A stretch of DNA of 64,000 nucleotides. Source: Plicaturopsis crispa FD-325 SS-3 (taxonomy: Eukaryota; Basidiomycota; Agaricomycetes; Amylocorticiales; Amylocorticiaceae). Positions within the stretch are counted from its first letter, which is position 1, and the number at the start of each line of letters is the position of its first letter. Made by a program: the position numbers and the translations under genes. This document shows positions 1 to 64,000 of this stretch, piece after piece. The notes below the pieces were generated by a model. That model did not search any database. It saw only the letters and a list, made by a program, of their open reading frames with translations, and was not told the origin of the DNA. The stretch covers positions 256,493 to 320,492 of the forward strand of contig KN832557.1 of assembly GCA_000827205.1 (NCBI GenBank). The letters are read 5' to 3'.

Positions 1-185
1 GTCGCTGTCTTCTCGAGACCCAGGCGCCTTGGCTCGGTATTTCTTACGCGTCAGAGTCGCGGCCTTTCAATTATCAATCTCCGACTCGCGCGGTTGGAAA
101 ATGTGCACCATCAAATAGCCGTGACGTCGAGATGAAGAAATTACTTCGACTCTAAATCCGACTCTCCTGGTTTCTGTCTTCACAA

Positions 186-2240
186 ATGTCGGCGCAATCT
201 ACGCAGTCCGGGACTCCAGCAGAATCCAAACACCGTGGTGCTAACAGGTCCACGAAAGTAGCCGGAAAACTCAAAGTTCTGCCTGAACAACCAGAGCCCG
301 CAGAACTCGTACAGAGCTCAGGTGCAGGCAAATCTGGACCTCGCGTCGTAGAGCTTCAAGGCCCTCCGAAGGATAACTACGAGAGTGTCGGGACAACTGG
401 GGATAGCGATGATGCTGATGCTGATGACGACGACGAGGAGCTGGAAGACGTCGAGGTGAGTGCTACCTTGTTCTGAATACGGGAAGGTCACCTACAACAT
501 TGGTCATATAGGTTTACAACCAAATCTCCCTTATTCCTGACGGCACAGCGAAAAGGGACGCTTTGAAGTTAACGAAGAAGAAAGCAAAGTCGTTACCGCG
601 AGTCACCGCATATGCAACGGCAAGGTACCGTTCTTCCGCTGCCGTTGCTATAATATATTACTAACGAACCTCTAGCTCATATCGCTTCAATGAACTAATG
701 AAGTTTTTCAATGCGCGAAAAACTGCGTACCACACAAATCCCAAGCTCATCGACGAAGTCATATATACGCCTTACATATACGACCCTCCGTCGGATGACA
801 ACCGCGAGTCCCAATTCCATGGACGGAAAGCTAGCGACACAGGAGACCTCTTGGGAGTCCCAGAGCTGGTAGAGGCGGATGTCCGAGCTCCCAAAAAGAA
901 GAGCAAGTTTGATGCAACGCCTACGGAGGCGGAAATATTCATGTTTGAATATGGCACGGTCATCATATGGGGTATGCACAGCGAGCAAACGCAGCAGGCT
1001 TCGAATTGACGACTTAACTCCTTTGTAATAGGTATGACAGAAGCCCAAGAGCGTCGATTTCTCTCCTCTATGTGAGTCTCGCAAACATGGAGCGAAACGA
1101 AGCATTAACAGTTTGCTAGAAAACGTTTCGAGGTCGAAAAACTAGGTGAGTTGGGCATTTACATTACAGTCTGCAATACTCAATCGGTGCACAGCTCCGG
1201 AGGATGTCGAGATGGAGGATCTAAATTACTACTACGCAAACTACAGTCGGTAAGCAAATCGCACCAGACAAAACAGTAGCTGCAGCCTGATATCGCGTAG
1301 AATATATAACGACGTCATAACCCTTCGCAAAGGATCCAGTTACATGTCAGTATCGTTTCCCTGATTTCTCCGTTCATCAACTTATTATTCTCCTCCAGGA
1401 CGAAACTTTCCTTATCACACGCGCTTTCGCAGTCGGTCAAAATATCGCTCGTTTGTCCAAAATCCATTTACACGGAAAATCACACTGCCCTACTAATGGT
1501 CGTATGTACAGTTCGAAGAGTTGATATCTCAGAAAATCGAGGAGACGAAAGATATACCTGAGGCAATCTCGGAAACAGGAAAAATAGGAATGCCCCACAA
1601 AGGTATGTCATGGACTGCTGTCATATCAGTGTCTGCCCTCTTATACTCGTCGGAAATTTTAGAAATCATGCGGCAAATCGGCGAGCTCTTTCTTCTGCGC
1701 ACCAATATAAATTCTGTTGGTTCCGTTTTGGACTCGCCGGTCAGCATTCTCCCTTCCACTTTGTTGGCGTGTATCAAGGTGGCTAACCCATCCTCATTAT
1801 GTTTTCCAGGAAGTATTCTGGGTACGATCAGGGCGATGCATCTCTTTGACAGGGAAAAACTAATACCGTCCACTACTTCCAGAGTTTCCCCGATCTGCAA
1901 CCCTTGTACGACGCAGCCCGCAGTTATCTAGAGATCCCGCAGCGCATAAACCTTTTAAATACGCGCGTAGAGGTAAGCCTCTGCGTCACTTCTGACGCGC
2001 TACAGGCCCTGTCTTCTAACAACCACTCTTCGCAGGTCTTGCAAGACATGCTTCAGCTACTGAAGGAGTCGGTGTCTAGTCGGCACGCAGAGCGGCTTGA
2101 ACAAATCGTCATTGCGCTCATCGGAATCGAGATAAGTGCGTCTCACACGACCCGTCTATCCTGTCTATTCTTGCTGACTGGCTCGTGGACGACTGTCAGT
2201 GCTTGGTATCATCACCATTCTGGTTGATCTCATAGCTTGA
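186..2240 (+). CDS. RMD1/Sif2-like DUF155 (YagE) family membrane protein
   Basis: Member of the DUF155 family that includes yeast Rmd1 and fission yeast Sad1-interacting factors. The family is membrane-bound, and its mitochondrial relatives (RMND1) support translation; the molecular function of this branch is unclear. The first exon (to about 452) gives a Ser/Gly-rich, then very acidic N-terminus with an Asp/Glu run. After it come the family core motifs RVTAYATAS, FEYGTVIIWGM and YYYANYS, and near the end RINLLNTRVE. The final intron joins GIEI to LGIITILVDLIA, a hydrophobic C-terminal segment followed at once by the stop, as in the family. About ten short introns are needed. The start is the first ATG of the exon, directly after a pyrimidine-rich leader. 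Family assignment is firm; the exact cellular role is inference. Confidence 0.88.
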
Positions 2241-2338
2241 TTTTCGTGTACGGATTAGATGATTAACCAGGTGACCGCTCTAATAACTTACAGCTACTAC
2301 TACATATATACCCGAGCAATGCACGTATGACGCATTGC

Positions 2339-5300
2339 CTACCGTCGTCCTTCCCTGCCATTCCGTGCTGAGACTGCATCCTGCTCCCTCGCGCGCGATG
2401 GCGTGTGCGTCCGTGTTGTCGACGATGTACTGCGCTCCTTGTTCTGTCTGAAGCACAGGAACTCAATGCCTGTAGCACGCCGTGTATCCGCAAGCGTCCT
2501 CTTCACGCCATCAAGATTGCTTTGTAGATTCTCGTCGCCTGGTCGCCGTGCGTAGGCCTGCGAGATCTTGTTGTATAGGTCGGACAATGTCTTTGCCGCG
2601 GAGGGTGTCACGTAGCGTGTAAGTGTCTGATGCATGAACTCGATCTCGAGCGTTGCCTGACAATAGGTTGCACTTCAGGAATGTGAACAGTATGGGAAAC
2701 GAGAGCTGAAACTGACCCGTAGCATTCCGCCCATTCCGAACCGCTTCACTTGACGGAAACAGCGCAATGCTTCCTCAGCGAGGTCCTCAACCAATGCGCT
2801 CAGGGTGCGCTCCAGCAACGGCTCCGCGGCACTGCTAACTCGTGCGTGCACGGACACCAAGTACATCAATGTCTCGTACATGTATGGGCGGATTTCTGAA
2901 TCACGCTTAGGTCTACATTGTGACGTGCTGAGGAAGACAAACGCACCGGTCGGTTGTGGCGTCTCAAACCAGTCCATGTTGCTATCCAGTATACCGTTCC
3001 GGACAATACTGGTGACCACGGCAGCCTTAGGCTTGACGTAGCCGTCAAACAATGTTTTGTCAAGCTCTTGGACAACCGTCATTAGGGTCTAGGCACGCTA
3101 TATCAGCTAAGCGGTAGACGGTGCGCGACGAGAACTGACATTCTTGTCGTCTTGCATGGAGTTGCCGAAAGCGCTTTCAAATTGACCGACCATGCTTGGG
3201 ATAAGGACAGTCTTCAGGTGACCGATATTGGAAATCACTAGTAAGAGACGGGTATCCTGTGCGACCCTCATCAGTTTCCGATTCAAGAAGCAATCCGGGA
3301 AACGCACTGCATCGCTCAGATCGAGTAACTCGAGCGGGTTCGTGCCTGTCGTCGTCGCAGAGTCCGCGGTAGCCATCCTTTTCGCCGGAGACACTATGGT
3401 GTCGTCCGAGGCAAGAAGGACTAGGCCATCTAGAAACGCATACATTGCATCGAAAAATACGCTAGTTATCTTCGACACAAACGCTGCCGCAATCGCGTTT
3501 TGCTTCACTGGCTTCGTAGAGGCCATCTGCTGCGAAGAAAGGTCGACGCCGCCAGCAATCTTGAATGCTGCAGTGGTAATATGTTTCTGGAACATTTCCA
3601 TCTGCGCGAGGTATAGCGTTGAGGAAGGATCGGCGGGGTTGGCGAGCCATCCTTCAAGGTGGTAGAATACTTTGGCGTCTGACTCGCGTGCATGAGTATA
3701 CAAATTGAAGTCCTTGGGGTGAAAAATACGTACCCCGCAGCCATGCACGTGTTAAAATATCCTCAAATCTCCAACGCGCACTCTCCAAGAGGCCTTTCAA
3801 TCCCGACGCAGCCTCATTAGATATCTCCATACCGTTCACTTCGTTAACGCTATCCTGAACCTCGCCGAGGATCTTCATCAGATAGTGTGAGGTTGTCATC
3901 GCATTTGAGTGTGCAGGGAGAAGAGGTGGTGTCGTATTATGCGAGCCACTAGGGGAGGCCATCACTGCCATGTCGGAAAGGGTGAAGAACTCGGAGAGAA
4001 GCGCTATGTACAGCTTCACGACGTCTAGCGCCATCGTGCGACATTGCGTGGGACTGCGGCGTGTACCCCCAGTGCCCGTCGGCTATTAATGGATTAACAT
4101 CCATCGAGGGTGGCTGGCAGCGGACAATGAACAAGGGCTCACCTTCTTGAATTTACCTTCTAAGACGCTGCGCGATACTCTCCAGAAGTTTGGCAGGTTC
4201 GATAGCATGACCTCAGATATGTTCTTGACCATGTCCCAGACCGCCTGCCAGACCTCCTGTTGACCCGTTTGCGCTGCCCGATGTGCAACAATAAGGAGCG
4301 TTGTTAGGCTTCGCTTCACACAGCCCGGATGAAGATTTGCTTACCGATGATCAGCTCAGGCTGCTTCGTCTCTAATGCCGTGACACAAGTGTGTAGCTGG
4401 GCGGCAATGATTGTGTTGAGAGAATCGGGATGAGGAAGTGCAGGCGTAGATTTCTCGCGTATGGCTATCGATGTTGTCAGACACAATGTCAGCCTGAACA
4501 TGCAGTACAGACACGTACAGGCGATGTTAGCAGAGGCTGCGTGATGAGAGTTCTTCATTTGCTTCACGATGTACTTGTGCTGACTATCCAAATACGTCCA
4601 AACGGGGTCATCCGGCGTGTTGAGCTCGAGCAAGATCCTAAGGCTCCGTAAGCAAACATTCAACACGAACGTTGAGAAAATTGTACTTACTCAATAGTCT
4701 TTTCCTGTTCCTCTACGCTCCGTGTGGGCTCCTGAAGCTGCGTCAACAGCATGTTGCGCATCTCGCCCATAGCTTTCTCCACTGTAGTCCAAACTTTCTC
4801 GAGGATGCGTTTCTGCTGCTGCTGTGCGGACGCAGATGCTTGCCCATCTTTCGTGTTTCCGATGGGGAGCAATTGTCCTGGGCGTGATTCCAATAGAAAC
4901 TTGCCTTTGTTGTAGTCGCGCATGGCGGCTTCATAGCGACCCTAATAATCGACAATACCAGAAGTGAGTACAGATAAAGAAAGTAGGACATATCGCAAGA
5001 AGGTACGTACAGCCTCTATCGATTCTACGAGGAACCCTGGGAGATTGAAGAAGAATTTAGAGCGCTCGAAAACACCCAATGTAGTGCGTAATTTCTGTGC
5101 TTTGGACGAATTTTCGAGGACGGGCAGGAACACTTGGTTGGCCTTAACCGCGGCCTCTTTTAACGCGTGTATTGTTAGCTTAGCGAGTCCTGACAGGAGA
5201 TGGTACGTACGCTTTAAGTGATCTCGCAGCGGCTTCGACGCGTAGTCGGTCTGACTGGCGAGCATCCCCTCTCTCATCTCAGCGTATATAGCTATATGGG

Positions 5301-5920
5301 CAAGTCAATGAATACAAACAAATTTTAATGGCGTGTCTCTCACCGTCTGTCGATGCCTTCACCGCCACGAAGCGATCAAAGTTGTCTTCCACAAGAATAC
5401 GGATGGCCTCCGAGCGCGAGTCAATAGATGCGCGCAGGTGGGAGATACCTGCAGCAAGGTCTTGATATCTCGCATTTGGGTGAATCGCAGATAAGAAAGT
5501 CTTTGGATTGAATGATTTGGACGAGATGACCACTGCCGCCTCTGAAGCCACCAACGGGTGTTAGTTTAGTATACCGCACTTGCAGTGGAGTCTACCTACT
5601 TGATTCCATGTCCATATCACTGAGACTGCACGCGCACTGAGCAATGGAGACGCAAGATGTTACGGGGGAACGCACTCGACAGTTTGGCCCAATCCCAGCG
5701 GGTCTCCGTCACCCTCCACACCAGTAGTTGGGCTCATCAACGCCCCGGCCACTGAGTCCTCCAAATCGTGGTCTACTTCTTCCCATTTCCTATGAAAAGC
5801 TTTGGTTGGTATTGTTCGTAGCAGCCAAAACGACAAGGGTTGTTACGTCGGGGCAAGTGAAGAGATCTTGTACGCCTTGAGTATGGAGGCCTCATCGGTG
5901 GAGAAGTTGAGCTTTCCCAT
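2339..5920 (-). CDS. SEC5: Exocyst complex subunit Sec5 (EXOC2)
   Basis: Sec5 is a subunit of the octameric exocyst, which tethers secretory vesicles to the plasma membrane at sites of growth. The N-terminal exons read [20 protein letters not shown], then [12 protein letters not shown] after an intron, then the conserved [18 protein letters not shown] block and [11 protein letters not shown]. The middle contains the coiled-coil region with [19 protein letters not shown] and [14 protein letters not shown]. The C-terminal part has the family hallmark [15 protein letters not shown] followed by QTLTRYV. About a dozen introns are required, and the deduced length of roughly 900 residues suits the family. 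The start at 5920 was chosen because the conserved N-terminal motif begins there. The C-terminal tail after FLCFRQ is basic and not conserved, so the exact stop is less sure. Confidence 0.9.
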
Positions 5921-6247
5921 TCGCGTTTTCCACGTCTACGTGATACAGGGGGACAGAGTCGGGTATGGGCCAGGAGAAAGACAATGAAAGTCGGGCGTTA
6001 ACCAGCGGCCTAAGTTGCCAAATATCATTATCGCGAGCGGTTGTAGTGGGTTGTTTACTTTCTAAGGCGATGTCATCTTAGCGACGCTACCGCCAGATTG
6101 GCCCTCCAAAACGTCGCGGACTCGCGGCCACCGGTGGGCAAACCCAGTACCCATGAACTATGAAGCATACTATGTATAAGGTGAAGAATTACAGTGTGAT
6201 AGATGTAATTATATCTGCAAAATATGCAAAATATCAATATGCCGGTT
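5921..6247. other. Intergenic region upstream of SEC5
   Basis: This holds the SEC5 promoter and the 3' end of the MutY gene, both read leftwards. An AT-rich stretch near 6180-6240 probably carries the MutY 3' untranslated sequence. I see no gene. Confidence 0.6.
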
Positions 6248-8270
6248 CTAATCCTTCTCCCACAAGATCTTCGCCTGATTCCACACCTTCAGCACACCCG
6301 TTCCAATACTGGTGGGTATCAGTTCAGAATTCCTAAATTTTGGACGTAATTCAACGCACTTTGAATTGGTGACCTCTTCGGAGGGCAGCCATCTGACGCT
6401 GAGGGCCTCCGTTTTCACGGTGCTAGCTCCTTTAACAGCAGCACTCTTCTTCCCGCGCGATTTCTTGGTCGCCGCTCCATCGTCCGAAGGCGCACTGCAC
6501 ACCAAGGCAGGCGGCGCATCACCACCGCCGACCATCACTACCCACCGCACCCTGTACGTCTTCCTGATGTGGGAGAAAACGTGGACCACGTCCCCCGCGG
6601 GTTTGATGTTCTTTATTCTCAGTGCGCCTTGGGTCGAGGCATCCGCTGCCGCCCCCTTTGAGTACGGTTCCAAAGGAGGCACAACGAACTGCGAGAGGAT
6701 CTTGTCGCAGCTCGTGGCAAGTGTTTCCTCGGATAGATACGCAGCTGATACGTTGGCTAGTGTCGGAAACTCGTGAAGCCCTGCCAACAGACCTACAAGC
6801 AGGGTGTTTATGAGTGCAGACCTTGGACAGGCTAAAGGAAAGCACGTGTACCTCCTTCGGGTCGGCGTACGAGCAGAAAATACCGCGCGTTGTCGGGCGA
6901 GCGCCATTCAACGACATGGACGATATCGGTCTCCTCTCGCGCTTTCTTGCGGACCACTTTCATCGGGTAAGATGTGACAGGTACACAGCCGTCTGATGAT
7001 ATCGGAAGGGGAGCGCACATTGTGCACAGTTCCTCTATCTCCGGGGTGTCGACGTTTGCACTTCTCACCTATCGTAGTAAAGTAAGTAAGGTCTAGAAGC
7101 GTAATATTAAGGGATAAAATCACCTCAGAGTTCTGATAAGCCTTGCAATATGCGCTGACGGGGCATGATCCACAGAGGGGATCCCGAACCTTGCACACGG
7201 TGGAGCCAAGCTCGATGAGAGCTTGGTTAACGTCCCCGGGGCATGACGCATCTTCGACCATAGCGGTTGCGCCCGCCCACAGCACATCCAGAGTAGGTTT
7301 CGCTTTTGGTGGCGCATGTAATGCAAGGAGGCGGCTCATAAGCCTATGCACATTACCGTCTAGCTAGTGGATAGTAGTCGACAATTGCGTATTGCATACG
7401 AATGTAGTGACTCACAACAGGCATACGCTCTCCATATGCAATTGAACATATAGCTCCAGCACTATAGCGGCCTATTCCAGGGATTTGTGCCTCCATATCT
7501 TTAGCGTTGTTGGGAAGTCGTCCGCCGAGGTGAGCCACGACTTTCTGCGCCCCTGCAAGAAGCCGCGCCGCACGGGAATAGTATCCGAGGCCCTTCCATA
7601 GCGAGTTCACGGTATCGATATCAGATGCTGCCTGCCAATATGATTAGCAGGCCAGGCGGCAACTGTTCGCCGCTCAGCGATGTCACACAAACATACCAAG
7701 GCTGCGATTGTCGGAAATCTAAAAAAACAGTCAGCATCGCCCGAACGAGCAAATCGATACGCACTTCTCCATCCATCTATTATAATACGGTATCACGGTC
7801 GCGACCTGCGTCTGCTGCAACATGATCTCCGATATCCATACCTACGATGCCAGCGTCGCGACTTTAGTGATCGCGTATCATACTATATGAAGCCAATGCG
7901 CACTATGGGAGAACCCCAAACGCACCTCGTACGCCCTTTGAGAACGCGCCTCTGCATCCAACGACGCGTCATAACGCGTCCGCCACGGCATGCCGCGCGA
8001 GTCGCGCACGCCTTCGTACCATTCGAGCAAAGCCGAGCGAATGGGTTCCGCAGAAGAAATGATGTGTCGCGCTGCAGGGTGCGGGTCCTCGCGAAGTTCA
8101 ACGTCGGCATCACAGAGCTCAACGTCGTCGCCTAGATCTGCAGCTTTGGATTTTTTACGCGTATTCTTTGTCTTTCCTTTTCCTTTTGTCTTGGATGACG
8201 ATGGCTTGAAGTCTGATTCCGCGTCACTGTACTCATCCGAGGATGACTCTACGCGCCGTCGTTTGGCCAT
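6248..8270 (-). CDS. myh1: A/G-specific adenine DNA glycosylase (MutY/MUTYH)
   Basis: Nuclear and mitochondrial base-excision repair glycosylase that removes adenine paired with 8-oxoguanine. The N-terminus is Lys/Arg-rich ([10 protein letters not shown], then [14 protein letters not shown]), a likely nuclear localisation signal. The catalytic domain follows: [21 protein letters not shown] with the catalytic Glu, the helix-hairpin-helix [12 protein letters not shown], and [12 protein letters not shown] with the catalytic Asp, assembled across an intron. The iron-sulfur cluster ligands are intact as C-x6-C-x2-C-x5-C in [19 protein letters not shown]-terminal NUDIX-like domain that recognises 8-oxoguanine ends in [10 protein letters not shown]. 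Seven or more short introns are present. All catalytic residues that I can see are retained, so the enzyme looks functional. Confidence 0.95.
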
Positions 8271-8696
8271 GACGTTGTGTTCTACGCAGTCCCGTAGTGC
8301 TGCAATAAGTCGACGACAGTCAAACTTCGAGAATGGAGCCCCGCTGAGGTCTGCGTTGTGGTGTGAGAAATATTATATGTAGGATTCAGCAAGGCCAGAG
8401 AGTATGAGCCGAGTAAGAACAGAGTTCTTTGGATACGAATACGTTCCGGAGCAGGTTCAGGCAAGGTTCAGGCATCGGAATTTGGCAAGGCCCAAGTTCT
8501 GTGCGCGTCCAAGCCACGTGCACATCCCGAGCGCGACAACAAGTCCGTTACACTGCACAGACATGCCTGAACGAACGACTGAGAAATTACCACTGAGTGC
8601 CAGTGGATGGGACCCGCAGAAGAGTCTTTGATATAATCTACAACATACTGATTTTTCTATAGCGTATAATGGTACACTTGCTATTCATCGCTGGTA
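8271..8696. other. Intergenic region between MutY and the TauD-type gene
   Basis: It contains the MutY promoter and the 3' end of the downstream dioxygenase. No gene, repeat or clear TATA element is visible. Confidence 0.5.
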
Positions 8697-10310
8697 TCAA
8701 TGCGCTCTGAACCTGGGCAGACCCAAAGCCTCCCTTCTGCTCTTGGATTCCGGGTCGAAGTACGGTCTCTCGCCAATGGAGACAACCCTGTCGCCGGAGC
8801 GGAAGCCCTCAACGTCTCGCGTAGCTATACAACAGGCAACGGATCAACGCTTGGAATCAAAGATGTATGGACATGACATACCGGAATGGATGGCGGTCGA
8901 GTTCGCCCAGATGGCAATGTCATTCCTAGATGACATAACGGTTAGCGCGGTATGCAGAGAGAGGGATGCGCAGACGTACTTCTCCCACTTGTAACGGACT
9001 TGCAGATCATGGTTCTCCGTATACGCGCGGAAGAGCAGCTTCAGCGTCGCATCTGACTCTTCCTTCGTAAGCTCCACGATACGTTTCGTGAATCTATTGG
9101 ATACGTTGGAATAAGTTCACCGCACTATGACTTGGACGGTAAGTATGTGACATACCCTTGGTTGACGAACAAGGCCTTCCAGCCTGTAACAGGGTTCGTG
9201 CGAATGACGGGATGTACAGTGCGGAAGTCGAGGCCAACATTCGTAGGGTGTCCGCGGGGGCCAGCGCGAAGATTGCTTTCTGTTCCGTTACTTGCAAAAA
9301 TGTTAGTCTCTACGATGCTCAGACTTGACATGACTAAGGGACAGTCCTACTCACGCTTTAGCACCAGTTCTGAATTTATTGCCATCGTGCACAGCAGTCA
9401 GCCCTTCTAGATATTTAGCGAAGGGAGGGCTGAGGCGGTCGTAAGCCTCGTAGGCGCTCGCCCAGAGTGTATCACCACCGGTGGGAGCTGCGGAGGAAAT
9501 ATGAGCATCTGTAGAGCAAACGAAAGTAGTGTGCAAGGGCTCACGAAGAGTGTGGATCTTGAGGATCGCGAAGTCAGACGGCACGTTCTCGAAGGTAATA
9601 CTTTTGGGTGATAGATTTGACAATGTCAGACCAGTGACACGACGGGCTGAGGGTAACTTGGACCTACTCGGAATGGAATTCCCGGGCAGCAAAAGTTGGC
9701 ATATCTCCGGGATCTTCATAGTGTTTCGTCCTAACCACAGGTTCAGTGTACGCATGACACTATGCAAGACAGATACGCACTTGTCAGTGTTAGAGCGTAT
9801 CACCGAGATGTAATCGCCCAGCTCAGACGAAGGAGCCGTGCTGGGATGAATATGCAAGCCGGATTCCTTGGGACGACCAGACAGAATTCCTAGTTTGTTT
9901 CCAAGCTAACAAAACAGGCATTAATAGGATACAGCCTCTCAAGCTCGACCTATGCGCACCTCTTTCTGTTGCTCAACAGTGATGTCCTGGTTCTTGAAGA
10001 AAACGACGTTCCTCTGGGAAACTGCGAATGTAGTACCATTATTCACATATGTCTCTCAGCCTCATCGAAACCGAAATCACTTACCGATGATGGCGAGCTC
10101 CCGAATGAGTTCATCCGAGTTCTCAGCATTCAGAAGATCGACGAGCTGTACGTTGGGGTATTGCCGGCCGATAACAGGCGTCACCTCGAAGTGTTCGAAC
10201 TTGTCAAGCGCGCCAGTCGGTTTCAGCGGCTCCGTAGACGCTCTGACGGAAAGTCTGCCGTTGGGATCGACGGACTGCGTCTCTGCGGGAGCCTGGGTGG
10301 TAGTGGCCAT
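8697..10310 (-). CDS. TauD/TfdA-family alpha-ketoglutarate dioxygenase, sulfonate (JLP1) type
   Basis: Fe(II)/2-oxoglutarate dioxygenase of the fungal TauD/JLP1 group, which releases sulfite from taurine-like sulfonates in the cytosol. The start at 10310 opens MATTTQAPAE. The family core includes VFFKNQDITVEQQKELG, GLHIHPSTAPSSELGDYISV, ENVPSDFAILKIHTL and TGGDTLWASAYEAYDRLSPP. The metal ligands are accounted for. The His-x-Asp pair appears as HSD only after splicing, with the intron splitting the Asp codon near 9600-9680. The distal His lies in WANSTAIHSG (about 8890) and the 2-oxoglutarate-binding Arg in RSGDRVVSIGERPYF. The last exon ends PRFRAH and stops at 8697. It is divergent from a Dal5-family transporter. 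Sulfonate as substrate is inferred; other TauD members use xanthine or herbicides. Confidence 0.85.
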
Positions 10311-11366
10311 TGTCTGGAGTGCGTAGGAAGGGCAAATCAAAATCGAATGAGCAGCAATTGCATCCACAATTAAAGGGCTTACAGGCTTCTGCTCGTCGGT
10401 CTATATGTACGCAATTGCGAGACTCGATGGCGAATGTGGGGTGCCTGGGTTAATATATCTTATGCTGCTTATCTCGCACGTCCGAAGGGAAACACGATTC
10501 TCGTCCGGAATGCGGAGTCCGTGGATAGGAGCTTGCGCGTACATCTGGAGCGAGGAGCAATTGACCAGGGCAATGATGGAATTTGAGTAACGATGGAGCT
10601 GTAGAGACTCGAGAGCTGAACTTAGTGACTTTGACGGACTCAGCTTGGACTCAGCTCAGAGATTAATCGGGTGCCTGGAGTTTCAGACTCCGCGGCACTC
10701 CCAACAAGTTTGGCGGCGGCTCGAGGAATCAGCTCGCGCCATGTCTTAATGTCATCACGACGCTCCTTGCTTGCTTATGGACCGTTGATGTCTTGTTATC
10801 TGTGCACTCAATAAACGACTGAGCTGCCCTGGAGAACTGACATGCATAGCAGGAGTCATCACGGCTTGTAGCGCTCGGCGCTCACCGTGAAATGTTTGAA
10901 TGACCTGAGGTACGCCAATTCCTCCAGAGTACGGCCCAATACTTGCTCATTTCAATCGACTCTACCTGCTATCTACGTATGGGGTCTGGGTCCTGCATCT
11001 CACCTCTGTCCGGAACAGGGACGACGAAGCCTTCCTCACAAATCTCCACGACTTATCCTAATGGCAATCGGCCCGCCCGGGAGGCTCCATGTGTACGGGT
11101 GTCAATGAGCTGAAATCGCATCTTTCTTGCGCCATTTTGATCTGGGATGAGAAAAACCACTATACGGTCATATCTCGAGCGCAACGGAAAATTCGGCTTC
11201 ACTGACAGGTCAATGAATATGGCGAATTCCTCGAGGTGTATGATACAACGCCGGACGCACTACGAGACGAATTTGTTTATCCGCATCCGTGCCTTCATCG
11301 ACCAAATTGCTCTTAACCCAAAGTCATTGAGCTCGATGGAACCCGCTCGTACACCTCCGCGTCGCG
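10311..11366. promoter_or_regulatory. Shared divergent promoter region of the dioxygenase and transporter
   Basis: About 1 kb without a convincing gene, lying between two divergently transcribed starts. A directly repeated 10-mer, GGACTCAGCT, sits at 10636-10645 and 10647-10656 and could be a paired regulatory site. This is an observation only; I cannot assign a factor. AT-rich TATA-like sequence (AATATATCTT) occurs near 10452 on the dioxygenase side. Confidence 0.45.
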
Positions 11367-13784
11367 ATGTCTTCTCCCGCTGCCGTGCCCTCCCTTCCAG
11401 CACATGAAAGACCTGGAAAAGATGCCCTTAGCACGGATAGCAAGGGGTCTCTTTTTTCCGGGGATGTGGAGGCGCCAGGTCCGTTCGTCATAACCAAGGA
11501 GAGTGTCTTCGATAACCCGGTATTGGCGAAGTGAGTGGATGGTCCTGATTCCGTGACGGCATTTTCGTACTAACTCTAATGTCTATAGACATTTTACGCC
11601 GCCCGAAAACTACGAGGGTAAGCATCGGTTCGATCCGAATGCTACATGGACAGAAGAAGAGGAGAAAGCTCTCGTCCGCAAGATCGATCTACGCATTATG
11701 GTCTTCGCTTGCATATGTTTCTGCGCCTTGCAGCTTGACCGAGGCAATGTACGCAGGCGTTTCTTGACTGCACGGAAAAAAATCACTGATTCCCTCCTTT
11801 CTCCAGCTCGGCAACGCATTAACGGATAATTTTCTCAAGGATCTTCACATGAACACTAACGACTACAACACGGGCCAAACTGTATTTTGTACGTGAAAGC
11901 CTGCACACACTGCCAACGGCATCTGACACACTATATATGCAGTTGTTTCGTTCCTTTTCATGGAAATTCCCGCGCAACTCATCAGCAAGAAAATTGGCGC
12001 CGACCGGTGGATACCAATGCAAATGATTTTCTGGAGTCTCGTCGCTATTCTGCAATGCAAGCTCACGGGGCGTGCATCATTCCTCGCGACTCGGTGCCTG
12101 CTGGGACTTGCAGAGGGCGGGTTCATACCCGACATGGTCCTATACCTCTCATACTTCTACAAAGGTATGGTCGCGTATCCCCATCCGACGCCAGGAACTG
12201 ACACCTTTGTAATTCGTGTAGGTTCTGAGCTCCCTGTGCGGTTAGCGTATTTCTGGGCCTCAACGACATTTACTTCTGTCGTCGGCTCCTTGATGGCCGC
12301 TGGAATCCTAAAGCTCCGTGGTGTGCACGGTTGGGCAGGATGGCAGTCAGTTCTTTCAAAACACACTTCGTAGCATTCGTAGCTGACCACGGCTGTGATA
12401 CAGATACCTATTCGTCATCGAAGGCTCCATAACGCTTGCTGTCGGCCTTCTCGCATTCATCTATCTTCCGCCATCTCCGACACAGACCGCCAGCCGTTTC
12501 CGAGGAAAGGCAGGATGGTTCACTGAGCGCGAAGAAACAATTCTTGTCACCAGGATTCTTGTAAGTTACTCCGCTGGACATCTTCGTGCCGTTTGTTCAT
12601 AGGTTTAATCGTCTTCGTCTTCTTCCAGCGCGATGACCCAACAAAGAGTGACATGCACAATCGCCAACCCATTAGCTTGCAAGGTTTCTGGCGATCACTC
12701 ACTGATTGGGACCTGGTCCCTCTCTACCTCGTACGCAATATATTTACGCGCATCTTACGTGGCGCTGACAATATTGCTTTCTAGCTGGGTCTTGAGGCTT
12801 TCATTGCCGGTGCCACCGTCAGGGCTTACTGGACGCTGACGCTGAAGAGCTTGTATGTCTGCTGTGCAAGATTGACGAAGTTCCAATTCTGAACATGTTG
12901 ATGCACCCACAGGAAATTCAGCACCTTCAATTCTAACCTTCTTACTATCCCCACGAGCATCGTCAGCATGTTGGTGAGCATCGTTCACCTAGGCTACATT
13001 TGCATGTTGAACTGACGATATTGATTCCAGACTATGATCGCCCTCACTTATGTTAGCAAACGCACAAAAGAGCGGGCCATCACAGCATCGTATGCCATGT
13101 TCTCTCTCCCTCATTCAGCTCAGCGCTGACTTCTCGGCGACTAGAATCCACGCATGGTGGCAAATTCCGATATTCATCGCCCTGCTGCTCATACCGGACA
13201 GCACGCCCCGATGGTCCAAATACGCAGTTCTCGCGGTCCTTCTCGTTGACCCCGATGCGCAGCCACTCATTGTGGGATGGTGCAGTGTTGTGAGTAAACA
13301 TCTCGCACTCCATACCATAACGCTTGCTCAATAATGAACACGGCATCTAGAATAGCGGCAGTGTCCGGACCAGGTCCATTTCTGCCTCGATATACAACAT
13401 GATGTGCCAGTAAGCAACTTATGCCTGCAGGTTTCAACGTCAATCTAACTAGACGTTGGTTCGTTAGACTTGGCAGTCTGATTGCATCCAACATATACCG
13501 CGACGACGACAAGCCATACTATCATCGTGGCAACAAAGTCCTCCTCGCGCTCAGCATAGTGAACTTGTTCCTATTCGCGTTCGCCAAAGTCTGGTACATT
13601 AAGAGGAACGCTGCGAAAGCCAAGATCTGGAATGCTATGTCGCCAGAGGAGAAGGACACTTACTTGGCGACGACTACCGATGCGGGAAATAAAAGGTCAG
13701 TGTGTTGCTGCATCGTATGGCATTGCTTGGTGTCTTACCGCCTGTTTATTATCTGCCAGGTTAAACTTTGTGTTCGAGCACTAG
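11367..13784 (+). CDS. MFS transporter, Dal5/allantoate permease (anion:cation symporter) family
   Basis: Plasma-membrane symporter of the Dal5 family, whose members carry allantoate, nicotinate, biotin, pantothenate or, for yeast Soa1, sulfonates. The cytosolic N-terminus has the conserved EEEEKALVRKIDLRIM immediately before TM1. LDRGNLGNAL follows, then the loop region ISKKIGADRWIPMQM and the family signature RCLLGLAEGGFIPDMVLYLSYFY. LRGVHGWAGWQYLFVIEGS marks the end of the first six-helix bundle, and the second bundle includes TMIALTYVSKRTKERA. The C-terminus reads KIWNAMSPEEKDTYL and, after a final intron, LNFVFEH. Roughly 12 introns are present. Around 13100-13350 the exon boundaries are hard to place by eye. 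The substrate is inferred only from the divergent TauD-type neighbour. Confidence 0.87.
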
Positions 13785-14269
13785 GCCAGCTGCAGGGTAA
13801 CAGATAGAACTTTCGAAGGGCCCGGGCAAATGAAATTCTAGTCTCAGCGCTTGCGTTTCCGTGCCCCATGTATTTTATAGGTATCTTTGCATAGAGAAGA
13901 TAATCCTTTTTCGTCATTGGCCGCTTAGACTAGCCCCATGGTGCACTTTGCTATTATGAAGGCCCTGAAGGTGACGCAGTGACGCGTATCGGTACCGTTG
14001 AGACCAGAGAACCCAACACTTTCCCAACGCTCATTCAAAAAGTCGACGGACTGCTTTATCGTTCGGAGCTCACCAAGAACCTCCAGTCTGCGTCCTCTGC
14101 GTTCTGCGTTCACGAACCAATAAATACTTAGAACAAAGTTTGTATATGTATAGAATTCGTTAAAAAGAGCGCCCCATCCGCGTTAAAGCTTTTGTTCAAC
14201 ATATGATGTATATGCAAGTTCTCCCATGCCAGGTCAGACCGCGTAGCCACGACCATCATAATACGACGT
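13785..14269. other. Convergent intergenic region
   Basis: This holds the 3' ends of the transporter (+) and ERV29 (-). No coding sequence or repeat is evident. Confidence 0.5.
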
Positions 14270-15479
14270 CTAATACGTCTTCTTCTTCTCATCCACAGAC
14301 AGACCACCTGGGAAGACAGCGATAAGCATGAGAAGACGATACAACAGGCACAAAGAGAAGGGAGCGTACCGGGGCCCATGTTGACGAGCAGAATGAGTCC
14401 GCCGACGATCGAGAGCGTTTGGAAGAAGTCGTATCTGTGAAAGAGTAAGCCCTGTATTCGAAAGAGTTTGTAGCATTGTAGCGCACTTGAGGAAGTCCCG
14501 TTGCGGGTGTGCGGAGTGGACGCTCCACCAATTGTTAGCAAATACGTTGAAAATGCTGAGGACGAGGACCAAGAAAGCAGCGCTCCATTTAGCCTTGAAC
14601 CCTACGGCAACCATGCCGCATGCGCCCAGACCGAAGATGGAGACGAACACGCGAGAGATCGACCATTCTCCTTGGATGATGAACCCAAGGAAGAGGAAGA
14701 TGAGCAACACACGGCCCGCCAACAAGAAGCTGTACAGTAGTCAGAATCAAATTGAGATGCACGCCTGACGAACTTACTATTTCCTGCGGTCTGTCTCGCT
14801 GATGGACGGAAGTCCCGCGAACGGCTTCTTCCTGTTGACCATGGAGTCACTGAAAACCATGAAGAGACCACCGATGACACTGAGGTTGCGGAGGAAGAAG
14901 TTCATGTCGAAGATAAGCCCATAACCGAAGCCTTGGATAATGACGACACCGAGGAGACCGCCAACGGCCTGCTCAGTGTAACGCTTCGTGACGATTGCCC
15001 CCGACGCGCCGAGCATCGTCTGTCATACGGTGAGCAGCAGAACCAGATTTTGGGTCTCGAAATAAGCTCACAATAACATTAATCAAGAGAAAAATGTGCG
15101 AAATCCCCCAGGGAAAGTGCCTATGCCTGTGTTAAGGAATGTGATCAATGCTTGCACTTGTGGGTACACGAAAACGTAGCACCGACCTCTGCAAATACCA
15201 GATTTGATCGCCCCACTGTGTCAGAATCCTCAGCGCATCCTCCAGGAATGTGACGACGATCAGGAAACGGCCAATCGCGGGCAGGTGTGGCTTGAGGGGT
15301 TGCGAGTATATCTCGACGTAGTCCTCCACCTGCTTGCTGAAAGCCCGTAACTTTTCGAGCGGATCGTCGGGGTTCGCGGCGCGGTAGCCTGTAGACGAGG
15401 GCCGCGAGTTGGACAGGCCGTGAGGATCTGAATTGTAGCTCGCCGACGACGGGCGGGCGATGTTTATGCGGGAGGACAT
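14270..15479 (-). CDS. ERV29: ER cargo receptor of the SURF4/Erv29 family
   Basis: Multi-pass receptor that loads soluble secretory cargo into COPII vesicles and cycles between ER and Golgi. The N-terminus is Ser-rich (MSSRINIARPSSAS). LRAFSKQVEDYVE, LPAIGRFLIVVTFLEDALRI and WGDQIWYLQR follow, all typical of the family start. The middle and end show NFFLRNLSVIGGL, KYFLLAGRVLLIFLFLGF and YDFFQTLSIVGGLILLVNMGPG. The last residues are EKKKTY, which places lysines at -3 and -4 and gives a classic KKXX COPI retrieval signal at the stop (14270). The hydrophobic segments are spread over about six short exons. Identification is firm. Confidence 0.93.
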
Positions 15480-16861
15480 GGCGGTCGACGGTAAGAATGG
15501 GCGTGATGTTCGTGCGGGCGAACGACGTGGCGGTATATGAGGCGTGGGAAATTAAATATCAATGCATCTTCGAGTGTTTTGATGTCGAGGCTCTGCTTGC
15601 ACCGCCATCGGTCTACCAAGTCAAACATTTCACTGAATACCCTTCAAGCTAGCCAGTGCGATGGACTTTATCCTACGGCGTTCTAGGAAATTCGACGGTT
15701 TCGTTATGCTCAGGGAACAACAGGGAAGAGCTGGTCCATGAACGAAGTGTGCGGCACGGTGCGGTCTTTGTGACTAGGTGATCACTCGTGGTTACACCTT
15801 TCGGAGGACAAGCGGTACCTGTACGCAACGGGCTGGACGGATCCACCGTCGCTTGCTGCGTATCGCATGGTCCCCACTGGCAAGGAAAGGCCATTTCCAG
15901 TGCCTGAACTCATCAACACGGCGTCGCCTCGATTTTTGTCCGGGTATGCGAATGAAATTGCATTGTTCAGTGCGAGTGGGCCGCAGGTGGACATCTTCAG
16001 CCTCGATACTACATCCGGTGGGTTCAGCGGCGGGCGAGCTTTGCAGAGCGTCAGCCTGGTCGACGGAGAGTCCGATGGAAAGCAGACCGAAGGCGAGATG
16101 GATTTTGGCGGACTACGACACGGTGGACATGTAGGCCGCGGTAAGCCTTCAACGATACCGCTATTGACACGTAGTGTTGCAGAGTGCGGACTTGTCTCCG
16201 GACGGCTCGAAACTCTACGTTGCCGATATGTGAGTGTTCATAACCACTGGATGTGATCTCGCTGAGCGACCTCCAGTGGACGGAACTGCATATGGATGTA
16301 TAATGTCTCATCATCCCAGACCCTCTCGCTGGCATTAAAAACGGCTGCAACCAGGGAAAACGACGGGCCACGGCATGCGTGGCCACATCCAAATGGGAGA
16401 ATTGTCTATGTTGTGCAAGAACATTCATCGGTGTGAACGGTTGGTTTTGTCACGGTATGCGCAGCAGCTGACCAGAATAGATGGTCGATGTGTTTGAGCT
16501 CGTAGGCGAGAAACTCGAATGGCGGCAAGGAGCAAGTATCATCCCTTCCGACACAACTTGCGGTGATTTCTGGGCAGATGGTGAGTTTTCTCGGTATCCA
16601 TCAAATGTGCCAGCCCGTAACGTTGCCCCAGAGGTGCGCACATCCTCATCGGCGAAGACACTGTTTGGTTCGACACGCGGACTCACGCCATCGACGCGCG
16701 GTTTTGTCGTCGCGTTCGCGTTGCTACCCTCCGGGCTCCTTGCATCCACAACACCTTCACATAGATTCGAAACACGTACCTCGGGTGGTTGGGCAAATGC
16801 GATCGCGCCATGTCCGTACGAAGGACCGAACGGCCAGGTTTGGTTGACGCTGACAGATAGC

Positions 16862-17120
16862 NNNNNNNNNNNNNNNNNNNNNNNNNNNNNNNNNNNNNNN
16901 NNNNNNNNNNNNNNNNNNNNNNNNNNNNNNNNNNNNNNNNNNNNNNNNNNNNNNNNNNNNNNNNNNNNNNNNNNNNNNNNNNNNNNNNNNNNNNNNNNNN
17001 NNNNNNNNNNNNNNNNNNNNNNNNNNNNNNNNNNNNNNNNNNNNNNNNNNNNNNNNNNNNNNNNNNNNNNNNNNNNNNNNNNNNNNNNNNNNNNNNNNNN
17101 NNNNNNNNNNNNNNNNNNNN
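16862..17120. other. Assembly gap (259 N)
   Basis: A run of undetermined bases. The 484 bases before it (16378-16861) are repeated exactly after it (17121-17604). The gap therefore most likely joins two overlapping contig ends, and the true sequence probably contains this segment once. Confidence 0.95.
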
Positions 17121-17604
17121 CGTGGCCACATCCAAATGGGAGAATTGTCTATGTTGTGCAAGAACATTCATCGGTGTGAACGGTTGGTTTTGTCACGGTA
17201 TGCGCAGCAGCTGACCAGAATAGATGGTCGATGTGTTTGAGCTCGTAGGCGAGAAACTCGAATGGCGGCAAGGAGCAAGTATCATCCCTTCCGACACAAC
17301 TTGCGGTGATTTCTGGGCAGATGGTGAGTTTTCTCGGTATCCATCAAATGTGCCAGCCCGTAACGTTGCCCCAGAGGTGCGCACATCCTCATCGGCGAAG
17401 ACACTGTTTGGTTCGACACGCGGACTCACGCCATCGACGCGCGGTTTTGTCGTCGCGTTCGCGTTGCTACCCTCCGGGCTCCTTGCATCCACAACACCTT
17501 CACATAGATTCGAAACACGTACCTCGGGTGGTTGGGCAAATGCGATCGCGCCATGTCCGTACGAAGGACCGAACGGCCAGGTTTGGTTGACGCTGACAGA
17601 TAGC
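17121..17604. repeat. Identical duplicate of 16378-16861 across the gap
   Basis: Offset of 743 bases with no mismatch that I can see, including intron sequence. The inverted homologue at 38.1-38.7 kb has this segment once. It is best read as a scaffolding artefact rather than a biological tandem duplication. Confidence 0.85.
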
Positions 17605-17706
17605 GAGATCGGTTTCGTGCAGTTGTTACAGTGGACGGAAAATCATGGCTTCAATGTCGTTGACGAGGTCGTGCTAGGCGACGATATTGGCGCCAGTGTC
17701 GCGGTT

Positions 17707-18161
17707 TCACCTGTGACTCCCACATCTTCCAGTACTCAGATTTATCTCACTCAACTGCCCACCGATTTGTTGGTTTCCAGACTCTTGTACGGTAGGGACC
17801 CAGCCGTTCAAAAGTTGGCTCACAACAATTTGACAAATCAGGTGAATTCCAGGATTTTTCGGAATAGCAGTGTACGATCTCCTCATGCTTGTCCACACAA
17901 CACAGACCCAGTTGACCACCTGCCGTCAACGACTCGCGTTAGAAAAACATGTTGAGCGCCGTCTACGTAGTGCAGCGGCATGACAGCCAGAGCCTAGAGC
18001 ACTCCGGATCGTGGCATGCCAGGCTATCCAGAACCTGCTCTATACAAAGTCCTGGAACCTGTGACGCTATCTGGTCGTCTGACTTGGGAAAGTGGACAGT
18101 TCTCAAAAACCCATCTCACTGAACTTCCCATCTCCGGATCCTTCGTCTTTGCGTCCACACA
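17707..18161. other. Spacer between the cyclase fragment and the dehydrogenase copy
   Basis: The first part, to about 17930, has no counterpart in the other arm at the matching position. The second part, from about 17930, matches the reverse complement of sequence upstream of the dehydrogenase at about 37498-37735 and should be its 5' region. Confidence 0.6.
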
Positions 18162-19537
18162 ATGGGGGGCTTTTTGCAAAGTCCTTCAACCCTGACACTG
18201 ATCTACCCATCTTGGATGGCAAGGTCATACTTGTAACCGGTGAGAAGTGAGTTATTCTCTAGTTCCTATGTCGTTTGTGAAGTGAACGTCTCGGCAAGTG
18301 CTGGCATAGGATACGCGACAGTTAAGCATCTTGTGCGGCGCGGCGCTAAGGTGTATCTGGGAGCACGTAGCGAGTCAAAGGCAACAGGTGCCATCGCAAG
18401 TCTTGAGGCGGAAGGCTTAGGCGACGCCGGTGGTCGAGTCCTATGGGCGCGGGTCGATCTAGGTGATCCGAGAGAAGCGAAGAAATGTGCTGAGGAATTT
18501 CTGGGCAGGGAACAGAAATTGGATGTTCTTAGTGAGCCCATCCCCACTCATTTGCGCATGGACTTGCCCAACGATCTGGACTGACACGCGTGGAACATAG
18601 TTAACAACGCAGCAATGTGAGGCCAACACAGCGTGATTTTGACTTGGAAACTCAGGCTGAATCTGATGCTACCAGGGGCGCTTTGACCAGGGAACCTTTC
18701 AAAAAGACAGCCGACGGTAAGCAGTGTTACCACAGCAAGAGTATAGGTCTGATATACCGCAGGTATATCGGAAATAATGGTCACCAAGTACGCACTCTTT
18801 TCAAAGCGAGCGTTACGGTGGCATCTTCATTCAATAGCCATGTCACTCTAGCCATTTCAGCCCATTTGTGTTTACGCAGACATTGCTCCCGCTACTCAAG
18901 CGTACAGCAGAGATTCCGGGTGCAGATGTCCGGATTGTCAACGTAGGTCCATTCGTTCCACACAGCATCTCCTACTTAGCTTAAACTTGTTTTCCCGGAC
19001 TTTCAGCTTGCATCGCGCGCCTCCAATGTCGTATCGAAGACCGTGCGTTTCAGGACGGTAGAGGACTACAATCTATCCTATGAGGACTCTTGGTTCTGGC
19101 CGGAGTTCCGACGTTACGGTAAGCATCCACCTTGTCCGTCCCAAACCAAACCTAGCACTGAGAAAGAGTTAGCGTTCGCTAAATTCTGCAATATTCTCTG
19201 GACCCGAGCGCTTCAAGCCCACCTCGAAGGCACCTCGATCATCGCCATCGCCGTCCACCCCGGCGGCGTCAACACATTTGCGCACCGCCTTCCCTTTCTG
19301 CGATTCTTCAAGGCTGTACTCCCGTATCTTGGTCTGGTGTCTCCTGACGAGGGCGCGTACACGTCTGTTATCGCTGCGGCGTCCCCAGATGTGCGCGCGC
19401 AGCCTGACGTGTACAAGGGCGCGTTCTTGATGCCTATTGGTAGAGTAAACGCCCCGCCAGTTGCCGCACGGAGCGACGTTTTAGCGGCTGAGCTCTGGAC
19501 GAGCACTGAATCGGTTTTGAAGGACATTGGCCTGTAG
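18162..19537 (+). pseudogene. Short-chain dehydrogenase copy A, frameshifted in exon 1
   Basis: Duplicate of the intact gene at 36132-37497. It retains the Rossmann motif (SAGIGYATVKHLVRRGAKVY after the first intron), the NNAA motif formed by splicing near 18600, and the active-site Tyr-x-x-x-Lys created across the last intron (YAFAK). However, the T run after the start codon has five bases here and six in copy B. The ATG at 18162 therefore runs out of frame before reaching the GKVILVTG block. Apart from this homopolymer difference, exon borders and frames are preserved. It is either a young pseudogene or a functional gene with a sequencing error in the run. Confidence 0.65.
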
Positions 19538-19975
19538 AGCACTCATTACCGTCGGTCTCGTCTGCCTTGATCTCACTGTGTCTAAAACTTGTGCATGCAT
19601 ACTCGGCGCCTTCAAGTTCGCGTGTTTCACAAGTGTCGGCTGGATCATGCTCACATCCTCGTCATTCCTCGTGTACGTGTCATCTTGACATCTAGCCTCT
19701 CTCTAACTACAGTGCAGGACCGGGCTGTCTTCGCCTCTTACACAGTCTAAGATTCTTCCTGCGGATCTTGGCAATTGAATTCCTGTTGCCTATGGACTCA
19801 TTCTGTGGCTGTCGCGACTTGGCCGCGACGATCTATATGACTTCAATGGCTTTGTATTAAAGCTTGGGTGCGTGATTCCGCGGGGACAACGATGGGCTTA
19901 CTACGTGCTTGTTCTTCATCGAGTCGAAGACACCGACTACCTACCTACGACAATTAAGCGGTGTATCATCATGTA
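19538..19975. other. Convergent intergenic region
   Basis: Lies just outside the left duplication arm and holds the 3' ends of two convergent genes. Nothing else is recognisable. Confidence 0.5.
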
Positions 19976-21531
19976 CTAAGTCAATTCCTTCCCCTTCCCT
20001 TTACCAACATGTCCCGCCGCGTTCCGCTTTCCCGCCTTAACCCTCCATCGAGGGTCGAGTTTGTCCTTCATATCATCCCCTGCTTTCCATAGAGCGAACG
20101 CCATCAGCAACCGAATCCCGGGCTTTTTAGAGCCGTCCAAGAAAATCCAGTGTATTTCCAGGTCGCTGGTGTTTTCCGGTAGTAGACTGAGGAAAATGCT
20201 GCTTGCACCGTCCGAGAGTGTGATAAAGTCGGTGCCATAGTGGTCGGCATAGCGGAGAGCTTGCATCAAGATATATTGCATGCCTGCGGTACGTCCTCGG
20301 AATTGGTCCTTCTGAAATGGCTGCTTGCTCTTTATCACTTCAAAAAACAGCTCCAGGTCGACGTGACCAAGCATCTATGGTGCAACGAAGCCGTGAGAAC
20401 GTGCCAACGGCTGGTAGGTTGGCCATCTCACCTTAATCTCTACTGGGAGTAGAGCCTTAAGTGCATGCCAATCAGCCTCTTCGTCGATTTCCCAGATCTG
20501 TCCTCGGCTCAAGTAGCAGTTGCCACCATGATTTATTGATTCTGCCTTCTCCTGTACCTTAGCCTGAAGCCTAGTATGCCCGGGTGATGGTATGAAGCCA
20601 GAGTTGTTGAGTACGAATATCTTGTCAACCCTGACACCCGGCATGTTAGTAGATCCCTCACTGTCAGACTCTTCGTCACTGTCAGACTCTGAGTCGTCAC
20701 TATCTGATTCTGGTTCCGCTGGCGGTTCGAAAGATTGTGAGAAAACCACTTCCTTTCAATGATTTCGACAGTACTTACACTGTTTAGTGGACTGCCCAGC
20801 CTTTGCTTCATATGTGGGAAAAAACAAAATTCAGTTTTTCATCCAAAATCTCGAAAGAAACATCTTACGTCCTGCTATAATGGTACCAGCTAAACGAGAT
20901 AAAACAATCAGTATCACAATCATTAATAACACCCATACAAAGTCTGGTTACTCACAGCGCTGTCTCTGCTTGGTAGCGTTTTCGGGGTCTGCGTTGGCCA
21001 CGGGCGGTCTCGGCTTCATGTAGGACTCGCATCTGAGTTCAAGGGACCACCGGAGTGATCTGGTCTGCGGGTTTATGTTCGGAGAGGGAATCCAGCCTTC
21101 CCTTTCAGCGATTTGCCACATGGGATTCAGCAAATCAGAGTTAATGGCATCGCTAATGGTGCATCGGTTCAGATTCAGTGGCGACAGTACTAATTAGTTG
21201 GTAATACACACCTGGCATCAGCCTCATTTTGCGGACGAGCAAATGGTATGGGCTGTGATCGTGGAAATGCCTGAGATTGGGTTCCCCGGTTTTCGCTAGG
21301 TGGAACCCAGTCAATCTTGGCATCGTGCATGGCGACTACGAAGGACTGCCATTTGGGAGTCCGTTCGTAATCCCACTGCTTGTGGTGAAACCTGAAACCT
21401 AGCAAATTATCACCAGCCCATTTGACTGTGGTACCGTCCCGCTTTTGGAGTGTAGCTGCCGATTTCTCACCGATCTGGGAGAATGCCTGAGGAAGGTTAG
21501 CCTCGTGAGTGAAATAGTCGTACAAATCCAT
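19976..21531 (-). CDS. Acidic orphan protein with a possible PD-(D/E)XK-like C-terminal domain
   Basis: I do not recognise this gene. A six-exon model from 21531 stays open: MDLYDYFTHEANLPQ, then NPMWQIAEREGWIPSPNI, two short exons, a Ser/Asp/Glu run (EPESDSDDSESDSDEESDSE), then RVDKIFVLNN, LLPVEIK and a final exon ending GKGKGKELT. In the C-terminal part the order Asp (RVDKI), Glu-x-Lys (VEIK) and Gln-containing helix (GMQYILMQALRYADHYGT) resembles the core of PD-(D/E)XK nuclease-like domains found in many mushroom orphan proteins. That is a weak structural guess, not homology I can prove. The lysine-rich tail and acidic run suggest a nuclear protein. Confidence 0.5.
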
Positions 21532-22441
21532 GGTAAAAGATGGTGAGTGGTTTCACACAGTCAGAAGGCCCACCTTTATATCTTTTCGGAGAGTAGTATG
21601 GATGACTGCCTCAAGAAGCTAAGAACATAAGAACAACAGAGGCGGATGCATGCCTCAAGAAGCTAAGAACAACAGAGGCGGAGTAGCAGGCTCACACCAG
21701 AAGAAGGACAACGCCCGCAAGCGATAGATACAATGGAAACAGCACTCGCCGTTACGCCGTCACGTTTCTGGACTTCCTGCAGGAAGTCAGTACACTGAAT
21801 GATATGATGAATGCGGCGTCTCCGGCGCCACGACATAAGAGATGCCGCGTTCGTGCACGCGCGCGACAACAACTATATTACTTGTCCTCTATTGTCCTAT
21901 GCATGTTGCCCTGCTCCCTCTTGTTCTTATCAATAAATTATTTGTACAAGAAAACAAACAACAAGTTACACGATGGGTACATGTCGTAGTCGGCAACGAC
22001 ACGTTATCCGAACTGCGGTCCGTGTCGTGCTGTCGAGCAACCGGGGGCAAAGTCAGGTCCTGTTGTAGTTACGGCGTCATCAGGACTGAAGTACTGAAGC
22101 AAGTTGAAGCCAAGTCGCCATTGTTGTTATTGAGGGTTCGGAGTGCTGCCGGCGACAACAAAAATGAGATTCAAAATTGAATTCAAACAGCGTGCCACGA
22201 TTGAACTTACCTTCTATTTAAGGGCACCTATTACCTATTGTTCTACTTGCCTGTCTTGTACTTAACGATCTCCCACTCCATTTGTTGGCAACTACCACAG
22301 TGTCTACACCAAAGATTTGCTCCAGTATGTAAGTACTCGAGAATCTCTCTGCACGCCTGCCAAATAGCTCACGACCCGACTCATCGACTAAGTTCACTAC
22401 AGCGCTGATAGCGATACTATCGATCCTACACGCCTCGATTC
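21532..22441. other. Intergenic region with a short direct repeat
   Basis: About 0.9 kb without a supported gene. It separates two divergent starts and so holds both promoters. It includes an imperfect direct repeat near 21609-21680 and an AT-rich block near 21930-21970. Confidence 0.5.
21610..21682. repeat. Imperfect tandem duplication of about 35-45 bp
   Basis: The unit GCCTCAAGAAGCTAAGAACA followed by ACAGAGGCGGA occurs twice in a row. The first unit carries an extra short insertion of TAAGAACA-like sequence. It lies in the 5' flank of the acidic orphan gene. Confidence 0.75.
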
Positions 22442-24494
22442 ATGTCTCCCGACGACTTTCTTCAACTCAGGTTTCCACGGAGCGACTACAATTTGCCTAT
22501 GCTTGAGCACACGCAAACGTGCAATGATGATTCTCTCACAGATCTTCTCGACCGAGACTTCGTGTTGGTCGGCTTTAGACCTACGTATGTCACCTTCAAC
22601 GCCGCCGTGAAAGCTTTACGATTTGGAGAAATGGATGCTGCCGTTTCGGAAATGTAAGTTCACTTCGCCATAAAACACATCGGAGACCTGATATGACGCA
22701 CAGAGAAACGGTAGAGAGGAGATATCTAGAACCTGTCGTTGAATTCGCCAATAAGTTCCTTTTTGGGGGAGACTTTGCAGCGTCACGTATATTCTTTGTC
22801 AAAGCAGATAACAATGGTGCGCCTCATGTCAGTGTCGACTTCTCTATTGAATCATTCATACTCTCTTCAAGGACTGTGGAAAAGTGCCGTCTTGTCTGCG
22901 GAAGTCCCGAGAGAGGCTAATGAACCTGTCGACAAGAAGAATATATGCGTGGCGCTGTTCGTCGTAGGTTTTTTGCTTCATCAAGCTAGTCGTGTAAATA
23001 ATCTTTCTTGAAGGCAGCAGGTAACCTCAAATCGACTGATTTTATGACGGCCAATGAACAAGTCAAGACGAAGGTGGTGATGCGGCGCCTTCTAGCTGAG
23101 CTTCGCTTGCAGTGCATTGAAAATCAATGCCGATACGGGTTTCTCACTGACGGCATCGTCTCTGTGCTCTATCGCCATTATCCCGACTACTCTCCAGATC
23201 TTGCGAATGTCAGCGTCGCGTCTGACGAGGCCGAGTATGGCCCTCGAAAAGCTCTCGCATATGCAATATGGAGCGATGCGTTGCACTTAAAACTGTCTAC
23301 ACTTTCCGGCTACCGAGCTCCTCACTTCTGTCAAGGTGCACTGAAGAACTTGGACTCTTCTGCCTCGGCACCAGTTTCGGACGAGGAACTCATAGCGAAT
23401 AAACGAAGTTTTGAGGACTTCGACCTATACACCATGCAACGAGACCACGCCGCACTTAAAGAGTTCCGACGTTGGAAGCGCCTTGTGAAGTCTGCCGCAA
23501 TCGAAGCGTCGCTGGACACCAGCACCACGCTCACGGTCAAGCCCTTCGAGTTCTTTGCTCGCCATGCTGTGCTCAGGTCCCCCTACCCTCCAATTCCGCT
23601 TCCCCGCGAGACTCTCGACATAGTCGCAAGGCATCCCAGACCTCGTTGCACCCAAATAGACAGTATTCTGGCCAGGATGCCGTGTCCTACCTTCGAAATA
23701 ACGAAGGTGGTTCGGAGTGGTCCCAACCACTGGTCTCAGGTATTCTTTGGGCGGCTACGTGGATCCTCACAGTTGATTTGCTTGAAACTGTTTGATGATC
23801 GGTTTTTTCATCGGCCTAGTCTCAACGGTTACGGCCGAAGTCCTCCCGAGCACCGGTTGTTGACGTTCAATCGCGCAACGGACATGATGAGACGAGAGGA
23901 GAGCATTTATGATAGACTCGCCCACCTACAAGGCACACTCGTGCCACACTGTTACGGCTTCCACGAAGTGCGAATGTTCCTTGTTTCTTGTCCGTTCGAG
24001 TATACTGACCCAGCGTTGTCTTGCTTCTCTTAGTTTGAACTACCCGATGGCTGGCGTCTATGGGGCTTATTCACCGAAATCATCGATGGCCCCCCACTAC
24101 AGGATCTTCCTCTAGGCAAATATCCCTTGGATGTTCAATCAACCCTGGTAAGTTCGCGATCCAATCTTCCCCTTGAAGCTTGGAGCCTTCTGACACAAAT
24201 GACGTCTCTCCGAAGATCACTCGACTCCGACATGGCGTGCGCGCGCTGAAGTATGCAGGTGTCGAACAAACCGATTGGCACTTTGGTCAAATTCTTTGCC
24301 CCTCGGATAGCGCGCTACCGCCCGACATCGTGTTTATTGATTTCGCATTCGCGCTATTGTGGCTGGCCGACAGTGGGGGCGCTCCGGTGACCGATGATTG
24401 TCACAATCTGTATTGCTTGCTTAGGTTCGAGACACACCTCGACGGCGATACTCTCAAGAAATTGTGGTTCCCTGAGGATGTGTGGGAGGAATAA
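22442..24494 (+). CDS. Agaricomycete protein kinase-like family member, paralogue 1
   Basis: Belongs to a large mushroom family with a divergent C-terminal kinase fold. The N-terminal region (MSPDDFLQLRFP) is shared with the paralogue at 33944. A middle block carries RRLLAELRLQC, GFLTDGIVSVLY and the strongly conserved RSFEDFDLYTMQR. The kinase-like lobe has the Lys strand ICLKLFDDRFF, a Glu helix (RREESIYDRLAHLQG), LVPHCYGFHEFELPDGW, the catalytic-loop equivalent TDWHFGQIL and the metal-loop equivalent FIDFAFA. The Asp is kept, but the usual Asn of the catalytic loop is Gln, so activity is doubtful. At least five introns are needed, one of them joining HE to FELPDGW. The start is the first ATG that yields the conserved N-terminus. 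Confidence 0.72.
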
Positions 24495-24577
24495 GTGGTA
24501 ATGATACACGCTAGCATGCATGTATGCCGTACAGCTACTATACATGTTATATATTTGTTTCGAGTATCGTCATGAGG

Positions 24578-27500
24578 CTACGCCCCACTACGACCCGCTG
24601 CCCTGACAGGGCCGCTGTTGCCGAGAGAGGGCAGTTTTTTGTTGGGAGACTCGCCCGAAGGTGGCGGCAAGAATTCTGCAGCAACGAGCCATGCCAAGTA
24701 TCTCCCCATAAGGTCGTCAGATACGGTAGCACCCCGGTCGTCTTGCAAGAGCGATCGCGTATTCGTGTCATCCAGCTCTGGGGCCTTCGTGCTCGTGGGC
24801 AGATCGTCGAGAACAAAGTGTAATAGAGGGAACAGGGCGTTGTCCTGCACCTCCATGACGTGCTGCTCGAGTCGACGCCGCCACACGAGGTACTCGCACT
24901 GTTCGGTAGGGAAGCCGTACTGTGCGAGGGAGGATAGCATCGCATTGAATGTAGGAAGCGGGTTGGCAGTGACGTGAAGGACAGTTTGACGAGCATCGTG
25001 CAGAGGCGCAACTGCGGCAAGCGCGGTGCATTTAGCGACGTGGTCTACAGGAACCATGTTCACGGTGTTGTTGATGTTGGGGACGAGTCCAAGCTGAACG
25101 CAGCCCTTCACCATTCGCCAGATGAAGTCGTCGGTATTGGTGACTATGCGAAATCGGAATCAGTCGCATTAAGAATGGAGTCAAGCACGACACGCACCTG
25201 CGGTTGTGGAGTCACCCACGACGTAACCTGGACGAACGATATGCCCGTTCAGGCCCCTCCGTCCGGCTTCGAACAGCAGTTTTTCGGATACCCACTTGCT
25301 CTGCCCATAGCCGGTCTGCAAGGATGTCCGCGCTCCTTCAAGGTCGTCTGACTCAGGCACTCCCTTGTAGGGACTGTGAGAATTGGACAATGAGTCGGAA
25401 AGCTTCACGTAGTGTTCGGTATCGATAGCAGATGTCGACGAGACGAATACGAGAGATTTTGGCTTGCTGATGGCCGCTAGCTCTATAGCAGTCAAAGTCG
25501 CGAGGACGTTCGGCGACCGAAGCTTCTCGTACGGGTACACCCAGTGAACCTAGAGCAAGTAGGTGAGCATCTTCACACTGGTATTATGGTGAATACTACA
25601 TACCAATGCACCATTATGAACAATCACGTCGGCCGTAGCGGCTATTTGATCCCAAGTCTCTCTGGAAAGGCCAAAGAGCTCCTTTCCTAGATCACCGGTT
25701 ACAACCTCTAGCCTCTGCGATTCGACCCATGCATCGTTCCATACTCCACGGTCCACCGAACCTTCTTTCAGGCGAGTGAGGCCTACCTCGGCTGTTGCAC
25801 CTCGAACAAGACAGACCACCTTCTGAACTCTAGAGGCTGGTCGCGACAGAAGATCGTGTAGGACAAACGCGCCCAAAAAGCCAGTAGCGCCAGTGAGGAA
25901 AACCGTGATAGGACGAGTCGAGAAATCGGAGGGAATAGGACGGTAGGATTCGCGCAGCTTGGGAAGGAGACTATCGTAATCTTGACTGTAACCAGGTGCA
26001 GCATTTGGCCTATTGACATCCCGGGCGCCAGGTACGGCCAAACGGTCACTTGTCTGTGACGCAGTCCCAGCGTCCTTGTAGTCGAGACCGAGATCGGCAT
26101 TGCGCAACGCATCCACTGCCGCGGCTTGCTCGCTTATGGTCGGCCTTTCGAATACCAGGCCTAACGGCGCGTTAATCACGAAGACCTTCCGGATCTCAAA
26201 GATGAGGCGAGTGGCAAGGATGGAATGACCGCCGAGATCGAAGAAGCTCTCATCGAGAGGGATAGGCTGTGGAGCGTTGGGTAGGATGCTTGCCCAGATC
26301 GCTTTCACGGCGTCCTCTGTAGGATTCGCGGCCCGCGATGGTCCACGAGGCTCGGAGGATACGGCTTGTGCAGTGTCGGGGAAAGGAAGCGCGGGTTTGT
26401 CAATCTTGCCATTCGGGTTGAGAGGCATGCGATTCAAAGGCACAAACACTACATTTAGGTCAGTCAGTATAGCAAGAGGCCTGGTCGATGAGACGAACGC
26501 ACGCGAAGGGACGCTGTAGCTTGGTAGCTTCTTCTTCAAATGTTCTCTGATATCTTTGATCAGCCGCCTGTACTTTCGTATGCCTCGCGCAAGACCCTTC
26601 TGTTCCTCTCCATCCGTGACGTCGCTCGCAAACCCGTCCAGCCCAGGTCCTTCGAGAGGCACAAAATAGCTAACAAGTATTTTCTCCTCGTCCTTGTCTC
26701 GCCGGACGAGGGTCACATTCTCCCTCACCAGCGGGTGCTGGCTCAGATGCGTGTCAATCTCGCCGAGCTCGATCCTGAACCCGCGGATCTTGACCTGGTC
26801 GTCTGCACGGCCCGTACACTCGACGATGCCATTGGGTAGGTACCGGCCAAGGTCGCCAGATCGGTACATCCGGTCGCGGATGCCCTTCCAGTACCGAGAC
26901 TCGGGCCCTGCAAGCCCCTGCGGCGGATGCAGAATCGTATCCTTACGCGCGGGGCTGCTAGCTGCGAACCAGTTGGCGACGAACTTCTCTGCCGTCGCGT
27001 CAGGGTCCGAGTATCCTTCAGCCAAGCCTCCGGACCGCACGTATATTTCGCCGACCTCGCCCACCGCGCACGGCACATTCCGGTCATTCCTGTTTACGAC
27101 GAGCAGCTGCACGTCGATCATGCCCTCCCCAGCAGGCATGATGTCCTTCTGCATCGCCAAAAAGGTCGCGTCTTCGGATACGGGAGGAATAGCGAAATAG
27201 GAAACGGCCCGTTGCGTCTCTGTGGTACCGTACATGTTAATGATGCGCACATTGGACGCGAGAGCCTGGAGGCGCAGACAATCACGCTTGGTGAGCACGT
27301 CTCCGACGAAAAATGCGTTTCGGAGGGAGGGGATTTGACGTGTCGCCTGGGCAGAGAGGAGCTGACCCATAGCTGGTGTAAGATGCGTGACCGTAACAGA
27401 GCTGTCGGCCATCCACTCTGCAAGACGCCCGGGAGTGCCGATATCATCAGCAGTCGGCACATGCAGTTCCGCGCCGAAGAATAGAGGTGTGAACACTGGT

Positions 27501-29160
27501 AAACCATCAGTTCCAGGACGAATCGTTTCGAGCTACCATTCGAACTCACTATCGCGCTGGATGGGATCGTGGGCAATTCCACTTAGCATGGTGAACTTTG
27601 ATTCCGCGGTCAACTCGAACCTCTCGCCCATCCATGGGAAGAAATGGGTCAGGCTGTAATGCCTGCCCTTTACGCCCTTCGGGATGCCTGTACTTCCGCT
27701 TGTAAAGGAAAGCGTTCCTACACTGTCGGGGCCGAGGGCAACGTTGGGATCCGTGTCACCCAAGTGCGAATGCGATTGCAAAACATCTCGTGCATCGCCT
27801 GTACTAGACAGACCCCCGCCCGAGATATCACCGTTAGGCGAGAGCTCGAGCGCAGGCACCTCGACTCTGATTTTCAGTTCCGTGGAGATATAGTCGCGGA
27901 CGGAGGGCCCGATCGTTCCGGCGCCTTTCAAAACGACGAGTCCGCGCGGCTGCGCGACGCCGAGATATATGGTCTGCCGTGAAGGCGGATATGCCGGGTC
28001 TGCTCGAACCCAGGTAAGATTTTGACCGATACAATGAGGTAACGAAATGGAGGAAACGGACCAATTACGGAAAATACTGCACCAGCCTTCAGGATGGCCA
28101 TGACGGCGACTACAAGCTCCACACTCCGATGTGCGTACACCATGACAACCTCCTCGCGCTGTACGCCGCCTTGTAGTAGATGGTGCGCCAGTACATTCGA
28201 TGCGCGCCGAATAGCACCATACGAGTAAGTTATCTTTTGTTGCGGGTCGTACAAGTTCTCGGCGGGGAGGCTTTGTATGACGCAGGGTCGGTCAGGCCAC
28301 TGCTGCGCATTTCTAGAAAAGACGTCTGTGATGGCGCCTTTCCAGTCGCACCAATGCAGATCGGCCGTAGGATCAGGAAGTTTAGCGCGTTGAGTAGGCG
28401 TTAGCAGCGGGACCGATCCTATGGGTGCCAATGGATTCGACGCAACTTTGCGAAGGAGAGTGGACAGTTGGTCCACAATAGATGCGATACGAGTGGACGT
28501 GAATAGGAGCGAGTTGTACAGTATCCGGAGTGAGATGTGCGGGGCGAGGGACGCGCGAGTAGTTGCTGGAGGGCGCGTCACAAATATCGTTAGATCGGAC
28601 GTCAAACTCGTAGATCGGATGAAGTTATCCTTCGGCTCGTCTGTCTCGTCAAAGAAACGTACGCGAAAAAGCGGGCGCGAGCCGTCTGCCGTCGTCTCGT
28701 CCTTGTCCTTGTTCAACGCGCGGACGATCGTATCAAACGGCAACGCGTCTGCCTCTGCGTCCTTCTCCACCTGTTGCACATGCTGCACTACCGCCCAGAA
28801 CGGATCCTTGGGATCAACAGAGAGACGGAGGACTAGAGGATCTCGCGCGAGAGCCGAGGACGAGCCGATGACCAGGTCGGTGTCACCAGTGTATCGATGG
28901 AGGAGGACGGTGAATGCGGCGAGAAGAAGGTGAAATGCAGATGGTTTGCTCGTTGCGACTATGTCGTCATCCGCATCTTCGTCCTCGGTGTACAGGACAA
29001 GTTTGAGCAGACTTAGCGCAGTCTGTTCAGAGAGTTCCGCGACATGGGCTGCCTCGACGAGCTTGTTTGTCCCGGAAGGTCTAGGGTAATCGGTAGGAAG
29101 AGAAATCGACGGTAGATTTTGAAGTTTGGCGACTACTCTCGTCAGTGTTTCGTCGGCCAT
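24578..29160 (-). CDS. LYS2: L-2-aminoadipate reductase (alpha-aminoadipate semialdehyde dehydrogenase)
   Basis: Large modular enzyme of the fungal lysine pathway; it adenylates alpha-aminoadipate, carries it as a thioester and reduces it to the semialdehyde with NADPH. The N-terminal condensation-like and adenylation domain includes the P-loop FTSGSTGIPKGVKGRH and NMYGTTETQRAVSYF. YRSGDLGRYLPNGIVECTGR comes next, then the PCP motif FFDLGGHSILATRL, whose Ser carries phosphopantetheine. The reductase domain has TVFLTGATGFLGAFVL and the active-site YGQSKW. Four to six introns give about 1,430 residues, normal for Lys2. The start MADETLTRVV fits the family. The protein needs Lys5-type phosphopantetheinylation. 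No lesion is evident. Confidence 0.95.
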
Positions 29161-30116
29161 CGCAAGTGAACGGATTTACCCAGCGCGAAAGGCGATATGG
29201 AGCTCACACTCTAGGCAGGTAGAGCGCTCAGAGGCAGGTCAAAAAATGAGAGTCGAGTCAAAAGATAGGGGTTGTGCTATAGATCGTAAAGCCGAAAAGG
29301 CCGATCTCAAGATCTCATACGTCGGTGGCGGTACGGACGACTCCTGCCTGACAATGAGCACTGAAGACGGCACAGACAAGTCCCATGCACAGTACTGCAC
29401 AACTCGTACTCTCGTACAGCGCTCCCTTCCCTCGAACACTGCTCTCAACTTACCACGAGCAAATACTGAAGGGTGGGACGTGCTTACCCCATTTCATGAA
29501 AGCCGATTTCATGATCATGTTGAAGTCGCCGGCGCCCAAGGCTCGGAGCGGTCCCTAGCCTGAGGCCTGAGGGTTGGACCGTATGGTGCGTGAAACGAGA
29601 CTGAATGATGAAGGTTTCATACCGTGAGCTTCGTTGAACACACATATGCCTGATATGCTAACGTTTCGCTGCCAGGGGATGCGTTACTTACTAGCACGAC
29701 GGATCCCCTTTCATCTACGGTGTGATCCCCAAAGCAGACCCACGGAGTAAAGAAAGCTATACTCCGTTTCATGGCTAAAATGGGTGCCCTAATACTCATA
29801 ACTTTACGCGTCTCAGCGCGCAATCACTCTTCCCAACGCGAGCACCCCGCTGCACGGTCAACTATTATGAGCCGCGAGTGCTATAAAGCTTGAGCACTCA
29901 AGTCGTGAATAAGTCGAGCCATCTCCACTAATTCACGCCCACCTCGCGCCCTTCATCTCTCCTCTTCCGGCTGTGCCGTTTTATTTCACGACTGTAATCG
30001 CACCATCCTCCAACTTTCATTCGTTAACCTGTGAGTAACAAACACCTCATTTGAAGCCTCGATAAATCCTCCTTACGCACACACGCGCAGATCCTTCCGC
30101 AATCCATACTTTCGCC
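29161..30116. promoter_or_regulatory. Divergent promoter region of LYS2 and the small secreted protein gene
   Basis: No gene is supported here. The right side has a pyrimidine-rich block near 29940-30010 typical of a strongly expressed fungal gene, preceded by a TATAAA element at 29882. Confidence 0.5.
29882..29887 (+). promoter_or_regulatory. TATA box upstream of the small secreted protein gene
   Basis: A perfect TATAAA about 235 bases before the ATG at 30117, in a suitable position if the leader is long. The flanking GAGTGC and GAGCACTC look partly palindromic. Confidence 0.45.
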
Positions 30117-30545
30117 ATGCAATTCCAAATTCTTGCCGTCCTCTTGACCTCCGCCTTGTCGGCTATGGCATTCCCCTCGTGAGTAGCCTCTGAGTAACCG
30201 CGCTTCATGATGCTTGAACGTCCGCGGCTCATTTGTTAAACAGATTGTCTGAAGACCAAGTATGGGCCCGAAGCATTCTGAAGTCCATCGCCATCCGCGA
30301 CACTGAGGACACGATGATCGCTCGCCAGTCGGATGGAGCGTGCACGTTCGCTGCCCCCGGCACACCTCGTCAGTATTCTCTCAACCGTACACGCCCACTA
30401 GACATTGACGATCCATCTCCCGCTAGCGATCAACAACGGCTCGAACGGCTGTGTTCCCATTGCAAACTTGGGCTTCTCGCCCGGAGTGATCAACTGCAAC
30501 AACGGCGTGCCTACGACGAAGGACTGCGGCGTGCTTTGGCGGTAA
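30117..30545 (+). CDS. Small secreted protein with four cysteines
   Basis: Three exons encode about 100 residues. The first exon gives a clear signal peptide, MQFQILAVLLTSALSAMAFP. The propeptide-like middle reads LSEDQVWARSILKSIAIRD and is followed by MIARQSDGACTF. The C-terminal domain carries NGSNGCVPIANLGFSPGVI, then NCNNGVPTTKDCGVLWR and the stop at 30545. There are four Cys in all (ACTF, NGCVP, INCNN, KDCGV), enough for two disulfides, and two Asn-Gly-rich turns. The donor after TTCCCCTC and the second intron, ending in CCGCTAG, keep frame. I do not recognise the family; it resembles the short effector-like proteins common in mushroom secretomes. Confidence 0.7.
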
Positions 30546-31138
30546 CGGGCACGCGAAGTGCTCGTTCAATCTCTTGGCATGAATACGGAATTTGGAGCGG
30601 GATAGTGTGGGGTGTGCATGCGACATGAACGGCCCTCAGGATGAGCGTTTTCGATCATTGGGTACTCCTCGAGGGCTGGCATGTGCAAAACCAATGTAAT
30701 TGCTGTTGTCGTGCTGGGCGCAATCCATTCCCTCAGACAAAATAATCGTCTGCTTGCATGGATTGTTGAGATCGCTCGATACATAGATAAGTTATCCGAT
30801 GTACACAGAAAGCGTTTGTACTAGTACTACTGCTCTTATATTATTATGAAAGATAGATCGACTTTCAAGCAACGGAATGAAATTGAAATTCGGACGCGAG
30901 CTCCTCCACGTGCAACGCGAGCCCATGTCTCGTGCCCGAAATTTGTCTTCCGGACACCGACCCGGGGCTGGTTAGTTCTCCTCCTCGATCATATCTAAAC
31001 GTCAAAACATCTGCCTGTACGCTACTCAATCACCTATCTTTCTGGAGGTGCCAGGCTGTGCTATAATCCCAACAAATCGTTACGACAGAGATCAAGTCCC
31101 TATTCATTCAGGACGAAAGCCGCACCCTCACCCGAAAA
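30546..31138. other. Intergenic region between the secreted protein gene and ENP2
   Basis: Contains an AT-rich 3' flank near 30820-30850 and the ENP2 promoter. No gene or repeat is recognised. Confidence 0.5.
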
Positions 31139-33757
31139 ATGGTCTCGCTACCCGACTCTGGCGATGTAAAAGTGTACACTGTCAACGGCGCAGCCTCGGG
31201 ATCGTCGTCTGCCCTGCCGGACTGGCTCACGCGCAAACGCGCTGCCAAAGGGAAGGGAAAACGCGCCATCCGGGAACATGTCGAAGGCACAATCGAGCTC
31301 ATACAGGGCTTTGAATTCCCCGAAGCAAGCAACCGAGTGAAGACTACGAGGGACGGACACCACGCCGTCGCAACAGGGACGTATAAACCGCAAATACGAG
31401 TCTGGGACTTGGACCAGCTCTCGCTAAAGTTCGAGCGGCACTCAGATGCAGAGAATGTCGATTTTATCGTGCGTGAGTCGTGATTTAGTCGTCCAGCGTT
31501 ATGCTAAATTCGACATTGGGTGTACAGCTCCTCTCCGATGACTGGACCAAGTCTATACACCTCCAAAATGACCGAAGCGTGGAGCTGCATACACAGGGCG
31601 GGTTTCATTACCGTACCCGTATACCGCGATTCGGCCGCGCACTAGGCTACCATTTCCCCTCCTGCGACGCCTTCATCGCTGGCTCCGGAAACGAAATATA
31701 CCGCCTCAATCTCGAGCAGGGAAGGTTTCTCAACCCTCTTGTTCTCGAAAGTGAGGGCGGCGGTGACATACCAGGTGTCAACGTCGTAGATATCAACCCC
31801 GCACACCAACTTCTCGCTTTTGGAATCGAAGGAAACGGAACAGTGCAATTCTGGGATCCGCGATCCCGCTCGAGCGTAGGCATACTGCAGTTACCACATA
31901 ACCGGCTCATGCCGTCCACCGCGAATGCCGTGTCGACGCTTCCTGGAATTGAAGGCGTGACTGGCCCCGGAATCTCGGTGACAGCCATCTCATCACGGGC
32001 AGATGGACTATCGTACGCGGTGGGGACTTCTACCGGCCATACCTTGCTGTATGACATCCGTGCGGCGCGCCCGTACGCGGTCAAAGACCAAGGCTACGGT
32101 CTTCCCGTCAAGAACGTTGCCTGGATTGAGGGCGGAAGCCGTATGGCCGGTGACGGTATGGTCCTCAGCGCCGACAAAAAAGTCATCAAGATATGGGACC
32201 GAAATTCCGTAAGTTTTCTCTTATCTGACCGTTTCACATAACGCGCTCTCATCATCGTTGCACCGTAGCCATCCAGCAATTTCACCTCCATAACGCCCGC
32301 CGCAGACGTGAACCACGTCCACCACGTGCCGGGGAGCGGGTTACTCCTGGTCGCGAACGAGGGCATCCAGATGACCACGTTCTTCATCCCGCAGCTCGGG
32401 CCCGCCCCGCGGTGGGCGAGCTTCCTCGAGAACATCACCGAGGAAATGGAGGACCAGGCCGTGCGCACGGTGTACGAGGACTACAAGTTCGTCGAGCGCT
32501 CAGAGCTTCGCAGGTACGTCTTTCATCCATCTCGCTCCCCTCCTCCCGTAGACACGCTCTAATGCCCCTTTTCTATTTCTTCTACTTCTATTTAGTCTTG
32601 GATTGGACCACCTGGTCGGCACGCCTGCACTCAAACCGTACATGCACGGCTACTTCCTGTCTCTGAAACTGTACGACGCGGCGCGCGTTATCGCGAATCC
32701 GTTCGCATACGCCGAGCACCGCGAGAAGCTGGTGCGTAACAAGATGGAGAAACTCGCCGAAGGGCGGATACGCGCGAAGAAGGACCCGGGCGTCAAGGTC
32801 AATAAAGCGCTTGCGGAGAAGATCCAGAGGGAGGAGGAGCGTGAGCGGCAGCGGAAGGAGAAACAGCGGTCACGGAAGGCCGCGGCGCTCGAGCGAGCCG
32901 ACGCCGACGCCGACGGAGATGCGATGGACGTCGATGAGGAGGCCCTGCCAGCGGACGGCGAGAAGCCGAATTTACTCAACGACCCCCGGTTCCAGAAGCT
33001 GTTCGAGGATCCACAGTATGCAGTCGACGAAGCAACCAGGGAGTTCGCACTATTGAATCCATCGGCTGCTCAGCAGAACAGAGGCGGGAAGACAAAGACC
33101 GCGGTGGAAGAGGAGGAGGAGGAGAGCGACAAGGTGTCTTCAGACGGCCTCGGAGGAGACAGCGACAGCGACGGAGACGCGAGCGACGATAGCAGTGATG
33201 CTGGTGGTGAGTCCTCCTTCTTTCCTTCCGCCTACTCTCAAAGATTTCAGTGCTAATCCATGTATTCTCCAGAACTCAACGCGTTCGATCCGCGTGCGCG
33301 GCCCGGGCAGACGAACAAACGCGCCCAAGAAGCGTACGCGCGCACGAAGGAGCACAATCGCACCGCGAACGTCAACTATGTGCCCATGCGTGCGCAGACC
33401 GGGTCCGCACGCCGCGGGGCCGACAAAAACGCGACTTTCGGCCAGCGGCGCCTGTCCGCAGGCAAACCACCCGGCAGGCCCGCGTCTGCACACCGCGTTG
33501 CGGATGGGGGCTTCGAGACCAGCTGGGTGCCCTCGTCGACGAGAGGTGGCGACGCGGACGATATGCTCGTTCCTGGGGGAGGGGAGCGGAAGGGCAAGGA
33601 TAAGGATAAGAGAAAGGGTGTGGAGTCGTTCGGGGCGGGGATGGAGAAGGGTGGCGAGGAGCGGTCTGTAGAGCTCAGTGAGAGCGAACGGAAGGGGAGG
33701 ACCCAGCGGCGGAAAGGTATCAGGAGTGGGAGCAAAAACACATTTAGGAAGATATGA
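31139..33757 (+). CDS. ENP2: Nucleolar WD40 protein Enp2/NOL10
   Basis: Essential component of the small-subunit processome, acting in the nucleolus in 18S rRNA maturation. The WD40 propeller begins VYTVNGAASG and includes QGFEFPEASNRVKTTRDGH. LSDDWTKSIHLQNDRSVELH is formed across the first intron. RIPRFGRALGYHFPSCD, IYRLNLEQGRFLNPL, SADKKVIKIWD and VYEDYKFVERSEL follow. LGLDHLVGTPALKPYMHGYF and the NUC153-like FQKLFEDPQYAVDE come after the propeller, and the C-terminal half is rich in Lys and Glu with runs of acidic residues. The protein ends GSKNTFRKI. Four introns are visible. The order and spacing of motifs match NOL10 throughout. Confidence 0.95.
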
Positions 33758-33943
33758 AGCTCGTCGCCTTCATCTTTCATCGTACGTCTGTAAGTAGCTA
33801 GATTTCATCACGAGTGTGTACTTACGTATGGCATCTGTCTTATTCGTCTTGTACAAGAAGGACAACACGCTTGCAACACGCCTTCAGTTTTCCTGACAAG
33901 TTGCGTTTGTTGAGAACTAACAACTACCTTCCTTTGCATAGCC

Positions 33944-35985
33944 ATGGTCTCTGAACCGTTGACCCCGGAGCGATTCTTGCAGCTACAGTTTCCCATCCAC
34001 TCGCAGCATAGTGGCCCGGTTCCGGAGGCCCTCAAGGATGACACGTACTTGGATCTTGTCATTCCTCGCTTTTCTATGGATTTCTTTAGCATGTCGTTTC
34101 TGCTTTTCCTCGAGGGCCTCAGATCGCGCAGGTTTCAAACATTTGACACCGACGTCGATAACACTCTGAAAGCGTGGGTCGTCCTAGTCATCAACACATA
34201 GCACATGCTCACATGTCTCCGTTAGTGTCAGCATTGAAGACAAGTACTGCAAGCCGGTAGCGCAACTGGCGGACCGGCTTTTCTTCATAGGCGCAGATGC
34301 ACCATCCTGTTCTTTTTCCGTGGACGCTTCAAATCGTACGTGGCATCACTCTAAATATGTCAGCAGTTTACTGATGCCCGTTGTGTAGCCCATTGGCGCA
34401 TTGTCACTGTGACGGCGACTAGTGTACTACAGCCAAACGGGTCTACTAGCGAGAAAGTACTTGGTGTCGCTATCTTCGTCGTGAGTAAGCCTTCCACGCA
34501 CGATTGCAGACCCCCAGACACTGAACTTTCCGCAGGCTCCTGGTATTCTCGACCCCGAGGGTTTCCCGTACTGCCCAGATCCTACAGCCGAGAAGAAGGC
34601 TGTTGCGCGCCGGCTATTGGCAGAGCTGCGCTTCCAGTGTGCGCGAAAAGGCTGCGTATACGGCCTCCTCACAGACGAGATCACATCTGTCTTCTACGAG
34701 GAGGAACTTGTGCACACGTTACGGGACTACGTCCGTTTCAAGGTCGTCTCCCGCGAAGAAATGGCAAGTCCGCGTATGGCCCTTGCTTTTCTTATCTGGA
34801 TCGGTGCGACAGAATTGGCATTGATCCACTTCTCCGGTCAACGTCCTTTGCGTCTCTGCCTTGGCGCCATGCGTAGTCCTTCGAAAAGCGCCCTTTCGGC
34901 TGATGCACTCTTCGCACGCCGATCTTTCGAGGACTTCGATTTATACACCATGCAGCGAAGTGTCAAGGAACTCAAAAGGCTGGTGCGTTGGAAGAGGAAG
35001 TTTGCATCTGAAGCAGTGAGTGCGCCTTTGATAGAGGGTAGCACTCTCAAAGTGTGTGGTACTTTCGCACCTCCACACCCAATTCTGAGAGCGCATCATC
35101 CCCGTCTTGACCTCCCACCAGAGACCTACGCCATTGTCACGCAACATCGCAGGCCGAGGTCGACAGTACTAGACGGAATCTCGTTACAAGACCGGGGGTT
35201 TGAGATCACCAAGGCAGTCCGAACCGGCCCCGACCACTGGTCGCAAATATTTTTTGGACGCGTTTCCGGGTGTGACGAGGAAATATGCTTGAAGCTCTTC
35301 GACGACAGGCTCTTCCTTTTCCCCGATACTACTACCTACTCCATCAGTCCACCCGAACGGCGCCTCCTGAGCTTCCATCGCCCCTCCGATATGATGAGGC
35401 ACGAGGAGCACTGCTATGATCGACTATCGCACTTGCAAGGCTCGCTGGTCCCGCACTGCTATGGTTTCTACGAGGTGAGGGCTTCACCTTTCTTCCTGCA
35501 CGATAATTTAGCTGACCGAGCTTTCGAAGTTTGAGCATCCTAACGGCTGGCGATCCTGGGGATTTTTTACTGAAATCATCGACGGGCCTATGTTCCTTGA
35601 TCTCCCCCTCTCTACGTATTCCGCTGAGGAGAAGACGCTGCTAGTACGCCTCGCAATACCAATTCCTTAGGTTCGCTCGGGTGCTCATCCCACTCCCCAG
35701 ATGTCGCGTCTCAGGCACTCCTTACGTGCTTTGAAGTACGCTGGGGTTGCCCAGGGTGATTGGCATCTGAACCAAATCATGTGCCCTTTCCGCGGTAGTG
35801 GTGCCCAAGTGCCAGACATCGTCCTCATCGATTTTGCATTCACGCACATCTACCTTGACGACGACAATGGTGTATACCTGTCTCCCGACTGTGCTACCGT
35901 GGGGCGCCTGCTTTACGAACACCCGGACTTCGATAAAGAGACCGTCGAGGCACTTTGGTGGCCTGCAAACGAATATGAATTCTGA
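33944..35985 (+). CDS. Agaricomycete protein kinase-like family member, paralogue 2
   Basis: Paralogue of the gene at 22442 with the same block order. It opens MVSEPLTPERFLQLQFP. RRLLAELRFQC, the shared RSFEDFDLYTMQR and FEITKAVRTGPDHWSQIFFG follow, then the Lys strand EICLKLFDDRLF, SHLQGSLVPHCYGFYEFE, GDWHLNQIMCP and IVLIDFAFTHIY. As in paralogue 1, the catalytic-loop Asn is replaced by Gln (DWHLNQ). About five introns join the exons, including one between YE and FEHPNGW. It lies just before the right arm of the inverted duplication but is in direct, not inverted, orientation to its paralogue. The protein divergence is much greater than that of the arms, so this duplication is older. Function unknown. 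Confidence 0.75.
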
Positions 35986-36131
35986 TATGCATTGATGTAT
36001 CACTGAATATAATCCATATGCACATAATTCTGGTGAAGTTTACCTGGTAACACCTATAAGCAGATTTTACGCATGAAACAGAAGATACAGCAAGGCTCAA
36101 ACACGGCGAATAAAGCCCACCAAGCCCATCT

Positions 36132-37497
36132 TCAGATGCCCAAATCCTTCAAGATCATATCAGTGCTTTCCCATAGTTCTGTCGCTAACTCGTTGCTGCG
36201 TGTGGCAACTGGCGGAGCGCTTACTCTACCAATAGGCATCAAGAAAGCGCCCTTGTACACGTCAGGCTGCGCGCGCACATCTGGGAACGCCGCAGCGATG
36301 ACAGACGTGTACGCGCCCTCATGAGGAGACACCAGACCAAGATACGGGAGCACAGCGTGGAAGAATCGCGGAAAGGGAAGGCGGTGCGCAAATGTGTTGA
36401 CGCCGCCGGGGTGGACGGAGATGGCGATGATCGAGGTGCCTTCGAGGTGGGCTTGAAGCGCTCGAGTCCAGAGAATATTGCAGAATTTAGTGAACGCTAA
36501 CTATTTCTCAATGCCAGGTTTCGTTTGGGACGGACAGGGTGTGTGCTCACCGTAGCGTCGAAACTCCGGCCAGAACCAGGAGTCCTCGTAGGATAGATTG
36601 TAGTCCTCCACCGTCCTGAAACGCACGGTCTTCGATACGAAATTTGAGGCACGCGATGCAAGCTGAAAGTCCGGTAAAACAAGTTTAGACCATGTGTGGA
36701 ACGGATGGACCTACGTTGACGATCCGGACATCTGCACCAGGAATTTCTGCTGTACGCTTGAGTAGCGGGAGCAATGTCTGCGTAAACACGAATGGACTAA
36801 AATGGCTAGAGGCAACATGATTTTTGAGTGAAGATGTCACCGTAACGCTCGCTTTGAAAAATGTGCGTACTTGGTGACCATTATTTCCGATATACCTGCG
36901 ATATATCAGACCTATACTCTTGTCGTCGTAACACTGCTCACCGTCGGCTGTCTTTTTGAAAGGTTCCCTGGTCAAAGCGCCCCTGGTAGCTTTAGGTTCA
37001 GCCTGAGCTTCCCAGTCAAAATAAAGCTATGTTGGCCTCACATTGCTGCGTTGTTGACTATGTTCCGCGCGTGTCAGTCCGGATCGATCGGCAAGTGCAT
37101 GCGTAAATGAAAGGGTATGGGCTCACTGAGAACGTCCAACTTCTGTTCCCTGTTCAGAAATTCCTCTGCACATTTCTTCGCTTCCCTAGGATCACCCAGA
37201 TCGACCCGCGCCCATAGGACTTTACCACCGGCGTCGCCTAAGCCTTCCGCCTCAAGACTTGCGATGGCACCTGTTGCCTTTGACTCGCTACGTGCTCCCA
37301 GATACACCTTGGCGCCGCGCCGCACAAGATGCTTGACTGTCGCGTATCCTATGCCAGCGCTTGCCGAGACGTTCACTTCACAAACGACATAGAAACTAGG
37401 AAACAACTCACTTCGCACCAGTTACGAGAATGACCTTGCCATCCAGGCTGGGTAGATCAGTGTCAGGGTTGAAGGACTTTGCAAAAAAGCCTCCCAT
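36132..37497 (-). CDS. Short-chain dehydrogenase/reductase, retinol-dehydrogenase-like (copy B)
   Basis: NAD(P)-dependent oxidoreductase with a Rossmann fold. The intact first exon gives MGGFFAKSFNPDTDLP and then GKVILVTG. An intron is followed by SAGIGYATVKHLVRRGAKVY, completing the TGxxxGxG cofactor motif. The NNAA motif, the strand ADVRIVNLASRAS with the catalytic Ser region, and the active-site Tyr-x-x-x-Lys (YAFTK) are all completed by splicing. The C-terminal region has ISVHPGGVNTFAHRLPF and ends MILKDLGI. Seven or so short introns fit, and the deduced length of about 310 residues is normal. It is transcribed in the same direction as, and directly downstream of, the hydrolase-cyclase gene, so a role in aromatic breakdown is possible. 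The substrate is not predictable. Confidence 0.85.
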
Positions 37498-39327
37498 TGT
37501 GTGGACGCAAAGACGAAGGACTCTCCGGAGATGGGAAAGTTCAGTGAGATGGGTCTTTGAGAACTGTCAACTTTCCCAAGTCAGACAACCAGATAGCGTC
37601 ACAGGTTCCAGGACTTTGTACAGAGCAGGTTCTGGATAGCCTGGCATGCCACGATCCGGAGTCCTCTGGCTATCATGCCGCTGCTCTACGTAGACGGCGC
37701 TCAACATGTTTATTTAACGCGAGTCTTTGACGGCAGGTGCTATATCCGTCAACTGGGTCTGTGTTGTGTGAACAAGCATAAGGAAATCGTAGCAGATGAG
37801 TAGCGGCCCAGAGAAGTAGTGCCCATAAGTCCGAGTTCATGCTGAAGAAGGAAGAGATTGCTTTGGGATGGCACTGGACGCGCCCAAGCTTGAAGCCGGC
37901 GGTCGGGCAGGCGCCGGCGTCGCGCCGTGCAAGATGCAACTTGTCTTCGAGCTTCAACGTTCAACGTCAACGGTCATCGATATGTTTCACTTTCAAACAA
38001 ACTTTCAAGCCCAAACAAGTCAGAATTTGACGACGTAGATGACGCTGGTGAGTACTTAGAGTATCGTTTTATCGTTCCCCGTCGTCCTTGGCTCTGAAAT
38101 CGACTAGATATAATGAAAACATAACTTCAGTCGTACCAAACCGCGACACTAGCGCCAATATCCTCGCCTAGCATGACCTCATCAACGACATTGAAGCCAT
38201 GATCTTCCGTCCACTGTAGCAACTGCACGAAACCGACCTCGCTATCTGTCAGCGTCAACCAAACCTGGCCGTTCGGTCCTTCGTACGGACATGGCGCGAT
38301 CGCATTTGCCCAGCCACCCGAGGTACGTGTTTCGAATCTATGTGAAGGTGTTGTGGATGCAAGGAGCCCGGAGGGTAGCAACGCGAACGCGACGACAAAA
38401 CCGCGCGTCGATGGCGTGAGTCCGCGTGTCGAACCAAACAGTGTCTTCGCCGATGAGGATGTGCGCACCTCTGGGGCAACGTTACGGGCTGGCACATTCG
38501 ATGGATACCGAGAAAACTCACCATCTGCCCAGAAATCACCGCACGTCGCGTCGGAAGGGATGATACTTGCTCCTTGCCGCCATTCGAGTTTGTCGCCTAC
38601 GAGCTCAAACACATCGATCATCTATTCTGGTCAGCTGCTGCGCATACCGTGACAAAACAACCGTTCACACCGATGAATGTTCTTGCACAACATAGACGAT
38701 TCTCCCATTTGGATGTGGCCACGCATGCCGTGGTCCGTCGTTTTCCCTGGTTGCAGCCGTTTTTGATGCCAGCGAGAGGGTCTGGGATGATGAGACATTA
38801 TACGTCCATATGCAGTTCCGTCCACTGGAGTTCGCTCAGCGAGATCACATCCAGTGGTTGTGAACACTCACATATCGGCAACGTAGAGTTTCGAGCCGTC
38901 CGGTGACAAGTCCGCACTCTGCAACACTACACGTCAACAGTGGTATCATCGAAGGATTATCGCGGCCTACATGTCCACCGTGTCGTAGTCCGCCAAAATC
39001 CATCTCGCCTTCGGCCTGCTTTCCATCGGACTCTCCGTCGACCAGGCTGACGCTCTGCAAAACTCGCCCGCTGCTGAACCCACCCGATGTAGTATCCAGG
39101 CTGAAGACGTCTACCTGCGGCCCACTCGCACTGAACAACGCTTCACCGTTCGCACCGACGTACCCGGACAAAAATCGAGGCGACGCCGTGTTGATGAGTT
39201 CAGTCACTGGAAACGGTCTTTCCTTGCCAGAGGGGACCATGCGATACGCAGCAAGCGACGGTGGATCTGTCCAGCCCGTTGCGTACAGATACCGCCTGTC
39301 TTTGGAGAGGTGTAGCCACGAGTGACC
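36132..39327 (-). repeat. Right arm of the large inverted duplication
   Basis: The counterpart of 15774-19537 in reverse orientation. It runs from the stop codon of the dehydrogenase to the middle of the large second exon of the hydrolase-cyclase gene. Here both genes look essentially complete, so this arm is likely the parental locus. The two arms are separated by roughly 16.6 kb holding six genes. Confidence 0.85.
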
Positions 39328-40499
39328 ACCTGTTGCCGTAGCCGTGTGGACGAGCGCAAGACGACGAGCTTGGGGATCGAAGGAGAGGGTGTAGAGAAAC
39401 GGAGATCGAAACGTTCCGAGCAAAAAGTGATGCACCTTCGCGCTATCAGCCTGCGGACGGAGGAACCCCTCGAGCTCGTCTGCGACGCGACTCGGCGATT
39501 CTATCGCACCCCAGTGGCCGACATCATTGAGTACCACACTTCTCCCCCTCCCGCCTTTGATTTCTGCTGCCCACCCCTCGACAGCGTCTTTCCCGGCCAG
39601 ATAGTCTTCTGCCCCACCTACAACGAGCACATCACACGCGACCTCACCGGCCTTAAATCCAGTCAGGTCAGCAAGGGCACGGCACGCCGCAGTATATGCT
39701 TCGGGATTTGTCGATAGCACGAGGTGCCGAATGAATGACACAGTAGTCGGCGAGTTCTGGACGGTGCACTTCGACACCGCCGATGTAGATATGGCGGATG
39801 CGAGCTCTGAGCGCGACGCAACGGGGAGGAACTTAGTGGCGCGGTCTCTCATGGCTGCAGCTGCAGCTGTGGGAAAATTGCGCCCGACCGGATGTAGAAG
39901 GACTTCGGGAAACACGACGTCAGTAAGGCTTATAGTGCCTTGACAGTTGATTCACGAACACAATTTTTCGACTCTGGACGGGTTTTGCGACGCGAACGAC
40001 GACACAACGATCTGCACGGTAAGAGATTGGTTTATATCAATGTTTATTCCTGTCCATGCTGAAGGCAAATACATGGATCGACGCCCTCCCGATATAGTCC
40101 TCAAGGGGTCGATCGACTGCGAGAATTGTACACGCCAACGAAAGGACTACTTACCGAAGACATTGAATGAGCACCCAGTGCAACCTTCTGCAATCCGAGC
40201 GCATCCAGCAATTCCTTCAAATCGCTCGCTAGATCGTCCATCGTCAAAGCATCGCGTCCACTCCACCCGCTCAAGCCGTGGCCATCGAAATCATATAGTA
40301 TAACTTGACGGCTAGCCAAAAGACGTTGACCGGAGGGGCATAGGAGCGCGGTATGCCAAAAAGCGGAGGAGGATCCGAGGCCGTGCAGGAGTACGAGCGG
40401 AAGTGCAACTGCGCTGTCGCCCGAGGGAGGCTGAGTGGCGGAGACATGTAGCGGCTGGCTGGGTCGAGAAGGCAGCGGAACGAACGAAGATGTGAACAT
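38127..40499 (-). CDS. Bifunctional alpha/beta hydrolase - 3-carboxymuconate cyclase fusion
   Basis: A six-exon model (40499-40155, 40011-38971, 38918-38872, 38824-38671, 38621-38522, 38470-38127) totals 677 codons in one frame. Residues 1 to about 290 are an alpha/beta hydrolase of the enol-lactonase type: LVLLHGLGSSSAFW oxyanion loop, YDFDGHGLSGWSGR, nucleophile Ser in AHSMSS, GGAEDYLAG and DVGHWGAIESP with the catalytic His. Residues from about 307 on are a seven-bladed 3-carboxy-cis,cis-muconate lactonizing enzyme: HHFLLGTFRSPFLYTLSFDP, WLHLSKDRRYLYATGWTDPP, SPDGSKLYVAD, HAWPHPNGRIVYVVQEHSS. The second exon crosses the domain junction with no intron, so the fusion is not a splicing guess. 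In the model one TGA (39952-39954) lies in the hydrolase strand after RVEKL; it may be a missed short intron, a sequence error or a real lesion. Confidence 0.82.
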
Positions 40500-41013
40500 C
40501 GTACGTGCTTTACAAGTTTAAGCGTAACGAGTGAACCCAGTGAAGTAACGATTATCTATCGCCAATTCTCCAAGGGAAACATTGATATCTTCTTCTTCTC
40601 CGCGGCCATGCTGCACGCTACTCGCTCTTTGCCTTGCAGCTGCAATGGGCCTGCGACGGCCGGTCACCGGTCACTGTGTTTACTCCAGCTTACTCCAGAC
40701 TGCTTAACATCCCACCTCCCTTGCCGCGCTTTCTTACGGGCCTCCACTCCCGTTTGGTGTCATTTGTCACAAGATCTGCGCCCATGCTCCTGCACGTAGT
40801 GCAGGCATACCTAAGTAGCCGTGTCTTTACGCCGGAAAAAGATTCCATAGACGGTATGATTTGTGGTGGTTCTGAGATCCGATAGAGCGCGTACGCTCTG
40901 CTCTGGTCATGCAGCAGCAGGACACATGTAATATATATCTCATTCACCCCGGCTCAGTCTCCATCCTTTCCCTGCAGCATCACTCTCCCGGCACAGCTCA
41001 CCAACACCTCCCC
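40500..41013. promoter_or_regulatory. Divergent promoter of the cyclase-hydrolase fusion and the ring-cleavage dioxygenase
   Basis: About 0.5 kb between two oppositely directed starts of what look like pathway partners, suited to common regulation. No gene is seen. A TATA-like element lies on the dioxygenase side. Confidence 0.55.
40932..40938 (+). promoter_or_regulatory. TATA-like element of the intradiol dioxygenase gene
   Basis: TATATAT about 80 bases before the ATG at 41014, followed by a pyrimidine-rich leader (CCATCCTTTCCCT near 40964). Confidence 0.5.
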
Positions 41014-42182
41014 ATGTCTGATCCAGACTACAGTATGTGCTACTATCCTCCGTCCTCGTGAATGCCTCCATCTGACATTTCTCAGCCGACAAAGTAGCGT
41101 CCACGGTGGGACCAAAGGCTGACGCCCGCTCGAAGGTCATATTCTCGTCGCTCATCAGGCATCTACACGCCTTCGCTCGGGAGGTCGACCTCACGACCGA
41201 TGAATGGCTTGCCGCCTGCGACTCACTTATCGAAGCCGGGCAGATTTCTGGTCCTCAGCGGAATGAGATGATTCTCATTTCAGATGTGCTTGGTCTCGAA
41301 GCGCTGCTCGACTCCATGGCTCAAGAGCGTCTGCAGAAGGCCGCTAGTACAGGAACGAAGTCTGGCAGCGCAAATGCTACACGTTCGTCTTTGTCTGAAT
41401 TACTCGTACGGGGCCTCACACTGACTCTCACCCAGCGTCCGCCATATTAGGCCCATTTTACCGTGAGGGTCTACCCTCCTTCAAAAACGGAGAATCTATC
41501 GTCAAAACCCCCGCTCCAAACGATGTCCGTGCACATGTGTTTGGTACATTGCGCGACCCTGACGGAGCACCCATTAGTGGTGCTACTATCGAGTGCGCAC
41601 ATCTCTATCGCATGACCCTTCCCAGTTCTGAAGAACAAGCAGCATCTGGCACACGGGGTCGCACGGACTATACGACAGTCAGGTGTGGGATCCTTCTGAC
41701 CCAGCATCACACAAATTTAACTGGCGCGGGCGTTTCACGACCGACGAACATGGCAAATACGATTGCCACTGTTTGCGCCCCACTGCATATCCTATACCGT
41801 TCGACCATACGTAAGCCTACCCAGCCCGACTCTTCCGTTTTCTCTCGCTGAGTCCCGAGACATGCGTCGTTGCAGTGCCGGCAAGATCCTCACTCTCCTT
41901 GACCGTACCCCCGTGCGCCCTGCGCACATCCATTTCTATGTTCAGGCGCAAGGGTTCCACCCTCTCATTACACAAATATACGACTCGCAATGCAAATACG
42001 TCAAAAACGACGCGGTGTTTGCGGTCAAGGATGCGCTCATTGTCGAATTCAAGGACACCGGGGATCACGAGACCGAATTGGAGGTTAGTTCCACGTCGCC
42101 AATGTATGCAAAGCGAGCTCACTGGATCCTACATCTACAGTATAACATCGTGCTTGCAAAGGCGGCCAAGGAAAGCCACTGA
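41014..42182 (+). CDS. Intradiol ring-cleavage dioxygenase (catechol/hydroxyquinol 1,2-dioxygenase type)
   Basis: Non-haem Fe(III) enzyme that opens catechol-type rings between the two hydroxyls. The N-terminal helical domain (FSSLIRHLHAFAREVDLT, GQISGPQRNEMILISDVLGL) is typical of catechol and hydroxyquinol dioxygenases rather than protocatechuate 3,4-dioxygenase. The catalytic domain begins SAILGPFYREGLP. The iron ligands are visible: Tyr in IWHTGSHGLYDSQ (reached only if the third intron ends at GAACAAGCAG, near 41643), Tyr in RPTAYPIPFD, and both His in RPAHIHFYVQAQGF. The protein ends YNIVLAKAAKESH after a last intron. Five introns are used. It is divergent from the hydrolase-cyclase fusion. 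Substrate preference between catechol and hydroxyquinol cannot be read from sequence alone. Confidence 0.88.
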
Positions 42183-42817
42183 GTCGGGACTCGGCTGATT
42201 ACAAGGAATGAACGAGCGTCCTTATCTGCAAAGTACGTAGAGTGTACCCTCGTGATGCCAGGCTCATGAGCTCAATACGAATAGTTTACAGAGACAGAAT
42301 ACCGATTCTTGACTCTATTACTCGAGATCTTCCGTTCAATCGCATTCGGTTCGTCGCTCAGAGGGATGCCATTGCATCAAATTTTTTTGCCTCCGTCCTG
42401 CATGCACTCCCATGTCATCAACACGTCAGGTATGCCCAACGACTCTACCTAGACGTTTAAGCAATGACAAGGTAAGTACTCATCGTCAAAGAGGTGAAAA
42501 TCTTACGATAGACAAAAGCTTTCGCCCGAGTGACTACTCAGATAAGATCGACCACGCACGACGCTAGCTGTTGCAGCGCAAATTCGGTCGTTCGTCTTTC
42601 GTCGTGAATGTACGGCTTGGGCTGAGTGATCCGATTACATCCCACGCGACAGATGCTATCTAGAAGTGCCAGTGTGCCATCGATGAATGCCATCTCCTGG
42701 AGAATGGTACCGGGGTCACGATATGCCAAATCGCGCATACTTATAACTGATGAATCTCGCCGCTGAATCCATCTTCCCTTTTCCCCGCATTCGATACCCA
42801 TGGTGGACACAGCAACC
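42183..42817. other. Intergenic region before the zinc dehydrogenase
   Basis: Short open frames exist on both strands, but none shows recognisable protein motifs. It serves as terminator of the dioxygenase gene and promoter of the next gene. Confidence 0.5.
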
Positions 42818-44301
42818 ATGAATGCCGTTTACTACCATGCGGTATGTGGTTCTGGGCTCATGGCCTAGCATGCTGCGGTGTTCACCCAATCTGCATTTAT
42901 GTGTAGCCCCGCCAACTGGAAGTGCGCTCGGTACCCATCCCCGAAATAGGCGACGAGGATGTCCTGATCAAAGGTACGCGAACAAAATCTTATGCGTCAC
43001 ACTTGGCCCGATTGACTGAATTTGTCTTCTGTTAGTTTCTTGCTGCGGTACGTCTGCCCGTGGTGCTTTCATGACTCGGACGTCGCATTGACATCGGCGA
43101 CCGTGCCAGGCATTTGCGGCACTGACAACCACGTCCACGAAGGCGAATTTATCGCCAAGTTCCCTGTAGGTGCTAGAGTACGGCTATGTGATGCGAAGCA
43201 TTTAGCAACCTTTGTCCCTTCGTAGCTTGTCCCCGGCCATGAAGTCGTTGGCACAGTCGCCAAGGTAGGCAGCAACGTTCAGGCCTTTCACGAGGGCGAT
43301 AGATGCGTCGCCGATCCCGGAGTCACGGTGATTAATTCGCTAACCTATCGACCCTCCCACGAGTCGCTTACTACCAGTACCTGCAGTGTTCAAATTGCTT
43401 CTACTGCCGTCGCGGCCAGACCCTTCTCTGCGAGAACTTCAATGGTCTTGGTGTCACCATCGCGGGTGGCTTTGCCGAATACGTCGTCTTCGACTACAAG
43501 AAGGTGTACAAAATCAGGAACCTCACTGACCTCGAAGCGACACTCGTCGAGCCCGCGGCATGCGCAATTCACGGGATTGACAGGCTGAACCCTCCCGTCG
43601 GCATTGAAGCACTCGTCATCGGGGCGGGACCCACCGGACTTATCCTTTCGCAACTGCTGAAGTTGAACGGCGCGTCGAAGGTTGTCATCGCTGCGAATAA
43701 AGGGATCAAGACGGAAATCGCCAAGAAATTGGATGCTGGGGACATCTACGTCGAGCTGGATCGCACTGACCCCGACGCACAGTGGGCGAAGATCAAGGAG
43801 GATCATCCTTACGGCTTTGACGTCGTCGTGAGTCCCCTCTTCTCGGCTGCACGATATGACTTACGCGTCTCTGCATAGATTGAAGCCACAGGATCGGAAA
43901 AAATTGCTAACGAATCAATCAACTATGTCCGTCGCGGTGGTACCCTTATGATATACGGCGTTTACTCTGACGCCTCTCGCGTTCACTGGCCGCCGTCGAA
44001 GATTTTCGGCGACGAAATCCGGGCATGTCCAATCTCCAACGTTATCTCTGTGCTTCTGAAGCTAAACCGCGGATTAGATTATTGGATCATTCGCGCAAAC
44101 ACATTGTTTCCCCCGCGCGGTCGCGTACCTCGACAGCGGCAAGATCAAGGTCACTGGCATGGTGAGCTTTAGCTACGGTGTGGTACTACGCATCGCACTC
44201 ATTAAGGATAGGTGACGGATGTGTTCAAAATAAATGATTATCAAAAGGCTTTGGAAAGGCTGAATAGTCGAAATGCTTTGAAAATAGCGCTGACGCCGTA
44301 G
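42818..44301 (+). CDS. Zinc-dependent medium-chain alcohol dehydrogenase, arabinitol-dehydrogenase-like
   Basis: Cytosolic NAD(P)-dependent polyol dehydrogenase closest in motif content to the basidiomycete D-arabinitol dehydrogenase (ARD1) group. The first exon is MNAVYYHA; splicing continues to [20 protein letters not shown]. The catalytic zinc site appears as [17 protein letters not shown] and [11 protein letters not shown]. The structural zinc cysteines are all present in [15 protein letters not shown]. The cofactor fold shows [22 protein letters not shown]. The C-terminal part includes [21 protein letters not shown] and ends ALKIALTP. Eight introns are used; one near 44012-44078 starts with GC rather than GT and joins GDEIR to [14 protein letters not shown]. 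It lies downstream of the ring-cleavage gene, but no metabolic link is evident. Confidence 0.87.
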
Positions 44302-44600
44302 ATTTATTGCCTTGCAATCGCGAGTGTCGTCGCGATTTGTATACGTAGACCGGATTTCAACCAAGATACTAGTGTTGCATCCACTCTGACTCTTAACAAA
44401 GCAGACTCAGCACCAGGTAGGTGTAACTTACCTGGGCTAGTCCAGTGTAGGCAGACGCGTTGGACGCGGGACGCAACACGTGAGGCTCCGAGTCCCGATC
44501 CGGCTTCATTCCAGCACTGAGCAAGTTTCCGCCACCTCTTGTCTACCAGCTCGTTGCTTGCACTACCTTCTCTCCTTACCACCCTCTTCAGACCACAAGG

Positions 44601-46185
44601 ATGTCTTCCAAACGAAAATGGGACCAGCCCGCGCCCGACGCCGACGACGGAGAAGGCCCGGCCAAGGTAGCAAAAACCGATGCATCTGAAGCCGCCGCAG
44701 CCGCTGCAGCTATCGCCGCAAAAATTGCTGCTCAGTTTGGCACAGGCTCTTTAGGTTCGCCAGGAGGGGGTGGCAGTGGGATGATAGGTGCACAGAAAGT
44801 ATGTTTGAGCCTTACCATGCATCTTCCGGACATTCTAAGCAGACATTGGCATGCAGGACATGCACGACGGAGAATTTACACATGATATCGACATTAACGA
44901 CCAAAGGAACCGATACATGTTGACCAAGGGTCCAACACAACTGATGGTATGCAAACCCTTGCGCTCCGCTATCTCTTATTGACCCTCTGGGGCGATAGAT
45001 TCACGAAGAGACTGGCGCCTCCGTCGGCACAAAAGGCGTCTGGTACCCAGATCGGTCCAAAGCAACGGAGAAGGACCCTCCCTTGTATCTTCACATCTCC
45101 GCAAATACACCAGAAATCCTCCAGGCGGCGATTGAGAAAGTCAACGAGTTGATAAACATTGACATGGGCTCACTCGTGGAGGAGAAGAAAGATCGGCAAA
45201 GAGAGAGGGTAATACTCATTCGCTAAGACATGTTCATACCCCTGACCACCTAAATTTTGCAGCGCAAATGGCCCGAAGAAAAAATCCCGGTCGGTATTGA
45301 CACGATCCGTAATTTCAATGTTCGTGCCAAGGTTGTAGGACCCTCTGTAAGTGCCATATCTATCATATCTCGGCTTCTCATCCCTAACGACGTTTTCCAA
45401 AGGGCATGTTCGTGAAATACATACAACAAGAAACTCAAACACGCGTTCAAATCAAAGGCCTTGGCTCCGGGTTTGTAGACCAGGAAACTGGACGGGAGTC
45501 CGAAGAGCCCATGCATATCCACATCACAGGACCGGACGAAAGCCAGGTCGCGCGCGCGAAGGTACTCACAGACGATCTGCTGGAGGTGGTAAAGCAGGAA
45601 CACGCAAAAGTCAAGGTCCTCGTGACGCAGCAGCAAATGGAGCTGCACCACGCCCAGCAGCAATACGCCGCGTATAGCGCGTACGGAGTGTGTACACTCT
45701 CTCTATTTCTCTGGCATGCACTATCTGGGATATACACGCTGCTCGGTACCGTGTTCGCACTCATATCGCTGACGCTTCTATCAGGGATATGCTCCCCCGG
45801 CTCCCTCAGGTGCACCACCCCCGCCCCCGCCTGGGGAAGCTCCCCCTCCACCTCCCTCGGATGGTAGTGCACAGCCTCCCGCCCCTGACGGCAGTCAGTA
45901 TGGCCAAGCCGCAGGTCCTCCTGCTGTCACCGACACCGCTGCATACGCCGCATATTGGTCAGTGTTCGCGTTCGCCCTTAAGATGTATCAGACTAAATAG
46001 GCCTCTACAGGGCTGGTTTCGGTTACGATGTTAATTCACCGGAGTTCAAGGAATGGCAAGAACAACAACAGCAACAGTACGCCCAGTACTATGCATCTCA
46101 AGGATACGGTGCTCCAGCTGCAGCACCCGCTGGTGGTGCTCCCGAACCTGGCGAACCTGCTCCCCCTCCGCCACCCCCTTCATAG
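44601..46185 (+). CDS. KH-domain protein of the KHDC4 (Blom7) family
   Basis: RNA-binding protein related to human KHDC4, a pre-mRNA splicing cofactor. The N-terminus is MSSKRKWDQPAP with an Ala-rich helix. The sequence continues with EFTHDIDINDQRNRYMLTKG, IHEETGASVGTKGVWYPD and EKIPVGIDTIRNFNVRAKV. The KH core GPSGMFVKYIQQETQTRVQI and GLGSGFVDQETGRESEEPMH come next, then VLTDDLLEVVKQEHAKVK. The C-terminal half is low complexity: Gln/His-rich, then Pro-rich (GEAPPPPPSDG), a YAAYWAGFGYDVNSPEFKEW box, a Gln run and a Pro-rich end. Five short introns are present. The SPEFKEW-like C-terminal box resembles SF1/KHDC4 partner-binding tails. Confidence 0.9.
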
Positions 46186-46621
46186 TGTGAGTATGCTGTC
46201 TCCGTCGCCATTATTAATCCGTAATAACGGCTCGTGTAGCTCATTTCTAGGTTGGTCATCCTGTCGGCGCTTCTTAGCTCAGGCATGGATGGCTTCTCGG
46301 TTCCGCATGTCCTCGATTTTCAGGCGGATATGTGATCTATATCTGGTGGGATATGTCATTCATCTAATTGCTTAGCCGTTGTATTTTGTTTCGCTGTCGT
46401 AGTCGATGTTTCAATTCCATTGGACTGAATGTCTGACACTGTATCTTGACGTGTGCGCAGTACTTATATCGTACAGGTGACATGGCATCTCCGAGACTCA
46501 ATATTGCTCCAGGAGGAATATAAGACGGTACAAATTCGTATTCAAGCCGACATAGACAATACAGCCAAGCCATGCTGACCCGGCCTTTCGCAAGGGTTCA
46601 AAGGCTTGTACAAGCTTCCAT
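46186..46621. other. Convergent intergenic region
   Basis: Holds the 3' ends of the KH-domain gene and the flavin oxidoreductase gene. No further feature. Confidence 0.55.
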
Positions 46622-48160
<1,539 letters not shown>

Positions 48161-48894
48161 ATCCGCTGTGCAGATCCTAGTCAGAATGAAGGAGGAACAT
48201 GTTAATTTTTTTGGTTTATATAGCTTCAATCTACGTACCTCCGTAAACACGCTACCGCATTCGTCTTTCGGACACTGACGGTGTACGTGCGCATCCGGGG
48301 AGTACCATACGTAAGATATGCCTTCCACTGTCGTTGGGGATATCTTCATGCTTATCGACGACCGCTGTCGAAGCGTGAAAATACCTCATTAGCATACCAT
48401 ATGTACACGATGATCTGAGATAGTGTAGAGGACGAGTCAGCACTGACGGAGGGCGTGAGATTGGACTCCTTTTATGAGAATAAAAAGAGCGACCTACCGC
48501 AGAGACAGCGCTACATGTAGATTCTTGAGCACCAATTAGCAGGACTGGGTCTTGTAAAGCGGTGAAAGCTGTCTCGGGGGTCGGGACGAAGCATTTGCAC
48601 TCGGCGTTTGACCCAAATGCGGATTTTGAAACCCCGCGGCGCTTCAGTAGTTGGCGGTTGTGACCAAGTCGCTTGAACTCAATTTTATGGCTGAGTGAAA
48701 TGGACTGCTACTTGAACATGTCATGGACAGCAAAAATTTCCTATCTTCTCAGCACGGACAGCACATTGTCGCCGCAAACAAACAGAAAATAGGCACAGAA
48801 CTTGGGTGAGAAAAGTCGTTACTATTTGGTCACAGCCGTATGAGCAGTGTCAATATCTCTCATTTGATTGCGACGATGTTGACAAGTTCAATCC
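48161..48894. promoter_or_regulatory. Divergent promoter region of the ene-reductase and the membrane glycoprotein gene
   Basis: No coding sequence is supported. The left end carries the TATA box of the reductase. A TTGATTG-like AT-rich part lies before 48895. Confidence 0.5.
48215..48222 (-). promoter_or_regulatory. TATA box of the ene-reductase gene
   Basis: TATATAAA on the minus strand about 55 bases before the ATG at 48160, a spacing that suits a short leader. Confidence 0.6.
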
Positions 48895-50702
48895 ATGGCA
48901 CTTTCGATCTACCCCCATGGGGCCCTCACACTCGTTTTCTCGATATTATGCATCGTCTCCTCCTTAGCGCACGCGCAGACCGTAACAGTCTCTGCAGATG
49001 ACTCCAGAATCAGCTATACCGGCGACTGGGTCGACCAGGACAATGGAGGTCATAAATTTGCCGGTGACACTGGCTGTTCGATGTCGTTCTCATTTCAGGG
49101 TGAGTGGCTTACTCTCTGGGATGCTGAGGACCTGTACTAACAGATGTGGTCTGGCAAGGTTCCGCTGTATCATATCATTCTGTTCATAATTTCAACGGGG
49201 GCGTTGCGCGGCTGTCGGTAGATGGTGATGGCGTAACCGAGGTCGACGAGTCCTCTGGAACGACCAAGGGTGCAGACCCAGTGCAAGCCGTACTGTACTC
49301 GCGACAAGGTCTTGATGCGAGCAAAACACATACCCTGAATCTACAATGGGTCGGTCCGGGGTCGTTTGGTGGTGGATACGTCGAGCTATATTCTCTCGAG
49401 TGCGTCCTCGTTAACTCTCAGGCACAACCCATAGCACCACCATCTAACCTAGCACTGACATAGGTACACTCCGGGTGGCACAACAGCATCGAATTCTCCC
49501 TCGGCCCAAGCTTCCCCTCAGACTACAACAAAAGTAGCTACAACTACAGCGGAAGGCCAAACGGTGACAGCGACTGCAACGGCTACCGGTGCTGGCCAAA
49601 CAGTCACTCAGGTTTCGAGTCAACCCAATGGCGCTAGCCAAAACAGTGCGACATCCCTGTGCGTTACTTTTTCTGCCTGGATACCATGCACCATGCACAG
49701 TACCGTTGACTCACAGTGACGCATCAGATTTACAGTTACCACGGGAGGTCGCACGGTTACCGGGACCGTGAGCTCAGCACAGCCTAGTGCAACTGGTACT
49801 ACTCCATTGAGTGTTCTCACCAGCTTGGGGGCAGGGCAGACCGTCACGGCTACTGCTACTGGAGCCGGCCAAACAGTCACTTTGAGCGGTCAGACGATTG
49901 CACCCAGTGCAGCACAATCCACCGGTGGTGCATCCAGCTCGAAGAGCGCATCGCATACTGGTGCCATCATTGGTGGCGTTGTGGGCGGCCTGCTTGTCCT
50001 TCTGATCTTACTGGGACTGTTATGGTGTCTCTGGCGGAGAAGAAAGCGACAGCGGGCGCGTTCTAATGGTGATAAATTAATTCTCTCTTGTTTAAGCTCT
50101 TTTCTGACATACTCTTGCAAATAGTGGCTGAGCCATTCATGGTGCAAAATGCGGGGAGCTCGGCGGCTATTGTCACCAGGTCCAATGATATACCCCCTTC
50201 GTCGCCTTCGACATCTTCATACATACCCAACCCTTTCATCAATCGCAGCGACTACTCCTCGACTTCGGTGTCCAGGCATCTCCAAAGCACTGATGGCTCC
50301 CGGACAAGTCACGACCACGGCTACCCGCCTACCCAACATGTCTTCCATGCTAACCATGCAGGTTCGCCACACACACTCAGCAACGTCGCCGAGTCCGGGT
50401 CTCCGTTCTCCCTTACGCACCAAGGCTCCGAGCAGAATCCTGCAGAGGCGAGCATGGAGGCGAGCCTGGATCACCTTTCGCAATTCCAGGCACGCCCTGC
50501 TGCCACGCTCAGCAGCAATCAGAGCGACATCAGCTTCTCAGATCCGCCTCCACGGTACTCTGGTCCGCCGAGAACGACAGCGGCCGCGAGCAGTTCGACC
50601 TCCCGACATTATTCTGACCCCTCTATAACGTCGCCGTTGGGTCCCGGTCCTCCTTCAGCGTTCTATTTATCTTCGTTTTCCTTGGACAACAAAGGACTGT
50701 AA
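48895..50702 (+). CDS. Single-pass membrane protein with Ser/Thr-rich repeat stalk
   Basis: Signal peptide MALSIYPHGALTLVFSILC and following SSLAHAQ cleavage region. An extracellular beta-rich domain of about 130 residues follows (ISYTGDWVDQDNGGHKFAGD, VARLSVDGDGVTEVDESSG, THTLNLQWVGPGSF). A Ser/Thr stalk contains repeated GQTVTATATATGAGQTVT-type units. The single transmembrane helix is GAIIGGVVGGLLVLLILLGL, followed by the basic anchor WRRRKRQRAR. A cytosolic tail of about 200 residues is rich in Ser and Pro (PPPRYSGPPRTTAAASSST) and ends SLDNKGL. Four introns are used. Mushroom genomes contain many such proteins with this beta-domain plus TM layout, but their function is unknown; wall sensing by analogy to WSC/Mid2 sensors is only a guess. 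Confidence 0.8.
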
Positions 50703-51192
50703 ATACACAGTTTTCGCTTCCCCTTTCCATCTTTTATCTTCTCTGGATTTCTTCCGCACGCAAGTGCGCCTTTTTCGCGGCCTCGCTTCGGTGCCCCTTA
50801 CGGGTTCAGGGCGAATTCGTACTGTTGTACCCACTCATATGTCTCAACATATCGTGCTCGCGGATTGCCGCCATCATCCTATGTTTGTAATTTTCCAGCG
50901 TAACGCGCCGTGCAGGTCCGGTTGTATAGATGACTGCGTTCACATTAAAGAGACTCGTGCACCTACAAACTGGTTCCCCTACAGCGATATGATACGGTAG
51001 CTCGGATATCGAGACCTTCGAAAAGCTCGCGACACGCCCCTTTGCACAGCGAGCCTCCTGCTGGGACTCAGCCAAAAGCTAGAGCAGGGTGACGTGAACC
51101 TTTGTGTAGCTGGTATTGGAATCTGGAAGACTTCTCGCAACATTTACATAGGACGTGTCATGAGCCTAAATTCGACTTCAACAAGGGAGACA
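50703..51192. other. Convergent intergenic region
   Basis: Contains the 3' ends of the membrane protein gene and the kinase gene. The T/C-rich tract at 50710-50770 is the only compositional feature. Confidence 0.5.
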
Positions 51193-53329
51193 TTACGATG
51201 ACTTCGGACGCGACATACCGTGACTGTGATACCTCCCCTCAATTGTATCTAATACAGCGGTACTAGTAGGGCGCTCTTCTGGTTTATGTTTCCAGCAGAG
51301 TGTGATCAAGTCCCAGAGCCAGTCCGGCATCTCCGCCACGATGCTTGAGTCTGTGGAGGATGGTCGTTCTGGCCTATGGCCATTCATGACCTTATAAATG
51401 ACAGTCGCTTCGCGTAGGTCTGGAAATGGTTCACGACCTGTGAAAATCTATAATCCCAACGATTGAACCGTGGTGATGGGCATCAAGGCGATGTATGCTA
51501 CTAACCTCCATACACACATGACTGAAAGCATACATGTCGCTGGCAGGAGTGCGTAGGGCATGTTCCAGCCCAAAGGTTTCCGGGTCATGCAGTTCCGGGG
51601 CCATCCATCGAACAGTCCCGGCATTGTGCGACTTGGAAATGGTCGCGTCCAGGAAGACTGATAGACCGAAGTCTGCGAGGCGAATGCAGAACTCATCATC
51701 GACGAGTATGTTCGTCTATGTATGCCAAGATTGTAACGAGCACGCGAATGAGTTCAGCAATACACATACCCCTTTCAAGTCCCCGTGAACAACTCTTTCT
51801 GAATGAAGATATTGAAGTCCCTGAGCAACCTGGAGCAACTATAGATTGTATGTCCGTTAGAAGAGCAGTCTATATCAGAGGGAAAGCGGATGTACCATCT
51901 TTACAACGTCTACATTCTGGCGACCATATTTCCTGAGGTAGTCCATAACGGTGCCCTGTTGCAGGAACGGTGATACCAACGAAACAGACAGAGAAGGGAA
52001 AGTATCGAAGGCCACTCCCAGGAAAGGCAAAACGTTGGAATGGTTCAGATTCTTCCATAAGAATGCCTCTTGTAAGAATTTCTGGTTTAAGCTGCTCACA
52101 ATCAGCCCCTCAGTCGACAGAGATGGATGAACGCACGCGTCGGGACCGTTTTGTCCCTGCTTCGTCGCGTAATTCTAGCCTAGAATGAAGGCGCTTCAAC
52201 ATGACTACAGTACCGCAGTGATCTCCTTTAAATAGATCGGCGTAACCTCCTCGGAAGACGGGGTGCGAGCCATGTACCTCGACTCCGGTGATTTTGAGGG
52301 CGGTGGGGATGATTCCGCATGATTCCGCAACTTCAGTCATGAATCTGTGGGCCTTGTGGAGAAGAGTGCTTATTGAGTCTCGTGCATGAGGAATAGCTAC
52401 GAGGACCTATGGGAGAATAGTATAAGAGGTACAGAATCGCGCAATGAGTATCATCACGGGCGCGCACCTCCTCCACGGCGTCGACAAATTTTTCAGCTTC
52501 TTCATTGGCCATGTTCAGGACCTTTCCCTTTTGCACCTCGGATGCCAATATGTTTTCCAGGACCAACGCTATATGGGACTCGTCGCGATAGAGAGCATCC
52601 CGGACACTTTCGTGATCCAGAGGAAGGCCAAGTGGTGGGCACATCTATTGGGACAGGCCGTTGTCAGGTCACCACTCTCGGATTTTGTGAAAGCCGCGAG
52701 ATACCTCGAGAAGATGGACCCGGCATTCATGCCGCCACACCAAGGCCGAAGCGATGTCCATATGTAGCATTGGTCGCGCACAATCTCGAAAGGCATTTAC
52801 ACTAGAGTATACATAATAGGTGTTAACAGCTGTGTGATATGTGAACGCACATAACTTGCCTAAAGTGCTGCTCGGAAGAAAGACACGCAACGTCGCCAAG
52901 CTTATTTTCGATGACTTCTACAAGGTTCTAACGCAACGAACAGTACCCGGTCAGCATCCGGTTTGTAAATCAGAGGGAATCTGGACGCACATGATAGATG
53001 CCCTCCAAGACTGGGTTGCTATCGGACGGCATATGTTTTTGTCCACGCATTATAGGGTTTAAACTCGATCGGAATCGAGACACTGCTAATTCTGCGGCAG
53101 CTACAATATGCTTCTCCAGCTCTTGTCGCTCGACCTCGTCTAATCGCGCAGAAGTAGCCGATCCCTCGTATTGTGCTCTCTGTGTTCCGGTTCCGAACGA
53201 GGACTCGGAGCCAGCGAATGACGTCGAAGGGGTACTGTTCAAGGACTGCGAGCCAGTCGACGATGTAGATGCGGAGCTGGACTCGGATGACGATGACTGT
53301 GTCCCTGATGTGACAAGATATGTAGCCAT
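51193..53329 (-). CDS. TKL-type serine/threonine protein kinase (catalytic part)
   Basis: Kinase of the tyrosine-kinase-like group that is expanded in Agaricomycetes. An N-terminal region (Ser-rich, then VERQELEKHIVAAAELAVSR) precedes a helical domain (LVLENILASEVQKGKVLNMA). The catalytic domain starts VFRGGYADLFKG, with the ATP-binding Lys in VVMLKRLHS, LWKNLNHSNVLPFLGVAF and GLQYLHSERVVHGDLKG. TNILVDDEFCIRLADFGLS follows after an intron and AGTVRWMAPELH after it. The Asp, Asn and DFG residues are all present, so it should be active. Seven or more introns are needed. The ATG at 53329 is possible, but only 21 bases separate it from the stop of the upstream same-strand ORF. An intron in matching phase would join the two, so this is probably the 3' part of a longer gene reaching 54454. 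Confidence 0.83.
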
Positions 53330-53350
53330 GAAAAATTGAGCCCGTAATAC

Positions 53351-54454
53351 CTAGTTAAAAGCAAGCAGTTCCGTACCTTGGGGGCGAGGAGATGTCTCCT
53401 GCTTCGCTTCAGCGTCCTTCCGTCTCGCCTTCTCAGCCTGCCTTTGTTGTTGTTCAGACTGTTTGGGCGTGTCTTCGTCTGCTAGGCTGCCATCCTGTCG
53501 TAGTTTTGCCTTTCGCGCTTCGGCATGGTCATTCCCCCTTCCTCGCAACGACCCTAGTCCATCCTCAGGTTCACTCTTCTTTTTTTGGTCGGGCTTCCAA
53601 AACTCCCACCTTTTCCCGGCTTGCTCCTCATGTCGCGCCTTGTCCTCCCTACGAGCCATCTCTTCTCCCTCCCGTGACATTGCGGCCGACGGGGGAGATT
53701 TTGTACCATTGTCCATCGCTACTAGGACTGACGGAGGAGCTGATTCCAGGTCGGTGCGGTGTGATGGTACGGGGCGCTGGAGGGGGCTCTCGCCTTGCTT
53801 CCTCGCCTGGTTAGGGACATGGTTGCGTCTGCTCTTTGGGAGTGCGCGCCATGAGAGAGCATCCTGTTCTCGAGTTATTGTTGGCTTCCAGTATTCAGGC
53901 GGTGTTATGAGCGGTGCGTCAGCGTCTTGTCGAACTCGGGACTCCGCCTTCGTAGGTGCCCCTCCCGATGTCGGCTCCCGTGCAGTTTCCATCTCCCGTT
54001 TCAAGATAGGCCCCTCCTCCGCCTTGCGCTCCGCCGCATCCTGCTGCCCACGTCCAATAGCTTTCATAAAGGTGCGCGACATGAGGACGTCTTGTTCGGT
54101 TGTTATCTTCGGCATCCATGGCAGGGATAGTGGAGGAGCCGTTTCCATCCCGGAGGGACGGTAATACCAGGAGGGTGCACCCTGGCGCGCAGGACTGCCA
54201 GCCGGTTTGAACATCGTGTAAGGGCCTTCTGAGTCGTCGTCGGCTCTCCCAGCGGGTGAATGTGGGTCGCCAACATCTGCCACAGGCGCAGAGTGACCTG
54301 AGGTCCGCTCAGAAGCGGCGGGTGTCGTGCGATGGGGCTCAAAGCTGCCCGAAGTATTGTCTCTCGACTGGAATATACCCCGCGAACTGTGCGCGACCAG
54401 CTCGGTGGCAGGCTTTCGGGGCGTATGGGAGGGTCGCGTGGTCACCGTGGACAT
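53351..54454 (-). CDS. Disordered protein region, probably the 5' exon of the adjacent kinase gene
   Basis: A 367-codon open frame without introns, opening MSTVTTRPSHTPRKPATELV. It is rich in Pro, Ser, Arg and Glu and has no known domain. It contains two spaced copies of a degenerate motif, PWMPKITTEQDVLMSRTF and YWKPTITREQDALSWRAL, plus a shorter WEFWKPDQKKK. The C-terminal part is Lys/Glu/Gln-rich and probably helical. The donor CAAG|GTACGG near 53379 and the acceptor ACATCAG near 53305 share phase 1 and would read QGTQSSSS into the kinase, removing both the stop and the ATG at 53329. With only 21 bases between the two frames, a single gene is more plausible than two. Confidence 0.55.
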   Translation of the reverse strand: MSTVTTRPSHTPRKPATELVAHSSRGIFQSRDNTSGSFEPHRTTPAASERTSGHSAPVADVGDPHSPAGRADDDSEGPYTMFKPAGSPARQGAPSWYYRPSGMETAPPLSLPWMPKITTEQDVLMSRTFMKAIGRGQQDAAERKAEEGPILKREMETAREPTSGGAPTKAESRVRQDADAPLITPPEYWKPTITREQDALSWRALPKSRRNHVPNQARKQGESPLQRPVPSHRTDLESAPPSVLVAMDNGTKSPPSAAMSREGEEMARREDKARHEEQAGKRWEFWKPDQKKKSEPEDGLGSLRGRGNDHAEARKAKLRQDGSLADEDTPKQSEQQQRQAEKARRKDAEAKQETSPRPQGTELLAFN

Positions 54455-55116
54455 CGAGCGTGCGCAGGCGATATGAAATCGTGGAGGGAGGTAGACGTGC
54501 GTCGGTAACAGCGATGGTGAGAAGATTGGCTTCTTGCACGAGGACGGGCGTCAGTGGGAATGGGGTTTATGGCGGATGGGCGTAAGCGTCATGAGTCAAT
54601 CGACCACTCACATACCAGCGCCTGACAGCAATCGATTGTAGGCATCCGCATGTTCTGCCGAGTTGAAAGCAGTGACAGCGGAAAGCCCGCAAGAGCTTGA
54701 GCCCCTGGAGTGTCTGGCGTCGTTCTAGGTAGTCCCAAAGTGACACAGTACCCTTCTGTACCCAACGGCGGGGACGGGCCAGTTATAGGAACAAAAGAGT
54801 GAGCTCAGCGGGTGACAGATGCACTTTTCCAAGCTGTCTTGAGATGCTGAGACTGCTTCATCGGCCGCGAGTATGGCGTAGAATATGTGGTCTACTCAAT
54901 CCAGGTGGGCCGTCGCACGCATACGTAGTACAACCACTCATGTGCTCAGGGTGACCGGGCAGTCACATATATGATACTTCGTACATTCAGACCACTGTTG
55001 CCGAGCACCCAGTTTGGACTGTCCTCTGATTGACTGGAGTGAGCAAGACATAAACGGATGAGAGCTGCGCGTAGAGAGCCCGCACCGTGCCATGACCAAA
55101 CACATCCAGCAGAGAT
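54455..55116. other. Intergenic region between the kinase start and SWC5
   Basis: About 0.66 kb with the kinase promoter and SWC5 3' flank. I see no gene or repeat. Confidence 0.5.
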
Positions 55117-55990
55117 TCATCCTCTCCTCCGTTTCCCTGCCTTTGCTGCCTCAATCGCGCCTTCCTTCCTCTCCTCAACCCTTTGCAAGAACTCCACCTT
55201 CTCCAGATATCCACCGCCCCGACGGTTGGCCTCCAACTCGTCTGTTATCGTCGGTTCCGATGCTCCGACATGCGCGCGCCAGTCCATCGCGGATTTCTCG
55301 AGTGTTGTGAGTTTCTTTGCTTTTGTCGACGCACTCGGGAGGGGCGCAAGAGACGTTTTGGGCTTTCGAGGTCCACGACGTTTTGGAGGAGGTGCTGGGG
55401 GTTGAGCAGAGGATGATGCGGATGGAGTTGGGGTCGACTGGGAGGTTGAAGCGACGGCGCTCGGTTCTTCAGACGGGGCGTTCGAATTTGGTATTGAGTC
55501 AACAAGGGGCCATTTCTTCGCATCTGGAGAATCCTCTGGTACTTCAACTACTTCTCTAGCTTGCCTGTCAATGCCCATCTTGAGGAAGACGCGGGGAACC
55601 GACTCACACAACTTCCTCCCCAGCGAATCGATACCTCTTTTCTATCTTCACCAGCTTTGGAGGACCAGACTTCTGAGGTGCAGATACGGATGCCTGGAAA
55701 TCTGCCCAGAGTGCTTCCCGGGCTCTGCACGGTGTAAGTAAAGGACCTGGCATTTGAACACGAAGGCATACTTCTTCTGGTCCTCAGCATCCTCTATGGG
55801 CGGTTCGGGAGAGGCGGTACGTGCACGCTTGACTTTCCGTTCGTCGTCCGAGTCCGAGCCTATACAGAATCAGCAATGTGCGCACGCATCCTGTGTCGCA
55901 ATCGGACCTACCAGCTTCCGCAGGAGGAACGTAATCGCCGTCGTCCTCCGAGTCTGAGTCCGGCAAAGAGGGCTTGGCTAACGAGGACAT
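55117..55990 (-). CDS. SWC5: SWR1-complex protein 5 / BCNT (craniofacial development protein 1) family
   Basis: Subunit of the SWR1 chromatin remodeller, which exchanges H2A for H2A.Z. The start MSSLAKPSLPDSDSEDDGDY at 55990 gives the acidic N-terminal histone-binding motif. A region with KVKRARTASPEPPIED and EDQKKYAF follows. The middle is Pro/Ser-rich, and a basic Pro-rich block (PPPKRRGPRKPK) follows it. The C-terminus is the BCNT domain: KLTTLEKSAMDWRAHV, DELEANRRGGGYLEKVEFL and QRVEERKEGAIEAAKAGKRR. Three or four introns are present; exon borders near 55600-55780 are uncertain. The BCNT-C signature makes the identification firm. Confidence 0.9.
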
Positions 55991-57001
55991 GGGTTCGCGT
56001 CGTGTTTTCCTTGAAAGTTGGCGGTAGTGTGGTGGCACTATTTCCAAGTGGCGCTAATGAGAAATATGACGGTGGTTGAGATCTGAGTGGGCGTTAGTGG
56101 CGAATTAGATGGCCTTGGACAACAACTACAAACAATTCATTGATCCGCTACGCTATATTTCCCCCGCCGCTGTTTAGTCGACGTCCACTTTCTTGAATCG
56201 ACGTCGGTTTCTATGTCCTGCAACACGCTCAAGTCTCTTATGCTCAGTTCAAAAATTAGAATCCACTGTGTCCTTTGAGTATGCGCTCAAACCTGCCCTT
56301 GCTCGGGGGCTCGTCGAAGATAAGACGCGCAACATGCGGCGTCGCACATGGTCGATGATGCACGCATTCGCTCCTCCCGTGCCCGCGACTCCCGAGCAGT
56401 TGAGTCTATTCAATGTCACAAGAGTTTTTTAATCCCTTCTGAGCACACGATGCGAGATGATAAGACCTACATACCGCATCGCTGAATGACATCGCCGCAT
56501 CGACACAGAGCGGGGATCGTTCCACGCGACGCCCACTAAAAGTGCCAAGACGCGCCAAGGCCAACGTCCTTGTGGCGGAAAACGAACATCTCGTTGCTAC
56601 ATGCATTGTATCAGCGTCGAGGACCTGGCTTGCATGCGACACCCGTCCGATACCAGACAACTAACGCCAAGTATGATTGCCCTTGCAACTTACCACTTCT
56701 TGGCCATGCGATTCGTCTTATGGCAGAGACCATCTATCTGTGCCTCGTAACATGATTATTCATCTCCCGCGAAAGCACGTCAGCGGAGGCAGCATACCCT
56801 TCCCCGGTCACAACCCACCGGGGGGTGGAAGTGCTCCAAGGTGCATTCCGCCAAGCACTGGGCCCATGTGCATCGACTGTATCGTCATTGCAGAGTCTTG
56901 AACGGTATAAAGGCTCGCTATGAAATGCCTATGTCCCCCAGGCAAACTTCCTTGATTGTCTTCCCCCCGGTCAGCTCTCAGATCTCAACCGTCGAGTCGA
57001 A
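55991..57001. other. Intergenic region upstream of the fungalysin gene
   Basis: About 1 kb holding two divergent promoters. Small open frames near 56193-56432 (+) and 56406-56660 (-) show no recognisable motifs and I do not call them. A TATA box is present at 56906. Confidence 0.5.
56906..56913 (+). promoter_or_regulatory. TATA box of the fungalysin gene
   Basis: TATAAAGG 96 bases before the ATG at 57002, followed by a pyrimidine-rich leader (TTGATTGTCTTCCCCCC). The spacing is typical of a strong fungal promoter. Confidence 0.7.
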
Positions 57002-59419
57002 ATGGTGTGCTTCAACAAGTTCTTCACGTCCGTCTTCCTCGCGGTTGTCTTCGCGTCGTCGTCCCTCGCGGCGCCCTGGCCCACCGACTCGAAACACGCC
57101 ACACATCGTGTGCGCATGATCAGTCGGGACCTCCAGATCGAGACCTACCATCCCGAATCCTCCTACGAGGTGCGTAAAATCTGGCTTGTCTCAAGCATAC
57201 CTGAGGGGTTCTGCTGACTTGGCTTCCTATCGCTAATTAGACGTACGAGGATGGTATCGATCACCCTCTGTCGAAGCGCGCGGACGCGAGTCTCTCGGAC
57301 TCTGCTGTCTCCTTCGTACAGTCTAAACTCGGCCTCGACTCTGGCAAAGTTGGCTTCAAGTCCGGCTTTGAAGGAGAGACTGCTTCCCATGCGTTCGTCA
57401 AGCAGACACATGTACGTGCACATAAACGGGCTCACTCATTTTCTTGGTACTCATCCGAGTGACATATAGGACGGCATTCCCTTTGCCAACGCGGTCGCCA
57501 ACGTTGCCTTCAGCAAGGACAACAAAGTCGTCGCCTTCGGATCTTCGTTTGTCAAGGCTGACAAGTTCCCCTCGTCCAAGCCGTCCGTCGACCTCAAGGA
57601 TGCCATCTCCACCGCTGAGGGCAAGCTCTCTGGGTCTTACAACAACCACCCCGAGTCCCTCGAGTGGTTCGCCAAAGACGATGGCTCCGTCGTCTTGACG
57701 CACGTCGTGCAGATCAGGAACGAGAAAGCCGGCACCTGGTATGAGGCGTTCATTGATGCCCACGACAATGAACTTGTCTCCATCACGGACTTCGTCGCCA
57801 AGGCTTCCGTAAGTCCGATCGTCCTGCGGCATCTGTCCTGGTGCTCATACAATACATTTCACAGTACAAAGTCCTTCCCATCACGTCGGAGACCATTGAC
57901 GACGGATTCAAGACCCTTACGGACCCGGCGGATGAGACGGCCTCTCCCAAGGGATGGCACTGGGATGGCTCTTCGACCACCACGGACACCTCGTAAGACT
58001 AGCTCCCAGTCCCATCGTACTGCATTGAAACCTGACGGGCTGGTGTTTGAAGTGGCAACAACGCTATCGCGTACAAGGACAGCGAGTCCTCGACCACCAA
58101 GCAATCGTCGAGCGGCCAGAACTTCGTCTTCACCCAAGACGCTAGCAAGGCCCCCACGACCAAGGCTAACCTCAACGCCGCCCGCACCAACGCGTTCTAC
58201 GCCGTCAACACCGTCCACGACATCTCGTACCTTTATGGATTCAACGAGAAGGCTGTACGTGCATGCACCGTCTCCCTGCTATGACTTTGGCTTATCTATG
58301 TTTTCTCTCTAGTACAACTTCCAGAACGACAACTTCGACAAGGGCGGCGAGGGCAATGACCGCGTCACGATCTCCGTCCAGGACTCCGCGGGAACTGACA
58401 ATGCCGACTTCTCTACCCCTCCCGAGTGAGTTCCCTTGCCTTCCTATCCTCCTCCTCCCGTATGGCCCTCTAACTAATACCGCAACAGTGGCCAATCCGG
58501 AGCAATGCGCATGTTCCTCTGGGACGAGACCGACCCCGAGCGCGACGGTGCCCTCGAGAACGACATCGTCGTCCACGAGAACACGCACGGCATCACCAAC
58601 CGCCTGACCGGCGGCGGCACCGGGCGCTGCCTCCAGGCCACCGAGGGTGGTGGCATGGGTGAAGGCGTGAGTCCCCATCCCATTCACTCTCATATAATCA
58701 CCCTTGCTGATGGGTGTGTTGGTTGCAGTGGAGTGATGCGATGGCCGAGTGGACGGAGCACAAGAGCGAGGACGTGCCGGACTATGTCATGGGCCAGTAC
58801 GTCGTCAACGACGCCGCCGGCATCCGCACGCACCCGTACTCGACGTCGAAGACTACAAACCCGCTCACTTATGGCAGTGTCAAGAAGCTGAACGAAGTCC
58901 ACAGTACGTCGTGCTCTGCTCCTTCACGAGGTTCTTGCTGATGCAGTTTGCGCAGACATCGGTGAGGTCTGGGCGAACATCCTGCACAACGTTTACGCTG
59001 CTCTCGTCAAGGAATACGGTTTCTCGGTAAGCATATACTTGATAACCACATTGACTGGAACACACGGCTTACTAGGTCTGCCACAGAAAACGGCGCACAC
59101 CGACCCCTCCGGTACAGAGGGCAACGTCGTCTTCCTCCACCTCTTCATCGACCAGCTCCCTCTCCAGCCCTGCAACCCTAAATGTACGTCCACCCTTCTC
59201 CTCCTCCTCCTCCTCCTCCACCCCCTCCTCATCGCCCATTGACACTGACGTATTCCCGCGCGCACAGTCACCGACGCCCGCGACGCGTGGATCCAGGCGG
59301 ACAAGAACCGGTACGACGGGAAGAACAAGTGCCTCTTGTGGAAAGCCTTCGCGTCGCGCGGACTGGGGCAGAACGCGAAGGACCACGTCGACGACTCGAC
59401 CGTGCCCTCCGGGTGCTAA
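57002..59419 (+). CDS. Secreted fungalysin metallopeptidase (M36 family)
   Basis: Extracellular zinc endopeptidase made as a preproenzyme. Signal peptide [20 protein letters not shown], cleaved near SLAAP. A propeptide (FTP and PepSY-like region) follows, with [20 protein letters not shown] and [18 protein letters not shown]. The mature domain contains [20 protein letters not shown] and [16 protein letters not shown] with the HExxH zinc motif. [13 protein letters not shown] supplies the third zinc ligand Glu, and [17 protein letters not shown] and [16 protein letters not shown] follow. The protein ends [10 protein letters not shown]. About nine introns are visible, and the deduced length of about 630 residues is normal for the family. 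It digests extracellular protein for nutrition. No lesion is seen. Confidence 0.95.
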
Positions 59420-59784
59420 TTTATCATGACCTCGGCTCTAAAGGCTAGGGATCTATTTACTTCACGCATTGACAATGACGTTGTCCACTAGTACACGCAC
59501 GCATGTAACGATTATACCATTGCATTTATCGATGGAGCATGTTTGTATCATCTACACGCTCGCCTCCTTCGCCTTTAGCGCTCGTCGACATTGTTTGCTA
59601 TGAGTCTAGCAATGCGGCGACTCAAAATCTGCCAGTACTAGTATCACACCGCCTGCATCGATCGTTCCGCGCAGCACAAGCAGGAAATGAACGTGTCCCA
59701 TTATATGACCTGAGAGGAGTTACACATAGTATTCTCTTCAATCTCCATTCTCTCAATATACCTCATCCAAGATGAGGTCAAACC
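59420..59784. other. Convergent intergenic region
   Basis: 3' ends of the fungalysin and SRP19 genes. Nothing else is recognised. Confidence 0.55.
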
Positions 59785-60845
59785 TCATCCCCTAACCCTA
59801 ACAACCTTCCGCTTCCCCTTCTGCCCCGCACCCGCCCCGCCCGCCCCACCCGCCGCCCCGCCCGCACCCGCCCCGCCATCATTCGCATTCACATTCATCC
59901 CCGCCTTCACCGTCTCGACCAATATCCCCGACGGGAGCGCGGGGGAGTAGGCGGATACGCGGGAGGCGAGGGGAGGGTGCGGATCTGGGGGGATGGGGAG
60001 GCGTCTGTTCTGGTTGCGGTCTTCCTGCGCGTGTGGCGGTTTGGATTGGGTTTTGGAGGGAGGAGGGGGGTGTTTGGGTTTTGATTTCGGGGTGGTGATG
60101 GTGGTGGTAGGGGTGGAAGGTTTGGGGCTGGCGGTGTGGTATGGTGCCTTCGGGATCAGGTCTGGCTTCGTGCGCTGTATGACCAGCGATATCATCTCCA
60201 GCAGCTCTTTCTCTGTCATTATCACACATCAGACCATGATAATGTCTAACGAGCCATAAAACGCACTAGTCTTAATCCCCTGATTAACCAACCTCCCATC
60301 CATCTTCCACTGCACCCTCACCCTCCCCGGATTCTCCCAATCCCGCGGATGCGCCTTATTCACCTCGTGCAGCGACCTCAGCCCGAGCCGGCTGGTGGCG
60401 TCCGCGATGTCTTTGCTGAGGGGGTACCAGACGGACTTGGCGCGCGCGATGCGCCGCTGGCCGGTGCCGTAGGGCCGCTTGGCGTCGATGTAGATCGGGT
60501 AGATGCAGGACCATCTGCGTTATGGCGTTATATTAGGTGGAAGACATGGACGGGGAGGGGGGGGGCGCACTTTTTATACGGCGTAAGGTCCCGCACGGTA
60601 TTCTGCAGCGCCGGATCTGAAGGCTGCGCGCTCGGTTGTGTCGGCGCTTGTCTCGAAGCCGACGTCGACGTTGACGCCGGCTCCTCCTCCATGTCAAAGT
60701 CATACGCACTCGCACTACTACCCGTGCCAGAACCAATCTCCTCAAGCAAAGGCCCGCGCGTGCCTGTATTCGGGAGCGGCTGCGAGGGCAGGGGCAGATC
60801 GGTGTCGTCGTCGAATTCCTCGACGATCGCTGTGCGGCGGGACAT
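59785..60845 (-). CDS. SEC65: Signal recognition particle subunit SRP19 (Sec65)
   Basis: Binds SRP RNA and organises it for SRP54 in co-translational targeting. The N-terminal part is acidic and low complexity (MSRRTAIVEEFDDDTDLPLP, then a Ser/Pro/Gln-rich spacer). The SRP19 domain spans WSCIYPIYIDAKRPYGTGQR, RRIARAKSVWYPLSKDIADA and LGLRSLHEVNKAHPRDW, then GRVRVQWKMDGRLVNQ. The tail is Thr/Pro/Lys-rich, then Gly/Ala-rich, and ends KGKRKVVRVRG, a typical basic C-terminus. Two short introns (near 60515-60575 and 60210-60265) join three exons. The start at 60845 is the first ATG before the conserved acidic segment. Confidence 0.9.
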
Positions 60846-61346
60846 GGCTGCTCGTACTATCAATATTAATGTGGATGTGGAGGTTGCGGACGAGGGAGGG
60901 TGCGTGAGACGATAACGTTGGCTATCGACTCGGACAGGGGGTATCCCGTTCGGGCGGACTTTCCCACGAGCGAGCGCGTTTCGTCGACGTGACGCCACAA
61001 TTCGTGTAGCGTCCTGGTTTCATGCTGCCCAAATGTGCCATCGGTCGCCATTGCTGGCTTAGCCTGTGAGTACACTGTCCCAACACGATGTGCTCAAAAA
61101 TAACGGGATACTTGTAGTGCGGTATGGACGTGTCTATGCCTGCTTGTGAGCGCTCAGGCGCATTCGAAACTTGCCCCGCATACCCATGGCCTAGATGAAA
61201 TAACGTGTAGACCTTTCGGGACGTGCGAACGATGCCCAGATGACTCCGTGCGTCCATTCTACGTCTCTATTGTACGATCTACGGTCGGCTGAACGTCGAT
61301 ACAGCTTCACGAACCATTCTGCCAACCCTTCGGCAACCGCCGCCTC
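60846..61346. other. Intergenic region
   Basis: SRP19 promoter and 5' flank of the small membrane protein gene. No gene is supported, though an upstream exon of the next gene could lie here. Confidence 0.45.
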
Positions 61347-61655
61347 ATGCACTGCACACCCGCGTCTACCCCTCCCCCACCACCACCTCCACGTCCTCCC
61401 AGTCACCAACACGAACACCCACCCGCCCGCCCACCCGCGCGCCTGCAAGACCAAGGCGAGACCCCCGCATGGGAGTCCTGCGGGCGCATCCCCGCCGTCG
61501 AGCGCGCGGACTTCTGGGAATTCTTCGCGTGCAACGTGTTCTTCGCGGCTGTCGCGTTGGTCGTTGTGTTCGCGCGCTCGAAGCGGCTGGAGGCGATGCA
61601 CGCGCGGCAGCTGGCTGCGCGCATAGGGCTTGTGAGGGGGAGTGGGCGGGGGTAG
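61347..61655 (+). CDS. Small single-pass membrane protein, hypothetical
   Basis: An open frame of 102 codons. The N-terminal half is Pro/His-rich and may not be authentic. The second half looks like real protein: CGRIPAVERADFWEFF leads into a hydrophobic stretch of about 18 residues (FFACNVFFAAVALVVVFA), then a basic amphipathic C-terminus RSKRLEAMHARQLAARIGLV. This layout suits a tail-anchored or single-pass organelle membrane protein. I do not recognise the family, and the true start may lie in an upstream exon. Confidence 0.45.
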   Translation: MHCTPASTPPPPPPPRPPSHQHEHPPARPPARLQDQGETPAWESCGRIPAVERADFWEFFACNVFFAAVALVVVFARSKRLEAMHARQLAARIGLVRGSGRG

Positions 61656-62434
61656 TGGTATGAGTACATATTCGGTGAGTTGTTATGCTTTTTACGGGGA
61701 TGCGAGAGGCTGATGTTTGATAGATATAATGATTGCGCTGTATAGTATAGAATCATATTATTTCCTCGGGATCGTTGCGTCGTCCGGATTCAACATGAAG
61801 GCCAGGTCACCCGTGCGTCGCGACCCAACCGTTATTTACGTCCAGATGTGTGTCGTGCACACTGATATTGTCACGGACGAGGGGTGCGCATCAATTCAAT
61901 TATGGGACGTGATCGCGACATTCAGTTACAGGCAACGTACACAAACACATTCGCAATGGCCCATCGGTGTCTCGAGCTCGACGACTTGCTCCCTTGTACA
62001 TCATACGCTACCGGTTGGACGGACTCGGCGACCGGGCAAGGAGGCTACTCGGAGGCTACTGACGTCTCGAGAAGGTTCGCCGCAATTGACCGAGGATAAC
62101 ACGACGATCGCAGATAGGGGCCTTCGAGAATCGCAAGCGCGAGTCCCTTCCCTGGTGAGCGCTGATCATCACGGTGACGCGCGCTCGAGCCAGGCTGAAC
62201 GATCGAGGGACGAGGCCTGGTCACTTGCATTCCGATCCCAAGTCACGTGTGAGCGACTTGGCCAAAAGGGGAGGGACGGAGACGTTTCTTGAATGGACAG
62301 CCTGCATAGAGGGGATCGATAGCGGGGCAGGCCTGGAGGCCCCCCGGCCATATACAAGTGGCTCGCACCCCCGCTCCATTTCCAAAACACTCCCTCGACC
62401 TGCGTGCGTTCATGACCGCGGTATTCGGATTGAT
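61656..62434. other. Intergenic region upstream of the carboxylesterase
   Basis: About 0.8 kb. No gene is supported. A TATA-like CATATACAAG near 62349 lies about 85 bases before the next start. A short GGAGGCTACT direct repeat occurs near 62039-62060. Confidence 0.45.
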
Positions 62435-64000
62435 ATGCCTGTCCCAACGCAAATGACCGCTTTACCTATCGTGCACCACGATGGGCTGCATACAACTTTC
62501 ATAGGCGCGGTGCACGCGCTTTCGACGCAGGAGAAACCTATACATCAATTCCGGGGGATTAAATACGCAACCATCCCCGCACGGTTTCGGCAGTCCAAAC
62601 TACATGTATCTCACTCTGCCGTGACAGACTGCACGAAATACGGGTGCGTCGTAGTTGTACAGTGTGTCCATGTGCTCGACTGAGATGACTTTGTATAGCC
62701 CAATATGTCCCCAAGGGACTTCTCGCCCCGTGGAACTTCAATTTGGTCTCCGAGACGAAGACATACCAAGACAGACGTTCAAGCAGAGCGAGTTTGACTG
62801 CTTGAACCTGAATATAACCTGTCCGGGAGGACTTCATGCAAAGTCGCGTGTTCCAGTGATGGTTTGGATACATGGGTGTGTTTTGCTGTCATTCTGGGTG
62901 CACCGATAGCTCACATAGGATGCAGTGGTGGGGACCGTGGCACGGGATCTAGCTGGGTATACGACGGTGGCTCGCTCGTACATCAGAGCCTGAGCATCGG
63001 CAAACCCGTCATAATGGTTGCAATAAAGTAAGCACGCACTGTAGACTGTTGAACTTCATGCCGACCCGCAGTCTGTAGCTTCCGCCTCGGCCTCTTCGGT
63101 TTCGCAGCAAGTTCTGCCTTGCGTGAAGATAACAAAATAGCAGGAGAAGATGGCGTCGGGAACTACGGTGTGCTTGACTGCCATTTACCCGTCCGCTTGC
63201 TGCTCATATTCATCCCGCGCCAGGCTTACGCGACCAAAGAAAAGCTCTCGAGTGGCTCCACCACTTCATCAGCGAATTCGGCGGTGACCCCTCCAACATC
63301 ACCCTCTTCGGGGAGTCCACAGGCGCAGCCGACATCATCTCCCACCTGCTCTCATCCCCAAACGAATCGCACCCCCTCTTCCACCGCGCAATCATCCAAA
63401 CCCCCATCCTCGACACCAACATCCCAGACGTCCGCGCCGCCAGCCTGCACCTCCTGCGCACCATGGCCTCCCTCCGCGTAGCCACCCTGACCCAGCTCCG
63501 CGCCGTCCCCGCAGACCGACTCGCGGTGCACGGCCGTGGCGTACGCACCGTCGATGACGGTTACTTCTTAAGGAAGAATTGGAGGGAGATGCTGGTACCG
63601 GGAGATGCGCATAAACACCACCACGGCCACCACCACGCGGAGAAGCACCTGAAGCCCCCGCACCTCCTGCATGCGCACGAGCGGCGCTCGCGCTCGCACT
63701 CGCCCTACGGTACCCGGCGCCCCAAGCCACACTCCCCCCTCCCCACCGCCTCCCCACCCTCACCGTCCTCCCCGGGCCTACAACCGCTCCCCACCGGCCT
63801 ACAACCGCTCCCCACCAGCCTACAGCCCCTCATAATCGGCGACACCTCCCCCCCCTCCCTCCCCTCCTCTCCCTCCATCTCCCTCTGGTCCTCCCCCGGG
63901 ATCGTCCGGCGCCTGCGCGCGATCACCCAGTCCCTCCCCAAGTGCACCGCCCTCCTGCGCGCGTACGACATCGCGTCGTCCACGCCGCACGGGGAGCTGG
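62435..64000 (+). CDS. Type-B carboxylesterase/lipase family protein, cut by the window end
   Basis: Alpha/beta-hydrolase esterase. It opens MPVPTQMTALPIVHHDGLHT with no signal peptide, so it is likely intracellular. FRGIKYATIPARFRQS, the EDCLxLN-equivalent SEFDCLNLNITCP, VPVMVWIHG and VAINFRLGLFGF follow. FISEFGGDPSNITLFGEST then leads to the nucleophilic Ser in GESTG. Four introns are used before 63240. After DDGYFLRKNWREML comes an unusual insertion with a His-rich run (HKHHHGHHHAEKH) and a threefold repeat encoding GLQPLPT. The esterase sequence resumes at LQPLIIGD and SLWSSPGIVRRLRAITQSLP. The Glu/Asp and His of the triad should lie beyond 64000. Confidence 0.82.
63776..63835 (+). repeat. 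21-bp coding tandem repeat, three units
   Basis: The unit GGCCTACAACCGCTCCCCACC occurs twice exactly and a third time with changes. It encodes GLQPLPT, GLQPLPT and SLQPLII. It sits inside the low-complexity insertion of the carboxylesterase. Confidence 0.85.

What the first reader, a model, noticed from the sequence alone, without database searches (positions are those of the whole stretch)
38127..40499. Alpha/beta hydrolase fused to 3-carboxymuconate cyclase in one exon
Seen: a single open exon (40011-38971) runs from the hydrolase core through its catalytic His region (DVGHWGAIESP) straight into the cyclase start (HHFLLGTFRSPF), and the whole six-exon model keeps frame. Known: in fungi 3-carboxymuconate is cyclised to 3-carboxymuconolactone, which a separate hydrolase turns into beta-ketoadipate; bacterial PcaL fuses a different pair (decarboxylase and enol-lactone hydrolase). 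Inferred: this protein would channel the lactone between two consecutive steps. I am not aware of a characterised enzyme with this order. It could identify the missing lactone hydrolase of the basidiomycete pathway.
Basis: partly seen in the sequence, partly recalled or inferred. Interest (0 to 1): 0.78.

Follow-up and report, generated by a model that had tools for sequence, protein, structure and literature searches.

The report
Fused muconate cyclase–lactone hydrolase gene
A wood-decay mushroom carries one gene that joins two enzymes for breaking down ring-shaped plant compounds; the join is real and shared with some yeasts, but it most likely serves the catechol route, and this kind of fused enzyme has already been noted in print.

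Summary
The fusion is real; one structural detail and the pathway were misread. The window is Plicaturopsis crispa FD-325 SS-3. The "open exon" 40011-38971 holds an in-frame TGA (39954-39952); an intron 39959-39903 removes it, giving seven exons and 657 residues. The joint lies in uninterrupted exon 3, and the expected catalytic residues are present. Five named yeasts carry the same order at 47-51% identity; the fusion rows form one clade (95/87). The public model is a partial cyclase (residues 290-655). The cyclase is 24.5% identical to Neurospora 3-carboxymuconate cyclase but about 45% to proteins named muconate cycloisomerase 1, and a catechol-type intradiol dioxygenase starts 514 bp away, divergently. 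Best reading: cis,cis-muconate cycloisomerase plus 3-oxoadipate enol-lactonase of the catechol branch. FAMeDB (PMC13094099) already mentions such a joined enzyme in Basidiomycota, and the protocatechuate-branch lactone hydrolase is known in Aspergillus niger (ChdA, PMC10406623). No activity was tested; the intervening muconolactone isomerase is unidentified.

The parts
40155..40499 (-). Fusion gene exon 1: start codon at 40499, alpha/beta hydrolase core with HGLG and nucleophile Ser112
   Evidence: splicing; Pfam Abhydrolase_1 residues 34-269; Ser kept in the 7 of 18 rows that reach it
39960..40011 (-). Exon 2 (hydrolase)
   Evidence: intron 1 before it is at the place and phase inferred for environmental relatives P0011-P0014
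39903..39959 (-).
   Evidence: residues on both sides match relatives
38971..39902 (-). Exon 3: rest of hydrolase (Asp232, His262), joint at about 39456-39432, first part of the cyclase with His443
   Evidence: uninterrupted frame
38872..38918 (-). Exon 4 (cyclase)
38671..38824 (-). Exon 5 (cyclase; Arg491, Glu507)
38522..38621 (-). Exon 6 (cyclase)
38127..38470 (-). Exon 7 (cyclase; Arg559), stop codon at 38129-38127
40500..41013 (.). 514-bp stretch between the two divergent start codons, possible shared promoter (inference)
   Evidence: coordinates
41014..42182 (+). Intradiol (catechol-type) dioxygenase gene, six exons, 296 aa, equals PLICRDRAFT_173115
   Evidence: 100% over 100%; PF04444 and PF00775

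Best explanation
[quoted passage not shown] not tested). The C-terminal seven-bladed propeller lactonises cis,cis-muconate, made from catechol by the dioxygenase encoded next door, to muconolactone. A separate isomerase, not identified here, turns that into 3-oxoadipate enol-lactone. The N-terminal alpha/beta hydrolase (Ser112, Asp232, His262) opens the enol-lactone to 3-oxoadipate. The fusion keeps the first and last lactone steps on one chain and in fixed ratio. Shown: gene structure by sequence, both domain families, expected catalytic residues, conservation of the fusion, the divergent dioxygenase neighbour. Inferred: substrates, co-regulation, any benefit of tethering.
Against: I saw no assay of any enzyme of this architecture; 'muconate cycloisomerase 1' labels are annotation. 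The hydrolase misses the curated cut-offs for PcaD, PcaDC and PcaCD. The dioxygenase scores higher against solved hydroxyquinol-type than bacterial catechol dioxygenases (184 against 105 bits), so its substrate is not proven. It also does not branch with the sampled dioxygenases of Vanrija, Cutaneotrichosporon, Trichosporon or N. adeliensis but with another Naganishia protein and two environmental ones, so fusion and dioxygenase do not clearly share one history. No isomerase was recognised by Pfam at 28.5-38.1 and 40.5-52.5 kb and no MIase in the genome. FAMeDB itself calls the Basidiomycota variants of both branches preliminary.
Confidence: 0.7

Rival explanations
1. One reading: protocatechuate branch. 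The propeller makes 3-carboxymuconolactone and the fused hydrolase converts it directly to beta-ketoadipate, decarboxylating it too.
Against: 24.5% identity to CMLE where the A. niger orthologue keeps 67% (PMC10406623); the neighbour is a catechol-type dioxygenase, with only weak scores to protocatechuate dioxygenases; the known decarboxylating hydrolase ChdA has a Bro-N-like N-terminal half that this protein lacks and that was not found in the genome.
Confidence: 0.13
2. A broad-specificity enzyme serving both branches, or substituted muconates (methyl- or chloro-).
For: With the fusion as query the genome gave only one other cyclase, secreted-looking, on C6; PMC7842363 (passage) suggests broad-specificity enzymes act on muconate derivatives in Aspergillus nidulans.
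Against: No direct evidence. PF10282 also hits C17 and C14, whose roles were not studied; the PF00775 search found one other intradiol dioxygenase, on C9.
Confidence: 0.12
3. Gene-model artefact: two genes, read through or wrongly joined, make separate proteins.
For: Public model is cyclase only (residues 290-655, partial); P. crispa makes polycistronic transcripts (PMC4503453, passages); a second partial cyclase copy without hydrolase lies at 15776-17707.
Against: No stop or intron at the joint, no Met between residues 150 and 354; same joint in independent fungal proteins; the second copy is cut inside the cyclase, not at the joint.
Confidence: 0.03

Closest known systems
Basidiomycota joined 3-carboxymuconate cyclase paralog / 3-oxoadipate-enol lactonase (Martins et al. 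2019, cited in FAMeDB, PMC13094099)
   Same: Same two activities joined in one polypeptide, same phylum, same putative catechol-branch role; very probably the same thing
   Different: The sentence read gives no species, domain order or sequence; the 2019 review was not read; P. crispa is not named in the FAMeDB main text
[quoted passage not shown]
   Same: Seven-bladed propeller, four recalled catalytic residues
   Different: 24.5% identity; no hydrolase
Fungal proteins named muconate cycloisomerase 1
   Same: About 45% identity over the cyclase half
   Different: Standalone in the rows listed, apart from one with other domains; names are annotation
PcaD 3-oxoadipate enol-lactonase (2XUA, TIGR02427) and PcaDC (NF051488)
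   Same: Fold, triad, best family scores for the hydrolase half
   Different: Below curated cut-offs; PcaDC carries a decarboxylase instead of a propeller
Aspergillus niger ChdA (3-carboxymuconolactone hydrolase/decarboxylase)
   Same: An alpha/beta hydrolase of the fungal beta-ketoadipate pathway in a two-part protein

Membership tests
Fungal propeller cycloisomerase (Lactonase PF10282; CMLE/muconate cycloisomerase 1 type) | Seven-bladed propeller profile over its cut-off | tested here: met
Fungal propeller cycloisomerase (Lactonase PF10282; CMLE/muconate cycloisomerase 1 type) | Catalytic His, Arg, Glu, Arg (positions recalled from the CMLE literature, from no call) | tested here: met
   His443, Arg491, Glu507, Arg559 in the window, same in 9 of 9 relatives aligned
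3-carboxymuconate cyclase (CMLE/CmcA) orthologue | Orthologue-level similarity to characterised CMLE | tested here: not met
   24.5% identity; A. niger CmcA has 67% (PMC10406623)
Muconate cycloisomerase, EC 5.5.1.1 | Turnover of cis,cis-muconate | not testable with these tools
   needs an assay
3-oxoadipate enol-lactonase (PcaD) | Alpha/beta hydrolase fold and Ser-Asp-His triad | tested here: met
   Ser112, Asp232, His262 by motif and alignment
3-oxoadipate enol-lactonase (PcaD) | Curated TIGR02427 cut-off | tested here: not met
   83.4 against 255.85 bits
ChdA 3-carboxymuconolactone hydrolase/decarboxylase | Bro-N-like N-terminal half followed by hydrolase | tested here: not met
   No Bro-N match in this protein at E 0.01; none found in the genome
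PcaL/PcaCD (decarboxylase-enol-lactonase fusion) | CMD domain fused to hydrolase | tested here: not met
   No CMD match in this protein at E 0.01; one CMD match elsewhere in the genome, C5
Basidiomycota joined cycloisomerase/enol-lactonase of Martins et al. | Cyclase paralog joined with enol-lactonase-like domain | tested here: inconclusive
   Architecture fits the one sentence read; the reference sequences could not be compared

The most novel reading that the evidence does not exclude
The fused enzyme runs the catechol branch from cis,cis-muconate to 3-oxoadipate without a separate muconolactone isomerase: the lactone is isomerised by one of its own two active sites, or muconolactone is opened directly and the product rearranges, so the fusion replaces three enzymes by one.
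Probability: 0.08. Interest if true: 0.62.

Novelty: new member of a known kind. Interest (0 to 1): 0.33.

Why it matters
It corrects a truncated public gene model, adds a mushroom to a fused enzyme otherwise seen here, among named rows, only in Tremellomycetes yeasts, and gives a ready target (fusion plus divergent dioxygenase) for assay in a wood-decay fungus. It also makes a concrete question testable: where the isomerase step of the basidiomycete catechol branch is done.

Tried and rejected
Region-limited homologue search with the hydrolase half returned only Vanrija albida of 7994 scored candidates; it missed fusions that one search had found, so it says nothing on absence. Search for a CMLE orthologue in the genome with 1JOF found only the fusion, its partial copy and the C6 paralog. 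PF10282 also hits C17 and C14; these were not studied. Search for the bacterial-type isomerase family MIase found none; the fungal isomerase (AN4061 type) has no sequence here, so its absence is not shown. EthD genes on C2 were looked at as isomerase candidates; forward-strand Pfam neighbours at 60-69 kb are Nramp and DUF726, no link to the pathway; the other strand was not scanned. The C20 hydrolase is only 27-29% identical. Recent transfer from Tremellomycetes: the window branches outside all sampled Tremellomycetes fusions, so not supported; loss elsewhere is not shown either. A search for papers on PDB 8r2v gave nothing relevant. Ten paper searches showed, in their listings and in the passages I opened of eight papers, no assayed enzyme of this architecture; subscription journals are mostly not held.

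Full report
Identity of the window. A homologue search with the spliced protein returned PLICRDRAFT_62351 of Plicaturopsis crispa FD-325 SS-3 at 100% over 56% of the query. This is an agaricomycete of the order Amylocorticiales. The assembly, 33.2 Mb in 49 contigs, is held, and the window is contig C4:256493-320492. The public protein is marked partial and is identical to residues 290-655 of the fusion, so the hydrolase half is missing from it.

Gene model. Exon 1 (40499-40155) ends in phase 0 with AHSMSS, followed by GTAAGT. Removing an intron 39959-39903 joins VEKL to FLLHPVGRNFP. Relatives read VEKLILLHPVRN or close to it at this place. The donor GTTCGT is unusual, but the neighbouring dioxygenase has an intron with the same donor (41383-41435), and there my splicing gives exactly the public protein PLICRDRAFT_173115, 296 of 296 residues. 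The result is seven exons and 657 residues; all six introns are GT-AG.

The joint. Residues 282-290 (39456-39432) lie inside exon 3, which is open over its 932 bases. No Met occurs between residues 150 and 354, so a cyclase-only protein from an internal start is unlikely. Pfam finds Abhydrolase_1 at 34-269 (70.4 bits, cut-off 25.8) and Lactonase at 293-574 (101.7, cut-off 21.7).

Conservation. Of 271 proteins found, 120 were listed. Six besides our own are fusions of 634-645 residues (47-51% identity, 95-100% coverage): Cutaneotrichosporon sp. HIS471, Vanrija humicola, V. albida, C. oleaginosum, Saitozyma podzolica and one environmental protein. Eleven more environmental proteins (P0008-P0018) hold the later part of the hydrolase plus the cyclase. 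A BLAST of the hydrolase half matched 17 of the 120 listed proteins, P0002-P0018. Four of the truncated proteins (P0011-P0014) have a glutamine just before the (T/I)(V/I)TSLF motif, as expected if a CAG acceptor was read through; the window has CAG at the same place and phase (ORF ...VQIVVSSF). So intron 1 is probably shared; this rests on open frames, not on gene models. The hydrolase Asp is kept in 18 of 18 rows; the His in 17 of 18 (Saitozyma, P0006, lacks that stretch, perhaps a gene-model error); the Ser in the 7 of 18 rows that reach it. P0014 has about 31 extra residues at the joint. Among the listed rows that carry a species name, P. crispa is the only agaricomycete I recognised; many rows carry no name.

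Origin. In a 45-row tree of cyclase parts (44 of the 120 listed proteins plus the window) the 18 fusion rows form one side of a branch (95/87; 96% of 200 bootstrap trees). The window is sister to the 17 others (100/99), and the standalone Naganishia adeliensis protein, a long branch, is next. A quick 121-row tree agrees (SH-aLRT 89), but its CMLE outgroup has a very long branch. One fusion event is the simplest reading; transfer into P. crispa from within the sampled Tremellomycetes is not supported.

Which cyclase. The cyclase half is 24.5% identical to N. crassa CMLE (1JOF) over 396 columns. Among the listed standalone hits it is 39-51% identical, mostly 43-48%; many of the named ascomycete ones are called muconate cycloisomerase 1. 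A. niger CmcA, a proven enzyme, is 67% identical to CMLE (PMC10406623, passages). The four residues that I recall as active-site residues of CMLE are all present. So fold and probable chemistry are kept, while orthology to CMLE is not supported. With 1JOF as query, the genome gave only the fusion, its partial copy and a C6 paralog. That paralog begins with a hydrophobic stretch like a signal peptide (my reading), so it is probably secreted. The Pfam family also hits C17 and C14; neither was matched by the fusion query and I did not study them.

Neighbourhood. The other informative gene is an intradiol dioxygenase at 41014-42182 on the plus strand, its start codon 514 bp from that of the fusion. 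In a 25-row tree it lies apart from three hydroxyquinol-type anchors at 100/100; the 21 other rows were chosen from its own hit list, which favours that outcome, and none is known to me as assayed. Within that group it joins a Naganishia vaughanmartiniae protein and two environmental ones, not the sampled dioxygenases of Vanrija, Cutaneotrichosporon, Trichosporon and N. adeliensis, so the pair need not have travelled together. The only other PF00775 gene found, on C9, is 56-64% identical over its two blocks to PDB 8r2v, while the window's protein is 36% identical to it. 8r2v is labelled only as an intradiol dioxygenase; its hydroxyquinol role is my inference. Further Pfam matches in the scanned stretches are NOL10 (31.2-33.1 kb), a short-chain dehydrogenase fragment (37.1-37.4 kb), a zinc alcohol dehydrogenase (43.1-44.0 kb), a KH-domain gene (45.0-45.6 kb), an FMN oxidoreductase (47.1-48.1 kb, minus) and a kinase (51.5-52.1 kb, minus), besides a few weak matches below cut-off. 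No isomerase was recognised there, and no MIase in the genome. CoA-transferase matches lie on C7. In Naganishia adeliensis a standalone cyclase and an intradiol dioxygenase have locus tags ten apart and the same longest-contig length, which suggests linkage there too.

Known work. FAMeDB (PMC13094099; [quoted passage not shown] 2019 (not read). In A. nidulans the catechol branch uses separate genes AN3895, AN4061 and AN4531 (PMC12388069, passages). ChdA closes the protocatechuate branch in A. niger (PMC10406623, passages).

Verdict. A genuine, conserved fusion, most likely muconate cycloisomerase plus enol-lactonase of the catechol branch (0.7). The proposed protocatechuate-branch role is less likely (0.13). 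Direct channelling is not implied, because an isomerase normally acts between the two steps; whether one is needed here is the open and testable point.

Noticed in passing
window 15776-19169 and 36500-39331: Inverted segmental duplication: 36500-37791 matches 19169-17873 at 90%, and 38138-39331 matches 17707-15776 at 95-97% in two pieces; the copy holds only the later part of the cyclase and no hydrolase. The query began at 36500, so the true outer end was not traced.
   Followed up: partly
window 16862-17120: Run of N; 16500-16861 is found again at 17243 onward, so the ends of the gap overlap, probably an assembly artefact inside the duplicated copy.
   Followed up: partly
own genome C6:1430037-1431369 (L033/L034): Paralogous cyclase with a hydrophobic N-terminus like a signal peptide, possibly like the secreted fungal proteins also named 3-carboxymuconate cyclase.
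   Followed up: no
own genome C17:327084-327717 and C14:515306-515770: Two further Lactonase-family (PF10282) matches, not matched by the fusion query; role not studied.
   Followed up: no
own genome C2:63722-65034 (L042): Two adjacent EthD-domain stretches, of a fold class in which a fungal muconolactone isomerase might be sought (recalled); no pathway neighbours seen on the forward strand.
   Followed up: partly
window 47085-48136 minus and 43106-43986 plus: An FMN oxidoreductase (PF00724) and a zinc alcohol dehydrogenase near the cluster; relation to the pathway unknown.
   Followed up: no
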